Source: Quinella sp. 1Q5
Lineage (GTDB): Bacteria > Bacillota > Negativicutes > Selenomonadales > Selenomonadaceae
Assembly (NCBI GenBank): GCA_014764605.1
Contig: JACXWG010000007.1
Coordinates: 1 to 44,987 of the forward strand
Reading direction: 5' to 3'
Length of the DNA stretch: 44,987 nt
Shown: positions 1 through 44,987 of the stretch, one piece after another
Layout of the letters: each line of letters starts with the position of its first letter
Position numbering within the stretch: the stretch's first letter is position 1
Position numbers and translations under genes: made by a program
Notes under the pieces: generated by a model
Databases searched by the model: none
What the model saw: only the letters and a program-made list of their open reading frames with translations
Told to the model about the DNA's origin: nothing

Positions 1-2
1 CT

Positions 3-236
3 GAACATTGCAAGAAGATTTTTAAACGCGTCGCCAAGAAAAAGAACTTCGGCAACGGACGATTCGTTAGGACACTTCTTGAGCAAGCGTGGCTTAAGCA
101 GGCGCAACGAATCATCAAAGAGGCTGAAGGCGGCACCGTCACCAAAGAGGACTTGACGAACTTTAAGGTTGAGGACTTCGACGTAAACGTTGATAAAAAT
201 ATCGGCAAGGAACGTAAGCTCGGCTTCATTAGATAA
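3..236 (+). CDS. AAA+ ATPase, CbbX/SpoVK type, C-terminal end (partial)
   Basis: Only the last 77 codons lie in the window; the frame is open from base 3 and ends in TAA at 234-236. The translated piece has the pattern of the small helical lid domain of CbxX/CfqX-SpoVK AAA+ proteins: a basic helix, then NGRFVRTLLEQA, which matches the 'N-x-R-x-x-R' sensor-2 region of the family, then a helix with QA-R. In that family the arginines contact nucleotide at subunit interfaces of a ring. The tail is charged and ends KLGFIR. Walker A and B are outside the window, so which member this is cannot be told. It is followed at once by a terminator, so it closes its transcription unit. Confidence 0.6.
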   Translation, partial: EHCKKIFKRVAKKKNFGNGRFVRTLLEQAWLKQAQRIIKEAEGGTVTKEDLTNFKVEDFDVNVDKNIGKERKLGFIR

Positions 237-247
237 AAAATTTCTGG

Positions 248-281
248 GACGGTCTCCAATGTTTGGAGGCGGTCTTTTTTT
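248..281 (+). terminator. Rho-independent terminator of the AAA+ gene
   Basis: Inverted repeat GACGGTCTCCAA / TTGGAGGCGGTC with a 2-base loop and one mismatch, followed by seven T. It starts 11 bases after the stop codon. Confidence 0.85.
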
Positions 282-291
282 GTGCTAAAAT
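263..291 (+). promoter_or_regulatory. Possible extended -10 promoter for the exported pair
   Basis: TAAAAT at 286-291 is preceded by TGC (extended -10). The -35 would be TTGGAG at 263-268 with a 17-base spacer, inside the terminator stem. The -35 is poor (3 of 6), so this is a modest call. Confidence 0.35.
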
Positions 292-310
292 CGCGGCGGA
301 GGTGTTCGGC

Positions 311-868
311 ATGAAAAGACTTGTGGCATTGACGGCGTTGTTTATGATGATTGCCGTTCAAACATCGGCGATGCGTTTGGAACTCGTCCCGCAACCCGTC
401 GGCAAGGTCACCTACTACGACGAAGCTTATCACGTCGAGGGCGCAAGCAAACTTTCAAAGCGTATGGCGCAGTTCGGAGAAGATTTTTATTTGCACTTCG
501 ATAAGGTTGCTCGGCTCGGCGACAAACGCAAAAAAAATACCGTCGCAGTCGACATGAGAGGCGAGACGACGATTTATCGGATTGATAACACGGCGGGCGC
601 GGCGTTCTACATGATTAAGAACGATAGCATTGGCACGGGCGACGGCGTTAAAGTTCTTGGCGTGCGTGGCGGCAAGTGGCTTGTGTATCTCGACGCTTTG
701 GAACTTCGCAAGCAATACGACATCGGCTGGAACTTCCATATGTCGCAGGTCTTCACCGAGGACAACAAGATTATTTTCCGCTACACGTTGCAAAGTCATG
801 TTATCGACGTGGAATGCCATTGGCATGCAGTTAATCAGAAATTTTATCCGGAGGCTATTGAACGATGA
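311..868 (+). CDS. Exported protein of unknown function, paralogue A
   Basis: 185 residues. I start at ATG 311 because GGAGGTG lies 7 bases upstream and the protein then opens with a clean signal peptide (MKRLVALTALFMMIAV, likely cleaved after QTSA). The longer frame from 263 would read through a terminator. The mature part is beta-rich with many charged residues and no motif I know. It is clearly homologous to the next gene: both begin the mature chain with M-x-L-x-L, then share FGDNLYFHFD-like, TxIYxI and LKVxGxRDGxWxxYxDxL-like blocks in the same order. The stop overlaps the next start (ATGA), so the two are co-translated. No lipobox or membrane anchor is seen, so the product is probably periplasmic or secreted. 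Confidence 0.7.
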   Translation: MKRLVALTALFMMIAVQTSAMRLELVPQPVGKVTYYDEAYHVEGASKLSKRMAQFGEDFYLHFDKVARLGDKRKKNTVAVDMRGETTIYRIDNTAGAAFYMIKNDSIGTGDGVKVLGVRGGKWLVYLDALELRKQYDIGWNFHMSQVFTEDNKIIFRYTLQSHVIDVECHWHAVNQKFYPEAIER

Positions 869-1461
869 AGAATTTCTTAGCGATGGTTTGTTTACTCTTA
901 ATCCTTTCCGCGCCAGCGTCGGCTATGAACTTGACACTTCATGAACCGATTGGCATTATTACTTTAGGCAGGGAGCCGTTCACGTTGAATATCGAAGGCT
1001 ACACGAAACTTGACGGCGACTTTTCAAAGGGCGTGGCGGTCTTCGGCGATAACTTGTACTTCCATTTCGACTGCCGTAAGGTCATGGAAGAAAATTTTGA
1101 CGCGGCGAGTCGATTCGGCGGCAGTGACAGTTCAAACGCCGTGCCAGTCTACGTGTTCGAGGGCAGGACGCAAATTTATCCGATAAGCGGCGACGACGGA
1201 CGAAACTTTTATTTGCTAGCGACGGAAACGGGTGGCGGCAGTTCCCTTAAAGTCATCGGCGACCGTGACGGCTCGTGGGTCAAGTACTTTGATACTTTGA
1301 ACATGCGCAATCAAATCCCTTACGAGTTTTACCTAGACGGCTTTCGCGCCGACGGCGACACTATTATTTTCCTGTACAAGGAGTGGCAGAAGGAAAACTA
1401 TTGCCAGCTCTGCTACAAGTGGGACGAGGCGGCGCAGTGGTTCGGTGTTGAGGTTCAATGA
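865..1461 (+). CDS. Exported protein of unknown function, paralogue B
   Basis: 198 residues with an N-terminal signal peptide (hydrophobic run FLAMVCLLLILS, cleavage probably after APASA). It starts 4 bases before the end of paralogue A. Shared blocks with A include FGDNLYFHFD (FGEDFYLHFD in A), TQIYPI (TTIYRI) and a V-x-G-x-R/D-G-x-W-x-x-Y-x-D motif. B has two cysteines near the end (C-Q-L-C) that A lacks. Overall identity looks low, so the duplication is old or fast evolving. I do not recognise the family. The next gene, rpsB, has its own promoter, so this pair is an independent unit. Confidence 0.7.
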   Translation: MKNFLAMVCLLLILSAPASAMNLTLHEPIGIITLGREPFTLNIEGYTKLDGDFSKGVAVFGDNLYFHFDCRKVMEENFDAASRFGGSDSSNAVPVYVFEGRTQIYPISGDDGRNFYLLATETGGGSSLKVIGDRDGSWVKYFDTLNMRNQIPYEFYLDGFRADGDTIIFLYKEWQKENYCQLCYKWDEAAQWFGVEVQ

Positions 1462-1488
1462 CTTAGCGGAGTTTTTTTGTTGATAGCC

Positions 1489-1517
1489 TTGCTGTGTAAA
1501 AACTCGTGTGATATAAT
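1489..1517 (+). promoter_or_regulatory. SigA promoter of rpsB-tsf
   Basis: TTGCTG (1489-1494), 17-base spacer, TATAAT (1512-1517), with TGA just before the -10 (extended -10). A near-consensus promoter, as expected for a ribosomal operon. The transcript would start near 1524. Confidence 0.85.
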
Positions 1518-1520
1518 GCG

Positions 1521-1605
1521 CCGCGTCACAAATTCACGCGGAAACGGAGCGTCGCCTGTTCCCTAGGGTTAATCGGCGCGAGAATGTTCCGCGAATGCAA
1601 AACAG
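1521..1605 (+). promoter_or_regulatory. Structured 5' leader of rpsB, possible S2 autoregulatory site
   Basis: About 90 bases of untranslated leader. It holds a perfect hairpin CCGCGT/ACGCGG (1521-1526, 1536-1541) and a second imperfect helix built around CGCC...GGCG before the AGGAGG. rpsB leaders that bind S2 are known in other bacteria; that this is one is inference from position and foldability only. Confidence 0.3.
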
Positions 1606-1617
1606 GAGGAATTTCAA

Positions 1618-2337
1618 ATGGCAGTTATCTCAATGAAGCAGCTGTTAGAAGCGGGCGTGCACTTCGGGCACCAGACGCGGCGTTGGAATCCAAAGATGGC
1701 TCGTTACATCTTCACGGAACGCAACGGCATTTACATCATCGACTTGCAGAAGACAGTTCGCAAAGTCGACGAGGCTTATAACTTCGTCCGTTCCGTCGCT
1801 GAAGAGGGCAAGACTATTCTTTTCGTCGGCACCAAAAAGCAAGCTCAAGAGGCAGTCAAGGAAGAGGCTGTCCGCGCTGGTCAATTCTTCGTCAATGAAC
1901 GTTGGCTCGGTGGCATGCTCACGAACTTCCAAACGATTCAAAAGCGTATCAATCGCCTTAAAGAGCTGGAGACCATGTCGCAGGACGGAACCTTTGAAGT
2001 CCTTACTAAAAAGGAAGTCATGCAACTCCGTCACGAAATGGCACGGCTCGAAAAGTATTTGGGCGGAATCAAGGAAATGAGCAAGTTGCCTGGCGCATTG
2101 TTCGTCGTCGACCCGCGCAAGGAACGTATCGCAGTGGCTGAGGCTCGTAAGCTCGGTATCCCGATTGTGGCGATTGTCGACACCAACTGCGACCCCGACG
2201 AGATTGATTACGTTATTCCCGGTAATGATGATGCGATTCGTGCTGTGAAGCTGTTGACGGCTAAGATTGCAGATGCGATGCTCGAAGGCAACCAAGGCGC
2301 GGAGAGTGCCGAAGCCGCCGAAGAGAACGAAGAATAA
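1618..2337 (+). CDS. rpsB: 30S ribosomal protein S2
   Basis: 239 residues, standard length. It opens with the family hallmark [20 protein letters not shown] and carries [42 protein letters not shown] and the C-terminal [24 protein letters not shown], in the usual order. The tail is acidic (EAAEENEE). S2 binds the 30S head/body junction and is needed for S1 binding. AGGAGG sits 8 bases before the ATG. Co-transcribed with tsf, the common bacterial pairing. Confidence 0.98.
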
Positions 2338-2355
2338 GTTTGAGGTGAACGATAA

Positions 2356-3234
2356 ATGGCTATTAGTGCTAAGACTGTTAAGGAACTGCGCGAGAGAACT
2401 GGCGCGGGCATGATGGATTGCAAGAAGGCTTTGACTGCGACCGATGGCGACATGCAAAAGGCTATTGACTGGCTCCGCGAAAAGGGCATTGCTAAGGCGG
2501 CTAAGAAGGCTGGACGCACGGCGGCGGACGGTGCAGTTGCCGCTTACATTTCCGACGACGGCAAGACTGGCGTCCTTTTGGAAATCAACTGCGAAACTGA
2601 CTTCACGGCGAACAATGATAACTTCCGCGCCCTCGAAAAGAAAGTTATCGAACACATTGCCGCGACTAAACCCGCCGACCTCGACGCACTAAACGACAGC
2701 GAAATTGACGGCAAGAAAGTTTCTGAACTCGTCACGGAGGCGACTGCCACTATCGGCGAAAAGATTTCTATTCGTCGCTTTACTGTCTACGAGACAGAAG
2801 GCAAGCTTACGACTTACATTCACATGGGCGGCAAAATCGGCGTGCTCGTCGAGATGACTGGCGGTTCCGATGAACTCGGTAAAGATGTCGCTATGCAAAT
2901 CGCCGCGGCTAATCCTTCCGCTGTTGACCGCGCAGGCGTCGACGCTTCCGAACTCGAACACGAAAAGGAAGTCCTCCGCAAACAGGCTCTCGAAGAAGGC
3001 AAGCCCGAAAAGATTGTTGACCGCATGGTCGAAGGGCGCATTAACAAATTCTACAAGGAAGTCTGCCTCGTTGAGCAAGAGTTCGTTAAGGCGGAGCCGG
3101 GTAGCAAGCAGACTGTCAAAGACATTCTCGGCAAAGAAAAGGTTTTGAGGTTCACGCGTTATCAACTCGGCGAAGGTATCGAAAAGAAGGAAACCGACTT
3201 TGCGGCAGAGGTCGCGGCTCAAGCTGGCATGTAA
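2356..3234 (+). CDS. tsf: Elongation factor Ts
   Basis: 292 residues. The N-terminal UBA-like domain has [19 protein letters not shown]; then come the conserved [14 protein letters not shown] block, which contacts EF-Tu, and the paired core repeats with [13 protein letters not shown] and [13 protein letters not shown]-Ts is the guanine-nucleotide exchange factor for EF-Tu. It begins 18 bases after rpsB with GAGGTGA as ribosome binding site and is followed by a strong terminator that ends the operon. Confidence 0.98.
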
Positions 3235-3254
3235 GACTTAACAACGCATAAAAA

Positions 3255-3295
3255 ATCCTCCACAGTCCAAACGGATTGCGGAGGATAATTTTTTT
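3255..3295. terminator. Bidirectional terminator between tsf and the GH1 gene
   Basis: Stem ATCCTCC / GGAGGAT (3255-3261, 3280-3286), followed by a T-rich run on the plus strand and preceded by five A, which gives a T-run on the minus strand. It serves both convergent genes. Confidence 0.85.
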
Positions 3296-3297
3296 GC

Positions 3298-5931
<2,634 letters not shown>

Positions 5932-5970
5932 TCTGAATAAAAATTACGCTAGAACGAAGCTGAAGACCGC

Positions 5971-6054
5971 GCGTTTGAAACATGGATGTTTCATAGCGGG
6001 GTTAAACGCCCTTTTCTTTTGTAACTTTTCTTTTGGACGAGCAAAAGAAAAGTT
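5971..6054 (+). repeat. Palindrome-rich intergenic element C
   Basis: Nested perfect dyads: GCGTTT/AAACGC (5971-5976, 6004-6009) enclosing TGAAACAT/ATGTTTCA (5976-5983, 5986-5993), then a separate 12-bp perfect hairpin AACTTTTCTTTT / AAAAGAAAAGTT (6023-6034, 6043-6054). The second hairpin lies against the thiC stop codon and could act as a terminator. Its GTAACTTTT...AAAAGT core resembles the palindrome ends of the elements at 14646 and 39227. No flank duplication is seen here. Confidence 0.6.
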
Positions 6055-6056
6055 TT

Positions 6057-7364
6057 TCAATCAATACAGGGGAAGACAGGCGAATCAAAATATTTCCCGA
6101 CAATCTTAACCGCGCAATAATCGCCGCACATACTGCAAGCCGTCTCTCCGATCTTGTTGCGTGCGCCGCGTTTCTTTCTTGCTAAGTCAGGGTCAATGGC
6201 AAGATTGAGTTGCTCTTCCCAGTCAAGGACTTTGCGAGCACGAGCCATCTTTAAATCCCAATCGTGAGCACCTGCCACGCCCTTAACCAAATCAGCGGCA
6301 TGAGCGGCAATCCTTGAAACAATAACTCCGTCGTGCACGTCCTCAATCGTCGGCAAGCAAAGATGTTCAGCGGGCGTCACGTAGCAGAGGAAATCCGCAC
6401 CACTTATCGCTGCTAGAGTCCCGCCAATCGCTGCCGTGATATGGTCGTAGCCCGGCGCAACGTCCGTAACCAAAGGTCCGAGAACATAGAACGGGGCATT
6501 GCGGCAAAGGCGTTTCTCAAGTTTCATGTTGGCTTCGATTTGGTCGTAGGGCACGTGTCCGGGACCTTCAACCATAACTTGCACACCGCGCCGCCACGCA
6601 CGGTCAACGAGGTCGCCCAAAGTTATCAACTCAGTAAGTTGTGCACGGTCGGTAGCGTCGGCTATGCAACCAGGTCTCATGCCGTCACCTAGGCTAATCG
6701 TCACGTCGTACTTTGCGCAAATGTCTAAGATGTCGTCGTAGCGTTCGTAAAGTGGATTCTCGCGTTCGTTGTGAAGAATCCAGCCCGTGATAAAACTTCC
6801 GCCACGACTTACAATGTCCATTTCCCGACGTTGAGTCCGAAGCTTATCAATCGCCGAACGAGTAACCCCGCAATGAAGCGTCATGAAGTCCGCGCCGTCT
6901 TTAGCTTGCGTCTCAATCGTGCGGAGCAAATCATCTTCCGTCATAGAGACAATCGCGCCGTGAGACTTAATCGCCTCGACTGTCGCTTGATAAATCGGAA
7001 CTGTCCCGACCATTATCGGCGAGTGGTCGATTATTTTTTTGCGCGAAAGGTCGATGTTGTTGCCCGTGCTCAAATCCATGACCGAATCCGCGCCGCAACG
7101 TACAGCCTCATCAAGCTTTAGGAGTTCGGGTTCAATGTCAGGGAATGTGCTTGACGTTCCGATATTGGCGTTGACTTTCGTCCGCAAACCCGCACCTACG
7201 CCGCACGGCTTCAACGACGCGTGATTGACGTTCGCGCAAATTGCAATGACTCCTTGAGCCACGCCGCGCCGAACTTCTTCGACAGGAATTTTTTCCGCCT
7301 CCGCAACCAGTTTCATTGCGTCAGTTATTTTGCCCTCACGAGCCGCTTGCATTTGTGTTGCCAT
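6057..7364 (-). CDS. thiC: Phosphomethylpyrimidine synthase ThiC
   Basis: 435 residues, the length of the Firmicutes form without the long N-terminal extension. The radical-SAM iron-sulphur motif CSMCGDYC lies near the C-terminus. Other family blocks are NANIGTSS, DLSTGNNID, VGTVPIYQA, DFMTLHCGVT, SRGGSF, LGDGMRPG, VMVEGPGHVP and YVLGPLVTDVAPGYDHITAAIGG. The enzyme makes HMP phosphate from aminoimidazole ribotide for thiamine. It starts 6 bases after thiW, with its ribosome site (GAAAGGTGA) overlapping the end of thiW, so the two are translationally coupled and both under the TPP riboswitch. Confidence 0.97.
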   Translation of the reverse strand: MATQMQAAREGKITDAMKLVAEAEKIPVEEVRRGVAQGVIAICANVNHASLKPCGVGAGLRTKVNANIGTSSTFPDIEPELLKLDEAVRCGADSVMDLSTGNNIDLSRKKIIDHSPIMVGTVPIYQATVEAIKSHGAIVSMTEDDLLRTIETQAKDGADFMTLHCGVTRSAIDKLRTQRREMDIVSRGGSFITGWILHNERENPLYERYDDILDICAKYDVTISLGDGMRPGCIADATDRAQLTELITLGDLVDRAWRRGVQVMVEGPGHVPYDQIEANMKLEKRLCRNAPFYVLGPLVTDVAPGYDHITAAIGGTLAAISGADFLCYVTPAEHLCLPTIEDVHDGVIVSRIAAHAADLVKGVAGAHDWDLKMARARKVLDWEEQLNLAIDPDLARKKRGARNKIGETACSMCGDYCAVKIVGKYFDSPVFPCID

Positions 7365-7370
7365 GTTTAA

Positions 7371-7856
7371 TCACCTTTCCAAATATTTTTTGAAGCGATT
7401 GACGACCAGACCCGCTAGCACCGAGCCGCACACAGTTGAGATTAGGAACGGCACCACGTAGACATAAAACGCCACGTCGCCCGCCTCCTTGCCCATGAAC
7501 AGGATTGCTGTCGGATAAGCCGCAAGCCCACCGATTATCCCCGTGCCCAATGCCTCAGCCGCGACAGTTAGCCAAATGTTTTTCGTCCGCGAATAGACGA
7601 CGCCGCTTAAGAACGCTCCGCACATGCTGCCGGGGAACGCAAGCAGACTTCCCAGCCCGAACAAATTCCTAAGCACGCTAGCCACGAACGCAGAGCCGAC
7701 ACCGTATCGCCAACCCAAAAGCACCGCGCAGAAGACGTTGACCATGTGTTGAACCGGCGCACATCGACTGCCTAGCATCGGGAATGATATGATACTCCCG
7801 ACCACAGCTACAGCCGTAAGCACCGCTGCCAACGTCAATCGTTTCGTCTCGTTCAT
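7371..7856 (-). CDS. thiW: ThiW, S component of a thiamine-precursor ECF transporter
   Basis: 161 residues from ATG 7856 (GGAG 8 bases upstream; a TTG at 7859 is also possible). About five hydrophobic segments fit an ECF substrate-binding S subunit. The family block PMLGSRCAPVQHMVNVFCAVLLGWRYG followed by FPGSMCGAFLSG is typical of ThiW, thought to import the thiazole precursor. It is the first gene behind the TPP riboswitch and is coupled to thiC. The shared EcfA/T energising module is not here. Other thiamine genes (thiD, thiE, thiM) are also absent, which fits mixed uptake and synthesis. Confidence 0.9.
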   Translation of the reverse strand: MNETKRLTLAAVLTAVAVVGSIISFPMLGSRCAPVQHMVNVFCAVLLGWRYGVGSAFVASVLRNLFGLGSLLAFPGSMCGAFLSGVVYSRTKNIWLTVAAEALGTGIIGGLAAYPTAILFMGKEAGDVAFYVYVVPFLISTVCGSVLAGLVVNRFKKYLER

Positions 7857-7872
7857 CAAATCAGCTCCTTAA

Positions 7873-7908
7873 CCAAAAAGAGAAAACCCCCGATTCAGAG
7901 GCCTTCTC
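7873..7908 (-). terminator. Riboswitch-controlled terminator ahead of thiW
   Basis: On the minus strand GAGAA...TTCTC with an inner CCTC/GGGG stem, then CTTTTT. It lies between the TPP aptamer and thiW, where an expression platform is expected. Confidence 0.75.
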
Positions 7909-7921
7909 GTCGCGTCAATCG

Positions 7922-8019
7922 TTTTTCCTACGTCGGCATTATCCGAATCAGGTTCGCGGGTCGAAGTGCTTAACTTCCTCTCAGCCTGTCCACAACTTAA
8001 CTTGTCTGCAAGCTCCCCG
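7922..8019 (-). promoter_or_regulatory. TPP (THI-box) riboswitch
   Basis: The minus strand carries the conserved aptamer pieces in order: GGGGAGC, GGCTGAGAGG, then ACCC, GAACCTGAT, GGATAATGCC and GTAGG. Thiamine pyrophosphate binding should favour the downstream terminator and shut off thiW-thiC. No clear promoter could be picked in the short gap (8020-8073) behind the RTX gene. Confidence 0.96.
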
Positions 8020-8073
8020 ATATTCAGTTGTCAATTCGTTGCTATTTTCTCCGCAAAAATATTTTGTCCTGCA

Positions 8074-11000
8074 CTATTTCTTAATGAGCTTAGAACTGCT
8101 GATTTTGTATGTGTCGTCGTTGATGTGGAAAGTTGTTGCGGTAAATTCTTTTAGCATGACGGAGCCGCCGCTGACGTTGAAAGTTATCGTGCCCTTTGCT
8201 TTGCTGTAAGAGGTCGTGAAAGCCAATCCGTCAAGGGTGAGCGTATCGTTTTTATCGAAGCCGAAGATAGTATCCTTGCCGTCGCCCTTAACATAGATGA
8301 ACTTGTCGAACCCCGCATCGCCCCAAAGCGTGTCATTGCCTTTGCCACCTTTAATGCAATCGTTGCCCGAACCGCCGAGGAGTTTATCATTGCCCGTGCC
8401 GCCAGAGAGCGTGTCCTTGCCGTCTCCACCGTTCAAGCTATCGTTACCGGAACCGCCGAGAATTTTATCATCGCCCGAACCGCCAGAGAGCGTGTCCTTA
8501 CCGTCTCCACCGTTCAAGCTATCGTTACCGGAACCGCCGAGAAGTTTATCATCGCCCGAACCGCTAGAGAGTGTGTCCTTGCCAGAGCCGCCTAATAAGC
8601 AATCGTTGCCAGAACCGCCGAGGATTTTATCATCGCCCGTGCCACCAGAAAGTGTGTCATTGCCAGAGCCGCCACTCAAGCTATCATTGCCAGAGCTACC
8701 GAGGATTTTATCATCGCCCGTGCCACCAGAAAGTGTGTCATTGCCAGAGCCACCGACGAGAGAATTTGCCAGTTTGTTGCCCGTGATTTTAATAGCGGTC
8801 GTCCGTGATGAGGCGTTAATGACTTCAACAGATGAATTAACAGTTACGAACGAAGGCATCGAATTCGTCAAGGTTAAGGTTGTCGACTTTTGCCCTTTAA
8901 TGTTGACCTTAGACAAGTTACCCGCGCCTTGTAACGTTATGTTGTTTTTGCCGATATTGACGATAACATCCTCATTGTTTTTAATCGAAGTGTAAGCACC
9001 ACCCGCGATGCTGAGTGTGCTCTTCGCGTTGAAACCTTCGATAAGGTCGTTGCCGTCTCCAAAGGCGTATTTGAATAGAACTTTATCGCCACAGTTTTTA
9101 ATAGTGTCGTTGCCAGTGCCGCCGAGAATTGTCGAGCTATTACCGTTATACTCGTCGCTATCTGAATCATAAAAAACATCCCAAGATTGATAATAGCGAT
9201 AGCCGTTGTAAATTAAATCATTGCCAGTGCCTCCGTCTAATACAGACTTTGAGCCGTGACTTGTAATCGTATCATTACCAGTGCCGCCCATTATTGAAAC
9301 GTTAGCTCCGCCGCGTTCGCTCTCCCAATAGCCGCCGTTAATCAGAAAATCTCTATTTGCGCCGCCGTCTATTGTTACGTTGGAGCCTCTGTTGTAAATT
9401 GAATCATTACCCGCGCCACTACTTATCGAAGTTTTACTTCCGTAGTTTGTGATTGTGTCATTTCCCGCGCCGCTGTCGACTTTTGCACCGCTTGCAACAG
9501 AGCTGATTAAAATGTAATCGTCGCCATCTTCGCCAAAGACGTTCATATTCTCGCCGTAAGCCGTAATGGTATCGTTGCCCGTGCCAGCCGAGATTGTTAC
9601 TCCTTTGCCGGAACCTGTTAAGAGTTCCGCATCGTCCGTGCCGACGATTGAAGAGCTGTCTTTCCAAGCATAACCTTTCGAGCTGTCGTAGGAATCTGAC
9701 GCTTGCTTCATGAGATAACGCCAGAACATATAGCCGACGGCGTAAACATTTGTATCACTGCTGAAAGTGTTGTTAAGATCGAGATATTGCGCCAGTAGCA
9801 TTGAATTTCTAGCAAGCTCCGTCATGTATCGAGTATTGCCCGCCGTGAGATCGGCCATACCTTCCGTCATGTAATTCGGCATGTACGACCAGATATTGAA
9901 TTTTCCTTGCAAGACGTGCGTAATTTCGTGTGGGAAGAGATAATCGCCCAAGCTATTGCCGTTCTTATCGCTTTCCTCAAAGTTTGTGAACGCCATATTG
10001 ACTTGCACGCCGCCGGAGCCGCCGAGTCCCCAAGCAAATGAATCCGAGTCTTCAAAGAAGGAGAGTGTCATCGATTTTCCTTCAAAACTGAAACCGAACG
10101 TTTCTTCAATGAGCTTTATCGCCTCTTCAGCCCACCATGAGTAAAAGCCTTGAACTACCAGCTGTTCCTTTTCTGAAAGCGTGTCTTTTTCTGGAACGGT
10201 AATTGTTAAACCGCGAATGGTAAAAGTCGTTGATTCAGGATAAATCGCGTCGCCACTCTGTGGGAACAGGTCAGATTGAGTTTTCATCGACAAACCGCCC
10301 GCGTCCCAACCGACAACTGCATTTCTGTCATCATTGCCCAAGATAATTCCGCAATAATCACGCAAAAAAGTATCTGCATTGTTCGCCGTACGACAATCGG
10401 CAACCATTTTGTCAATAACTTCCTGCAAGGTGTTAAATTGTGAGCAATTTTTAATCGCTTCATCTAGTTTTTCTTCAGTGTCGAGGATAGTATGCGCCAT
10501 AGAGTGAACGAAATTTTTAATGACTTGTTGTGGAGAATATCCGTTGCCGTAAATTTGAGTTGTCGTTTTGCCAGCAGAATCCGTAACGGTGATAGCGTGA
10601 TTGGTCATGTTCTTCAAGCGCAAAGAACCGTTGCCGATATGGAAAATCAAATCGCCGCCGTCGAAGGAATAACTATCAAGTTTACCCGCCGCTATCTCAA
10701 TTATGTCCTCGCCGCTGTAATTAGTTATGACATGATTGCCATTGACATATTTATAAGTCTGCACGGAACTATCGCCTGTCAAAGTGCTATTGCTTTCGCT
10801 CATGTTTATCGTAGCGATACCTCTAACAGTATTATTCCCGCTACCCGCGTCGATTGTCACGTTGTCGCCGTAGTTGTAAATGGTGTCATCTCCTTCTCCC
10901 GCAGTTATTGTCACTGAGTTGCCCTCGTTGTAAATGTAATCATTGCCTGTGCCCGTGTCGATTGTTACGTTATTTGCTCCTTCGTACGTTTGCGTTTCAG

Positions 11001-11763
11001 AATTCCAATAGCCGTAGTTGTGAATGTAATCGTTGCCTACGCCGGCGTCGATTGACACTGAGTTGCTATGGTTGTTGATTGAATCATTGCTTGCGCCAGC
11101 GTCTATTGTTACTGAGTCGCCGCTGTAATTGTTAATAGTGTCGTTGCCCGCTCCGCTACTTATCGAAGTTTTATTTCCGTAGTTGGTGATGGTGTCGTTG
11201 CCTGCACCCGTCGTGATTGTAGCTTTCTCAGGATTAATCGTATCGGTCGTTTGGGTGGTCGAATTGTACTTATAGTCGTAATCATTGTAGATGTAATTGT
11301 CGCCACCGCTCGTCGAAATTTTGACGGATTGCCCGCCGTTATTTTCAATGGAGTCATTGCCCGCGCCCGCGTCGATTATCACGTTGGAGCCACGATTTTT
11401 AATAGTGTCGTTGCCTGTACCACCTAAGATTGTCGAATGGTTTCCGTTATACTCGTCGCTATCTGAATCATAAAAAGCATCCCAAGGTTGATAGTAGCGG
11501 TAGCCGTTGTAAATTAAATCATTGCCAGTGCCTCCGTCTAACACAGACTTTGAGCCGTGACTTGTAATCGTATCATTGCCTTCGCCGCCCATGAGGGAAA
11601 CGTTAGCTCCGCCGCGTTCACTCTCCCAATAGCCGCCGTTAATCAGAAAATCTTTATCCGAGCCGCCGTCGATTGTCACGTTGGAGCCATAATTGGTAAT
11701 GGTATCCGCTTCGCTCGTTCCTGAAACAACGATATCGGGCACATTGTTACTAATCTCTGCCAT
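8074..11763 (-). CDS. RTX-like calcium-repeat protein with central gluzincin-type peptidase domain
   Basis: 1229 residues, no N-terminal signal peptide. Residues 1-320 are degenerate nonapeptide repeats (GGxGNDxIxN, often alternating with SxxxNYGSNVTID). Residues ~400-750 are non-repeat and contain HEITH (612-616) and a third likely zinc ligand Glu634 in TEGMAD, a gluzincin arrangement. Repeats resume at ~770, and ~980-1160 are near-perfect GGSGNDxLxGG RTX repeats that bind calcium. The tail (GKDTIFGFDKNDTL...ISSSKLIKK) resembles the C-terminal secretion region of type I substrates. It is likely exported by a type I system, but none is in the window. ATG 11763 has AGGTGA upstream. Single-gene unit; substrate unknown. 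Confidence 0.85.
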   Translation of the reverse strand: MAEISNNVPDIVVSGTSEADTITNYGSNVTIDGGSDKDFLINGGYWESERGGANVSLMGGEGNDTITSHGSKSVLDGGTGNDLIYNGYRYYQPWDAFYDSDSDEYNGNHSTILGGTGNDTIKNRGSNVIIDAGAGNDSIENNGGQSVKISTSGGDNYIYNDYDYKYNSTTQTTDTINPEKATITTGAGNDTITNYGNKTSISSGAGNDTINNYSGDSVTIDAGASNDSINNHSNSVSIDAGVGNDYIHNYGYWNSETQTYEGANNVTIDTGTGNDYIYNEGNSVTITAGEGDDTIYNYGDNVTIDAGSGNNTVRGIATINMSESNSTLTGDSSVQTYKYVNGNHVITNYSGEDIIEIAAGKLDSYSFDGGDLIFHIGNGSLRLKNMTNHAITVTDSAGKTTTQIYGNGYSPQQVIKNFVHSMAHTILDTEEKLDEAIKNCSQFNTLQEVIDKMVADCRTANNADTFLRDYCGIILGNDDRNAVVGWDAGGLSMKTQSDLFPQSGDAIYPESTTFTIRGLTITVPEKDTLSEKEQLVVQGFYSWWAEEAIKLIEETFGFSFEGKSMTLSFFEDSDSFAWGLGGSGGVQVNMAFTNFEESDKNGNSLGDYLFPHEITHVLQGKFNIWSYMPNYMTEGMADLTAGNTRYMTELARNSMLLAQYLDLNNTFSSDTNVYAVGYMFWRYLMKQASDSYDSSKGYAWKDSSSIVGTDDAELLTGSGKGVTISAGTGNDTITAYGENMNVFGEDGDDYILISSVASGAKVDSGAGNDTITNYGSKTSISSGAGNDSIYNRGSNVTIDGGANRDFLINGGYWESERGGANVSIMGGTGNDTITSHGSKSVLDGGTGNDLIYNGYRYYQSWDVFYDSDSDEYNGNSSTILGGTGNDTIKNCGDKVLFKYAFGDGNDLIEGFNAKSTLSIAGGAYTSIKNNEDVIVNIGKNNITLQGAGNLSKVNIKGQKSTTLTLTNSMPSFVTVNSSVEVINASSRTTAIKITGNKLANSLVGGSGNDTLSGGTGDDKILGSSGNDSLSGGSGNDTLSGGTGDDKILGGSGNDCLLGGSGKDTLSSGSGDDKLLGGSGNDSLNGGDGKDTLSGGSGDDKILGGSGNDSLNGGDGKDTLSGGTGNDKLLGGSGNDCIKGGKGNDTLWGDAGFDKFIYVKGDGKDTIFGFDKNDTLTLDGLAFTTSYSKAKGTITFNVSGGSVMLKEFTATTFHINDDTYKISSSKLIKK
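9098..9390 (-). repeat. Internal long repeat of the RTX gene, copy 2
   Basis: About 293 bp nearly identical to 11399-11691 at a constant offset of 2301. It encodes the block with NGGYWESERGGANVS, GSKSVLDGGTGNDLIYNG and FYDSDSDEYNGN. It lies after the peptidase domain. Confidence 0.85.
11399..11691 (-). repeat. Internal long repeat of the RTX gene, copy 1
   Basis: N-terminal copy of the ~293 bp block at 9098-9390. Differences are scattered single bases, several of them silent or conservative, so the duplication is recent or kept alike by recombination. Confidence 0.85.
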
Positions 11764-11844
11764 GAAGAATCACCTCACTTAAATTTATTATTTTTATCTT
11801 CAATGGCAAGCTTTAAAGTCCTTTGATAGTCTCGAAAATTTTCT

Positions 11845-11873
11845 TTGCAACATGCTACGCCTTGCGGTAAAAT
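11845..11873 (+). promoter_or_regulatory. SigA promoter of the RNase G unit
   Basis: TTGCAA (11845-11850), 17-base spacer, TAAAAT (11868-11873), 15 bases before the ATG, so the leader is very short. Confidence 0.75.
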
Positions 11874-11888
11874 ATTGGCGGTGATTCA

Positions 11889-12974
11889 ATGAAGAAGATA
11901 GTTATAAGTCAAAAGTTCAGCACCACAGTCGTGGTAGTGATTCAAGGCGACGAAGTCAGCGCGATTTATTCAGCGCAGAACACACAGCCGCAACTCGTCG
12001 GCAACATTTACAAAGGGCGCGTGAAAAATTTTCTGCCGGGAATGCAAGCGGCGTTCGTGGACATCGGGCGCGATAGAAATGTTTTCCTGCAGTTCAATCG
12101 CAAGCAAAAACTTTCCGTGGGGCAGAGCGTCTTAATCCAAATCGACAAGGACGAAGGCTTGACTAAAGGAGCACGTGCGACGCTTAACATAAGTCTGGCG
12201 GGGCGGCTGATGATTTTCCTGCCGACGGTCGGTTATATCGGCGTATCGAATAAGATTGGCGGCGACGAACGCTTGAGACTTCATCAGCTAGCAAGGAAGA
12301 TTCGCCCGAAGGACGCCGGCTTAATCATTCGGACGGCGGCTCAAGGTTGCTCCGAAGAAGATTTGCTTGGCGACCTTGCCAACCTTCAAGCTCTCTGGTC
12401 AAGGATTCAAGAACGCAACGCCAAACGCAAGCCGCCCGCCCTCCTGCACAGCGACAACGACTTGATTGACAGGCTCTTGCGCAATGAATACGCGGCGGGC
12501 ACCGAACTTATCGTCGACAACTTGAAACTTTATCGGCGGCTCGTCGGTCTGGTTGAAGGCGTTAAACTCTATGACGGCTCTAAGCAGATATTCGAGGCGT
12601 TCGGCGTGTCAGATGAGCTTGCAAAGATTAATCAGCGTGAACTTTCCTTGCCGAGCGGCGGACAAATTGTCATCGACAAGACGGAAGCTTTGACGGCTAT
12701 CGACGTAAACACCGGCAAATTCATCGGACGCGACGACTTCGACGAGACGATACTAAAGACTAACCTTGAGGCAGCGGCGGAAATTCTCAAGCAACTGAGG
12801 CTCCGAGACATCGGCGGGATTATCGTCGTCGACTTCATTGACATGGACAGCCTAGAAAATAGGCAAGCTTTGATGAACTTCCTGAGGGAACGAGCCGCCC
12901 TAGACAGGAACAAAACTAAAATCGTGGACATGACGCCGCTGGGTCTCGTCGAGATTACGCGGCACAGTCGATAA
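11889..12974 (+). CDS. rng: Ribonuclease E/G family protein, C-terminally short
   Basis: 361 residues. An N-terminal S1-like segment (GNIYKGRVKNFLPGMQAAFVDIG...FLQF) is followed by the RNase E/G catalytic core, with the two metal-binding aspartates in ALTAIDVNTGKF and IIVVDFIDM. The family normally continues from the next motif, TPLGLVEITRxR, for another 100 or so residues, including a CPxCxG zinc-link that holds the dimer. Here the frame stops at LGLVEITRHSR with a clear TAA. No continuation is seen in other frames before the next gene. The catalytic residues are present, but oligomerisation must differ. RNase G processes rRNA and mRNA 5' ends. The gene starts a three-gene plus-strand run. 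Confidence 0.85.
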   Translation: MKKIVISQKFSTTVVVVIQGDEVSAIYSAQNTQPQLVGNIYKGRVKNFLPGMQAAFVDIGRDRNVFLQFNRKQKLSVGQSVLIQIDKDEGLTKGARATLNISLAGRLMIFLPTVGYIGVSNKIGGDERLRLHQLARKIRPKDAGLIIRTAAQGCSEEDLLGDLANLQALWSRIQERNAKRKPPALLHSDNDLIDRLLRNEYAAGTELIVDNLKLYRRLVGLVEGVKLYDGSKQIFEAFGVSDELAKINQRELSLPSGGQIVIDKTEALTAIDVNTGKFIGRDDFDETILKTNLEAAAEILKQLRLRDIGGIIVVDFIDMDSLENRQALMNFLRERAALDRNKTKIVDMTPLGLVEITRHSR

Positions 12975-12997
12975 AAATTTTGCAAAGGGGAATCAGT

Positions 12998-13888
12998 ATG
13001 TACACACTTCAAAACGATTTGCTTAAGATTACAGTTGCCGAGCGCGGCGCGGAACTCAAGTCGATAACCGAGCTGGCGGACGGCACGGAGTATCTTTTTG
13101 ACGGCGACCCGACCTGGTGGAAATTCTCTTCGCCGGTGCTCTTCCCGATTGTCGGCAAGGTCAATGGCAACAAGTATCGCGCCGAGGGCAGAGAATTTAC
13201 TTTACCGGGGCATGGCTTCGCACGCACGACGGATTTTTGGCTCGTGGACGCCACGGACGATGCTTTGACCTTCGCGCTTGAATCAAACGCCGCAACCTTC
13301 AAAGTTTATCCTTACGAGTTCCGCCTGGAGATTTCGTTCAAGCTGACGGGCAATGAAGTCAAAGTCGCGTGGAAGGTTGTCAACGTCGACGACAAGGACA
13401 TTTATTTTTCAATCGGCGCACACCCCGCGCTTAGTTGCCCCATTAACTATCGCGAAAGCTTCGAGGACTGCTACCTCAAGTTCAATCGGGCGGAAAAGTC
13501 ATCGCGCATTCCTCTTACGAGCCGTGGCACTCTTTCCCATGACAGAATCCCGACGCTTGATGGCACGGAGCTTCCCTTGACTTACGACTTGTTCAAGGGT
13601 GATGCGCTTGTCTTTGATGATTTGAATTCGGACGAAGTATCCATTTGTTCGCGCAAGAGTACAAAGACGATTACCGTTCGTGCAAAAGGTTTCCCGTATT
13701 GGGGCTTTTGGACGCCGAACAAGGGCGGGGCTCCGTTTATCTGCATTGAACCGTGGCATGGGCACGCCGACTACGAAGACTTCCAAGGCGAGCTTAAGGA
13801 CAAGGAAGGAATCATCAAGCTTGCCGCTGGCGAGAAATTTAAAACGGAGATGAGTTTTATAATTGGCAAGGCTGACGATTCTAATTGA
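12998..13888 (+). CDS. Aldose 1-epimerase family protein, LacX-like
   Basis: 296 residues from ATG 12998 (AAGGGG 8 bases upstream). A galactose-mutarotase-like beta-sandwich is indicated by ISRGAELKS-like AERGAELKSI, PVLFPIVGKVNGN, LPGHGFARTTDFW, IGAHPALSCP and WTPNKGGAPFICIEPWHG. In this family the His of GHGFAR, the His of GAHPA and the Glu of CIEPWHG form the active site. It interconverts alpha and beta anomers of a sugar or sugar phosphate; the exact substrate is not readable. The last 26 bases overlap the next gene, which indicates translational coupling. Confidence 0.88.
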   Translation: MYTLQNDLLKITVAERGAELKSITELADGTEYLFDGDPTWWKFSSPVLFPIVGKVNGNKYRAEGREFTLPGHGFARTTDFWLVDATDDALTFALESNAATFKVYPYEFRLEISFKLTGNEVKVAWKVVNVDDKDIYFSIGAHPALSCPINYRESFEDCYLKFNRAEKSSRIPLTSRGTLSHDRIPTLDGTELPLTYDLFKGDALVFDDLNSDEVSICSRKSTKTITVRAKGFPYWGFWTPNKGGAPFICIEPWHGHADYEDFQGELKDKEGIIKLAAGEKFKTEMSFIIGKADDSN

Positions 13889-14648
13889 AAACACTAAGCC
13901 CGAAGGCTCAAGACTCGTTGCGGAGCATGGGCTAAGCTTTCTGGTCGAGACTTCACAGACAAGATTTATCTTTGACTGCGGTCACACGGGCGCGGCGTTC
14001 GATAACGCTAAGATTTTGGGCGTCGACCTGCGCGGGATAAAGTTGGCTGTGCTAAGTCATTCGCATTACGACCACGCGAGCGGCTTCCCTAAACTTTTGG
14101 ACGCGGCACCGATTGAAACTCTTTACACTGGTGAAAACTTTTGGGAGCCGAAGTTCTCTTTGGATAGCTATCGCGGTTGCGGCTTCGACGAAAAGCTTTT
14201 GACGACTCGTGGCATTGAGCAAAGGACTTGCCGCGACATACTTGCCCTTGACGATACGGCGTGGCTTGTCGGGAACTTCAAGCGGCGTTATACCTTCGAG
14301 ACGATACCGAATAAGTTTCTACGCGGCGAAGATAAGACGCCTGACGACTTCAGCGACGAGATAGTTTTAGTCCTGCGCGAGGGCGACGGGCTAGCAGTCG
14401 TGACGGCTTGTGCGCACGTTGGCATTTTAAATATCGTTTCTGATGTCCGTGAACGATTTGCCCGCCCGATTGTCAGCGTGATTGGCGGCTTGCACTTGTC
14501 TGGCGCGACGCACGAACGGATTGCCCGAACGCTTGACGAGCTTAAGATTTTGGGCGTAAAAAAAATTCTGCCGTGTCATTGTTCAGGCGAAGAGCTCGTG
14601 AACAACTCAAACGACAGAATTTCTACTGGCTCGGTTATAAAGCTTTAA
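13863..14648 (+). CDS. Metallo-beta-lactamase-fold hydrolase, dihydropterin-synthase-like MBL subgroup
   Basis: 261 residues, from a TTG at 13863 overlapping the epimerase gene. Metal motif HSHYDHASG, then CAHVGILN, GGLHLSGA and a final CHCSGEE fit the MBL subgroup typified by the archaeal 7,8-dihydropterin-6-methyl-aminobenzene phosphate synthase and found widely in anaerobes with unknown roles. The start is uncertain, since no ATG lies nearby. The last 75 bases of the gene region (14571-14645) are present a second time at 14724-14798, so the 3' end has been duplicated around a small inserted element. Confidence 0.8.
   Translation: MARLTILIENTKPEGSRLVAEHGLSFLVETSQTRFIFDCGHTGAAFDNAKILGVDLRGIKLAVLSHSHYDHASGFPKLLDAAPIETLYTGENFWEPKFSLDSYRGCGFDEKLLTTRGIEQRTCRDILALDDTAWLVGNFKRRYTFETIPNKFLRGEDKTPDDFSDEIVLVLREGDGLAVVTACAHVGILNIVSDVRERFARPIVSVIGGLHLSGATHERIARTLDELKILGVKKILPCHCSGEELVNNSNDRISTGSVIKL
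14571..14645 (+). repeat. Direct repeat flanking element A, copy 1
   Basis: 75 bp forming the 3' end of the MBL gene; about six mismatches to 14724-14798. Confidence 0.92.
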
Positions 14649-14723
14649 CATCATGCGCGGCGAAGAACTCCGCTTGTTGAAAACTTCGCCGCGTTCGCTG
14701 TTTGGTTACTTTTCAAAAGTAAC
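14646..14723 (+). repeat. Small palindrome-ended element A
   Basis: 78 bp lying exactly between two direct copies of a 75-bp flank. It begins TAACATCATGCGCGGC and ends in the perfect palindrome GGTTACTTTT-C-AAAAGTAACC (14704-14724). It aligns along its length with 39227-39303: CATxATGCGCGGC at the start, CGCGTTxCGCTxTTT in the middle, and a TTTT/AAAA palindrome at the end. It has no coding capacity. It resembles a MITE- or REP-like unit, but I know no named family that fits. Confidence 0.75.
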
Positions 14724-14798
14724 CCGTGTCATTGTTCAAGCGAAGTGCTCGCGAACAACTCAAGCGACAGAATTTCTACTGGTTCGATTATAAAGCTT
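14724..14798 (+). repeat. Direct repeat flanking element A, copy 2
   Basis: Second copy of the MBL gene 3' end; it runs into the ribH stop codon (14797-14799). It still translates in frame like the MBL C-terminus but has no start. Confidence 0.92.
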
Positions 14799-15339
14799 AG
14801 CTGACGACTTCAGCAGGCGCGGGAGCTTGAACTTTTTTCTTGCGACCGCGCTTTTTACGTTCAGGCTCTCCAACAGTTACTAATGCTTTCGAGAGGTTCG
14901 CCATCTCCATTGCCGCAATCGCCGCGTCGAAGCCCTTGTTGCCCGATTTGGTTCCGGCACGTTCAATCGCCTGCTGAATGTTTTCCGTGGTGACTACGCC
15001 AAAAATCGTCGGGACGCCGCTTTGAAGAGCAACCGCCGCCACGCCCTTTGAAACTTCATTGCAAACGTAATCATAGTGAGTGGTCGCCCCGCGAATCACT
15101 GCGCCCAAGCAAATTATCGCGTCAAATTTACCAGTCGACGCTAATTTTTTTGCCACGGACGGAATCTCAAACGCGCCAGGCACCCAAACCACGGAAATAT
15201 TTTCTTCTGGCGTCTCGTGACGTTTAAGGGCGTCGAGTGCCCCGCTCAAAAGTTTGCTCGTGATAAACTCGTTGAAACGCGCTACCACGATTGCGAACTT
15301 TGACTCCCTGCCGCTGATGTTGCCTTCGTAAACTTTCAT
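14797..15339 (-). CDS. ribH: 6,7-dimethyl-8-ribityllumazine synthase with a basic C-terminal tail
   Basis: 180 residues against about 155 for the family. The core is complete: [67 protein letters not shown] and GNKGFDAA. The enzyme joins the ribitylamino-uracil to dihydroxybutanone phosphate. After the last helix an extra ~24 residues follow: [24 protein letters not shown], an unusual basic then Ala/Pro-rich tail. It overlaps ribBA by 4 bases (ATGA) and is the last gene of the operon behind the FMN riboswitch. Confidence 0.97.
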
Positions 15340-16544
15340 TTTGTCTCCTCCTCGAATACATGACCCATTTTAACTTTCTTGACGGTGAGATATTTTTTAT
15401 CAAACTTCGTCGGCGCAATGACAATCGGGACGCGTTCAGTTATCGTCAAACCGTGCCCCTCAAGTCCTGCGCGTTTGGAAGGATTATTCGTTAGCAGTCT
15501 AATTTTCGTCAAGCCCAAGTCCGAAAGGATTTGCGCCCCGATTCCGTAGTCTCGCAAGTCAGGCTTGAAGCCGAGTAAGATATTTGCCTCGACAGTATCG
15601 TTGCCGGCGTCTTGAAGTGCATACGCCCGAATCTTATTTGCCAGACCAATGCCGCGCCCTTCCTGCCGCATGTAAAGAACGACACCTTCGCCCGCCGCCT
15701 CAATCTTCCTTAAAGCTGTCGCAAGTTGTTCGCCGCAATCGCAACGCAACGAACCCAACGCATCGCCTGTCAGACATTCTGAATGCACGCGAACCAAAAC
15801 ATTTTTCTTGCCCGCCACGTCGCCTTTGACAATCGCCAAGTGACATTTGCCGTCAAGCGTGCTCTCATAAGCCTTTAGCCTGAAGCGTCCGTATTTGCTC
15901 GGAAAGTCCACGTCGGCGATTTGCCTAACGAATTTCTCCGTGCGTTTGCGATATTCAATCAAAGCCCGAACGGTGATGATATTAAGCCTGTGCCGCGCCG
16001 CGAACTTTTTAAGACCTTCCGTGCGCATCATGTGCCCATCGTCGTCCATAATCTCGCAACAAAGCCCCGCCGGATAAAAGCCCGCAAGTCTTGCCAAGTC
16101 CGTTGTCGTCTCTGTGTGACCGGCACGACGAAGAACGCCGCCTTCCACTGAACGCAACGGGAACACGTGACCAGGCTTACGAAAGCTTGACGGCTTCGCG
16201 GCAAGGTCTAGGAGCAATTTTATCGTGCGGCATCGTTCGTAAGCTGAAATGCCCGTCTTCGTGTCGTAAGCGTCAATCGACACCGTGAAAGCCGTTTCGT
16301 GATTGTCAGTGTTGTTCTGAACCATCTGCCCAATCTCCAGCTCGTCGAGGCGTTTACCGTCAATCGGCGTGCAGATTAAGCCTTTGGCATGTGTCGCCAT
16401 GAAGTTTATATCAGCGGGCGTGACGGTCTCGGCAGCAATGATTAAGTCACCTTCGTTCTCGCGGTCTTCGTCGTCCACAACGACAATCATTTTGCCGCAA
16501 CGTATGTCGTCAATCGCTTGCTCAATCGTCGCAAAGTCGCTCAT
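15336..16544 (-). CDS. ribBA: Bifunctional DHBP synthase / GTP cyclohydrolase II
   Basis: 402 residues. The N-terminal RibB domain has [28 protein letters not shown] and [10 protein letters not shown]. The C-terminal RibA domain has [24 protein letters not shown], whose cysteines bind zinc, then [11 protein letters not shown] and LTNNPSK. It makes both precursors of riboflavin from ribulose 5-phosphate and GTP. It follows capA by 12 bases with GAGGAG as ribosome site and overlaps ribH. A standard fusion in Bacillota. Confidence 0.98.
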
Positions 16545-16556
16545 AAAATCCTCTCC

Positions 16557-17582
16557 TCAGTTAGAAAAGTCAATCGTATGCCCGTAACCCTTTGAATAAT
16601 CTGCCAAATGATTTAAGACTTGCTCCGCCTCGGCATCGATGACTGGCGTCGGGCAAAAGTCGTTGTAAGCGTTCGTAGAAGAGATTCTGCACGGAATTAC
16701 ATGCGGCGTTATCGAGACGGTCTCCGCGTTCTTTGTCAGAGTCGCCTGCAGGATAAATGTTTCCTTGTCGCGAGGATTTATATTCGCTCCGAAGCAGAAG
16801 TTGCCGAGGCTGTAGGCTATGACTTTTCCGTTGTAAAGTTCAATACCCTGCATGACGTGCGGATGAGCACCAACGACGATATCCGCGCCGCTGTCAATCG
16901 TGAAATGCGCGATTTGAGTTTGATAAGGTAAGCTAACGTGGTCAAGCTCGTATCCCCAATGAAATTCGACGATGACAACTTCCGCGCCGCTCGTTTGGAT
17001 ATTCTTTATATCGGTGGAAAGTCTTTCGCGGAGGTCACACGTATCCGCCCAAGCTTGATAGCCGAGAAAGCCGATTTTCATTCCACGCACGTCGATAATT
17101 TCGCTGTAGCCTTCGCCACAAAATTTTATGTCGTTCGCCTTCAAAAGATTGACCGTGTCTTTAAAGCCGCCCTCCCCGCAATCGTAGATATGATTGTTCG
17201 CTAGGTTGCAAATCTCAACGGACGAGGAAGTTAGAATTTCGACGTACTTTGGCTCACCGCGCAGTGAGAATTCTTTAATTTCGGTCGTCGATTGCTTAGT
17301 CAAAGCTCCTTCCAAGTTCACAAAGGTTATATCATCCGCCGTGAAGATGTGCTTGACATTGCCGAGATAATATCCCGCGCCGTTTTTCCAGTAAGCCTCA
17401 AGGAGGAAACTATCAAACGCACAATCGCCAGCAAAAGAGACTATCACGGGGCTGAACTCTTCCGCAGGCTCGGAAGTCGTCATTTCTTTGGGCTTGTCAA
17501 AATCTATCTCGACTATTGGAGTAGCCTCACTCATACGACTAATCATTATCATGAGCAACAGTATCCGCAAAAAGATTTTCAT
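16557..17582 (-). CDS. CapA-family exported protein (PGA_cap metallophosphatase fold)
   Basis: 341 residues with an N-terminal signal sequence (FLRILLLMIMIS). Motifs of the CapA/PgsA family: FAGDCAFDS, FVNLEGAL, ICNLANNHIYDCGEGG, VVIVEFHWGYEL, DSGADIVVGAHPHVMQGIE and IAYSLGNF. The metal ligands of the calcineurin-like fold (D, N, H, HPH) are present. Such proteins belong to poly-gamma-glutamate capsule loci, but many are lone genes of unknown role. It lies between ribE (10 bases) and ribBA (12 bases), so it is under the FMN riboswitch, an unexpected place for it. Confidence 0.85.
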   Translation of the reverse strand: MKIFLRILLLMIMISRMSEATPIVEIDFDKPKEMTTSEPAEEFSPVIVSFAGDCAFDSFLLEAYWKNGAGYYLGNVKHIFTADDITFVNLEGALTKQSTTEIKEFSLRGEPKYVEILTSSSVEICNLANNHIYDCGEGGFKDTVNLLKANDIKFCGEGYSEIIDVRGMKIGFLGYQAWADTCDLRERLSTDIKNIQTSGAEVVIVEFHWGYELDHVSLPYQTQIAHFTIDSGADIVVGAHPHVMQGIELYNGKVIAYSLGNFCFGANINPRDKETFILQATLTKNAETVSITPHVIPCRISSTNAYNDFCPTPVIDAEAEQVLNHLADYSKGYGHTIDFSN

Positions 17583-17592
17583 GCGCCGTGCC

Positions 17593-18207
17593 TCACAAAA
17601 ACCCGTTCGCCGCTAAGAACTCTTGCGTTAAGTCTGGCGTCTCTTTGAAGGTCAGTAGTCGTTCGACGTATTTGGCTAAGACGTCCGTTTCAATGTTGAC
17701 AAGTGAACCAACGCGCTTGAATTTAAAATTCGTGACTTCGCGGGTGTGCGGAATCATTGACACAGAGAAACCATCCGCGCCTGCTTCCACGATCGTTAAG
17801 CTTATTCCGTCTAGTGCAACTGAACCCTTGCCCGCGATTTGACGGAGCAACGACCTTTCCGCCGCCACGTCGATTAATAATGCGTTGCCTTCGGGACGAA
17901 TGCTCAAAACTTTGCCTACGCCGTCGATGTGCCCGTTGATTATATGCCCGCCGAGCCTGTCGCCGACCTTCACGGCTCGTTCAAGATTGAAATTCTTATC
18001 GGCAAGCGACGTGCGCCTTAACGTCTCCGGCATCACGTCCGCCGCGAAGTAATCCGCGCCGAAGTCTACGACCGTTAAGCAGATACCGTTCGTGGCAATG
18101 CTGTCGCCAATCGTCATGTCCGATAAAATTTTCTCGCAAGCAATCTCAAGCCTTCCACCGTCCAAGCTTTTGAGCCGCCCGACCTCTTCGATTATCCCAG
18201 TGAACAT
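17593..18207 (-). CDS. ribE: Riboflavin synthase alpha chain
   Basis: 204 residues from ATG 18207 (GGAGGAG upstream; the longer frame to 18243 reads into the riboswitch terminator). It opens MFTGIIEEVG, the family signature, and contains the two homologous lumazine-binding barrels: DSIATNGICLTV with the catalytic Cys, and GSVALDGISLTIV. It dismutates two lumazines to riboflavin. It is the first gene behind the FMN riboswitch and is followed by capA, ribBA and ribH. Confidence 0.97.
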   Translation of the reverse strand: MFTGIIEEVGRLKSLDGGRLEIACEKILSDMTIGDSIATNGICLTVVDFGADYFAADVMPETLRRTSLADKNFNLERAVKVGDRLGGHIINGHIDGVGKVLSIRPEGNALLIDVAAERSLLRQIAGKGSVALDGISLTIVEAGADGFSVSMIPHTREVTNFKFKRVGSLVNIETDVLAKYVERLLTFKETPDLTQEFLAANGFL

Positions 18208-18220
18208 TTTCTCCTCCGTC

Positions 18221-18254
18221 AAAAAAATTAAACCGCCTTGCAAACTTCAGGCGG
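18221..18254 (-). terminator. Terminator of the FMN riboswitch
   Basis: Minus strand CCGCCT...AGGCGG (18233-18238, 18249-18254), then TTTAATTTTTTT. It sits between the aptamer and ribE, so FMN would stop transcription of ribE-capA-ribBA-ribH. Confidence 0.88.
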
Positions 18255-18278
18255 GGCAATTCAAATCCGTTGCGTCAA

Positions 18279-18377
18279 ACTTTCTCGTCCGGACTGTAAC
18301 CGTCGGTCTCGGAATTGCACCGAGTCTGCCAAAGCTCGCGGACTTTTACCGCCGGTGGAGACTTTCACTCCGCCCTA
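18279..18377 (-). promoter_or_regulatory. FMN (RFN) riboswitch
   Basis: Canonical aptamer on the minus strand: AGGGCGGAGTGAAAGTC, then CACCGGCGGTAAA, CCGCGAGC, GCAGACTCGGTGCAATTCC, GACCGACGGTTACAGTCC and GGACGAGAAAG. Its 5' end overlaps the last codons and the TGA stop (18365-18367) of the ykgJ gene. Confidence 0.97.
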
Positions 18378-18670
18378 AGTTTTACGCGCCTAAAAATATC
18401 ACGATTGCCTTGCTCTGTCAAATTTTTTAATCTCTCGCACGCCTTATGGTTTAGCTTGTAGAAGTCCTCGCGGCTTATCTTATCCGTCAGATAGTCTTCG
18501 TAGTAAGCATCAATGTTGCAGAAAAGCGGACGTTCCTTGTAGATGTTGCAGAGGTTATTCGCAGTCAAATGTTTGCAAACGCCGTCGCCTCGATCAAGTT
18601 CCTCATCATAGAAGACCGACAGCCGAATATTTCTGCAGCACGCGCCGCACCTTTCACAGTCAAAGCTCAA
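18365..18670 (-). CDS. YkgJ-family cysteine-cluster protein
   Basis: 101 residues. Cysteines cluster as in the YkgJ/UPF0153 zinc- or iron-binding family: CERCGACCRN at the start, then VCKHL, LCNIYKERPLFC and a later C. This is the PF03692 pattern (CxxCGxCC...RPxxC). Function is unknown; Fe-S binding or oxidase-type roles have been suggested. It overlaps the upstream gene by 11 bases. Its 3' end carries the promoter and the first bases of the FMN riboswitch, so evolution of its last ~18 codons is doubly constrained. Confidence 0.85.
   Translation of the reverse strand: MSFDCERCGACCRNIRLSVFYDEELDRGDGVCKHLTANNLCNIYKERPLFCNIDAYYEDYLTDKISREDFYKLNHKACERLKNLTEQGNRDIFRRVKLRAE
18393..18421 (-). promoter_or_regulatory. 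SigA promoter for the FMN riboswitch, inside ykgJ
   Basis: Minus strand TTGACA (18421-18416), 17-base spacer, TATTTT (18398-18393) with TGA before it. It lies wholly inside the ykgJ coding region, and a transcript would start about 10 bases before the aptamer. Confidence 0.8.
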
Positions 18671-19277
18671 AGAGAATCAGTCCGCCTTTCTGCTGATAGC
18701 CCGTGTCCCACAGCGTCATAAAGTCAAACCAACGCCCCACGCCATACGACACCGCTTGAATAAAAAATTTATCGCCGCGAACCTCGTAACCATTCAAGAT
18801 GAACCAATGCCAAACGTAATCGCTAAGCTCTGTCGCTTGATGTTTTAGGACTAAGCACGGGATTGGATAGCCTGCGTCAATTTGCTTACGTATGATTTGC
18901 CACGTGTCCGATAAATTGTTATCGCCCGACCAACCCGATAACCTAACGTCCGCGCCTTTATCCTTCAAGAAACGTCCGAAGCCGTCAAGGTAAATGTCCA
19001 GCCTGTCGACGCCCGACCATCTCGGATAAAGATACGGCTCCATGATTTTTCCGAACCGCAAATAATCTTCCTGCGTGAGGTGTTGCAGGTCAAACGGGTA
19101 CAATCCGCGCAGTCCGAAGTATTTTTCAAAGCAGATAGCACAATCGCACGCCGTGATAGCCGCACACCCGCCAGCGTTCATGGCAAAATCCGTAAGCCGC
19201 GAATACCATTTCTGTTGCCCGCCGAGTGATAAGCCAATATAGAAATGCGGCAGTTCTTTCCTCGTGTCCAAGTTCAA
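18660..19277 (-). CDS. Papain-like (C39/BtrH-type fold) protein of unknown function
   Basis: 205 residues, no signal peptide. The N-terminal Y-IGLSLGGQQKW is followed by GGCAAITACDCA, where the first Cys sits at the start of a helix as in papain-like enzymes. A His lies in DYVWHWFILNGYE, and an acidic/aromatic stretch follows. This layout matches a clostridial family I recall as BtrH/C39-like 'peptidase' proteins with no assigned substrate. It overlaps ribD by 4 bases and ykgJ by 11, so it is tightly coupled in the MATE-ribD operon. It could be a transferase rather than a protease. Confidence 0.55.
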   Translation of the reverse strand: MNLDTRKELPHFYIGLSLGGQQKWYSRLTDFAMNAGGCAAITACDCAICFEKYFGLRGLYPFDLQHLTQEDYLRFGKIMEPYLYPRWSGVDRLDIYLDGFGRFLKDKGADVRLSGWSGDNNLSDTWQIIRKQIDAGYPIPCLVLKHQATELSDYVWHWFILNGYEVRGDKFFIQAVSYGVGRWFDFMTLWDTGYQQKGGLILFEL

Positions 19278-20362
19278 ACCTCCTTGACGTAGCCGATAAT
19301 CAAAATGTCCTCGCCGAGTGCTTTAGCCGTGAAGTCATTCAGCTCTACCGCGTCCGATAACTTAGAAAAGCCCGCGCCCTCAACGGCACTTAGGGCACGC
19401 GAGCCGCCGATAATTTTCGGGGCAATGAACGCAAACACTTTGTCGACGAGCTTAGCCTTTAGCATGGAAAAATGAATCGTGCCGCCGCCCTCAACCAAGA
19501 CCGATGTTATATCCCGTTCGGCGAGTGCGTGCATTAACTCTTCTAAGTCGACGCGTTCAGAGTTGCCAGCCGTGATGATTTCGACGCCACGAGATTTTAA
19601 CGCGGAAACCTTATCCGCCGGCGCGTTCGCAGTCACAGCTACAACCGTCCGCGCAGACTTATCGTTCACGACTTTTGATTCAAGCGGCGTGCGTGCGTTG
19701 CTGTCGACAATCACCCGCACAGGATTTTTCCCCACTACAAGCCGCGTCGTCAGGCTTGGATTATCAGCAAGCACCGTTCCCACGCCTACTAAGATTGCGT
19801 CGTTGATGTCGCGTAGATGATGAGTGAATCGCCGCGACTCGGAACCGCTTATCCATTGTGATTCGCCAGCCACGGTTGCAATCTTTCCGTCGAGCGTGCA
19901 AGCAAATTTCATAGTCACGAACGGCAACCGCCGCGTTATCCACTTCAAAAAGACTTCGTTAAGGCGTTGCGCCTCCGTCTCAAGTAAACCGACTTCGACT
20001 TCAACGCCCGCCGCCCGAAGGAGTTCAAAGCCCCGCCCCGCGACTTTAGGATTAGGGTCACTCATTGCCGCGACCACTCGACTTATCCCCGCGTTTATGA
20101 CTGCTTGAGCGCAAGGCGGCGTTCGTCCGAAGTGCGAACACGGTTCCAACGTGACGTAAAGCGTCGCACCCCGTGCAAGGTCGCCCGCCATGTTCAGCGC
20201 GTGTATCTCGGCATGAGGAGTGCCCGCTTGCCTGTGCCAACCCTCCGCGATTATCTTGCCGTCCTTGACGATGACTGCTCCGACTAACGGATTGGGCGAC
20301 GTGCGCCCCTCGGCGTTGCGGGCTATCCTCAAAGCCTCGCGCATAAATTTTTCGTCTGTCAA
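19274..20362 (-). CDS. ribD: Bifunctional pyrimidine deaminase / reductase RibD
   Basis: 362 residues from a TTG start at 20362 (AAAGGAG upstream). The deaminase domain has the zinc motif HAE (TPHAEIHAL) and EPCSHFGRTPPC. The reductase domain has MKFACTLDGKIAT, ISGSESRRFTHHLRDINDAILVGVGTVLADNPSLTTR and VLVEGGGTIH. It performs the second and third steps of riboflavin synthesis. It lies 4 bases after the MATE gene and upstream of the FMN riboswitch, so unlike ribE, ribBA and ribH it is not obviously controlled by it. Confidence 0.97.
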   Translation of the reverse strand: MTDEKFMREALRIARNAEGRTSPNPLVGAVIVKDGKIIAEGWHRQAGTPHAEIHALNMAGDLARGATLYVTLEPCSHFGRTPPCAQAVINAGISRVVAAMSDPNPKVAGRGFELLRAAGVEVEVGLLETEAQRLNEVFLKWITRRLPFVTMKFACTLDGKIATVAGESQWISGSESRRFTHHLRDINDAILVGVGTVLADNPSLTTRLVVGKNPVRVIVDSNARTPLESKVVNDKSARTVVAVTANAPADKVSALKSRGVEIITAGNSERVDLEELMHALAERDITSVLVEGGGTIHFSMLKAKLVDKVFAFIAPKIIGGSRALSAVEGAGFSKLSDAVELNDFTAKALGEDILIIGYVKEV

Positions 20363-20366
20363 GTTA

Positions 20367-21716
20367 TCACTCCTTTAATTTCTTTGCTGTCATGAAGAAA
20401 GCGACCGCCAACGGTATTAATGCACCAATCCACGCCATAGGAGCCGCCACGCACGCGCCTAAGTAGCCGAGCCAATCGACCAGAAACACGGCGGCGGCTA
20501 TCCGCATGAATAATTCGATGACGCCCGCAATCGTCGGAACCAAACTTTGCCCTAAGCCCTGCAACGTGAACCGGAAGATAAAAAGCAGTGCCAACGCCCA
20601 ATAACAAACGCTTGTGACGATTAGGAACAGTCGCCCGTACTCGATGACCTGTTGAGCCTCCGCGCCCACGAACAGTTCTATAATTTCCGCGCCAAGGTAA
20701 ATATTGAACAGGGCAACCATTACGCTGAACGCGCACGACATCAGGATACATTTCTTGACGCCGTCAACGATACGCCCGAATTGTTTTGCGCCGAAGTTCT
20801 GAGCCGTGTAAGCCGCCATAGCAATTCCGAACGACATCATAGGCATAATCGCAATTCCGTCGACGCGATGAGCCGCCGCGAATGCCGCAACCGCTATCGA
20901 GCCGAGACCGTTCAAAGCCACTTGCAAGACGACCGCGCCAATAGCGATGATTGACGATTGAAAGCCCATTGGCAGACCGATTCGCACATGTTCCCATAAA
21001 AATTTCTTGTCGAAGGAAAAATCTTCTTGCCGAACATGCAGATAGGGCACGCGTCGTTTAATGTAGACAATGCAAAGGATGTTACCGAGCGTCAAAGCTA
21101 CAATCGTTGCAATCGCCGAGCCTGGAATGCCTAAGTCCAGTCCGATGATTGCAACTGGTTCAAGCAAGATATTTATGCAAAGGGTCGTAGCTTGAATGAC
21201 GGTTGGCATTTTGCTATCGCCGAGGGCGCGGATTAGATTCGTTAGCATTTGCAGGAAAACGAACATCACGCCGCCGCCATAGACGATGACGATAAACGAA
21301 TACGCGCCGTCTAGGATTTCAGGCGGGGTGTCCATTGCGATTAGTAATTCACGGCAACCCGCCACGCCGATAATCGTAAGCACGAGCGACGCCGCAAACG
21401 ATAGCGCGATACAGATTGCCGCAGACCTCCTTACGCCGTCGAAGTCCTTTGCGCCGAAGCTTTGCCCCGTACAGATTGAAAAGCCGCTTGTCATGCCGCC
21501 AATAAAGCCGAGCATTAAGAACATCAAAGGACCCGTGCACCCGACCGCCGCCAATGCCTCGACGCCTAAGAAGCGTCCGACAATCAGAGTATCGACGAAG
21601 CCGAACAACTGCTGGAAGACATTACCCGCCAAAAGTGGTAGCGTGAAGTAAAAAATTAACCGCGCAGGCTCTCCGACCGTTAAGTCTTTGACTGCGCTGT
21701 TGTCTTGAGCTTGCAT
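20367..21716 (-). CDS. MATE-family multidrug/metabolite efflux transporter
   Basis: 449 residues with about 12 hydrophobic segments. It opens LTVGEPARLIFYFTLPLLAGNVFQQLFGFVDTLIVGRFLG, and FGAKDFDGVRRSAA and its internal repeat FGAKQFGRIVDGVKK show the two-fold MATE symmetry. It belongs to the NorM/DinF-like group common in Clostridia and uses a sodium or proton gradient. First gene of the MATE-ribD-papain-like-ykgJ unit, with a consensus promoter and AGGGGA upstream. Its link to riboflavin genes suggests flavin or precursor export, but that is inference. Confidence 0.92.
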   Translation of the reverse strand: MQAQDNSAVKDLTVGEPARLIFYFTLPLLAGNVFQQLFGFVDTLIVGRFLGVEALAAVGCTGPLMFLMLGFIGGMTSGFSICTGQSFGAKDFDGVRRSAAICIALSFAASLVLTIIGVAGCRELLIAMDTPPEILDGAYSFIVIVYGGGVMFVFLQMLTNLIRALGDSKMPTVIQATTLCINILLEPVAIIGLDLGIPGSAIATIVALTLGNILCIVYIKRRVPYLHVRQEDFSFDKKFLWEHVRIGLPMGFQSSIIAIGAVVLQVALNGLGSIAVAAFAAAHRVDGIAIMPMMSFGIAMAAYTAQNFGAKQFGRIVDGVKKCILMSCAFSVMVALFNIYLGAEIIELFVGAEAQQVIEYGRLFLIVTSVCYWALALLFIFRFTLQGLGQSLVPTIAGVIELFMRIAAAVFLVDWLGYLGACVAAPMAWIGALIPLAVAFFMTAKKLKE

Positions 21717-21746
21717 AAAGATTTCCCCTAACTAAAGTCTTCGGCG

Positions 21747-21775
21747 ATAATATGACGACGAAAATTTAATGTCAA
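21747..21775 (-). promoter_or_regulatory. SigA promoter of the MATE-ribD unit
   Basis: Minus strand TTGACA (21775-21770), 17-base spacer, TATTAT (21752-21747). Confidence 0.85.
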
Positions 21776-21824
21776 GGAACGAATTCATGAAACGCGCCTG
21801 AAATAAAAATGTTCCGAAAATTTG

Positions 21825-21853
21825 TTGACACTGAAAAAGAATTGTTGTAACAT
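21825..21853 (+). promoter_or_regulatory. SigA promoter of gap
   Basis: TTGACA (21825-21830), 17-base spacer, TAACAT (21848-21853), about 50 bases before the ribosome site GGGAGGT. Confidence 0.85.
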
Positions 21854-21911
21854 AGCAAACAATTTAAGGCTTATTCTTAAGAGTTTCTAAAGTATAGGGA
21901 GGTATTTTTAA

Positions 21912-22940
21912 ATGGCTGTTAAAGTTGCTATCAATGGTTTCGGTCGTATCGGTCGTCTTGCGTTCCGTCAAATGTTCGACGCAGAGGGTTATGAGGTCGT
22001 CGCAATAAATGACCTTACCAGCCCGAAGATGCTCGCTCACCTTCTTAAGTATGACACCGCGCAGGGCGGTTTCTGCGGCAAGATCGGCGAAGGCAAACAC
22101 ACGGTTGAAGCAAAAGAGAACTCTATCGTTGTTGATGGCAAAGAGATCATCATCTACGCTATCAAAGATGCGAAAGAAATCCCCTGGGGCAAACACGAAG
22201 TTGACGTCGTCCTCGAGTGCACGGGCTTCTACACCAGCAAAGAAAAAGCTTCGGCACATTTGGAAGCAGGCGCAAAGAAAGTCGTTATCTCGGCTCCTGC
22301 TGGCAATGACCTCCCGACTATCGTTTACAACGTCAACCACAAGACCCTTACCCCGGATGTGAAAGTTCTTTCGGCGGCATCTTGCACCACCAACTGCTTG
22401 GCTCCGATGACTGCGGCTCTGCACAAACTCGCTCCGATTCAAAGCGGCATTATGGCTACCATTCACGCTTACACTGGCGACCAAATGATTCTTGATGGTC
22501 CGCAACGTAAAGGCGACCTCCGTCGTTCTCGTGCAGGCGCATGCAACATCGTTCCGAACAGCACTGGCGCAGCAAAAGCTATCGGCTTGGTTATTCCCGA
22601 ACTGAAAGGCAAACTCATCGGCGCAGCACAGCGCGTCCCGACCCCGACTGGCTCGACTACTCTTCTCTTTGCGGTTGTCAAAGGCGAAGTCACTGTCGAC
22701 CAAATCAATGCGGCTATGAAAGATGCGGCTAATGAATCCTTCGGCTATTGCGATGAACAAATCGTTTCCAGCGACATCATTGGCATGAGATTCGGCTCGC
22801 TCTTCGACGCAACCCAGACCATGGTAAGCCCCATTGGCGATGGCAATACTCTCGTTCAAGTCGTTTCTTGGTATGACAACGAAAATTCCTACACCAGCCA
22901 GATGGTTCGCACCATTAAGTACTTTGCTGAACTGAAGTAA
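21912..22940 (+). CDS. gap: Glyceraldehyde-3-phosphate dehydrogenase
   Basis: 342 residues. The NAD-binding start is [14 protein letters not shown]. The catalytic Cys is in [11 protein letters not shown] (about residue 158), with the catalytic His in the segment after IHAYTGDQ, and RVPTPTGS and [12 protein letters not shown] complete the family. It oxidises glyceraldehyde 3-phosphate to 1,3-bisphosphoglycerate, cytosolic tetramer. Codon use is strongly biased, as in highly expressed genes. It has its own terminator before pgk-tpiA, so the glycolytic genes are in sequence but can be transcribed separately. Confidence 0.98.
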
Positions 22941-22970
22941 AATTTAGCAACTGAACACGGTTAATGTAGC

Positions 22971-23007
22971 GGCTCGGCTCTTCTGAAATGTTGAGCCGAG
23001 TCGTTTT
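22971..23007 (+). terminator. Terminator after gap
   Basis: GGCTCGGCTC / GAGCCGAGTC (22971-22980, 22993-23002), then GTTTTCC. The short T-run may allow some read-through into pgk-tpiA. Confidence 0.75.
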
Positions 23008-23042
23008 CCGTTTAACGTTAAATTTTTTGGGGAGGTTATCTG

Positions 23043-24980
23043 ATGAATAAGAAAAACATTCGCGACATCAACTTGAAAGGCAAGAAGGTATTCCTTCGCG
23101 TCGATTACAACGTTCCTATGGACGAAAACCAGAATATCACCAACACCAAGCGCATTGACGCGACGCTCCCGACTCTCAACTATCTGCTCGAACAGGGCGC
23201 GGCAGTTATTATCGGTTGCCATCTCGGCAGACCCACTGAAGCTCGCGAACCGAAATTCTCCACCAAACCTATCGCCGCCAAACTCGCTGAGATTCTCGGC
23301 AAGCCCGTTAAGTGGGCGGAAGATTGCATTGGCGAACCCGCAGAGAAAGCCGCCGCTGAACTCCAGCCTGGCGAAATCCTCTTGCTTGAGAACCTTCGCT
23401 ATCATAAAGAAGAGAAGAAGAATAATCCTAAGTTCGCAAAACAGCTCGCCGCCTTGGCTGACATTGCAGTTAATGACGCTTTCGGCATGGCTCACCGCGC
23501 TCACGCCTCTAACGTCGGCATTACCCATTTCCTTGAGACTGCGTCCGGCTTCCTCATGGAAAAAGAGATTAACTACATCGGCAAGACCCTTGAGGCTCCG
23601 CAACGTCCGTTCGTCGGCATTATCGGCGGCGCGAAAGTCTCTGACAAAATCGGCGTTATCAGCAACATGATTGACAAGGTCGACACGATTATTATCGGCG
23701 GCGGCATGGCTCACACCTTCGACAAGGCAAAAGGCTACGAAGTCGGTACCTCGCTCCTTGAGGCTGATAAAGTCGAACTCGCTAAGCAACTCCTCGACAA
23801 AGCAGAGGCTAAGGGCGTTAAAGTCGTTCTGCCCGTTGACCTCGTTGTTGCTAATAAGTTCGCGGCTGACGCTGAATATAAGACCGTTCCCGTTGACCAA
23901 TGCCCCGCTGATTGGATGGGTCTCGACAGTGGCGAAAAGACTTCCGAAGAATACGTTAAAGCCCTCGAAGGCGCGAAGACGATTATTTGGAATGGACCTA
24001 TGGGCGTCTTTGAATTCGATAACTTTGCAAAAGGCACGCTCGCAGTTGCTAAGGCTGTGGCGGACGCGACTGACAAGGGCGCAATTTCAATCGTCGGCGG
24101 CGGCGACTCGATTGCGGCTCTTAAGAAGACTGGTCTTGATAAGAAAATCTCGCATATCTCCACGGGCGGCGGCGCAACTCTCGAATATCTCGAAGGAAAA
24201 GTTCTGCCGGGCATTGACGCGATTGATGGTGTGGGACGCACCCCGGTTATCGCGGGCAACTGGAAGATGAACAACACCATTAAAGAAGGCGTCGCACTCG
24301 TTCAGGAACTCATTCCGCTCGTCAAGAACGCTGAATGCCGCGTGGTCGTTGCTCCTACTGCTACTGCTCTTGCGGCGGTTGCTGACGCTGTTAAGTCTAC
24401 GAACATTCACGTTGCCGCGCAGAACGTGCACTGGGAACCCAAAGGCGCGTACACTGGCGAAATCTCAACTGGCATGTTGAACGAAATTAACGTTGATTAT
24501 GTCGTCCTCGGTCACAGCGAACGCCGCGACTATTTCGGCGAGACTGATGAAGGCGTCAACAAACGCGCTAAGGCTGCGTTCAATGCGGGAATCACTCCGA
24601 TTATCTGCTGCGGCGAGTCCCTTGAGATTCGTGAGGCGAACACGTACATTGACTTCGTCACCGGACAGATTGAAAAAGACCTCGCCGGCTTCAAGCCCGC
24701 GGAAGTCAAAAAACTCGTCATCGCTTACGAGCCGATTTGGGCTATTGGCACCGGCAAGACTGCGACCTTTGAACAAGCCGAGGAAGTCTGCAAAGCTATC
24801 CGCGAGAAAGTCGCCGTTATGTTCGGTCAAGAGGCGGCTGACGCAATCCGCATTCAATATGGCGGCTCCGTCAAACCCGCGACTATTAAAGACCTCATGA
24901 AGCAACCCAACGTTGACGGCGCACTCGTCGGCGGCGCGAGCCTTAAATCTGCTGACTTCAGCGCGATTGTTAATTTCTAA
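23043..24980 (+). CDS. pgk-tpiA: Phosphoglycerate kinase-triosephosphate isomerase fusion
   Basis: 645 residues in one uninterrupted frame. Residues 1-~398 are phosphoglycerate kinase ([63 protein letters not shown]). Residues ~399-645 are a complete triosephosphate isomerase: NWKMN with Lys408, GHSERR with His491, [12 protein letters not shown] with Glu563, and QYGGSVK. The linker is only a few residues ([11 protein letters not shown]). A PGK-TIM fusion is known in Thermotoga maritima. Here the stop between the domains is simply absent. It links ATP generation at 1,3-BPG with triose interconversion. RBS GGGGAGG. Confidence 0.97.
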
Positions 24981-25025
24981 GCCTTTAACAGCCTGACTAT
25001 TTCTTAAGGAAAGGCGGTGACTACC

Positions 25026-25328
25026 ATGGCAGACATTGAAAACAGAGTTGAAAAGCTGAAAACCAAAGTTTCGGAGCTTGAATTAAGAACTGACCGTGTT
25101 ATAACCAAGCTGGACATGTTCATTGAGGAGAGTCGTGCCGCCCGCGAAAGACAAGACGCCGATATTCGAGAGATACGCCAAGATATGAGAGAAATGCAAG
25201 CTAGAATTGACGCGAAATTTGATAACATGGACGCGAAGATTGACGGCATGGGCAAGCACGTCCGCAATATGTCTATCGTTACCATAATCGGTATCGCCGC
25301 AATGGTCGTCGCCGTTTTCTTAAAGTAG
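25026..25328 (+). CDS. Small coiled-coil protein with C-terminal membrane anchor
   Basis: 100 residues from ATG 25026 (a GTG at 25017 would add three). Residues ~5-80 are a charged heptad-like coiled coil (KLKTKVSELELRTDRVITKLD, then RQDADIREIRQDMREMQARIDAKFDNMDAKID). Residues ~85-100 form one hydrophobic segment (MSIVTIIGIAAMVVAVFL). This resembles the XhlA/DUF1640-like tail-anchored coiled coils; function is unknown. It lies 45 bases after pgk-tpiA and before a terminator, inside the glycolytic block, so it is probably co-transcribed with pgk-tpiA. Confidence 0.75.
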   Translation: MADIENRVEKLKTKVSELELRTDRVITKLDMFIEESRAARERQDADIREIRQDMREMQARIDAKFDNMDAKIDGMGKHVRNMSIVTIIGIAAMVVAVFLK

Positions 25329-25355
25329 TTCGGAAGGGTTCATACAGAAAAAGTT

Positions 25356-25390
25356 AAGCCGCCTCTGTTCGGAACACTGGCGGCTTTTCT
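25356..25390 (+). terminator. Terminator of the pgk-tpiA unit
   Basis: AAGCCGCC / GGCGGCTT (25356-25363, 25379-25386), followed by TTCTTT. Confidence 0.85.
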
Positions 25391-25492
25391 TTAACAAAAA
25401 ATTGCAGTCGACGCAGGATAAAATTTTTCGGCGTGGAAACTTCAATCAAACAATAATCTATCAACGCAGAGTTTAAAAGGAGAGTGTAACGA

Positions 25493-27028
25493 ATGGCAAA
25501 AATTAAAAACGCTCCGATTTGCTTAATCATCATGGACGGCTGGGGCATTGGCGATGCCCGCGACAACTTCAACGCAATTCAGGTCGGCAATACGCCTGTC
25601 CTTGATGAGCTCGTCAAGAAATATCCCAATGCCAAGCTTCAAGCTTCGGGTGAATACGTTGGTCTGCCGGATGGGCAAATGGGCAATTCCGAAGTCGGGC
25701 ATATGAATATCGGCGCGGGCAGAATCATTTATCAGCCGCTGACGAAGATAACTAAGGCAATCCGCGACGGCGACTTCTTCACGAACAAAGCTCTTTGCGG
25801 CGTCGTCGACAAGGTTAAGGCTTCGGGCGGCGCGTTGCATTTATTCGGACTGGTTTCGCCCGGCGGCGTCCATAGTCACACCGAGCATCTGTACGGCTTA
25901 CTTCAACTGGCAAAGAAAGCGGGAGTTGCTAAAGTCTACGTCCACTGCTTCCTTGACGGTCGTGACGTGCCGCCCAGTTCCGCCGCTGAATACCTTGCCG
26001 ACCTTGAGGCGAAAATTAAAGAGATTGGCATTGGACAAATCGCCACAATCAGCGGACGCTATTACGCGATGGACAGGGATAAACGTTGGGACAGAGTGCA
26101 GAAGGCTTACGACGCCATTGCCAAAGCCGACGCTCCCAAACAACCTTCTTCAGACGTGGCGATTAAAGCCAGCTACGATGCAAAGGTTACTGACGAGTTT
26201 GTTAATCCTGTGGTTATCGGCGACTATGACGGCATTAAGGTAGAGGACGGAATTATTTTCTTTAACTTCCGCCCCGACCGCGCCCGCGAACTCACGCACG
26301 CTTTCACGGATAAAACTTTTGACGGCTTCCCGCGTGTCGAAGAGATTGTCGGCAATCCCTTTGCAACCATGACCCAATACGAGGAAGGCTTGAACGTTGA
26401 CGTTGCTTATCCGCCCGAAAGTGTTCAAAACGGTTTGGGCGAGACGATTAGCAAGGCGGGCTTAAATCAGTTGCGTATCGCCGAAACGGAAAAATATGCT
26501 CACGTTACGTTCTTCTTTAATGGCGGCGTCGAGGAGCCTTACGCGGGCGAAGATAGAATCCTTGTTCCCAGCCCGAAGGTTGCGACCTACGACCTTAAGC
26601 CGGAGATGAGTGCGCCGACTGTCACGCTTAAAGTTGCCGAGGCGATTCTTTCCGAGAAATACGACTTCATTATTCTCAACTACGCTAATGGCGATATGGT
26701 CGGGCATACGGGCGTTATGAAGGCGGCGGTTCAGGCAGTCGAGACCGTTGACGTGTGCGTTGGTATCTTTATCGCGTGCATGAAGAAAATCGGTGGCGAA
26801 GTCGTCATCATCGCTGACCATGGCAACGCCGACCAGATGTTCGATTACAAGCTCAAGGAACCGTTCACAGCGCACACGACTAATCCCGTGCCGATTATCG
26901 TTGTCAGCGACCGCGTTGCCGAAGTCAAAGACGGTGCACTTTGCGACGTTGCTCCGACGCTCCTTACTATGGCTGGCATGGATATTCCTTCCGAGATGAC
27001 GGGCAAATCTCTTGTCACCATGAAATAA
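25493..27028 (+). CDS. gpmI: 2,3-bisphosphoglycerate-independent phosphoglycerate mutase
   Basis: 511 residues, normal for the family. Metal and catalytic motifs: IMDGWGIG with the metal Asp, GQMGNSEVGHMNIGAGR with the phosphoserine, HCFLDGRDVPP, SGRYYAMDRDKRWDR, NFRPDRAREL, ANGDMVGHTG and ADHGNADQM. It converts 3- to 2-phosphoglycerate using manganese. RBS AAAAGGAGAG. It follows gap and pgk-tpiA; enolase is not in the window after it. Confidence 0.98.
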   Translation: MAKIKNAPICLIIMDGWGIGDARDNFNAIQVGNTPVLDELVKKYPNAKLQASGEYVGLPDGQMGNSEVGHMNIGAGRIIYQPLTKITKAIRDGDFFTNKALCGVVDKVKASGGALHLFGLVSPGGVHSHTEHLYGLLQLAKKAGVAKVYVHCFLDGRDVPPSSAAEYLADLEAKIKEIGIGQIATISGRYYAMDRDKRWDRVQKAYDAIAKADAPKQPSSDVAIKASYDAKVTDEFVNPVVIGDYDGIKVEDGIIFFNFRPDRARELTHAFTDKTFDGFPRVEEIVGNPFATMTQYEEGLNVDVAYPPESVQNGLGETISKAGLNQLRIAETEKYAHVTFFFNGGVEEPYAGEDRILVPSPKVATYDLKPEMSAPTVTLKVAEAILSEKYDFIILNYANGDMVGHTGVMKAAVQAVETVDVCVGIFIACMKKIGGEVVIIADHGNADQMFDYKLKEPFTAHTTNPVPIIVVSDRVAEVKDGALCDVAPTLLTMAGMDIPSEMTGKSLVTMK

Positions 27029-27049
27029 ATCAGCTCAAGAAAATTTCTG

Positions 27050-27089
27050 GGCGGCGATTTGATTCGTCGAGTCGTCGCCTGCTTTTTTT
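27050..27089 (+). terminator. Terminator after gpmI
   Basis: GGCGGCGA / TCGTCGCC (27050-27057, 27072-27079), then GCTTTTTTT. Confidence 0.88.
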
Positions 27090-27103
27090 GGGAGGGATTA
27101 ATC

Positions 27104-27667
27104 ATGAGAAAAGTTTTTGTACTTGCGACGCTCTTGTTGTGCCTGATGACGACAACATCTTTTGCGGCGAGTGTAGCCGAGCAACGGGCGCAAATTAACG
27201 AACTTCACGACAAGACGCTTGCAAGGCTCTACGAAAAATATCCGCACGCAAGGCGCGTTATCAGTCAATGCTACGCCTATGCGACCCTGAGCAGTACGGG
27301 GATTAAGCTCGGTCTCTTTGGAGATGCTCACGGGAGAGGCGTTGCGATAAACAACGTCACGGGCGAACGTGTCTATTTGCGCATGAATGAGCTTTCGGCA
27401 GGGCTCGGACTCGGTGTGAAGGAATACGATTTGATTTTCCTGCTCAATACTCGTGAGGCGTGGGATAACTTCATTATCGGCAAAATTCGTTTCGGAGCAA
27501 GTGCGGAGGCTTCTGCTGATGACGGAGTAAGCGGCGGCACGATTGAGGGCGCGGAGTATGTTGCGCCGGGAGTGTGGCTTTTCCAGATGACGACTAAAGG
27601 GCTTGCACTTGATGCGACTCTTAAGGGCATGAAGATTTACAAAGACAAGAAATTAAACCAGTACTGA
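27104..27667 (+). CDS. Exported YSC84/SYLF-like protein
   Basis: 187 residues from ATG 27104 (GGGAGGG upstream; the longer frame would start inside the terminator). Signal peptide VFVLATLLLCLMTTTSFAAS. The mature part shows the lipid-binding SYLF/YSC84 pattern: an N-terminal helix, ISQCYAYATLSSTGIKLGLFGDAHGRGVAINN, then Gly-rich strands with GLGLGVKEYDLIFLLNT and FGASAEASADD, and QMTTKGLALDATLKGMKIYKDKKLN at the end. Bacterial members are periplasmic proteins of unclear function. It is a single-gene unit bounded by terminators. Confidence 0.75.
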   Translation: MRKVFVLATLLLCLMTTTSFAASVAEQRAQINELHDKTLARLYEKYPHARRVISQCYAYATLSSTGIKLGLFGDAHGRGVAINNVTGERVYLRMNELSAGLGLGVKEYDLIFLLNTREAWDNFIIGKIRFGASAEASADDGVSGGTIEGAEYVAPGVWLFQMTTKGLALDATLKGMKIYKDKKLNQY

Positions 27668-27675
27668 CAAGAAAA

Positions 27676-27713
27676 AAGCTGTCACTCATCATTGAGCGGC
27701 AGCTTAATTTTTT
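27676..27713. terminator. Bidirectional terminator
   Basis: AAGCTG / CAGCTT (27676-27681, 27700-27705) with A-rich sequence before and T-rich after. It serves the YSC84-like gene and the convergent ligase. Confidence 0.8.
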
Positions 27714-29350
27714 TAGCTCCGATTTTCTAAGGCAACCAATTTATCCGCGCCGTATCTCTTGCGCAAGGCGGGCTTTTCAATCTTGCCCGTGGCGTTGCGT
27801 GGCACGTCGGCGAAGATAATCTTCTTTGGGCGTTTGTATCGCGGCAAGTCGAGACAGAAATTATTTACCTCGTCTTCAGTGCATTCGACGTTCGGTTGAA
27901 GTTCGATAATCGCGGCTGAGATCTCGCCGAGCCGTCTGTCAGGCAAGCCGATAACCGCTACGTCCTTAATCTTGTTGAACTTGTGGAGGAAGTCTTCAAT
28001 CTGCACGGGATAAATATTTTCGCCGCCGCTTACGATAACATCTTTCTTGCGGTCGACGAGGAAATAAAAGCCTTCCGCGTCCTGCATAGCCATATCGCCA
28101 GTCAAAAGCCAGCCGTCCTTGAGAACCTCCGCCGTTGCTTTCGGGTCGTTGTAGTAGCAAGTCATCAAGCCGGGACCTTTAACGCACAATTCGCCGACAT
28201 TGCCCTTTGAAACTTCCGCGCCGTCCTCGTCGATAATCTTGCACTCCCAACGATAACCAGGAACGCCGATTGCTCCGACCTTTGAAAGGTTCTCAAGTCC
28301 CAAATGCACGCAACCAGGTCCAGTCGACTCGCTCAAGCCGTAGTTAGTGTCGTAGTCGTGATTCGGGAAGTAGTTCTTCCAACGACGAATCAAACTAGGC
28401 GGCACGGGTTGTGCTCCGATATGCATTAACCGCCACTGGTCAAGCTTGTAATCCTCAAGCTTAATGTCGCCCCTGTCGAGTGTGTCGACGATGTCTTGTG
28501 CCCAAGGAACTAACAGCCAAACGATTGTACATTGTTCTTTGCTAACGGCGTCCAAAATTATTTCGGGCTTTGTCCCCTTGAGCAAGACTGCCTTTGAACC
28601 AGCCACGAGCGACCCCATCCAATGAAACTTCGCGCCCGTGTGATAAAGCGGCGGTATGCACAGGAAATTATCTTCGCGGCTCGTGCGGTGATGATGTTGT
28701 TCCATCTGCGCGGCTTGCGTCAAGCTTCTGTGCTTATGAAGAATCGCCTTTGGAAAACCCGTTGTCCCCGACGAAAAATATATCGCGCCGAAGTCGTCTT
28801 CAGTGATGCCGCCGACCATAGGCGGAAGGCTTGAGCAGTTGTCAATCATGATGTGATAACTCTCCGCGAAGCTCGGACAGTTGTCGCCGACGTAGATAAG
28901 CAATCGTCCTTTGCTAAGGCGTTCGGCGTTGGTCTCAATGCGCCCGATAAACTCTGGTCCGAAAATTATCACGTCAACTTCAGCAAGCTCCGCGCAGTAA
29001 AGAATCTCCGCCGCGTCGTAGCGGAAATTAAACGGAACGGCGATTGCTCCAGCTTTCAACACGCCAAAATATATCGGCAACCATTCAAGACAGTTGTACA
29101 TGAGGATTGCGACCTTATCGCCTTTGCGCACGCCGCGTTCAATCAAAAGGTTAGCGCAACGGTTCGCCTTCTCGTCGAAGACGCGCCAAGTTATCTCTCT
29201 ACGATACGGCGCGAATGTATTCGATTCTATCAAGCTGAATTCTTTCCAACTCATGCGCCGCCCGTCAGCCACTGCAGGATTTAATTCAACAAGCGCAACC
29301 TCATCGCCATAAAGCCGAGCATTACGCTCCAGATATTCCATCACCGGCAT
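27713..29350 (-). CDS. AMP-forming acyl-CoA synthetase
   Basis: 545 residues, ANL superfamily. P-loop YFSSGTTGFPKAILHKHRSL, then GLSEST, LTGDMAMQDAEGFYFLVDRKKDVIVSGGENIYP and the C-terminal catalytic lysine region PRNATGKIEKPALRKRYG. It activates a carboxylate to the acyl-adenylate and then to the CoA thioester. The chain-length preference cannot be read; the sequence is nearest to FadD/medium-chain types. ATG 29350 has AAAGGAG upstream. It stands alone, with no beta-oxidation genes nearby. Confidence 0.92.
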   Translation of the reverse strand: MPVMEYLERNARLYGDEVALVELNPAVADGRRMSWKEFSLIESNTFAPYRREITWRVFDEKANRCANLLIERGVRKGDKVAILMYNCLEWLPIYFGVLKAGAIAVPFNFRYDAAEILYCAELAEVDVIIFGPEFIGRIETNAERLSKGRLLIYVGDNCPSFAESYHIMIDNCSSLPPMVGGITEDDFGAIYFSSGTTGFPKAILHKHRSLTQAAQMEQHHHRTSREDNFLCIPPLYHTGAKFHWMGSLVAGSKAVLLKGTKPEIILDAVSKEQCTIVWLLVPWAQDIVDTLDRGDIKLEDYKLDQWRLMHIGAQPVPPSLIRRWKNYFPNHDYDTNYGLSESTGPGCVHLGLENLSKVGAIGVPGYRWECKIIDEDGAEVSKGNVGELCVKGPGLMTCYYNDPKATAEVLKDGWLLTGDMAMQDAEGFYFLVDRKKDVIVSGGENIYPVQIEDFLHKFNKIKDVAVIGLPDRRLGEISAAIIELQPNVECTEDEVNNFCLDLPRYKRPKKIIFADVPRNATGKIEKPALRKRYGADKLVALENRS

Positions 29351-29481
29351 AAAATCTTTTCTCCTTTGCCATAAATTTTCAAACGCGCCTATTCTACACT
29401 GTCACGAAGGATTTTAAAAGCCATTCAAAGTAAAATCAGACATGCCCACTAAAATAAATCAAAAACATGGGAGGTTAGCTT

Positions 29482-30528
29482 ATGAATTTCTTTTCGGCAG
29501 ACAAAAAAGCTCTTCATGACCAATACGAACAACTGCGGCGGCAAAAAAATGCTTTGAATTTTAAGTTTGATTCGATTGACTTTGACAAGCGGACGGGCAA
29601 GGCAGGAAAGCTTAGAGTTTCACTTGAACGTTGCACTTGCGGAGAATTTTGGAAACGTCGCAAACCATGCAAGCATATGTATCGTTTGGCAACGGATTTG
29701 GGGCTTTTTGAACTCGACGCGGAAAAAATTGAAGTCGCATTGAAAAATACTCCGCATCATAATCTTTACGGCTGTGAATTTTCAATTCGTGCTCTACCGC
29801 CGAAAAATTTTGTCGTCGTAGATTTTGAAAAGGCTAATTTACTTAGCGATTCGATTTGCCAAGTCGGACTTGTCGTCGTGAAAAATAATCGTGTGACTGA
29901 AAAGAAAAGTTTTTTGATTCGCCCGCCCTACAAAAACTTCTCTGCAACGAAAATTCACGGCATAAAGTTTAGCGAGGTAAAGAATAAGCCAAATTTCAAA
30001 TCTGCGTGGTCGAAACTTATAAAATATTTCCACGATCAGACGATTGCCGCTTTTGCGCTCCCGCATGATTTACGTTACCTTTTTGCTACGCTTGACCGTT
30101 ACAAGTTGCCGCACCCGAAGTTTAAAGCGTTCGATGTTCAGGCAAATGTTTATACGTGCCTAAAAAATGAGCCTGCATTTGAAGGAGCTAACCATCTTCC
30201 GCTCGCAACTGTCGCAGAAAAATTCGGGCTTGAACACGACGCACACGACGCATTGAGTGATGCTTTTGTCACTGCGCAAATTCAGATTCATCTTTCAAAA
30301 AATTTTCCTCAAGAAAATTCGACAATATACTACTCGAACGCCGCCGCCGTTGCAGAAGGTTTTGTCGATAATGAAATTTCAACTGAAGTTGTCGTCGATT
30401 ATTGTAAGCGGCTTCTTAAAAATAAAAATTCGCTTGATTACGTAAGATTTTTACGAAAAATAAAGCAAGCGGAAAGCAAACGTGGAATATTTAGGGAAAA
30501 AAGCGACCCTTTGGAACGTATTCTTTAG
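29482..30528 (+). CDS. DEDDh 3'-5' exonuclease with N-terminal SWIM zinc finger
   Basis: 348 residues. A SWIM finger sits at Cys51-x-Cys53-x9-Cys63-x-His65. A DnaQ-type exonuclease fold follows: exo I FVVVDFE (Asp114, Glu116), exo II ALPHDLRYL (Asp196) and exo III HDALSD (His255, Asp260), i.e. all four DEDDh acidic residues plus the histidine. The last ~60 residues are lysine-rich. SWIM fingers bind DNA or protein, so a nuclease acting on a specific nucleic-acid structure is likely. The gene is visibly richer in A/T and in AAA/AAT/TTT codons than its neighbours, suggesting recent transfer. GGGAGG precedes ATG 29482. Confidence 0.85.
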   Translation: MNFFSADKKALHDQYEQLRRQKNALNFKFDSIDFDKRTGKAGKLRVSLERCTCGEFWKRRKPCKHMYRLATDLGLFELDAEKIEVALKNTPHHNLYGCEFSIRALPPKNFVVVDFEKANLLSDSICQVGLVVVKNNRVTEKKSFLIRPPYKNFSATKIHGIKFSEVKNKPNFKSAWSKLIKYFHDQTIAAFALPHDLRYLFATLDRYKLPHPKFKAFDVQANVYTCLKNEPAFEGANHLPLATVAEKFGLEHDAHDALSDAFVTAQIQIHLSKNFPQENSTIYYSNAAAVAEGFVDNEISTEVVVDYCKRLLKNKNSLDYVRFLRKIKQAESKRGIFREKSDPLERIL

Positions 30529-30532
30529 GAAA

Positions 30533-30818
30533 TTAATTTTTCAGCCAGTCAAAGATAATTTTTCGCGACGATGGAATATCACTACTGTGAATGTCGCGTG
30601 GCTTAAGAATTTCAGCTTGAGTGGCATTTTTTTTCTTCGACGTTCAATTTTTCTCCACGCAGAAAATTTTTGTAGAAATTACGATTTAAGATGTTGTGAG
30701 CGATTACGAGAGCCAAAAAAGCAAATCCGATAACCTGATGAATCTCTGGAGACGTGAAATTACTAGCGAGCGCGACGAAAAATAAAATCAGCAGTGTGCA
30801 ATCCAAAAATTTTTTCGT
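30533..30818 (-). pseudogene. Decayed small membrane protein (DUF4405-like)
   Basis: A frame on the minus strand reads KKFLDCTLLILFFVALASN, EIHQVIGFAFLALVIAHNIL and NRNFYKNFLRGEKLN: two hydrophobic segments with one His each, as in the haem-binding-like DUF4405 family. GAGGTGG stands at the right distance, but the start codon position holds ACG (30818-30816) rather than ATG. The frame ends early at 30612. Across the A8 run at 30627-30634 a shift would continue it with coding-like residues to a TAA at 30533. Two lesions suggest a pseudogene; homopolymer sequencing error or an ACG start are alternatives. Confidence 0.5.
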
Positions 30819-30843
30819 AAAACCACCTCGTAAGCGATATAAC

Positions 30844-30866
30844 AAAAAAAATCCCCTGCGCGGGGG
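30844..30866 (-). terminator. Terminator of the NTF2-like gene
   Basis: Minus strand CCCCCGCGCAGGGG followed by ATTTTTTTT; the stem uses 30853-30856 and 30862-30865. Confidence 0.8.
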
Positions 30867-30886
30867 AAAAGTTCGTTGCTGATATT

Positions 30887-31216
30887 TTATTTCGTCTCGG
30901 TAAAAACCTTGGCGATAATCTTCCAACCGTCAGCATCCTTGCGTAAAAGGTGATAATCGACAAAATTTTGCCCGTGCCAATCTTCCATAGTGATACGAAT
31001 GGCGGCAATGTCGTTAGTAGCGTCGAGCACGTCGACAATCGCCCGCGAATCGGTCTTGCCAGCTTTGTCCACGCCGTCAAACAATGTTTGAATCGGGTCG
31101 CCGTTAATGGTGGCGTTTTTGTGGAAGGCGGGCTTCATAATGGAACTATCACCGTTGCCGCCGTCGATATACAGTTGCGCGACCTTGCGAATGTCTTCGT
31201 AATCCTTAATCGTCAT
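30887..31216 (-). CDS. NTF2-like / putative lumazine-binding domain protein
   Basis: 109 residues, a single SnoaL/NTF2-like cone fold. Typical elements of the Lumazine_bd_2-type family are an N-terminal helix, YIDGGNGDSSIMKPAFHKNATI, a DxxAAIRITMEDWHGQNFVDYHLL strand pair and a final DGWKIIAKVFTE. No catalytic set is obvious. RBS GGAGGA. Its own terminator follows. It sits 77 bases from the reductase gene upstream; that gap holds nothing I can identify. Confidence 0.75.
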   Translation of the reverse strand: MTIKDYEDIRKVAQLYIDGGNGDSSIMKPAFHKNATINGDPIQTLFDGVDKAGKTDSRAIVDVLDATNDIAAIRITMEDWHGQNFVDYHLLRKDADGWKIIAKVFTETK

Positions 31217-31293
31217 TAAAATTTCCTCCTCAATGAATTTATTCCGTATCCTGCTAAAAATTTGTAGCGTTCAGCCTTAGCGGCAAGTTCCCT

Positions 31294-31857
31294 TCAAAGA
31301 CCGTTGCCTTGAGCGACTGCCTTGCCCAGCTCGTAAGCGTCATTAAGTTCCTTGTGCCCTTTTATGTCGCCTACCTTCATGACGCCGCCCGCTAAGATAT
31401 GTCCGCGTTCCGTCCAGTTAAGGTGCTTCATCAGGTTTTGATAATAAGTCAACACGTCGTCGAAACCGTAGCCTTCCGCCGCCATTAAAAGCACAGATTC
31501 TTTCTTCGGATTGGCGTAGTTGGGGTCGCACTCGGCAACCGCGAACAATCTATCAAAAGCTGTGCGAAGTTGTCCGCTGAAGTTCCAATAGTAAAGCGGC
31601 GTCGCCAAAACCACAATGTCAGCCGCCTTGTACGCTGGATAAATCTTGTCCATATCGTCGCGTTGAACGCAAGGATGCTCCGGATTCTTTCCGCCGCCGA
31701 AACAACCTTTGCAACCGTGAATGTTCATCTTGTCGAGGAAGAAAATTTCGACCTGGCAACCTGCTTCACGTGCGCCGCGTGCAAACTCTTCTACCAAAGT
31801 TGACGTGTTACCTTTAGGACGCGGGCTTCCGTTTAGTACAACAATCTTTCTGCTCAT
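31294..31857 (-). CDS. Flavodoxin-fold NAD(P)H-dependent oxidoreductase
   Basis: 187 residues from ATG 31857 (AGGAGAG upstream). The FMN phosphate loop is GSPRPKGNTSTL. A CxGCFGG cysteine pair, the DDMDKIYPAYKAADIVVLATPLYYWNFSG block and KESVLLMAAEGYG place it in the NADPH-dependent FMN reductase/iron-sulfur flavoprotein-like group. Divergent from an HxlR regulator across a 90-base gap, a common pairing in which the regulator controls the reductase in response to electrophiles or aldehydes. Confidence 0.88.
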   Translation of the reverse strand: MSRKIVVLNGSPRPKGNTSTLVEEFARGAREAGCQVEIFFLDKMNIHGCKGCFGGGKNPEHPCVQRDDMDKIYPAYKAADIVVLATPLYYWNFSGQLRTAFDRLFAVAECDPNYANPKKESVLLMAAEGYGFDDVLTYYQNLMKHLNWTERGHILAGGVMKVGDIKGHKELNDAYELGKAVAQGNGL

Positions 31858-31885
31858 TAAGTTCACTCTCCTAACTTGTGCTTGA

Positions 31886-31894
31886 TGATATAAT
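31886..31894 (+). promoter_or_regulatory. Extended -10 of the hxlR-type gene within a dyad
   Basis: TGA-TATAAT at 31886-31894. The opposite strand offers TATTAT over nearly the same bases, so the two divergent promoters overlap and an operator here would control both. Confidence 0.5.
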
Positions 31895-31946
31895 AGCAGA
31901 AAATTTTTTAGCGGCAATACAAATAATCTTATTAGAGGCGATTAAA

Positions 31947-32279
31947 ATGGAACGCTGTATCGGTGATGAGAGGTTCAAAGACACGGGCTTAGCTTACACA
32001 CTCAAAGTTATCAAAGGCAAATATAAAATGCGCGTCCTGTATACGCTAATGGAGTTCGGCGTTGTGCGTTTCGGAGAAATGAAACGCTATCTCGGCGACG
32101 AAGTATCATTCTTCATGCTCAATCGAACGTTAAAGGAGCTTGAGGCGGACAATTTAATAAAAAGAAAAGAGTACAACCAACTTCCGCTGAAGGTAGAGTA
32201 CTCTTTGACCGAACACGGGCAATCTTTAATCCCATTGCTAGACGGTTTATGCGCGTGGGGCGACGCTCACAAGATTTAA
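31947..32279 (+). CDS. HxlR-family winged-helix regulator
   Basis: 110 residues from ATG 31947 (GAGGCG upstream). Hallmarks: a Cys near the N-terminus (MERC), LKVIKGKYKMRVLYTLMEFGVVRFGEMKRYL, then MLNRTLKELEADNLIKRKEYNQLPLKVEYSLTEHGQSLIPLLDGLCAWG. HxlR members bind as dimers to the divergent intergenic region and sense aldehydes or oxidants through that cysteine. Its probable target is the adjacent reductase. Confidence 0.92.
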   Translation: MERCIGDERFKDTGLAYTLKVIKGKYKMRVLYTLMEFGVVRFGEMKRYLGDEVSFFMLNRTLKELEADNLIKRKEYNQLPLKVEYSLTEHGQSLIPLLDGLCAWGDAHKI

Positions 32280-32290
32280 GAACTTTTTCG

Positions 32291-32319
32291 TTGAAAAGAC
32301 TTTGACGGTACGATATATT
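32291..32319 (+). promoter_or_regulatory. SigA promoter of the structured RNA
   Basis: TTGAAA (32291-32296), 17-base spacer, TATATT (32314-32319). It starts 11 bases after the HxlR stop codon; no protein gene follows on this strand before a terminator. Confidence 0.75.
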
Positions 32320-32325
32320 TCCTGC

Positions 32326-32559
32326 GTTGAACTTGCGCAGTCATGATTGATGGGCGGAGCGGTTTAATCAACCTCCAGGAAGGGGGCATAAGTATGTTGA
32401 AGATGATTTTTTCGTAATCTTGATTCTTTGGCTACTAACAAATACAGCCTCCTAAGCTCGCCAAAGCTTTGAAGGCTGAACTCTTTCGTAACACCTACAA
32501 TATTACGGAGGATAAGACTGCTTTAATCAAGTTCGGGCGTTTTCGACGCTTATTTTTTT
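32326..32559 (+). ncRNA. Free-standing structured RNA, ~230 nt, unassigned
   Basis: Own promoter upstream and a terminator GCGT/ACGC plus TTATTTTTTT at 32537-32559. The ends pair: GAACTTG (32329-32335) with CAAGTTC (32528-32534), and GCAGTC (32337-32342) with GACTGC (32516-32521), a 13-bp two-part closing helix. Inside are further dyads: TGATTGA/TTAATCA, CCTCC/GGGGG over a Shine-Dalgarno-like AGGAAGGGGG, CTTTGGC/GCCAAAG, and CAGCCT/AGGCTG with an inner AAGCT/AGCTT. The layout (closing stem, large inner region, terminator) recalls 6S RNA, but I cannot match its sequence to 6S, tmRNA, RNase P or SRP RNA. A 7-codon frame at 32394 (MLKMIFS) is the only candidate peptide. Confidence 0.6.
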
Positions 32560-32568
32560 ACCGGCAAG

Positions 32569-32597
32569 AATTTATCAAGGAAGGTTTAGCTTGTCAA
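32569..32597 (-). promoter_or_regulatory. Possible antisense promoter facing the structured RNA
   Basis: Minus strand TTGACA (32597-32592), 17-base spacer, TAAATT (32574-32569) with TGA before it. It would start RNA right at the end of the plus-strand unit and run antisense through it. It lies just after the serS stop codon. Confidence 0.45.
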
Positions 32598-32602
32598 TGA
32601 TT

Positions 32603-33874
32603 TTAAGCGCGAATCTCCTCAACGCCCATATATGGCACCAAAGCTTTAGGAATTTTAATTGAGCCGTCCGCCTGCTGATAGTTTTCCAGAATAGCGGCGA
32701 CCGTCCTGCCGACTGCAATTCCCGAACCGTTTAGCGTGTGTACAAATTCGGGCTTGCTCTTGTTATCGCGGCGGAATTTTATATTAGCGCGGCGGGCTTG
32801 ATAGTCCGTGCAATTCGAGCAGGAAGAAATTTCACGATACTTATTCTGCGCGGGCATCCAAACTTCAATGTCGTAAGTCTTGGCGGAGGTAAAGCTCATG
32901 TCGCCCGTACACAACAGCACGACGCGATAAGGAATCTCCAAAACGCGCAAAACGTCCTCTGCGGCGTCAACCATGCTCTCCAGTTCTTGCCATGAATCTT
33001 CGGGCTTAGTGAACTTAATCAACTCGACCTTATTAAACTGGTGCTGACGAATCAAGCCGCGAGTATCACGACCTGCCGCGCCAGCCTCAGCCCTAAAGCA
33101 CGCCGTGTAGCAGGAATAGTATTCGGGGAGCGTGTTGGCTGATAAAATCTCGTCGCGGTGAAAGTTCGTCATAGGCACTTCGGCAGTCGGCACAAGGTAA
33201 TAATCCAGACCTTCAAGCTTGAACATATCATCGGCGAACTTCGGCAGTTGACCGGTACCAATCATGCTGTCGCGGTTTACGATATACGGCGCGAGCATTT
33301 CTGTATAGCCGTGCTTGTTAGCGTGCAAGTCCATCATGAAATTAATACAAGCGCGTTCAAGACGAGCACCCAGCCCGCGATAGAAAGTAAAGCGTGCGCC
33401 CGTGACTTTGCCAGCTCTGTCGAAGTCGAAGATATTCAACGCCGTGCCAAGTTCCCAATGCGCTTTAGGTTCAAAGTCGAACGCGGGTGGCTCTCCCCAA
33501 CGTCTAACTTCGGGATTTTGCGTATCATCAAGACCAACCGGAACGTCGGCGGAGGGAATGTTCGGAATGTGCAAGAGCAATTCGCGCAGATTAGATTCAA
33601 CGTCGCGGAGCTGTGAATCTAGTTCGGCAATCTTATTACCAATATGACGAACCTCAGCGGCAATGGCTTCGGTATCTTCGCCCGCCTTCTTCATCGCGCC
33701 GATTTTCTTTGACGTTACGTTGCGTTGAGCTTTAAGCTGTTCGGTCTCGGCTAAGATTGCGCGTCGACGTTGTTCAAGTTCGCTGAAGTTGTCGAGGCTC
33801 AAAGGGTTGTTGCGGTTCTTTAGCATAGCGCGAATCATATCAAGGTTATCGCGTACAAACTTCATGTCCAGCAA
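32603..33874 (-). CDS. serS: Seryl-tRNA synthetase
   Basis: 423 residues from a TTG start at 33874 (GGGAGATG upstream, giving the usual [10 protein letters not shown] opening). An N-terminal antiparallel coiled coil (about residues 28-105) that binds the tRNA-Ser long arm is followed by the class II core: motif 2 ([27 protein letters not shown]), [14 protein letters not shown] and motif 3 ([20 protein letters not shown]). It charges tRNA-Ser and tRNA-Sec with serine. No T-box leader is present in the 97-base gap to terF. Confidence 0.98.
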
Positions 33875-33905
33875 GATAAATCATCTCCCAAAAGAATTTC
33901 TGCAC

Positions 33906-33934
33906 AGTCTAACAAAATTGCCCTTGTAAATCAA
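33906..33934 (-). promoter_or_regulatory. Promoter of serS
   Basis: Minus strand TTGATT (33934-33929), 17-base spacer, TAGACT (33911-33906). Confidence 0.55.
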
Positions 33935-33952
33935 ATCTTTTTGCGTTATAAG
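33924..33952 (+). promoter_or_regulatory. Promoter of the terF-like gene
   Basis: TTGTAA (33924-33929), 17-base spacer, TATAAG (33947-33952). It overlaps the serS promoter on the other strand. Confidence 0.5.
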
Positions 33953-33971
33953 GTTCATGGAGGTGTTTAAG

Positions 33972-35288
33972 ATGATTATCCAACGCGGCACACGCGATAA
34001 GCTCGGTAAATATTTTAATCTCAATCAAGCGTTAATTGTTACGTTGCAGACGGCTGGCGCGGCGATGTATGATTTCTGTTGCTTTGGCGTCGATACGTAC
34101 AACAAACTTTCCGACAACCGCTATATGATTTTTTATAACCAACTAAGCTCTCCGAACGGCGAGATTGTCGGCGCGGAAGTTCCGTCGGGCATGAAGTTCA
34201 CGATTAATCTTAACGCCTTGCCGCAGACAATTCAAAGGCTCGTGTTCACGTGTTCGATTGATGGCGCAGGCACTATGGGCGAGATTGCTACGCATAAAAT
34301 TTCTATTGGTGACATGACGGCTGAGTTCAGCAGCAAAGACTTTCAACAGGAGAAAGCAATCACGTCGCTTGAAATTTATTTTAAGGGCGATTGGCGGTTT
34401 AGTGTCGTAGCTCGCGGCTTTAACGGCGGACTGGATGCGTTGCTTACCTTTTATGGCGGTGAACAAGCTGACGACGATACGCCCGCTTCGTCACAAAAAA
34501 ATTCTCCGCCGAAAAAAATTTCTTTGGAGAAAAAAATACAAGACAGTGCACCGAAGTTAATTTCACTCGTCAAGCCACTTAAGGTTGAATTGGAAAAGAG
34601 AAATCTTTTGGATGTTGTCGCCCGCGTCGCGCTTGTCATGGATATCTCCGGCTCGATGAATCAGAGTTACAAGGACGGCACTGTTCAGGAGATTGTCAAT
34701 AAAATTTTACCCGTGGCAGTTCAATTCGATAATAATGGCGAACTAGACTTTTGGGTTTACGGCACCAGTTGTCAACGTCGCCCGCCTGTCAACATGAGCA
34801 ACTATAAACAAGCCGTGCCTGAAAATTGGCGCGAGTTGAGGTCTGCGCTCGGCGGCAGTAATAATGAGCCGGTCGTCATGCGCGAGGTCGTCGCTGAATA
34901 TGAGACTAGCCAGCTTCCCGCTTACGTTATCTTCGTGACTGACGGCGGCATTTATAAGACTGGCGAGATTAAACGGCTTTTGATTAACGCGTCGTATCTT
35001 CCAATCTTCTGGCAATTCGTCGGCGTGCGCGGCGAAGGCTATGGCATCCTTGAAAACTTGGACAATATGCGCGGGCGTTACGTCGACAATGCAGATTTTT
35101 TCGCGCTTGATGACTTTATGGATGTTCCCAATCCTGAACTTTATTCGCGGCTGTTGAATGAGTTTCCCTCGTGGCTTAAGGCGTGCAAGACTAATGGCGT
35201 GATTGACGGCTCGGCGCGAATCAATCGTCCTGCACCGCCGCCTAAAAAATCTTTTGGCGATAAAGTCAAAGGGCTGTTCGGCTTCTGA
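33972..35288 (+). CDS. TerF-like protein: TerD domain plus von Willebrand A domain
   Basis: 438 residues from ATG 33972 (GGAGGTG upstream). Residues ~1-170 are a TerD-type domain (DFCCFGVDTYNKLSDNRYMIFYNQLSSPNGEIV, VFTCSIDGAG, WRFSVVARGFNGGLDALLTFYGG). A Lys/Pro linker follows, then a vWA domain at ~220-420 with an intact MIDAS (VMDISGSM, later FVTDGG). TerD-vWA proteins (TerF) belong to tellurite/stress ter systems thought to form membrane-linked surveillance complexes. Here it is alone, without terB/C/D/Z. The C-terminus is basic with a hydrophobic end (KVKGLFGF). Confidence 0.88.
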   Translation: MIIQRGTRDKLGKYFNLNQALIVTLQTAGAAMYDFCCFGVDTYNKLSDNRYMIFYNQLSSPNGEIVGAEVPSGMKFTINLNALPQTIQRLVFTCSIDGAGTMGEIATHKISIGDMTAEFSSKDFQQEKAITSLEIYFKGDWRFSVVARGFNGGLDALLTFYGGEQADDDTPASSQKNSPPKKISLEKKIQDSAPKLISLVKPLKVELEKRNLLDVVARVALVMDISGSMNQSYKDGTVQEIVNKILPVAVQFDNNGELDFWVYGTSCQRRPPVNMSNYKQAVPENWRELRSALGGSNNEPVVMREVVAEYETSQLPAYVIFVTDGGIYKTGEIKRLLINASYLPIFWQFVGVRGEGYGILENLDNMRGRYVDNADFFALDDFMDVPNPELYSRLLNEFPSWLKACKTNGVIDGSARINRPAPPPKKSFGDKVKGLFGF

Positions 35289-35485
35289 TAATCAATCGAA
35301 TAATTTGCTTAACCGTCTCGGAAATGTTCTTCGAGTCGGTTTCTTTGTTCATAGCTTCGACAAGCCAATCGTTAATCACAGACAATACGGGACGTGCAGT
35401 CTTTAAGCTCTTGCAAGACTTTTGAATCATCAATCGCGTTAATCTTCTCCAAGTCGTGATCGTAAATGCCACCTTGGGCGTTTAT
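35289..35485 (-). pseudogene. Possible frameshifted gene remnant, family unknown
   Basis: About 325 bases separate terF and mtlA. On the minus strand two coding-like stretches lie in different frames: one (35485-35372) reads GGIYDHDLEKINAIDDSKVLQELKDC and stops; the other continues as INDWLVEAMNKETDSKNISE and runs to a stop at 35266 within terF. Joined by one shift they would make about 70 residues. No start or ribosome site is evident. I do not recognise the family; chance is possible. Confidence 0.25.
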
Positions 35486-35504
35486 TTATGCCGCTGTAAA
35501 ATTT

Positions 35505-35516
35505 TGTCTGCAGACA
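35505..35516. promoter_or_regulatory. Perfect 12-bp palindrome, candidate operator of mtlA
   Basis: TGTCTGCAGACA, 28 bases upstream of the mtlA -35. A perfect dyad at this place could be a regulator site, but a 12-bp palindrome can occur by chance and no second copy is seen. Confidence 0.3.
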
Positions 35517-35543
35517 TAACGGACGCCGCAAAAGTTGTTTTGC

Positions 35544-35572
35544 TTGCCAAAGGACATATCGGCGATTAGAAT
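35544..35572 (+). promoter_or_regulatory. SigA promoter of the mtl operon
   Basis: TTGCCA (35544-35549), 17-base spacer, TAGAAT (35567-35572), about 30 bases before the ribosome site GGAGGTG. Confidence 0.8.
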
Positions 35573-35613
35573 TCAGCATAAGATTAACAAAAGTTTTTTT
35601 GGAGGTGTTATCC

Positions 35614-37503
35614 ATGCAAGAGGCGATGCAAAAGTTTGGTCGCTTCCTCAGCGCGATGGTCATGCCAAATATCGGCGCATTCATTGCCTGGGGTTTTATC
35701 ACAGCACTCTTTATCCCTGCAGGCTGGATTCCTAATGAAGGGCTTGCAGAACTCGTCGGACCTATGGCTAAATGGTTGTTGCCGTTGCTGATAGGCTTCA
35801 CGGGTGGCGAGGTCGTCAACGGTCACCGCGGCGGCGTCGTAGGCGCGATTGCTACTGCTGGTATTATTGTCGGCACTGATATTCCTATGTTTATGGGCGC
35901 AATGATTATGGGTCCTATCGGCGGCATTGCGATTAAGAAGTTTGACGAGGCGGCGCAAGATTCAATCCCCGGCGGCTTCGAGATGTTGGTTAATAACTTC
36001 TCGGCGGGCATTATCGGCGGTATCCTCGCCTGCGCGGCTTACAGCTTCGTTGGTCCGATAGTCTCAAGCATTACGGATGGACTTGCTTCGGCGGTCGGTG
36101 CAATCGTCAGCGCGGGACTCCTTCCGCTCGTGTCAATTCTCGTTGAGCCGGCGAAGATTCTGTTCCTAAACAACGCAATCAATCACGGCGTCTTCACTCC
36201 GCTCGGTATGCAACAAGCGCAGGAAGTCGGCAAATCAGTCTTCTTCATGATTGAATCAAATCCTGGTCCTGGCTTGGGCGTCCTGCTTGCTTACTCGTTG
36301 TTTGGCGTCGGCAATGCTAGAGGTTCTGCACCCGGCGCGGTCATCATTCACTTCTTCGGCGGCATTCACGAAATCTATTTCCCCTATGTCCTCATGAAAC
36401 CTACTCTGATTCTCGCAGTCATGGCGGGCGGTGTCACGGGCGTTTTCACGCTGACTTTGCTTAACGGCGGTCTCGTAGCACCTGCGGCTCCTGGTTCCTT
36501 TATCGCGATTATGGCTATGACGGCTCCTGGCGCATACTTCGCTAACGTGGCGGCTGTCGCGGCTGCGGCTGGTGTGAGTTTTGCAATCAGTTCAATCTTT
36601 ATCAAAGCGACGGCGGCGGCTGATGCTGAAAAAGAAGACGCACTCGAAGCGGCGCAAGCTAATATGAAGTCCATGAAGGCGGCTAGCAAAGGTCAAGCGG
36701 TCGAGGGCGAAAAGCAAGTCGAAGGCAAAGACATTAAGTTTATCGTCTACGCTTGCGATGCGGGCATGGGCTCCAGTGCACTCGGCGCGGCGGCTCTTCG
36801 TAAGAAACTTCATAAAGACGGCTACAAGAACATCACGGTTAAGAACTTCGCAATCGGCAACATTCCTAAGGACGCGCAAATCGTCGTCAGCCACGAAAAA
36901 CTTGCTGAACGCGCAAGGGCTGATTCTCCGCAAGCTGAACACATTTGGGTTAAGGACTTCACCAACAATAATGTTTACGACGTTATCAGCGAACGCTTGA
37001 AGGGCGGCGGCGTATCGGCTCCTGCTCCCGACGCTGGCGGCGAAGATGAACAAGCTCAATCTCTCAAGGAAGGCGTCTTGCTCAAAGAAAACGTCAAAGT
37101 CGGCTTGAAGTCCGTTAGCAAGGAAGAGGCTATCAAAGCGGCGGGCGAGCTCCTCTTCAAGAGCGGCTACGTTGAAAAGGAATATATCGACGGCATGTTG
37201 GCTCGTGAACGCGACATTTCAACTTATATCGGTCAGGGCATTGCGATTCCTCACGGCGAAAACGCGGTTAAAAAGCACGTCATAAAGACTGGCTTGGTTG
37301 TCATGCAATATCCGCAGGGCGTCAAATTCTCCGACGAAAACACCGCGCATTTGATTGTTGGTATCGCGGGCAAGGGTGACGACCATTTGGCGATTATCGC
37401 AAACCTCGCGACGATTACTATGGAATACTCCGAAGAAGATTTGCACAAGGCTTACACGACTAAAGACCCGCAAGTACTCTTCGACATGTTCACGAAAGGC
37501 TAA
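35614..37503 (+). CDS. mtlA: Mannitol PTS enzyme EIICBA
   Basis: 629 residues from ATG 35614. The EIIC membrane domain (~1-340) has GRFLSAMVMPNIGAFIAWG and the substrate region GGIHEIYFPYVLMKP. EIIB (~375-470) carries the phospho-cysteine Cys381 in YACDAGMGSSALGA. EIIA (~485-629) carries the phospho-histidine His547 in GIAIPHGENAV. It imports mannitol and releases mannitol 1-phosphate, drawing phosphate from HPr. All three domains are in one chain, as in E. coli; no separate mtlF or mtlR is present. First gene of mtlA-cupin-mtlD. Confidence 0.97.
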   Translation: MQEAMQKFGRFLSAMVMPNIGAFIAWGFITALFIPAGWIPNEGLAELVGPMAKWLLPLLIGFTGGEVVNGHRGGVVGAIATAGIIVGTDIPMFMGAMIMGPIGGIAIKKFDEAAQDSIPGGFEMLVNNFSAGIIGGILACAAYSFVGPIVSSITDGLASAVGAIVSAGLLPLVSILVEPAKILFLNNAINHGVFTPLGMQQAQEVGKSVFFMIESNPGPGLGVLLAYSLFGVGNARGSAPGAVIIHFFGGIHEIYFPYVLMKPTLILAVMAGGVTGVFTLTLLNGGLVAPAAPGSFIAIMAMTAPGAYFANVAAVAAAAGVSFAISSIFIKATAAADAEKEDALEAAQANMKSMKAASKGQAVEGEKQVEGKDIKFIVYACDAGMGSSALGAAALRKKLHKDGYKNITVKNFAIGNIPKDAQIVVSHEKLAERARADSPQAEHIWVKDFTNNNVYDVISERLKGGGVSAPAPDAGGEDEQAQSLKEGVLLKENVKVGLKSVSKEEAIKAAGELLFKSGYVEKEYIDGMLARERDISTYIGQGIAIPHGENAVKKHVIKTGLVVMQYPQGVKFSDENTAHLIVGIAGKGDDHLAIIANLATITMEYSEEDLHKAYTTKDPQVLFDMFTKG

Positions 37504-37506
37504 GCC

Positions 37507-38013
37507 ATGAAAAAATTCTTCGCAACACTAATCGCGGCAACGTTCGTAGCGTTCGGCGCACAAGCTCAAGCGGCATATTATCCCTCGGCTGATGAAGTCA
37601 CGGTGAAGGTCGCCAACTCTGGCGGAACATTCTTCCCCGTCGGCAATCCCAACGTCAATTACGAAAAGTATTTCACAGGTCAAACGTTCCTTGCGCCGCT
37701 GTCAACCAAAGACTCAATCAACGTAGCGAACGTCACGTTCATTGACGGGGCGCATACCTTCTGGCATATCCACCACGGCACATGTCAAATTCTCGTGGCG
37801 GAATCGGGCGCAGGTTACGTTCAAATCTGGGGACAAGAACCCGTCAAGTTGATACCAGGCGTAGTGTTCACCGTTCCCGAAGGCGTCAAACATTGGCACG
37901 GCGCGGCACCTGGCAAGATGATGCAACACTTATCAATCATGCAAGCAAGCTCGGAAGTCTCGACGGATTGGCTTGAACCCATCGATGAGAAATTTTTTAG
38001 AAGTCTAAAGTAG
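37507..38013 (+). CDS. Exported cupin-domain protein
   Basis: 168 residues with a signal peptide (FFATLIAATFVAFGAQAQA). A single cupin barrel follows: FWHIHHGTCQILVAESGAGYVQIWG, with metal-type histidines HIHH, and the second motif PGVVFTVPEGVKHWHGAA. Similar cupins are linked to carboxymuconolactone-decarboxylase-type proteins. It starts 3 bases after mtlA and ends 11 bases before mtlD, so it is part of the mannitol operon although it should act outside the cytoplasm. Substrate unknown. Confidence 0.85.
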   Translation: MKKFFATLIAATFVAFGAQAQAAYYPSADEVTVKVANSGGTFFPVGNPNVNYEKYFTGQTFLAPLSTKDSINVANVTFIDGAHTFWHIHHGTCQILVAESGAGYVQIWGQEPVKLIPGVVFTVPEGVKHWHGAAPGKMMQHLSIMQASSEVSTDWLEPIDEKFFRSLK

Positions 38014-38024
38014 GAGGTAATCAC

Positions 38025-39158
38025 ATGAAGAAGGCTGTACACTTCGGCGCGGGCAATATCGGACGCGGCTTTATCGGACTGCTCTTAAGTCAAGCGGGCT
38101 ATCACGTGACGTTTGTTGACGTAGCGGCTCCTTTGGTCGACGATATTAACACGCTCGGCAAGTACAACGTGCAAATCTTCGGCGAGGCTGAAAAAACTCT
38201 CGTCGAGAACGTCAGCGCAATCAACAGCAACGAAAACCTCGACGCGCTCCTTGATGCAATCGTTGAGGCGGACATTGTCACGACGGCCATTGGCCCGAAT
38301 ATCTTAAAGTTCATCGCCCCGAACATCGCTAAGGGTCTTACCAAACGCGTTGCGACAAACAAGACGCCGCTTAACATCATCGCCTGCGAAAACATGGTCG
38401 GCGGCTCCACCGTGCTTAAAGGTTTCGTTTATCAAAACTTAGCGGACGACGTTAAGCCCGAAATCGATAAGCTAATTGGCTTCCCCGACGCGGCTGTTGA
38501 TAGAATCGTTCCCTTGCAGAAGAATTACGAAAAACTTTTGGTCAAGGTCGAACCGTACGCCGAATGGGATGTTGATTCAAATGGCGTCGTCGGTGAATTG
38601 CCGCCGATTAAAGGTATGACGCTCGTAGACAACCTCGGCGCGTACATTGAACGCAAACTCTTTACCGTCAACACGGGGCACGCCTCCATTGCTTACCTTG
38701 CGTATCAAAATGGCTTACCCGATATAAGCTCCGCCATGCGCGACGAAGACATTGTTGCCGCCGCTCGCGCCGTTTGGGCTGAGACTTCTGCCATGTTGAT
38801 TGATAAATACGGCTTCGACCCCATTGTCCATCAAAAGTACGTAATGACGACTGAGGAACGCTTTAAGAACACCGAAATCAGCGACGAAGTTACCCGCGTG
38901 GCACGTGGTCCAAAGCGCAAACTTTCCGCTGGCGACCGTCTAGTAAGTCCTGCAATTCAGCTCATCGAAAGCGGCAAAAAGCCCGTCGCATTGGCTAAGG
39001 TCATTGCCGCCGCTCTGAAGTTTGATTACGCCGAGGACAAAGAAGCCGTCGAGGTTCAAGACTTCATCAAGGCGAACGGTATCGACGCCGCGATAACTCA
39101 TTTCACGAGCGTAACGCCTTATTCCAAACTCTTCGCTCTCATCAAAGCCAACTTGTAA
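38025..39158 (+). CDS. mtlD: Mannitol-1-phosphate 5-dehydrogenase
   Basis: 377 residues. NAD-binding start HFGAGNIGRGFIGLLL, then the polyol dehydrogenase core (ACENMVGGST, FPDAAVDRIVPLQ, VEPYAEWDVD, FTVNTGHASIAYLAY). It oxidises mannitol 1-phosphate made by MtlA to fructose 6-phosphate, feeding glycolysis. RBS AGGAGGT. Last gene of the operon; a terminator starts 30 bases on. Confidence 0.97.
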   Translation: MKKAVHFGAGNIGRGFIGLLLSQAGYHVTFVDVAAPLVDDINTLGKYNVQIFGEAEKTLVENVSAINSNENLDALLDAIVEADIVTTAIGPNILKFIAPNIAKGLTKRVATNKTPLNIIACENMVGGSTVLKGFVYQNLADDVKPEIDKLIGFPDAAVDRIVPLQKNYEKLLVKVEPYAEWDVDSNGVVGELPPIKGMTLVDNLGAYIERKLFTVNTGHASIAYLAYQNGLPDISSAMRDEDIVAAARAVWAETSAMLIDKYGFDPIVHQKYVMTTEERFKNTEISDEVTRVARGPKRKLSAGDRLVSPAIQLIESGKKPVALAKVIAAALKFDYAEDKEAVEVQDFIKANGIDAAITHFTSVTPYSKLFALIKANL

Positions 39159-39187
39159 TCCTTTGGCACTTACCATAAAAAAATTGC

Positions 39188-39220
39188 CCCGCCGCTCTTC
39201 GTGAGTGACGGGATTTTTTT
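39188..39220 (+). terminator. Terminator of mtl operon (flank copy 1 of element B)
   Basis: CCCG-CCGCTC / GAGTGA-CGGG hairpin with seven T. The whole 39-bp unit 39188-39226 recurs at 39304-39342. Confidence 0.85.
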
Positions 39221-39226
39221 AATCAT

Positions 39227-39303
39227 TACATTATGCGCGGCAACCAGTTTCGATTGTCGAAGACGTGAACGCGTTACGCTATTTGACAACTTTTTAAAAG
39301 TTG
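39227..39303 (+). repeat. Small palindrome-ended element B
   Basis: 77 bp between two direct copies of a 39-bp terminator unit. It starts TACATTATGCGCGGC and ends in CAACTTTT-T-AAAAGTTG (39287-39303). It aligns end to end with element A at 14646-14723, in the same layout. No coding capacity. Confidence 0.75.
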
Positions 39304-39336
39304 CCCGCCGCTCTTCGCGAGTGACGGGGATTTTTT
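39304..39336. terminator. Second copy of the terminator (flank copy 2 of element B)
   Basis: Same hairpin as 39188-39220 with three differences over the 39-bp unit (39304-39342). It also overlaps the stop codon (39335-39337) of the minus-strand gene, so it was probably the ancestral bidirectional terminator. Confidence 0.85.
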
Positions 39337-39838
39337 AATCATAGAGGAAAACGACCTTCAATGCCTTTAGAAATTTCGTCGCGTAGTTCTCAACCAAAAT
39401 CCGATTGGAATCTTCAAGCGATACGACAGGGTCGCTATTGAAATTTTTCAGAGCAATCGCCTTGACGATAAGAGGGTTTGTCCCTGCGCGGTCGACGGCT
39501 TCGGGGTCGTCAATGTAATCAACCATACCCATTTCGATAATTTTATCAATGTCAAGGTTCTTGTGTCCGTAAATCTTCGTGCCGTTGATATTCATAATGA
39601 CGGGAGACATTGCGGTTTTTAGCCCCAAGCCTCTGCAATCGACGATTAAGCCGGTATAGATGCCTTCAGCCATCTCCGCATAGTCCGATACCATTCTTTT
39701 CTTTGTCTGAACGGGCGTTGAAGATTCCGTATCAACCTGAACGTCGACATGCACGCTAGCCGAGGCGCATTCGCCACTTGCACCCGTCGCTAGGATAATC
39801 GCCGCCGCCACTGCTGGTAAAAGCTTCACTCCTTGCAA
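39335..39838 (-). CDS. Exported protein with LPP20-like-locus C-terminal module
   Basis: 167 residues from a TTG at 39838 (GGGGAG 8 bases upstream; a GTG at 39847 would leave no spacing). A signal peptide (LLPAVAAAIILATGASGECASA) is followed by a conserved-looking module: AEGIYTGLIVDCRGLGLKTAMSPVIMNINGTKIYGHKNLDIDKIIEMGMVDYI, then AGTNPLIVKAIAL. I recall such modules in Selenomonadales exported proteins near LPP20/FlgT-like genes; function is unknown. The stop codon lies inside the duplicated terminator unit. Confidence 0.65.
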   Translation of the reverse strand: MQGVKLLPAVAAAIILATGASGECASASVHVDVQVDTESSTPVQTKKRMVSDYAEMAEGIYTGLIVDCRGLGLKTAMSPVIMNINGTKIYGHKNLDIDKIIEMGMVDYIDDPEAVDRAGTNPLIVKAIALKNFNSDPVVSLEDSNRILVENYATKFLKALKVVFLYD

Positions 39839-39892
39839 ATTAACCACTCCCCTTTCCGACGACAGAATATCACTAGCTTATGAAAACTATAT

Positions 39893-39918
39893 AAAAAAAA
39901 CGCCCCAAGAATGAGGCG
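39893..39918 (-). terminator. Terminator of the DUF6033-type gene
   Basis: Minus strand CGCCTC-ATTCTT-GGGGCG followed by TTTTTTTT. Confidence 0.85.
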
Positions 39919-39943
39919 GCAATTATTCTTGTTTAATGTTCGA

Positions 39944-40681
39944 TTAGATGAGAGCTTCCTCTTCGGGGATTTCGTCCCAGTTGATTCCGAAAATCTTAGC
40001 GAGCAGTTCTTCTTCGTTCGACGCTTCAACGTCCGCACTCTTGAAAACAACCGGCATACCGTCTCCAGGCGTCTTTTCGGTTTTAGCCTCGTCGTTAGCT
40101 TTCTGTTCTTCGGCGCGTTTCTCTTTGGCGGCCTCCAAGCGTTCTTGCTGTTCGGTGGAAAGTTTCTCAAGCTGTGCAAAGAGTGTCATATTACCTTCGC
40201 TGTCAAAGGAGACGCTGAGTTGGGAGAATTGCACGCCTTCGCCTAAATCCTTTTCCGAAAGATTCTTGAGCATGTCGACGGCATTACCGACTTGCCCCAT
40301 CGTCTTTTCGGCGTAGTCTTCGTCAGCTGCCATCTTCTCAATCTCCTCGGCGGTGAACATGACCGAATACTCCTTGGTACTGCCGACTGTCTTTGAAGTG
40401 TCCATGTCGTTGGAGATGATGAAGTCGTAGTCGCCGTACTTCTTGCGCAGGTTCTCTAAGAAACTCTTTGCCTTGTCGGAAAGTTGCGCCTCGTCATTAG
40501 TCTTAGAGTTCTCCAAGGCATTCAAGCCCTCGTCGGAGATTTCAACAGTCGTATTACCCATAAGGTTAGCGACGGGGTTTTGCTCCTCAGTAGTTTTGGT
40601 TGAAGTCGTCGTCGATTGACTGCCGAACTGCACGACGCTTTGATAAGACTTTAGGAAACTCGCGCTGATTGTGTTTAACAT
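39944..40681 (-). CDS. DUF6033-type cytoplasmic protein of unknown function
   Basis: 245 residues, no signal peptide or membrane segment. It has a Ser/Thr-rich N-terminus, a central block with LSDKAKSFLENLRKKYGDYDFIISNDMDTSK that I associate from memory with DUF6033, and an acidic, Glu/Lys-rich coiled-coil C-terminus (EKLSTEQQERLEAAKEKRAEEQKAND). The calculated character is strongly acidic. ATG 40681 has GGAGGG upstream. It is divergent from htrA with well-separated promoters. Confidence 0.65.
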   Translation of the reverse strand: MLNTISASFLKSYQSVVQFGSQSTTTSTKTTEEQNPVANLMGNTTVEISDEGLNALENSKTNDEAQLSDKAKSFLENLRKKYGDYDFIISNDMDTSKTVGSTKEYSVMFTAEEIEKMAADEDYAEKTMGQVGNAVDMLKNLSEKDLGEGVQFSQLSVSFDSEGNMTLFAQLEKLSTEQQERLEAAKEKRAEEQKANDEAKTEKTPGDGMPVVFKSADVEASNEEELLAKIFGINWDEIPEEEALI

Positions 40682-40730
40682 GATGTGTCCCTCCTTAACA
40701 AAAAATCATTCCGTTGTTTGAAGCGGATTT

Positions 40731-40760
40731 ATTATAGCCCGCTACCGCCCGTCAAGTCAA
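40731..40760 (-). promoter_or_regulatory. SigA promoter of the DUF6033-type gene
   Basis: Minus strand TTGACT (40760-40755), 18-base spacer, TATAAT (40736-40731). Confidence 0.75.
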
Positions 40761-40778
40761 TTCTAACCGAAATTAAAA

Positions 40779-40807
40779 TTGACAATCGGCGACGCAAAAC
40801 TTACAAT
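40779..40807 (+). promoter_or_regulatory. SigA promoter of htrA-rlmH
   Basis: TTGACA (40779-40784), 17-base spacer, TACAAT (40802-40807). Confidence 0.88.
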
Positions 40808-40828
40808 GACTGCGGAGGTGCGTTAAGC

Positions 40829-41983
40829 ATGAGGTCTAAGAAAATAGCAAAGATAATCTGCGCGGCGGCGGTCGCGACGACGTTGACGTTTGGGGGTTGC
40901 GGCGGTCTTACGGGTATGGGCGATTCTGACTCTGACACTAAGTCGGCGGGTGAGAAGTCCACAGTAACCCAGACGGCACACACGGAAGCGGCTCCGAAGA
41001 CGCCTAACCAACCAGAGAATAGCGGAAAGATTTCCGACGCGAGGAATACTCCCGCCGTGCGCGTGGCTAGGACGGTCGGTCCTGCGGTCGTCGGCATAAC
41101 CAATAAAGCGATTGCTCGTGACTTTTTCGACAGGACATTTGAGACGGAAGGCGTCGGCTCAGGCGTCATTTTCAAAAGCGACGGCTACATTATCACGAAC
41201 AATCACGTTATCGCGGGGGCAAAGGAGATTATCGTTTCGCTCTCGGACGGCAACACGATAAACGGAACCTTAATTGGAACTGACGAGATGACGGATATAG
41301 CAGTTGTCAAAGTCGACGCTAAGGACTTGCCGACGGCGGAGCTTGGCGATTCTGATGAAGTTGTCGTCGGAGAACCGGCAATCGCTATCGGCAACCCTAT
41401 GGGCTTGGAGTTTCAAGGCTCGGTGACGGTTGGCGTTATCAGTGCACTCAATCGAACCCTAGATTTGAACGACAGACGCGTTAAGCTTCTGCAAACCGAC
41501 GCGGCGATTAGTCCTGGCAATTCGGGCGGCGCATTGGTCAACGCGGATGGAGAAGTTATCGGCATTAACAGTGCTAAGCTTGCGACCAATGGCGTAGAGG
41601 GCATGGGCTTTGCGATTCCGATTAACACCGTCAAAACGATTGTCAATGAGCTAATGGAAAAAGGTTACGTGGCTCGTCCTTATCTGGGCGTTACGATTTT
41701 TGATAAGCCCACTGCCGCCCGCTACGGTTATCAGCTGTCGATTGATAAGGGCGTCTACGTCTTCCAGGTTGCGATTGATTCGCCCGCAGGTCGTGCAGGC
41801 TTCCAACGCGGTGACATTATCCTTAGCATTGACGGCAAGGACGTAAACTCTGTGGCGGACGTTCGCAACGGGGTCGCGGCTCACAAGGTCGGCGATAAAG
41901 TCAAAGTTCGCTACGACAGAGAGGGACGCGAGGAGACTGTCGAAGTCACGTTAGAAGAAATGCCTCAGCCTTCCAATCAATGA
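40829..41983 (+). CDS. htrA: HtrA/DegP-type serine protease with PDZ domain
   Basis: 384 residues from ATG 40829 (GGAGGTG upstream). The N-terminal hydrophobic segment ends in a lipobox-like TLTFGGC, so it may be a lipoprotein, or membrane anchored. A Ser/Thr/Pro linker leads to the trypsin-like domain with His126 (NNHVI), Asp156 (TDIAVVKV) and Ser232 (GNSGGALVN), then one PDZ domain (PYLGVTIFD..., AGFQRGDIILSIDGKDVNS). It degrades or refolds damaged envelope proteins. Its end overlaps rlmH by 4 bases, a pairing common in Bacillota. Confidence 0.96.
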   Translation: MRSKKIAKIICAAAVATTLTFGGCGGLTGMGDSDSDTKSAGEKSTVTQTAHTEAAPKTPNQPENSGKISDARNTPAVRVARTVGPAVVGITNKAIARDFFDRTFETEGVGSGVIFKSDGYIITNNHVIAGAKEIIVSLSDGNTINGTLIGTDEMTDIAVVKVDAKDLPTAELGDSDEVVVGEPAIAIGNPMGLEFQGSVTVGVISALNRTLDLNDRRVKLLQTDAAISPGNSGGALVNADGEVIGINSAKLATNGVEGMGFAIPINTVKTIVNELMEKGYVARPYLGVTIFDKPTAARYGYQLSIDKGVYVFQVAIDSPAGRAGFQRGDIILSIDGKDVNSVADVRNGVAAHKVGDKVKVRYDREGREETVEVTLEEMPQPSNQ

Positions 41984-42423
41984 AGATAAATCTAATCGTA
42001 GTCGGCAAATTAAAGGAAAGATTTCTAGTCGAGGGCGTGGCGGAGTATGCAAAGCGTCTGCAGAAGTTCGCACGGCTTGAAGTCCGCGAGGTGCCCGAAT
42101 GTCGCACGGTCGAAGAGGAAGGACAGAAAATCTTATCGCTTGTGCCAAAGGATTCGTGGCTGTGTGTATTGGACGTTTCAGGCGTGGAATTGACTTCGGA
42201 GGACTTCGCAAAGAAAATCGCCGCGCTGAACTTGGGCGGCGTGAGCAATCTGACATTTGCAATCGGAGGGGCGTTCGGCTTGAGCGAGGAACTCAAGTCG
42301 GCGGCGTCCTTCCGATTATCTTTGTCAAAGATGACGCTAACTCATCAAATGGCGCGGCTCGTCCTCGTCGAACAAATCTACCGTGCATTCAAAATCAATC
42401 GCAACGAACCCTATCACTGGTAG
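41980..42423 (+). CDS. rlmH: 23S rRNA pseudouridine-1915 N3-methyltransferase RlmH
   Basis: 147 residues. SPOUT-fold signature: INLIVVGKLKERF at the start, LCVLDVSGVELTSEDFA, FAIGGAFGLSEELK forming the trefoil-knot SAM site, and LTHQMARLVLVEQIYRAFKINRNEPYHW at the end. It methylates m3-pseudouridine 1915 in helix 69 as a homodimer. Translationally coupled to htrA. The final residue is Trp where I expect Lys or Arg; the core is intact. Confidence 0.96.
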   Translation: MKINLIVVGKLKERFLVEGVAEYAKRLQKFARLEVREVPECRTVEEEGQKILSLVPKDSWLCVLDVSGVELTSEDFAKKIAALNLGGVSNLTFAIGGAFGLSEELKSAASFRLSLSKMTLTHQMARLVLVEQIYRAFKINRNEPYHW

Positions 42424-42434
42424 AAAACTTTTTC

Positions 42435-42463
42435 TTGAAAAATAGTGGGGCATTGCTTATAAT
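42435..42463 (+). promoter_or_regulatory. SigA promoter antisense to the small toxin-like gene
   Basis: TTGAAA (42435-42440), 17-base spacer, TATAAT (42458-42463). It starts 12 bases after rlmH and reads toward the minus-strand small ORF and, beyond it, the HPr-fusion gene. Confidence 0.8.
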
Positions 42464-42471
42464 TGCAATCG

Positions 42472-42495
42472 AAAACGCCCCGTCATGAACGGAGC
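42472..42495 (-). terminator. Terminator of the small toxin-like mRNA
   Basis: Minus strand GCTCCGT-TCATG-ACGGGGC stem, then GTTTTC. It would end an mRNA of about 250 nt started near 42721. Confidence 0.55.
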
Positions 42496-42594
42496 GCGGG
42501 CGAGTCGATGTTGGCGCGTCGGCTCTCTCCCGTAGTTAGAAACGTGTGGATTTAGGTCAAGAGCCGTTTTGCGGTGGCAAACCCGCTACCCGAC

Positions 42595-42672
42595 TTAGTC
42601 GAGGTACGCGAGCACTGACACAACCAGATTGAGACCCTGGAGAATCAGAGATGCGATTTCGTATTTCGTCAT
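42595..42672 (-). CDS. 25-residue hydrophobic peptide, candidate type I toxin
   Basis: ATG 42672 to TAA 42595. Peptide: MTKYEIASLILQ then GLNLVVSVLAYLD, a single membrane-spanning helix with charged ends, like the 'putative holin-like toxin'/TxpA-type peptides of Bacillota (from memory). A very strong GGGGAGGTG lies 6 bases upstream. It is held in a stem with the upstream CTCCTCA (loop GT), so translation should be repressed until the fold opens. The mRNA 5' leader (GTCGGCTCTCTCC) is complementary to its own 3' region (42518-42530), giving a long-range closing stem as in hok or aapA mRNAs. Antisense promoter on the other strand. Confidence 0.6.
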   Translation of the reverse strand: MTKYEIASLILQGLNLVVSVLAYLD

Positions 42673-42723
42673 GGTGCGTCACCTCCCCTCACTGAGGAGA
42701 GAGCCGACCATCTATCGCTTGGC

Positions 42724-42751
42724 AACGATTATAGCAGAAAGGCAATCGTTG
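42724..42751. promoter_or_regulatory. 8-bp dyad overlapping the toxin-like promoter
   Basis: CAACGATT (42724-42731) and AATCGTTG (42744-42751), perfect inverted repeats that overlap the -10 and reach toward the -35. A candidate operator. Confidence 0.4.
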
Positions 42752-42755
42752 TAGA
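42728..42755 (-). promoter_or_regulatory. Promoter of the toxin-like peptide gene
   Basis: Minus strand TATAAT (42733-42728) preceded by TGC (extended -10). The -35 is TCTACA (42755-42750) with a 16-base spacer. Confidence 0.65.
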
Positions 42756-42784
42756 GCGATTAATTTTTTGTTGGAGGGCAAGAC

Positions 42785-44131
42785 ATGGAGACAACGAACA
42801 GCATTGAGAAATCGATATTCGAGTTCTATTCAAAGCGCGAGCTCGTCGAAAACTTTTCATTGGCGGAATTGGTCGACTTTGCGCAACAGCGGAACTTGCA
42901 AGAGTGGTTCGAGGAAAATTTCTACGCGGCAGAGGCAAAGAAGGTCGCGGCGGCAATCAGCAACGAGGCAAGCGACGCGGAGTTAAAACTTCTAATCTGT
43001 GAGCTGTTCGACTTGCCGCTTGATACTTTGTCGGCGGAGGACGTGGAAGAAGTCTCTGCACTTGCCGAGCAAAAACTTTTCGCGAAGACGCCTAAGGAAA
43101 ATAAGCTCGTCAAAACGCAGAGGGAACTTGTCCACGCCATTAAGGACGGCGATAAAAAGATTTATCTTTGTGGCGGCGAGTTCAGGATACCGCTTAATCG
43201 CAATGGCATTACTTACGTCGGGTGCGATAATGCCGTTATCGACTTGGACGAGGAACTTGACGTTGACTTTGACGCCTGCGAGATTTTCCTTGAGGACGTG
43301 CAAGTTTATCTACACCACCCGATTAACATTAAAGCCGAGCAGTCGCACAACGTGAAGATTATCGACGGCTCCAAAAAGGTTCTCGGCGAACGCCCAACGC
43401 TCAAGGAGATTGCCGAAGTTCTGCGCGGGAAAAATGCATTCGAGACGCCCGAAGACTTCAAAGCCCGTGTGGAAAAGATTTGCGGCGTGGCGGTCGGCTC
43501 TGTCCTGCTTGACGATAAGGATTATGACATTGACGCCGCGCAATTCAACTTCAAGCCGCGTTGGAACTTCGATTATATTCCAATCGTTAAGGACTTCGCC
43601 GCCGATAAAAAGTTTTCCGTCAACCTCCAGCCGCATGACGCCGAATCACTCTACAACAACGAACGCAAGCTTCAACTCTTCGCGGACTTCACTTATCAAG
43701 GCGGCAAGCTCGCGATTCGTAATCTTTACTTCGCGCCGAAGACTCGCGGCAAGGTCTTGATTGAAGGTTCTTTGCCTGCGGAGGAAGTCTCGTCGATGAG
43801 TTCGGGCGGTCTCGGCTACGGCTTGGATATTATCACGGACATTCAACCGATAATCCCTAGTACAGCAATTCAGGCGACGACGACTATTGAAAATAAATCG
43901 GGTATTCATGCGCGTCCTAGCGCGGTGTTAGTTCAAACTGCGTCTAAGTTCAAGTCAAAGATTCAAATTAAGGCTAGGGGCAAGATTATCGACGGTAAAA
44001 GCATTCTTATGCTTATGTCCATGGGTTTGACCAAAGGCACCGAAGTTACGATTATTGCTGACGGTTCGGACGCTAAAGAAGCTGTCACTGCTCTGATAAG
44101 TCTGATTGATTCTAAATTCGGTGAGATTTGA
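42785..44131 (+). CDS. Novel-architecture protein with C-terminal HPr domain
   Basis: 448 residues, no signal peptide. Residues ~1-110 are helical and acidic (LQEWFEENFYAAEAKKV). Residues ~110-240 hold a strand-rich region (IKDGDKKIYLCGGEFRIPL, GITYVGCDNAVIDLD, EIFLEDVQVYLHHPINIK), like one coil of a beta-solenoid. Residues ~240-360 are mixed. Residues ~365-448 are a full HPr domain: ENKSGIHARPSAVLVQTA with His375, and DGKSILMLMSMGL with Ser406. The 31-residue His-Ser spacing equals that of HPr His15-Ser46, so both EI phosphorylation and HprK regulation look possible. I do not recognise the N-terminal part. RBS GGAGGG; 2-base gap to the next gene. Confidence 0.8.
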   Translation: METTNSIEKSIFEFYSKRELVENFSLAELVDFAQQRNLQEWFEENFYAAEAKKVAAAISNEASDAELKLLICELFDLPLDTLSAEDVEEVSALAEQKLFAKTPKENKLVKTQRELVHAIKDGDKKIYLCGGEFRIPLNRNGITYVGCDNAVIDLDEELDVDFDACEIFLEDVQVYLHHPINIKAEQSHNVKIIDGSKKVLGERPTLKEIAEVLRGKNAFETPEDFKARVEKICGVAVGSVLLDDKDYDIDAAQFNFKPRWNFDYIPIVKDFAADKKFSVNLQPHDAESLYNNERKLQLFADFTYQGGKLAIRNLYFAPKTRGKVLIEGSLPAEEVSSMSSGGLGYGLDIITDIQPIIPSTAIQATTTIENKSGIHARPSAVLVQTASKFKSKIQIKARGKIIDGKSILMLMSMGLTKGTEVTIIADGSDAKEAVTALISLIDSKFGEI

Positions 44132-44133
44132 AT

Positions 44134-44949
44134 ATGAGAGCCTTTCATACATTGCGGACGCGGGGCAAGCTTGACGACTTCGAGATATTCACGCTGATAC
44201 TTTCCGCGCTGGAGTGGCGACGACATAACGGCGAAATCTTTTTGTACACGGACACGGCAGGGAAGAAGTTCTTCGACGGGGCGGGATTGCTAAAGCTTTG
44301 GGACGGCGTCGACACTTCCCTTGACGAGTGGGCGCGGCTCGGCATTGACGAAAAAATTTTCTGGGCGGGCGCGAAACTCTTTGCCCTGTCGAAGCAGCCG
44401 TTGCCGTGCGTGATGATTGATTTGGATTTTATCGTTTGGCAGCCGCTGACGTTCGATTGCAAACTTGCCGTCATTCACCGCGAGAGCCGCGACTTGCCCT
44501 GCTACCCCGACGCGAATTACTTCCGCCTGAAAAACTTCACGTTGCCCGCCGAATTGAATTGGACGCTTGACCCGTGCAACGCGGCGTTGGTTTATTTCGG
44601 CGATGAAAATTTCGTGCGGCGATACGTCGACTTTGCGTTTGACTTCATGCGGGCGGCGGAGCCTCTGCCCAATCAAAGCGGCTGGGATTTGTTGCCGTAT
44701 ATGGTCTTCGTCGAGCAGAGGTGGCTTGCCATGTGCGCGGAGCTTTGCGGCGTCGAAGTCAAGAGCCTGTCTGACTTATCGGAGCTGTTCGGCGGCAAGC
44801 AAAAGACTTTTACACACGTTTGGGGCTATAAGAAAGTCTTCCGCGAGAACAGAGCGGCGGCAGATAAATTTTGCCAAGACTGCGCCAAGAGGATTGCTCA
44901 CGACTTCCCAGAGTTCTCCCTACAGACAAAAAAAATCGGCTATCGTTGA
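44134..44949 (+). CDS. Glycosyltransferase-like protein (DUF6734-type)
   Basis: 271 residues from ATG 44134, 2 bases after the HPr-fusion gene. The fold hints at a GT-A type enzyme: a region with GEIFLYTDTAGKKFF, then VMIDLDFIVWQPL, a DxD-like motif in the right context, then NAALVYFGDENFVRRYVDFA, THVWGYKK and a Lys-rich end. I recall DUF6734 for such proteins. Donor and acceptor are unknown. Overlapping expression with the HPr-fusion gene suggests a shared function. Confidence 0.6.
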   Translation: MRAFHTLRTRGKLDDFEIFTLILSALEWRRHNGEIFLYTDTAGKKFFDGAGLLKLWDGVDTSLDEWARLGIDEKIFWAGAKLFALSKQPLPCVMIDLDFIVWQPLTFDCKLAVIHRESRDLPCYPDANYFRLKNFTLPAELNWTLDPCNAALVYFGDENFVRRYVDFAFDFMRAAEPLPNQSGWDLLPYMVFVEQRWLAMCAELCGVEVKSLSDLSELFGGKQKTFTHVWGYKKVFRENRAAADKFCQDCAKRIAHDFPEFSLQTKKIGYR

Positions 44950-44964
44950 TGACAGCCGTTTTTT
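44937..44964 (+). terminator. Terminator after the glycosyltransferase-like gene
   Basis: CGGCTATC / GACAGCCG hairpin with TTTTTT; it overlaps the last codons of the gene. Confidence 0.75.
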
Positions 44965-44987
44965 GTTTGCGTTAATTGTCGACGCGC

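Follow-up and report, generated by a model that had tools for sequence, protein, structure and literature searches.

The window (the whole stretch of DNA that was analysed, 44,987 nucleotides of contig JACXWG010000007.1 from Quinella sp. 1Q5) carries two short non-coding elements, each lying between two copies of its own flanking sequence. We centred our analysis on element B, which separates a mannitol dehydrogenase gene from a convergent ORF, and used element A, found elsewhere in the window, for comparison. The features at the two sites are as follows.

38025–39158, forward strand: gene upstream of element B, a mannitol dehydrogenase of the mtlD type (Pfam Mannitol_dh and Mannitol_dh_C)
39188–39226, forward strand: left 39-bp copy of the duplicated target, a hairpin of terminator type with its T run, downstream of mtlD
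39227–39303, forward strand: element B, 77 bp between the flank copies, a member of a dispersed family found in 33 of 66 genus genomes
39287–39303, forward strand: terminal palindrome CAACTTTTTAAAAGTTG, the hairpin end of element B
39304–39342, forward strand: right 39-bp copy of the duplicated target, overlapping the stop codon of the convergent ORF
39335–39847, reverse strand: convergent ORF of 170 aa, downstream of element B
14571–14645, forward strand: left 75-bp copy at element A, the end of a metallo-beta-lactamase-fold gene
14646–14723, forward strand: element A, 78 bp, of the same family as element B
14705–14723: end palindrome GTTACTTTTCAAAAGTAAC of element A
14724–14798, forward strand: right 75-bp copy at element A, ending at the ribH stop codon
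14797–15339, reverse strand: ribH, beside the right copy at element A

The two flank copies at element B were equal at 36 of 39 bases without gaps, and a longer alignment over 47 bp gave 87%. Both copies folded into a hairpin followed by a T run, the left at −14.8 kcal/mol (z −4.0, with 0 of 200 shuffles as good) and the right at −14.3 kcal/mol (z −1.9, equalled or bettered by 10 of 200 shuffles); a consensus terminator scan listed the right copy alone, which was at chance level (1 found versus 1.2 expected). An earlier, sequence-only reading of this DNA had described element B as a 77-bp stretch with a 39-bp terminator on either side, the second of which overlaps the stop codon of the next gene, and our coordinates, the folding of both copies and the position of the ORF at 39335–39847 on the reverse strand agreed with that description. 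This ORF had no match in Pfam, and DNA homologous to it follows the same upstream gene in two related genomes, G004 and G021.

Element A aligned with element B at 71% over 93 columns (E 7e-10), and its 75-bp flank copies were equal at 69 of 75 bases. The alignment between the two elements that the sequence-only reading had drawn was therefore sound, although the string that it gave as common to both is approximate: the motif ATGCGCGGC..CGCGTTNCGCT occurred once in the window, in element B (versus 0.00 in 100 shuffles), and element A reads CGCGTTCGCT, one base fewer, without the base written N in the element B motif. A third family copy lies elsewhere in the same genome (L004, on contig C125), without a flank duplication.

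Further copies were dispersed across the genus. The hairpin pattern GCTRTTTG-NNN-ACTTTTTAAAAGT, searched with up to 2 mismatches, gave 317 matches in 33 of the 66 genus genomes, compared with 20 for the reversed control pattern, and BLAST with element B gave matches in 37 of the 66 at E up to 0.1, weak ones included. Across 189 genomes from 30 genera of Selenomonadaceae, the hairpin pattern was confined to one genus, being absent from the 123 sampled genomes of the 29 others. An exact scan of a species-level collection matched 90 stretches; all 80 of those listed came from Selenomonadaceae or Selenomonadales assemblies, and the titles among these 80 that state a source name ruminants. Viral contigs yielded 0 exact matches to the element, and Rfam yielded no match at gathering scores at elements A and B and none at E up to 1 over the copies in L108, L114, L131 and L200. 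The claim that this is a real element is thus borne out by its dispersal, and the circumstance said to undermine it, independent tandem duplications with no element elsewhere, does not hold, as there is a further copy in the genome and there are many in the genus.

Within the family, we could locate a CGCGG-type 5′ start in 97 of 111 copies, and in 92 of these 97 the core measured 67–72 bp (the search window allowed about 57–80). In the core alignment, which has 90 rows (7 of the 97 cores were left out), the 5′ CGCGG is followed by a variable middle, CGCG, GCTGTTTG and the hairpin. The element as a whole is ~70–77 bp and non-coding, and of the 81 copies flanked by 1 kb in both directions, 73 lay outside any ORF of at least 120 aa. 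By eye, some copies had an additional module on the 5′ side, around CTAGCAATGCGC..GCGTTGCGTA, and others, L138, L196 and L216 among them, had no 5′ half yet kept the hairpin end. One locus (L340, G013:C123) held a head-to-tail array of four hairpins at 72-bp spacing.

Two side observations concern variants of this anatomy. Copies with the 5′ module often stop, by eye, right before an RBS-like GGAGG and a start codon (L073, L096, L108, L116, L120, L130 and L198). In L155, L202 and L304, a similar tail of the GCTGTT type leads into a second type of hairpin, whose arms are G/C (CGCTTTTAAAGCG) and which sometimes stands in tandem with the usual type.

We then considered whether the hairpin arms change together. 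The hairpin finder demands an intact inner ACTTT..AAAGT, which leaves the inner five pairs intact by construction, so only the outer two pairs count as evidence; the CGCG-CGCG pairing, which shows little variation, is no evidence by itself. Both outer pairs were Watson-Crick in 107 of 111 copies, through six arm combinations (TT/AA in 43, CA/TG in 39, CT/AG in 12, GC/GC in 6, CC/GG in 6 and CG/CG in 1), and non-Watson-Crick pairs made up 6 of 222, one of them T-G. The hairpin covariation score was 0.212 versus a shuffled mean of 0.062, and 85 hairpin cells had changed on both sides versus 28 in shuffles; none of 500 shuffles reached either value. On two of the five measures, the number of pairs altered in both arms and the number of further pair types, the copies did not surpass shuffles. 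This covariation check supported, for the outer arm pairs across the family, the compensatory change that had been read from the palindromes of A and B.

To count flank duplications we required that the sequence after the hairpin match that upstream of the element, from the hairpin onward, with a score of 30 or more. Among 147 copies with flanks, 27 were dropped for another hairpin nearby, leaving 120 isolated copies, which come from selected loci and are not a random sample. The flank was duplicated starting at the hairpin in 34 of the 120, compared with 9 of 3000 mismatched flank pairs, and site A contributes two of the 34, one in G000 and one in G025. The description of the flanks as direct copies of each other thus extends from A and B to the family. 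An unanchored match added a further 4 of 120 (versus 32 of 3000 control pairs), 82 of 120 had no flank match at score 30, and 86 of 120 were without detectable duplication. A looser-rule count of 20 of 49, from G013 and G001 only, was set aside, as was a separate list of 43 duplications, which holds artefacts (self-overlap in L159 and L200, tRNA genes in L123, and tandem arrays) and does not enter the main count.

The 34 strict duplications ranged from 17 to 133 bp in length (median 43), and 28 of them began at an offset of 0 or 1 base relative to the hairpin. On the 5′ side of the element, sequence past the point where the duplication seems to stop still resembled the target (z 7.9), so the strict lengths may be minima. 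The duplicated stretch was terminator-like (a G/C run, then at least five Ts) in 6 of 34. It began with C in 21 and had G second in 19, and it was preceded by G at −2 in 15 and by A at −1 in 14, which gives a weak junction consensus of GA|CG, an AT-to-GC step; these bases were counted with looser scoring that overextends the duplications (24–155 bp).

At three sites, relatives that lack the element carry the flank once. At site B the flank read out at the locus was single in G021 and G004 (in G021, two BLAST pieces overlapped by 38 bp, which is the flank present once), in a comparison that had a usable right anchor in 7 of 30 loci, G000 included. At site A it was single in G004, G021 and G057. 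The insertion at L146 in G013 is young, with 46 of 46 flank bases identical, and the same flank occurs once in G060, G061, G020 and G017, where it continues directly into the target. Such empty sites identify the direct copies as target duplications and show insertion with duplication rather than chance repeats. In G047 (L264), the mtlD terminator occurs twice with no element between.

Both sites of the window are also occupied in a second species, site A in G025 with the same 75-bp duplication (L305/L197) and site B in G006 (L260/L070). Over the variable core columns, the G025 copy ranked 79 of 89 in identity to A and the G006 copy 57 of 89 in identity to B, with the window's own copies and one from G004 taking places in the top four; when every column counted, and with it the invariant tail, the two ranked 23 and 24 of 89. 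They apparently belong to other subfamilies, and the shared occupancy suggests either target hot spots or an insertion of long standing that underwent losses and gene conversion. By eye, the single flank copy at site A in G004 and G021 is closer to the right copy of G000 than to the left, so loss of the element by recombination between the flank copies is possible at this site.

Taken together, these findings identify the family as mobile and non-autonomous, with target duplications that are long and of variable length. We give an even chance to the full reading of element B that we favour, in which this family member inserted into a terminator and left the 39-bp duplication, likely through target-primed copying at staggered nicks, with the hairpin as the likely recognition signal. 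The first nick would fall where the hairpin end joins the target, at the weak GA|CG, AT-to-GC step, and the element would be copied from its hairpin end; a second nick in the other strand, tens of bases away, followed by gap filling, would then produce the duplication. Target-primed copying is favoured because the family combines one precise end with long variable duplications and partial copies. For LINE-1, passages of PMC4982230 describe target-primed copying with bottom-strand nicking, variable-length duplications and 5′ truncation. Against such copying, a random second nick would not predict that sites A and B are reused in G025 and G006, and the 86 of 120 copies without detectable duplication, head-to-tail arrays such as L340, the element-free double terminator of G047 and the two covariation measures at shuffle level also count against it.

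A profile search for reverse transcriptases (RVT_1) found them in 3 of the 16 genomes with at least five copies versus 18 of the 50 others (p 0.23), a further point against target-primed copying; the genus genomes are drafts, 59–100% complete, in which missing genes are weak evidence, although two copy-rich genomes without RVT_1 are 94% and 98% complete. Because RVT_1 is sparse in copy-rich genomes and G-T pairs are rare in the hairpin, the template may be DNA. A larger autonomous relative within the same duplication was sought in the sequence upstream (up to about 8 kb) of copies without a nearby duplication, and we took no candidate for a gene-bearing one: four rows scored at least 34, three of them within 120 bp and the fourth (L145) 562 bp upstream, with a start displaced by 9 bases from the junction.

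An element moved as DNA only strikes us as rather unlikely, though it is the rival that fares best. Here a hairpin-recognising enzyme of the single-strand or rolling-circle type would cut at the hairpin foot and join the end to a nicked target, with replication or repair making the duplication. The single G-T pair among 222 outer hairpin pairs is as expected of a hairpin acting as DNA, and the L340 array in G013, with its four hairpins 72 bp apart, also speaks for this route. So do REP sequences, which, in the portions of PMC2817692 that describe them with their RAYT partners, are likewise small, dispersed and mostly intergenic, with palindrome arms that keep their complementarity. The same portions make REPs dependent on Y1 transposases, whereas among the copy-rich genomes here 1 of 16 had Y1_Tnp (PF01797), in the form of a 53-aa open frame, versus 6 of 50 others. 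Y2_Tnp was above its cut-off in 0 of 66 genomes, and its model also matched none of 14 control genomes. None of RVT_1, Y1_Tnp and Y2_Tnp tracked copy number in these draft genomes, and we rejected all three as partner enzymes. IS200/IS605 elements, moreover, make no larger target duplications according to those portions of PMC2817692, in contrast to the 17–133 bp seen here, and the REP head described there, GT(A/G)G before the palindrome, is replaced in this family by GCTGTTTG before the hairpin.

Template switching during replication, in which a growing strand jumps to another copy, copies as far as the hairpin and falls back upstream, would account for the fuzzy 5′ side with its target resemblance past the duplication end (z 7.9) and for the tandem tails with differing hairpin arms in L124, L155 and L202. 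We nevertheless consider it improbable, as the 5′ flank at L146 had no convincing donor in G013, G060, G005 or G001 (the best match was 24 bases at 92% in G013, E 0.006) and the core is nearly constant at 67–72 bp in 92 of 97 copies, within a search window of about 57–80.

Highly improbable, in our estimate, is a Cas1-like or other integrase that attacks in a staggered manner at both ends, with gap filling as in casposons. Passages of PMC9939771 report that casposase gives 15-bp duplications and prefers single-stranded DNA, and that casposons can stand in tandem with only the duplication between them; a like arrangement, with the duplicated flank between neighbouring copies, occurs here (L101, L103, L108 and L341). 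Casposons as described in those passages carry genes and terminal inverted repeats, however, unlike the family copies, and the spacing made by casposase is believed to follow from its dimer, whereas lengths here run from 17 to 133 bp. Independent tandem duplications without any mobile element are hardly credible, since, despite the doubled mtlD terminator without an element in G047, the same ~70-bp core sits at many unrelated sites between unrelated flanks and the element-free sites lack core and second flank together, so that dispersed family and empty sites contradict this explanation.

MITEs make target duplications of short, fixed length, and the long, variable duplications of this family set it apart from them. 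The likeness, taken from portions of PMC10969869, is that MITEs are short, non-coding and non-autonomous with flanking direct target repeats (seen here in 34 of 120 isolated copies), but they have terminal inverted repeats at both ends; our family has its hairpin at the 3′ end only, and the 5′ CGCGG and 3′ palindrome of its cores are unrelated. With SINEs and LINE-1, as treated in passages of PMC4982230, it shares one precise end, variable duplications and some 5′-incomplete copies; it differs in being a bacterial family without a poly(A) tail and without a partner gene that we could find, RVT_1 being lacking in 13 of 16 copy-rich genomes. We offer only as a tentative possibility that it is a bacterial counterpart of SINEs, a ~70-nt hairpin element spread by target-primed copying through an enzyme outside both the recognisable reverse transcriptases and the Y1 and Y2 transposases. 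Searches of open-licence literature on long or variable bacterial duplications, bacterial SINEs, template-switch repeats and Selenomonadaceae repeats turned up no description that fits.

Long variable duplications suggest that the two nicks lie tens of bases from each other, which is characteristic of eukaryotic target-primed retrotransposition. If target-primed copying of this family were confirmed, the mobilising enzyme would be of a new kind in bacteria and the mode of jumping new for bacteria. Its insertions also reshape gene borders, duplicating a terminator at site B and elsewhere gene ends or an RBS with its start codon (L198).

The window holds three other features of note. An FMN riboswitch (18273–18386, reverse strand) and a TPP riboswitch (7908–8029, reverse strand) both scored above the Rfam gathering scores, and the ORF at 8074–11763 on the reverse strand (1229 aa) is built of repeats, with 81-nt tandem units at 8231–8755 and degenerate units beyond.
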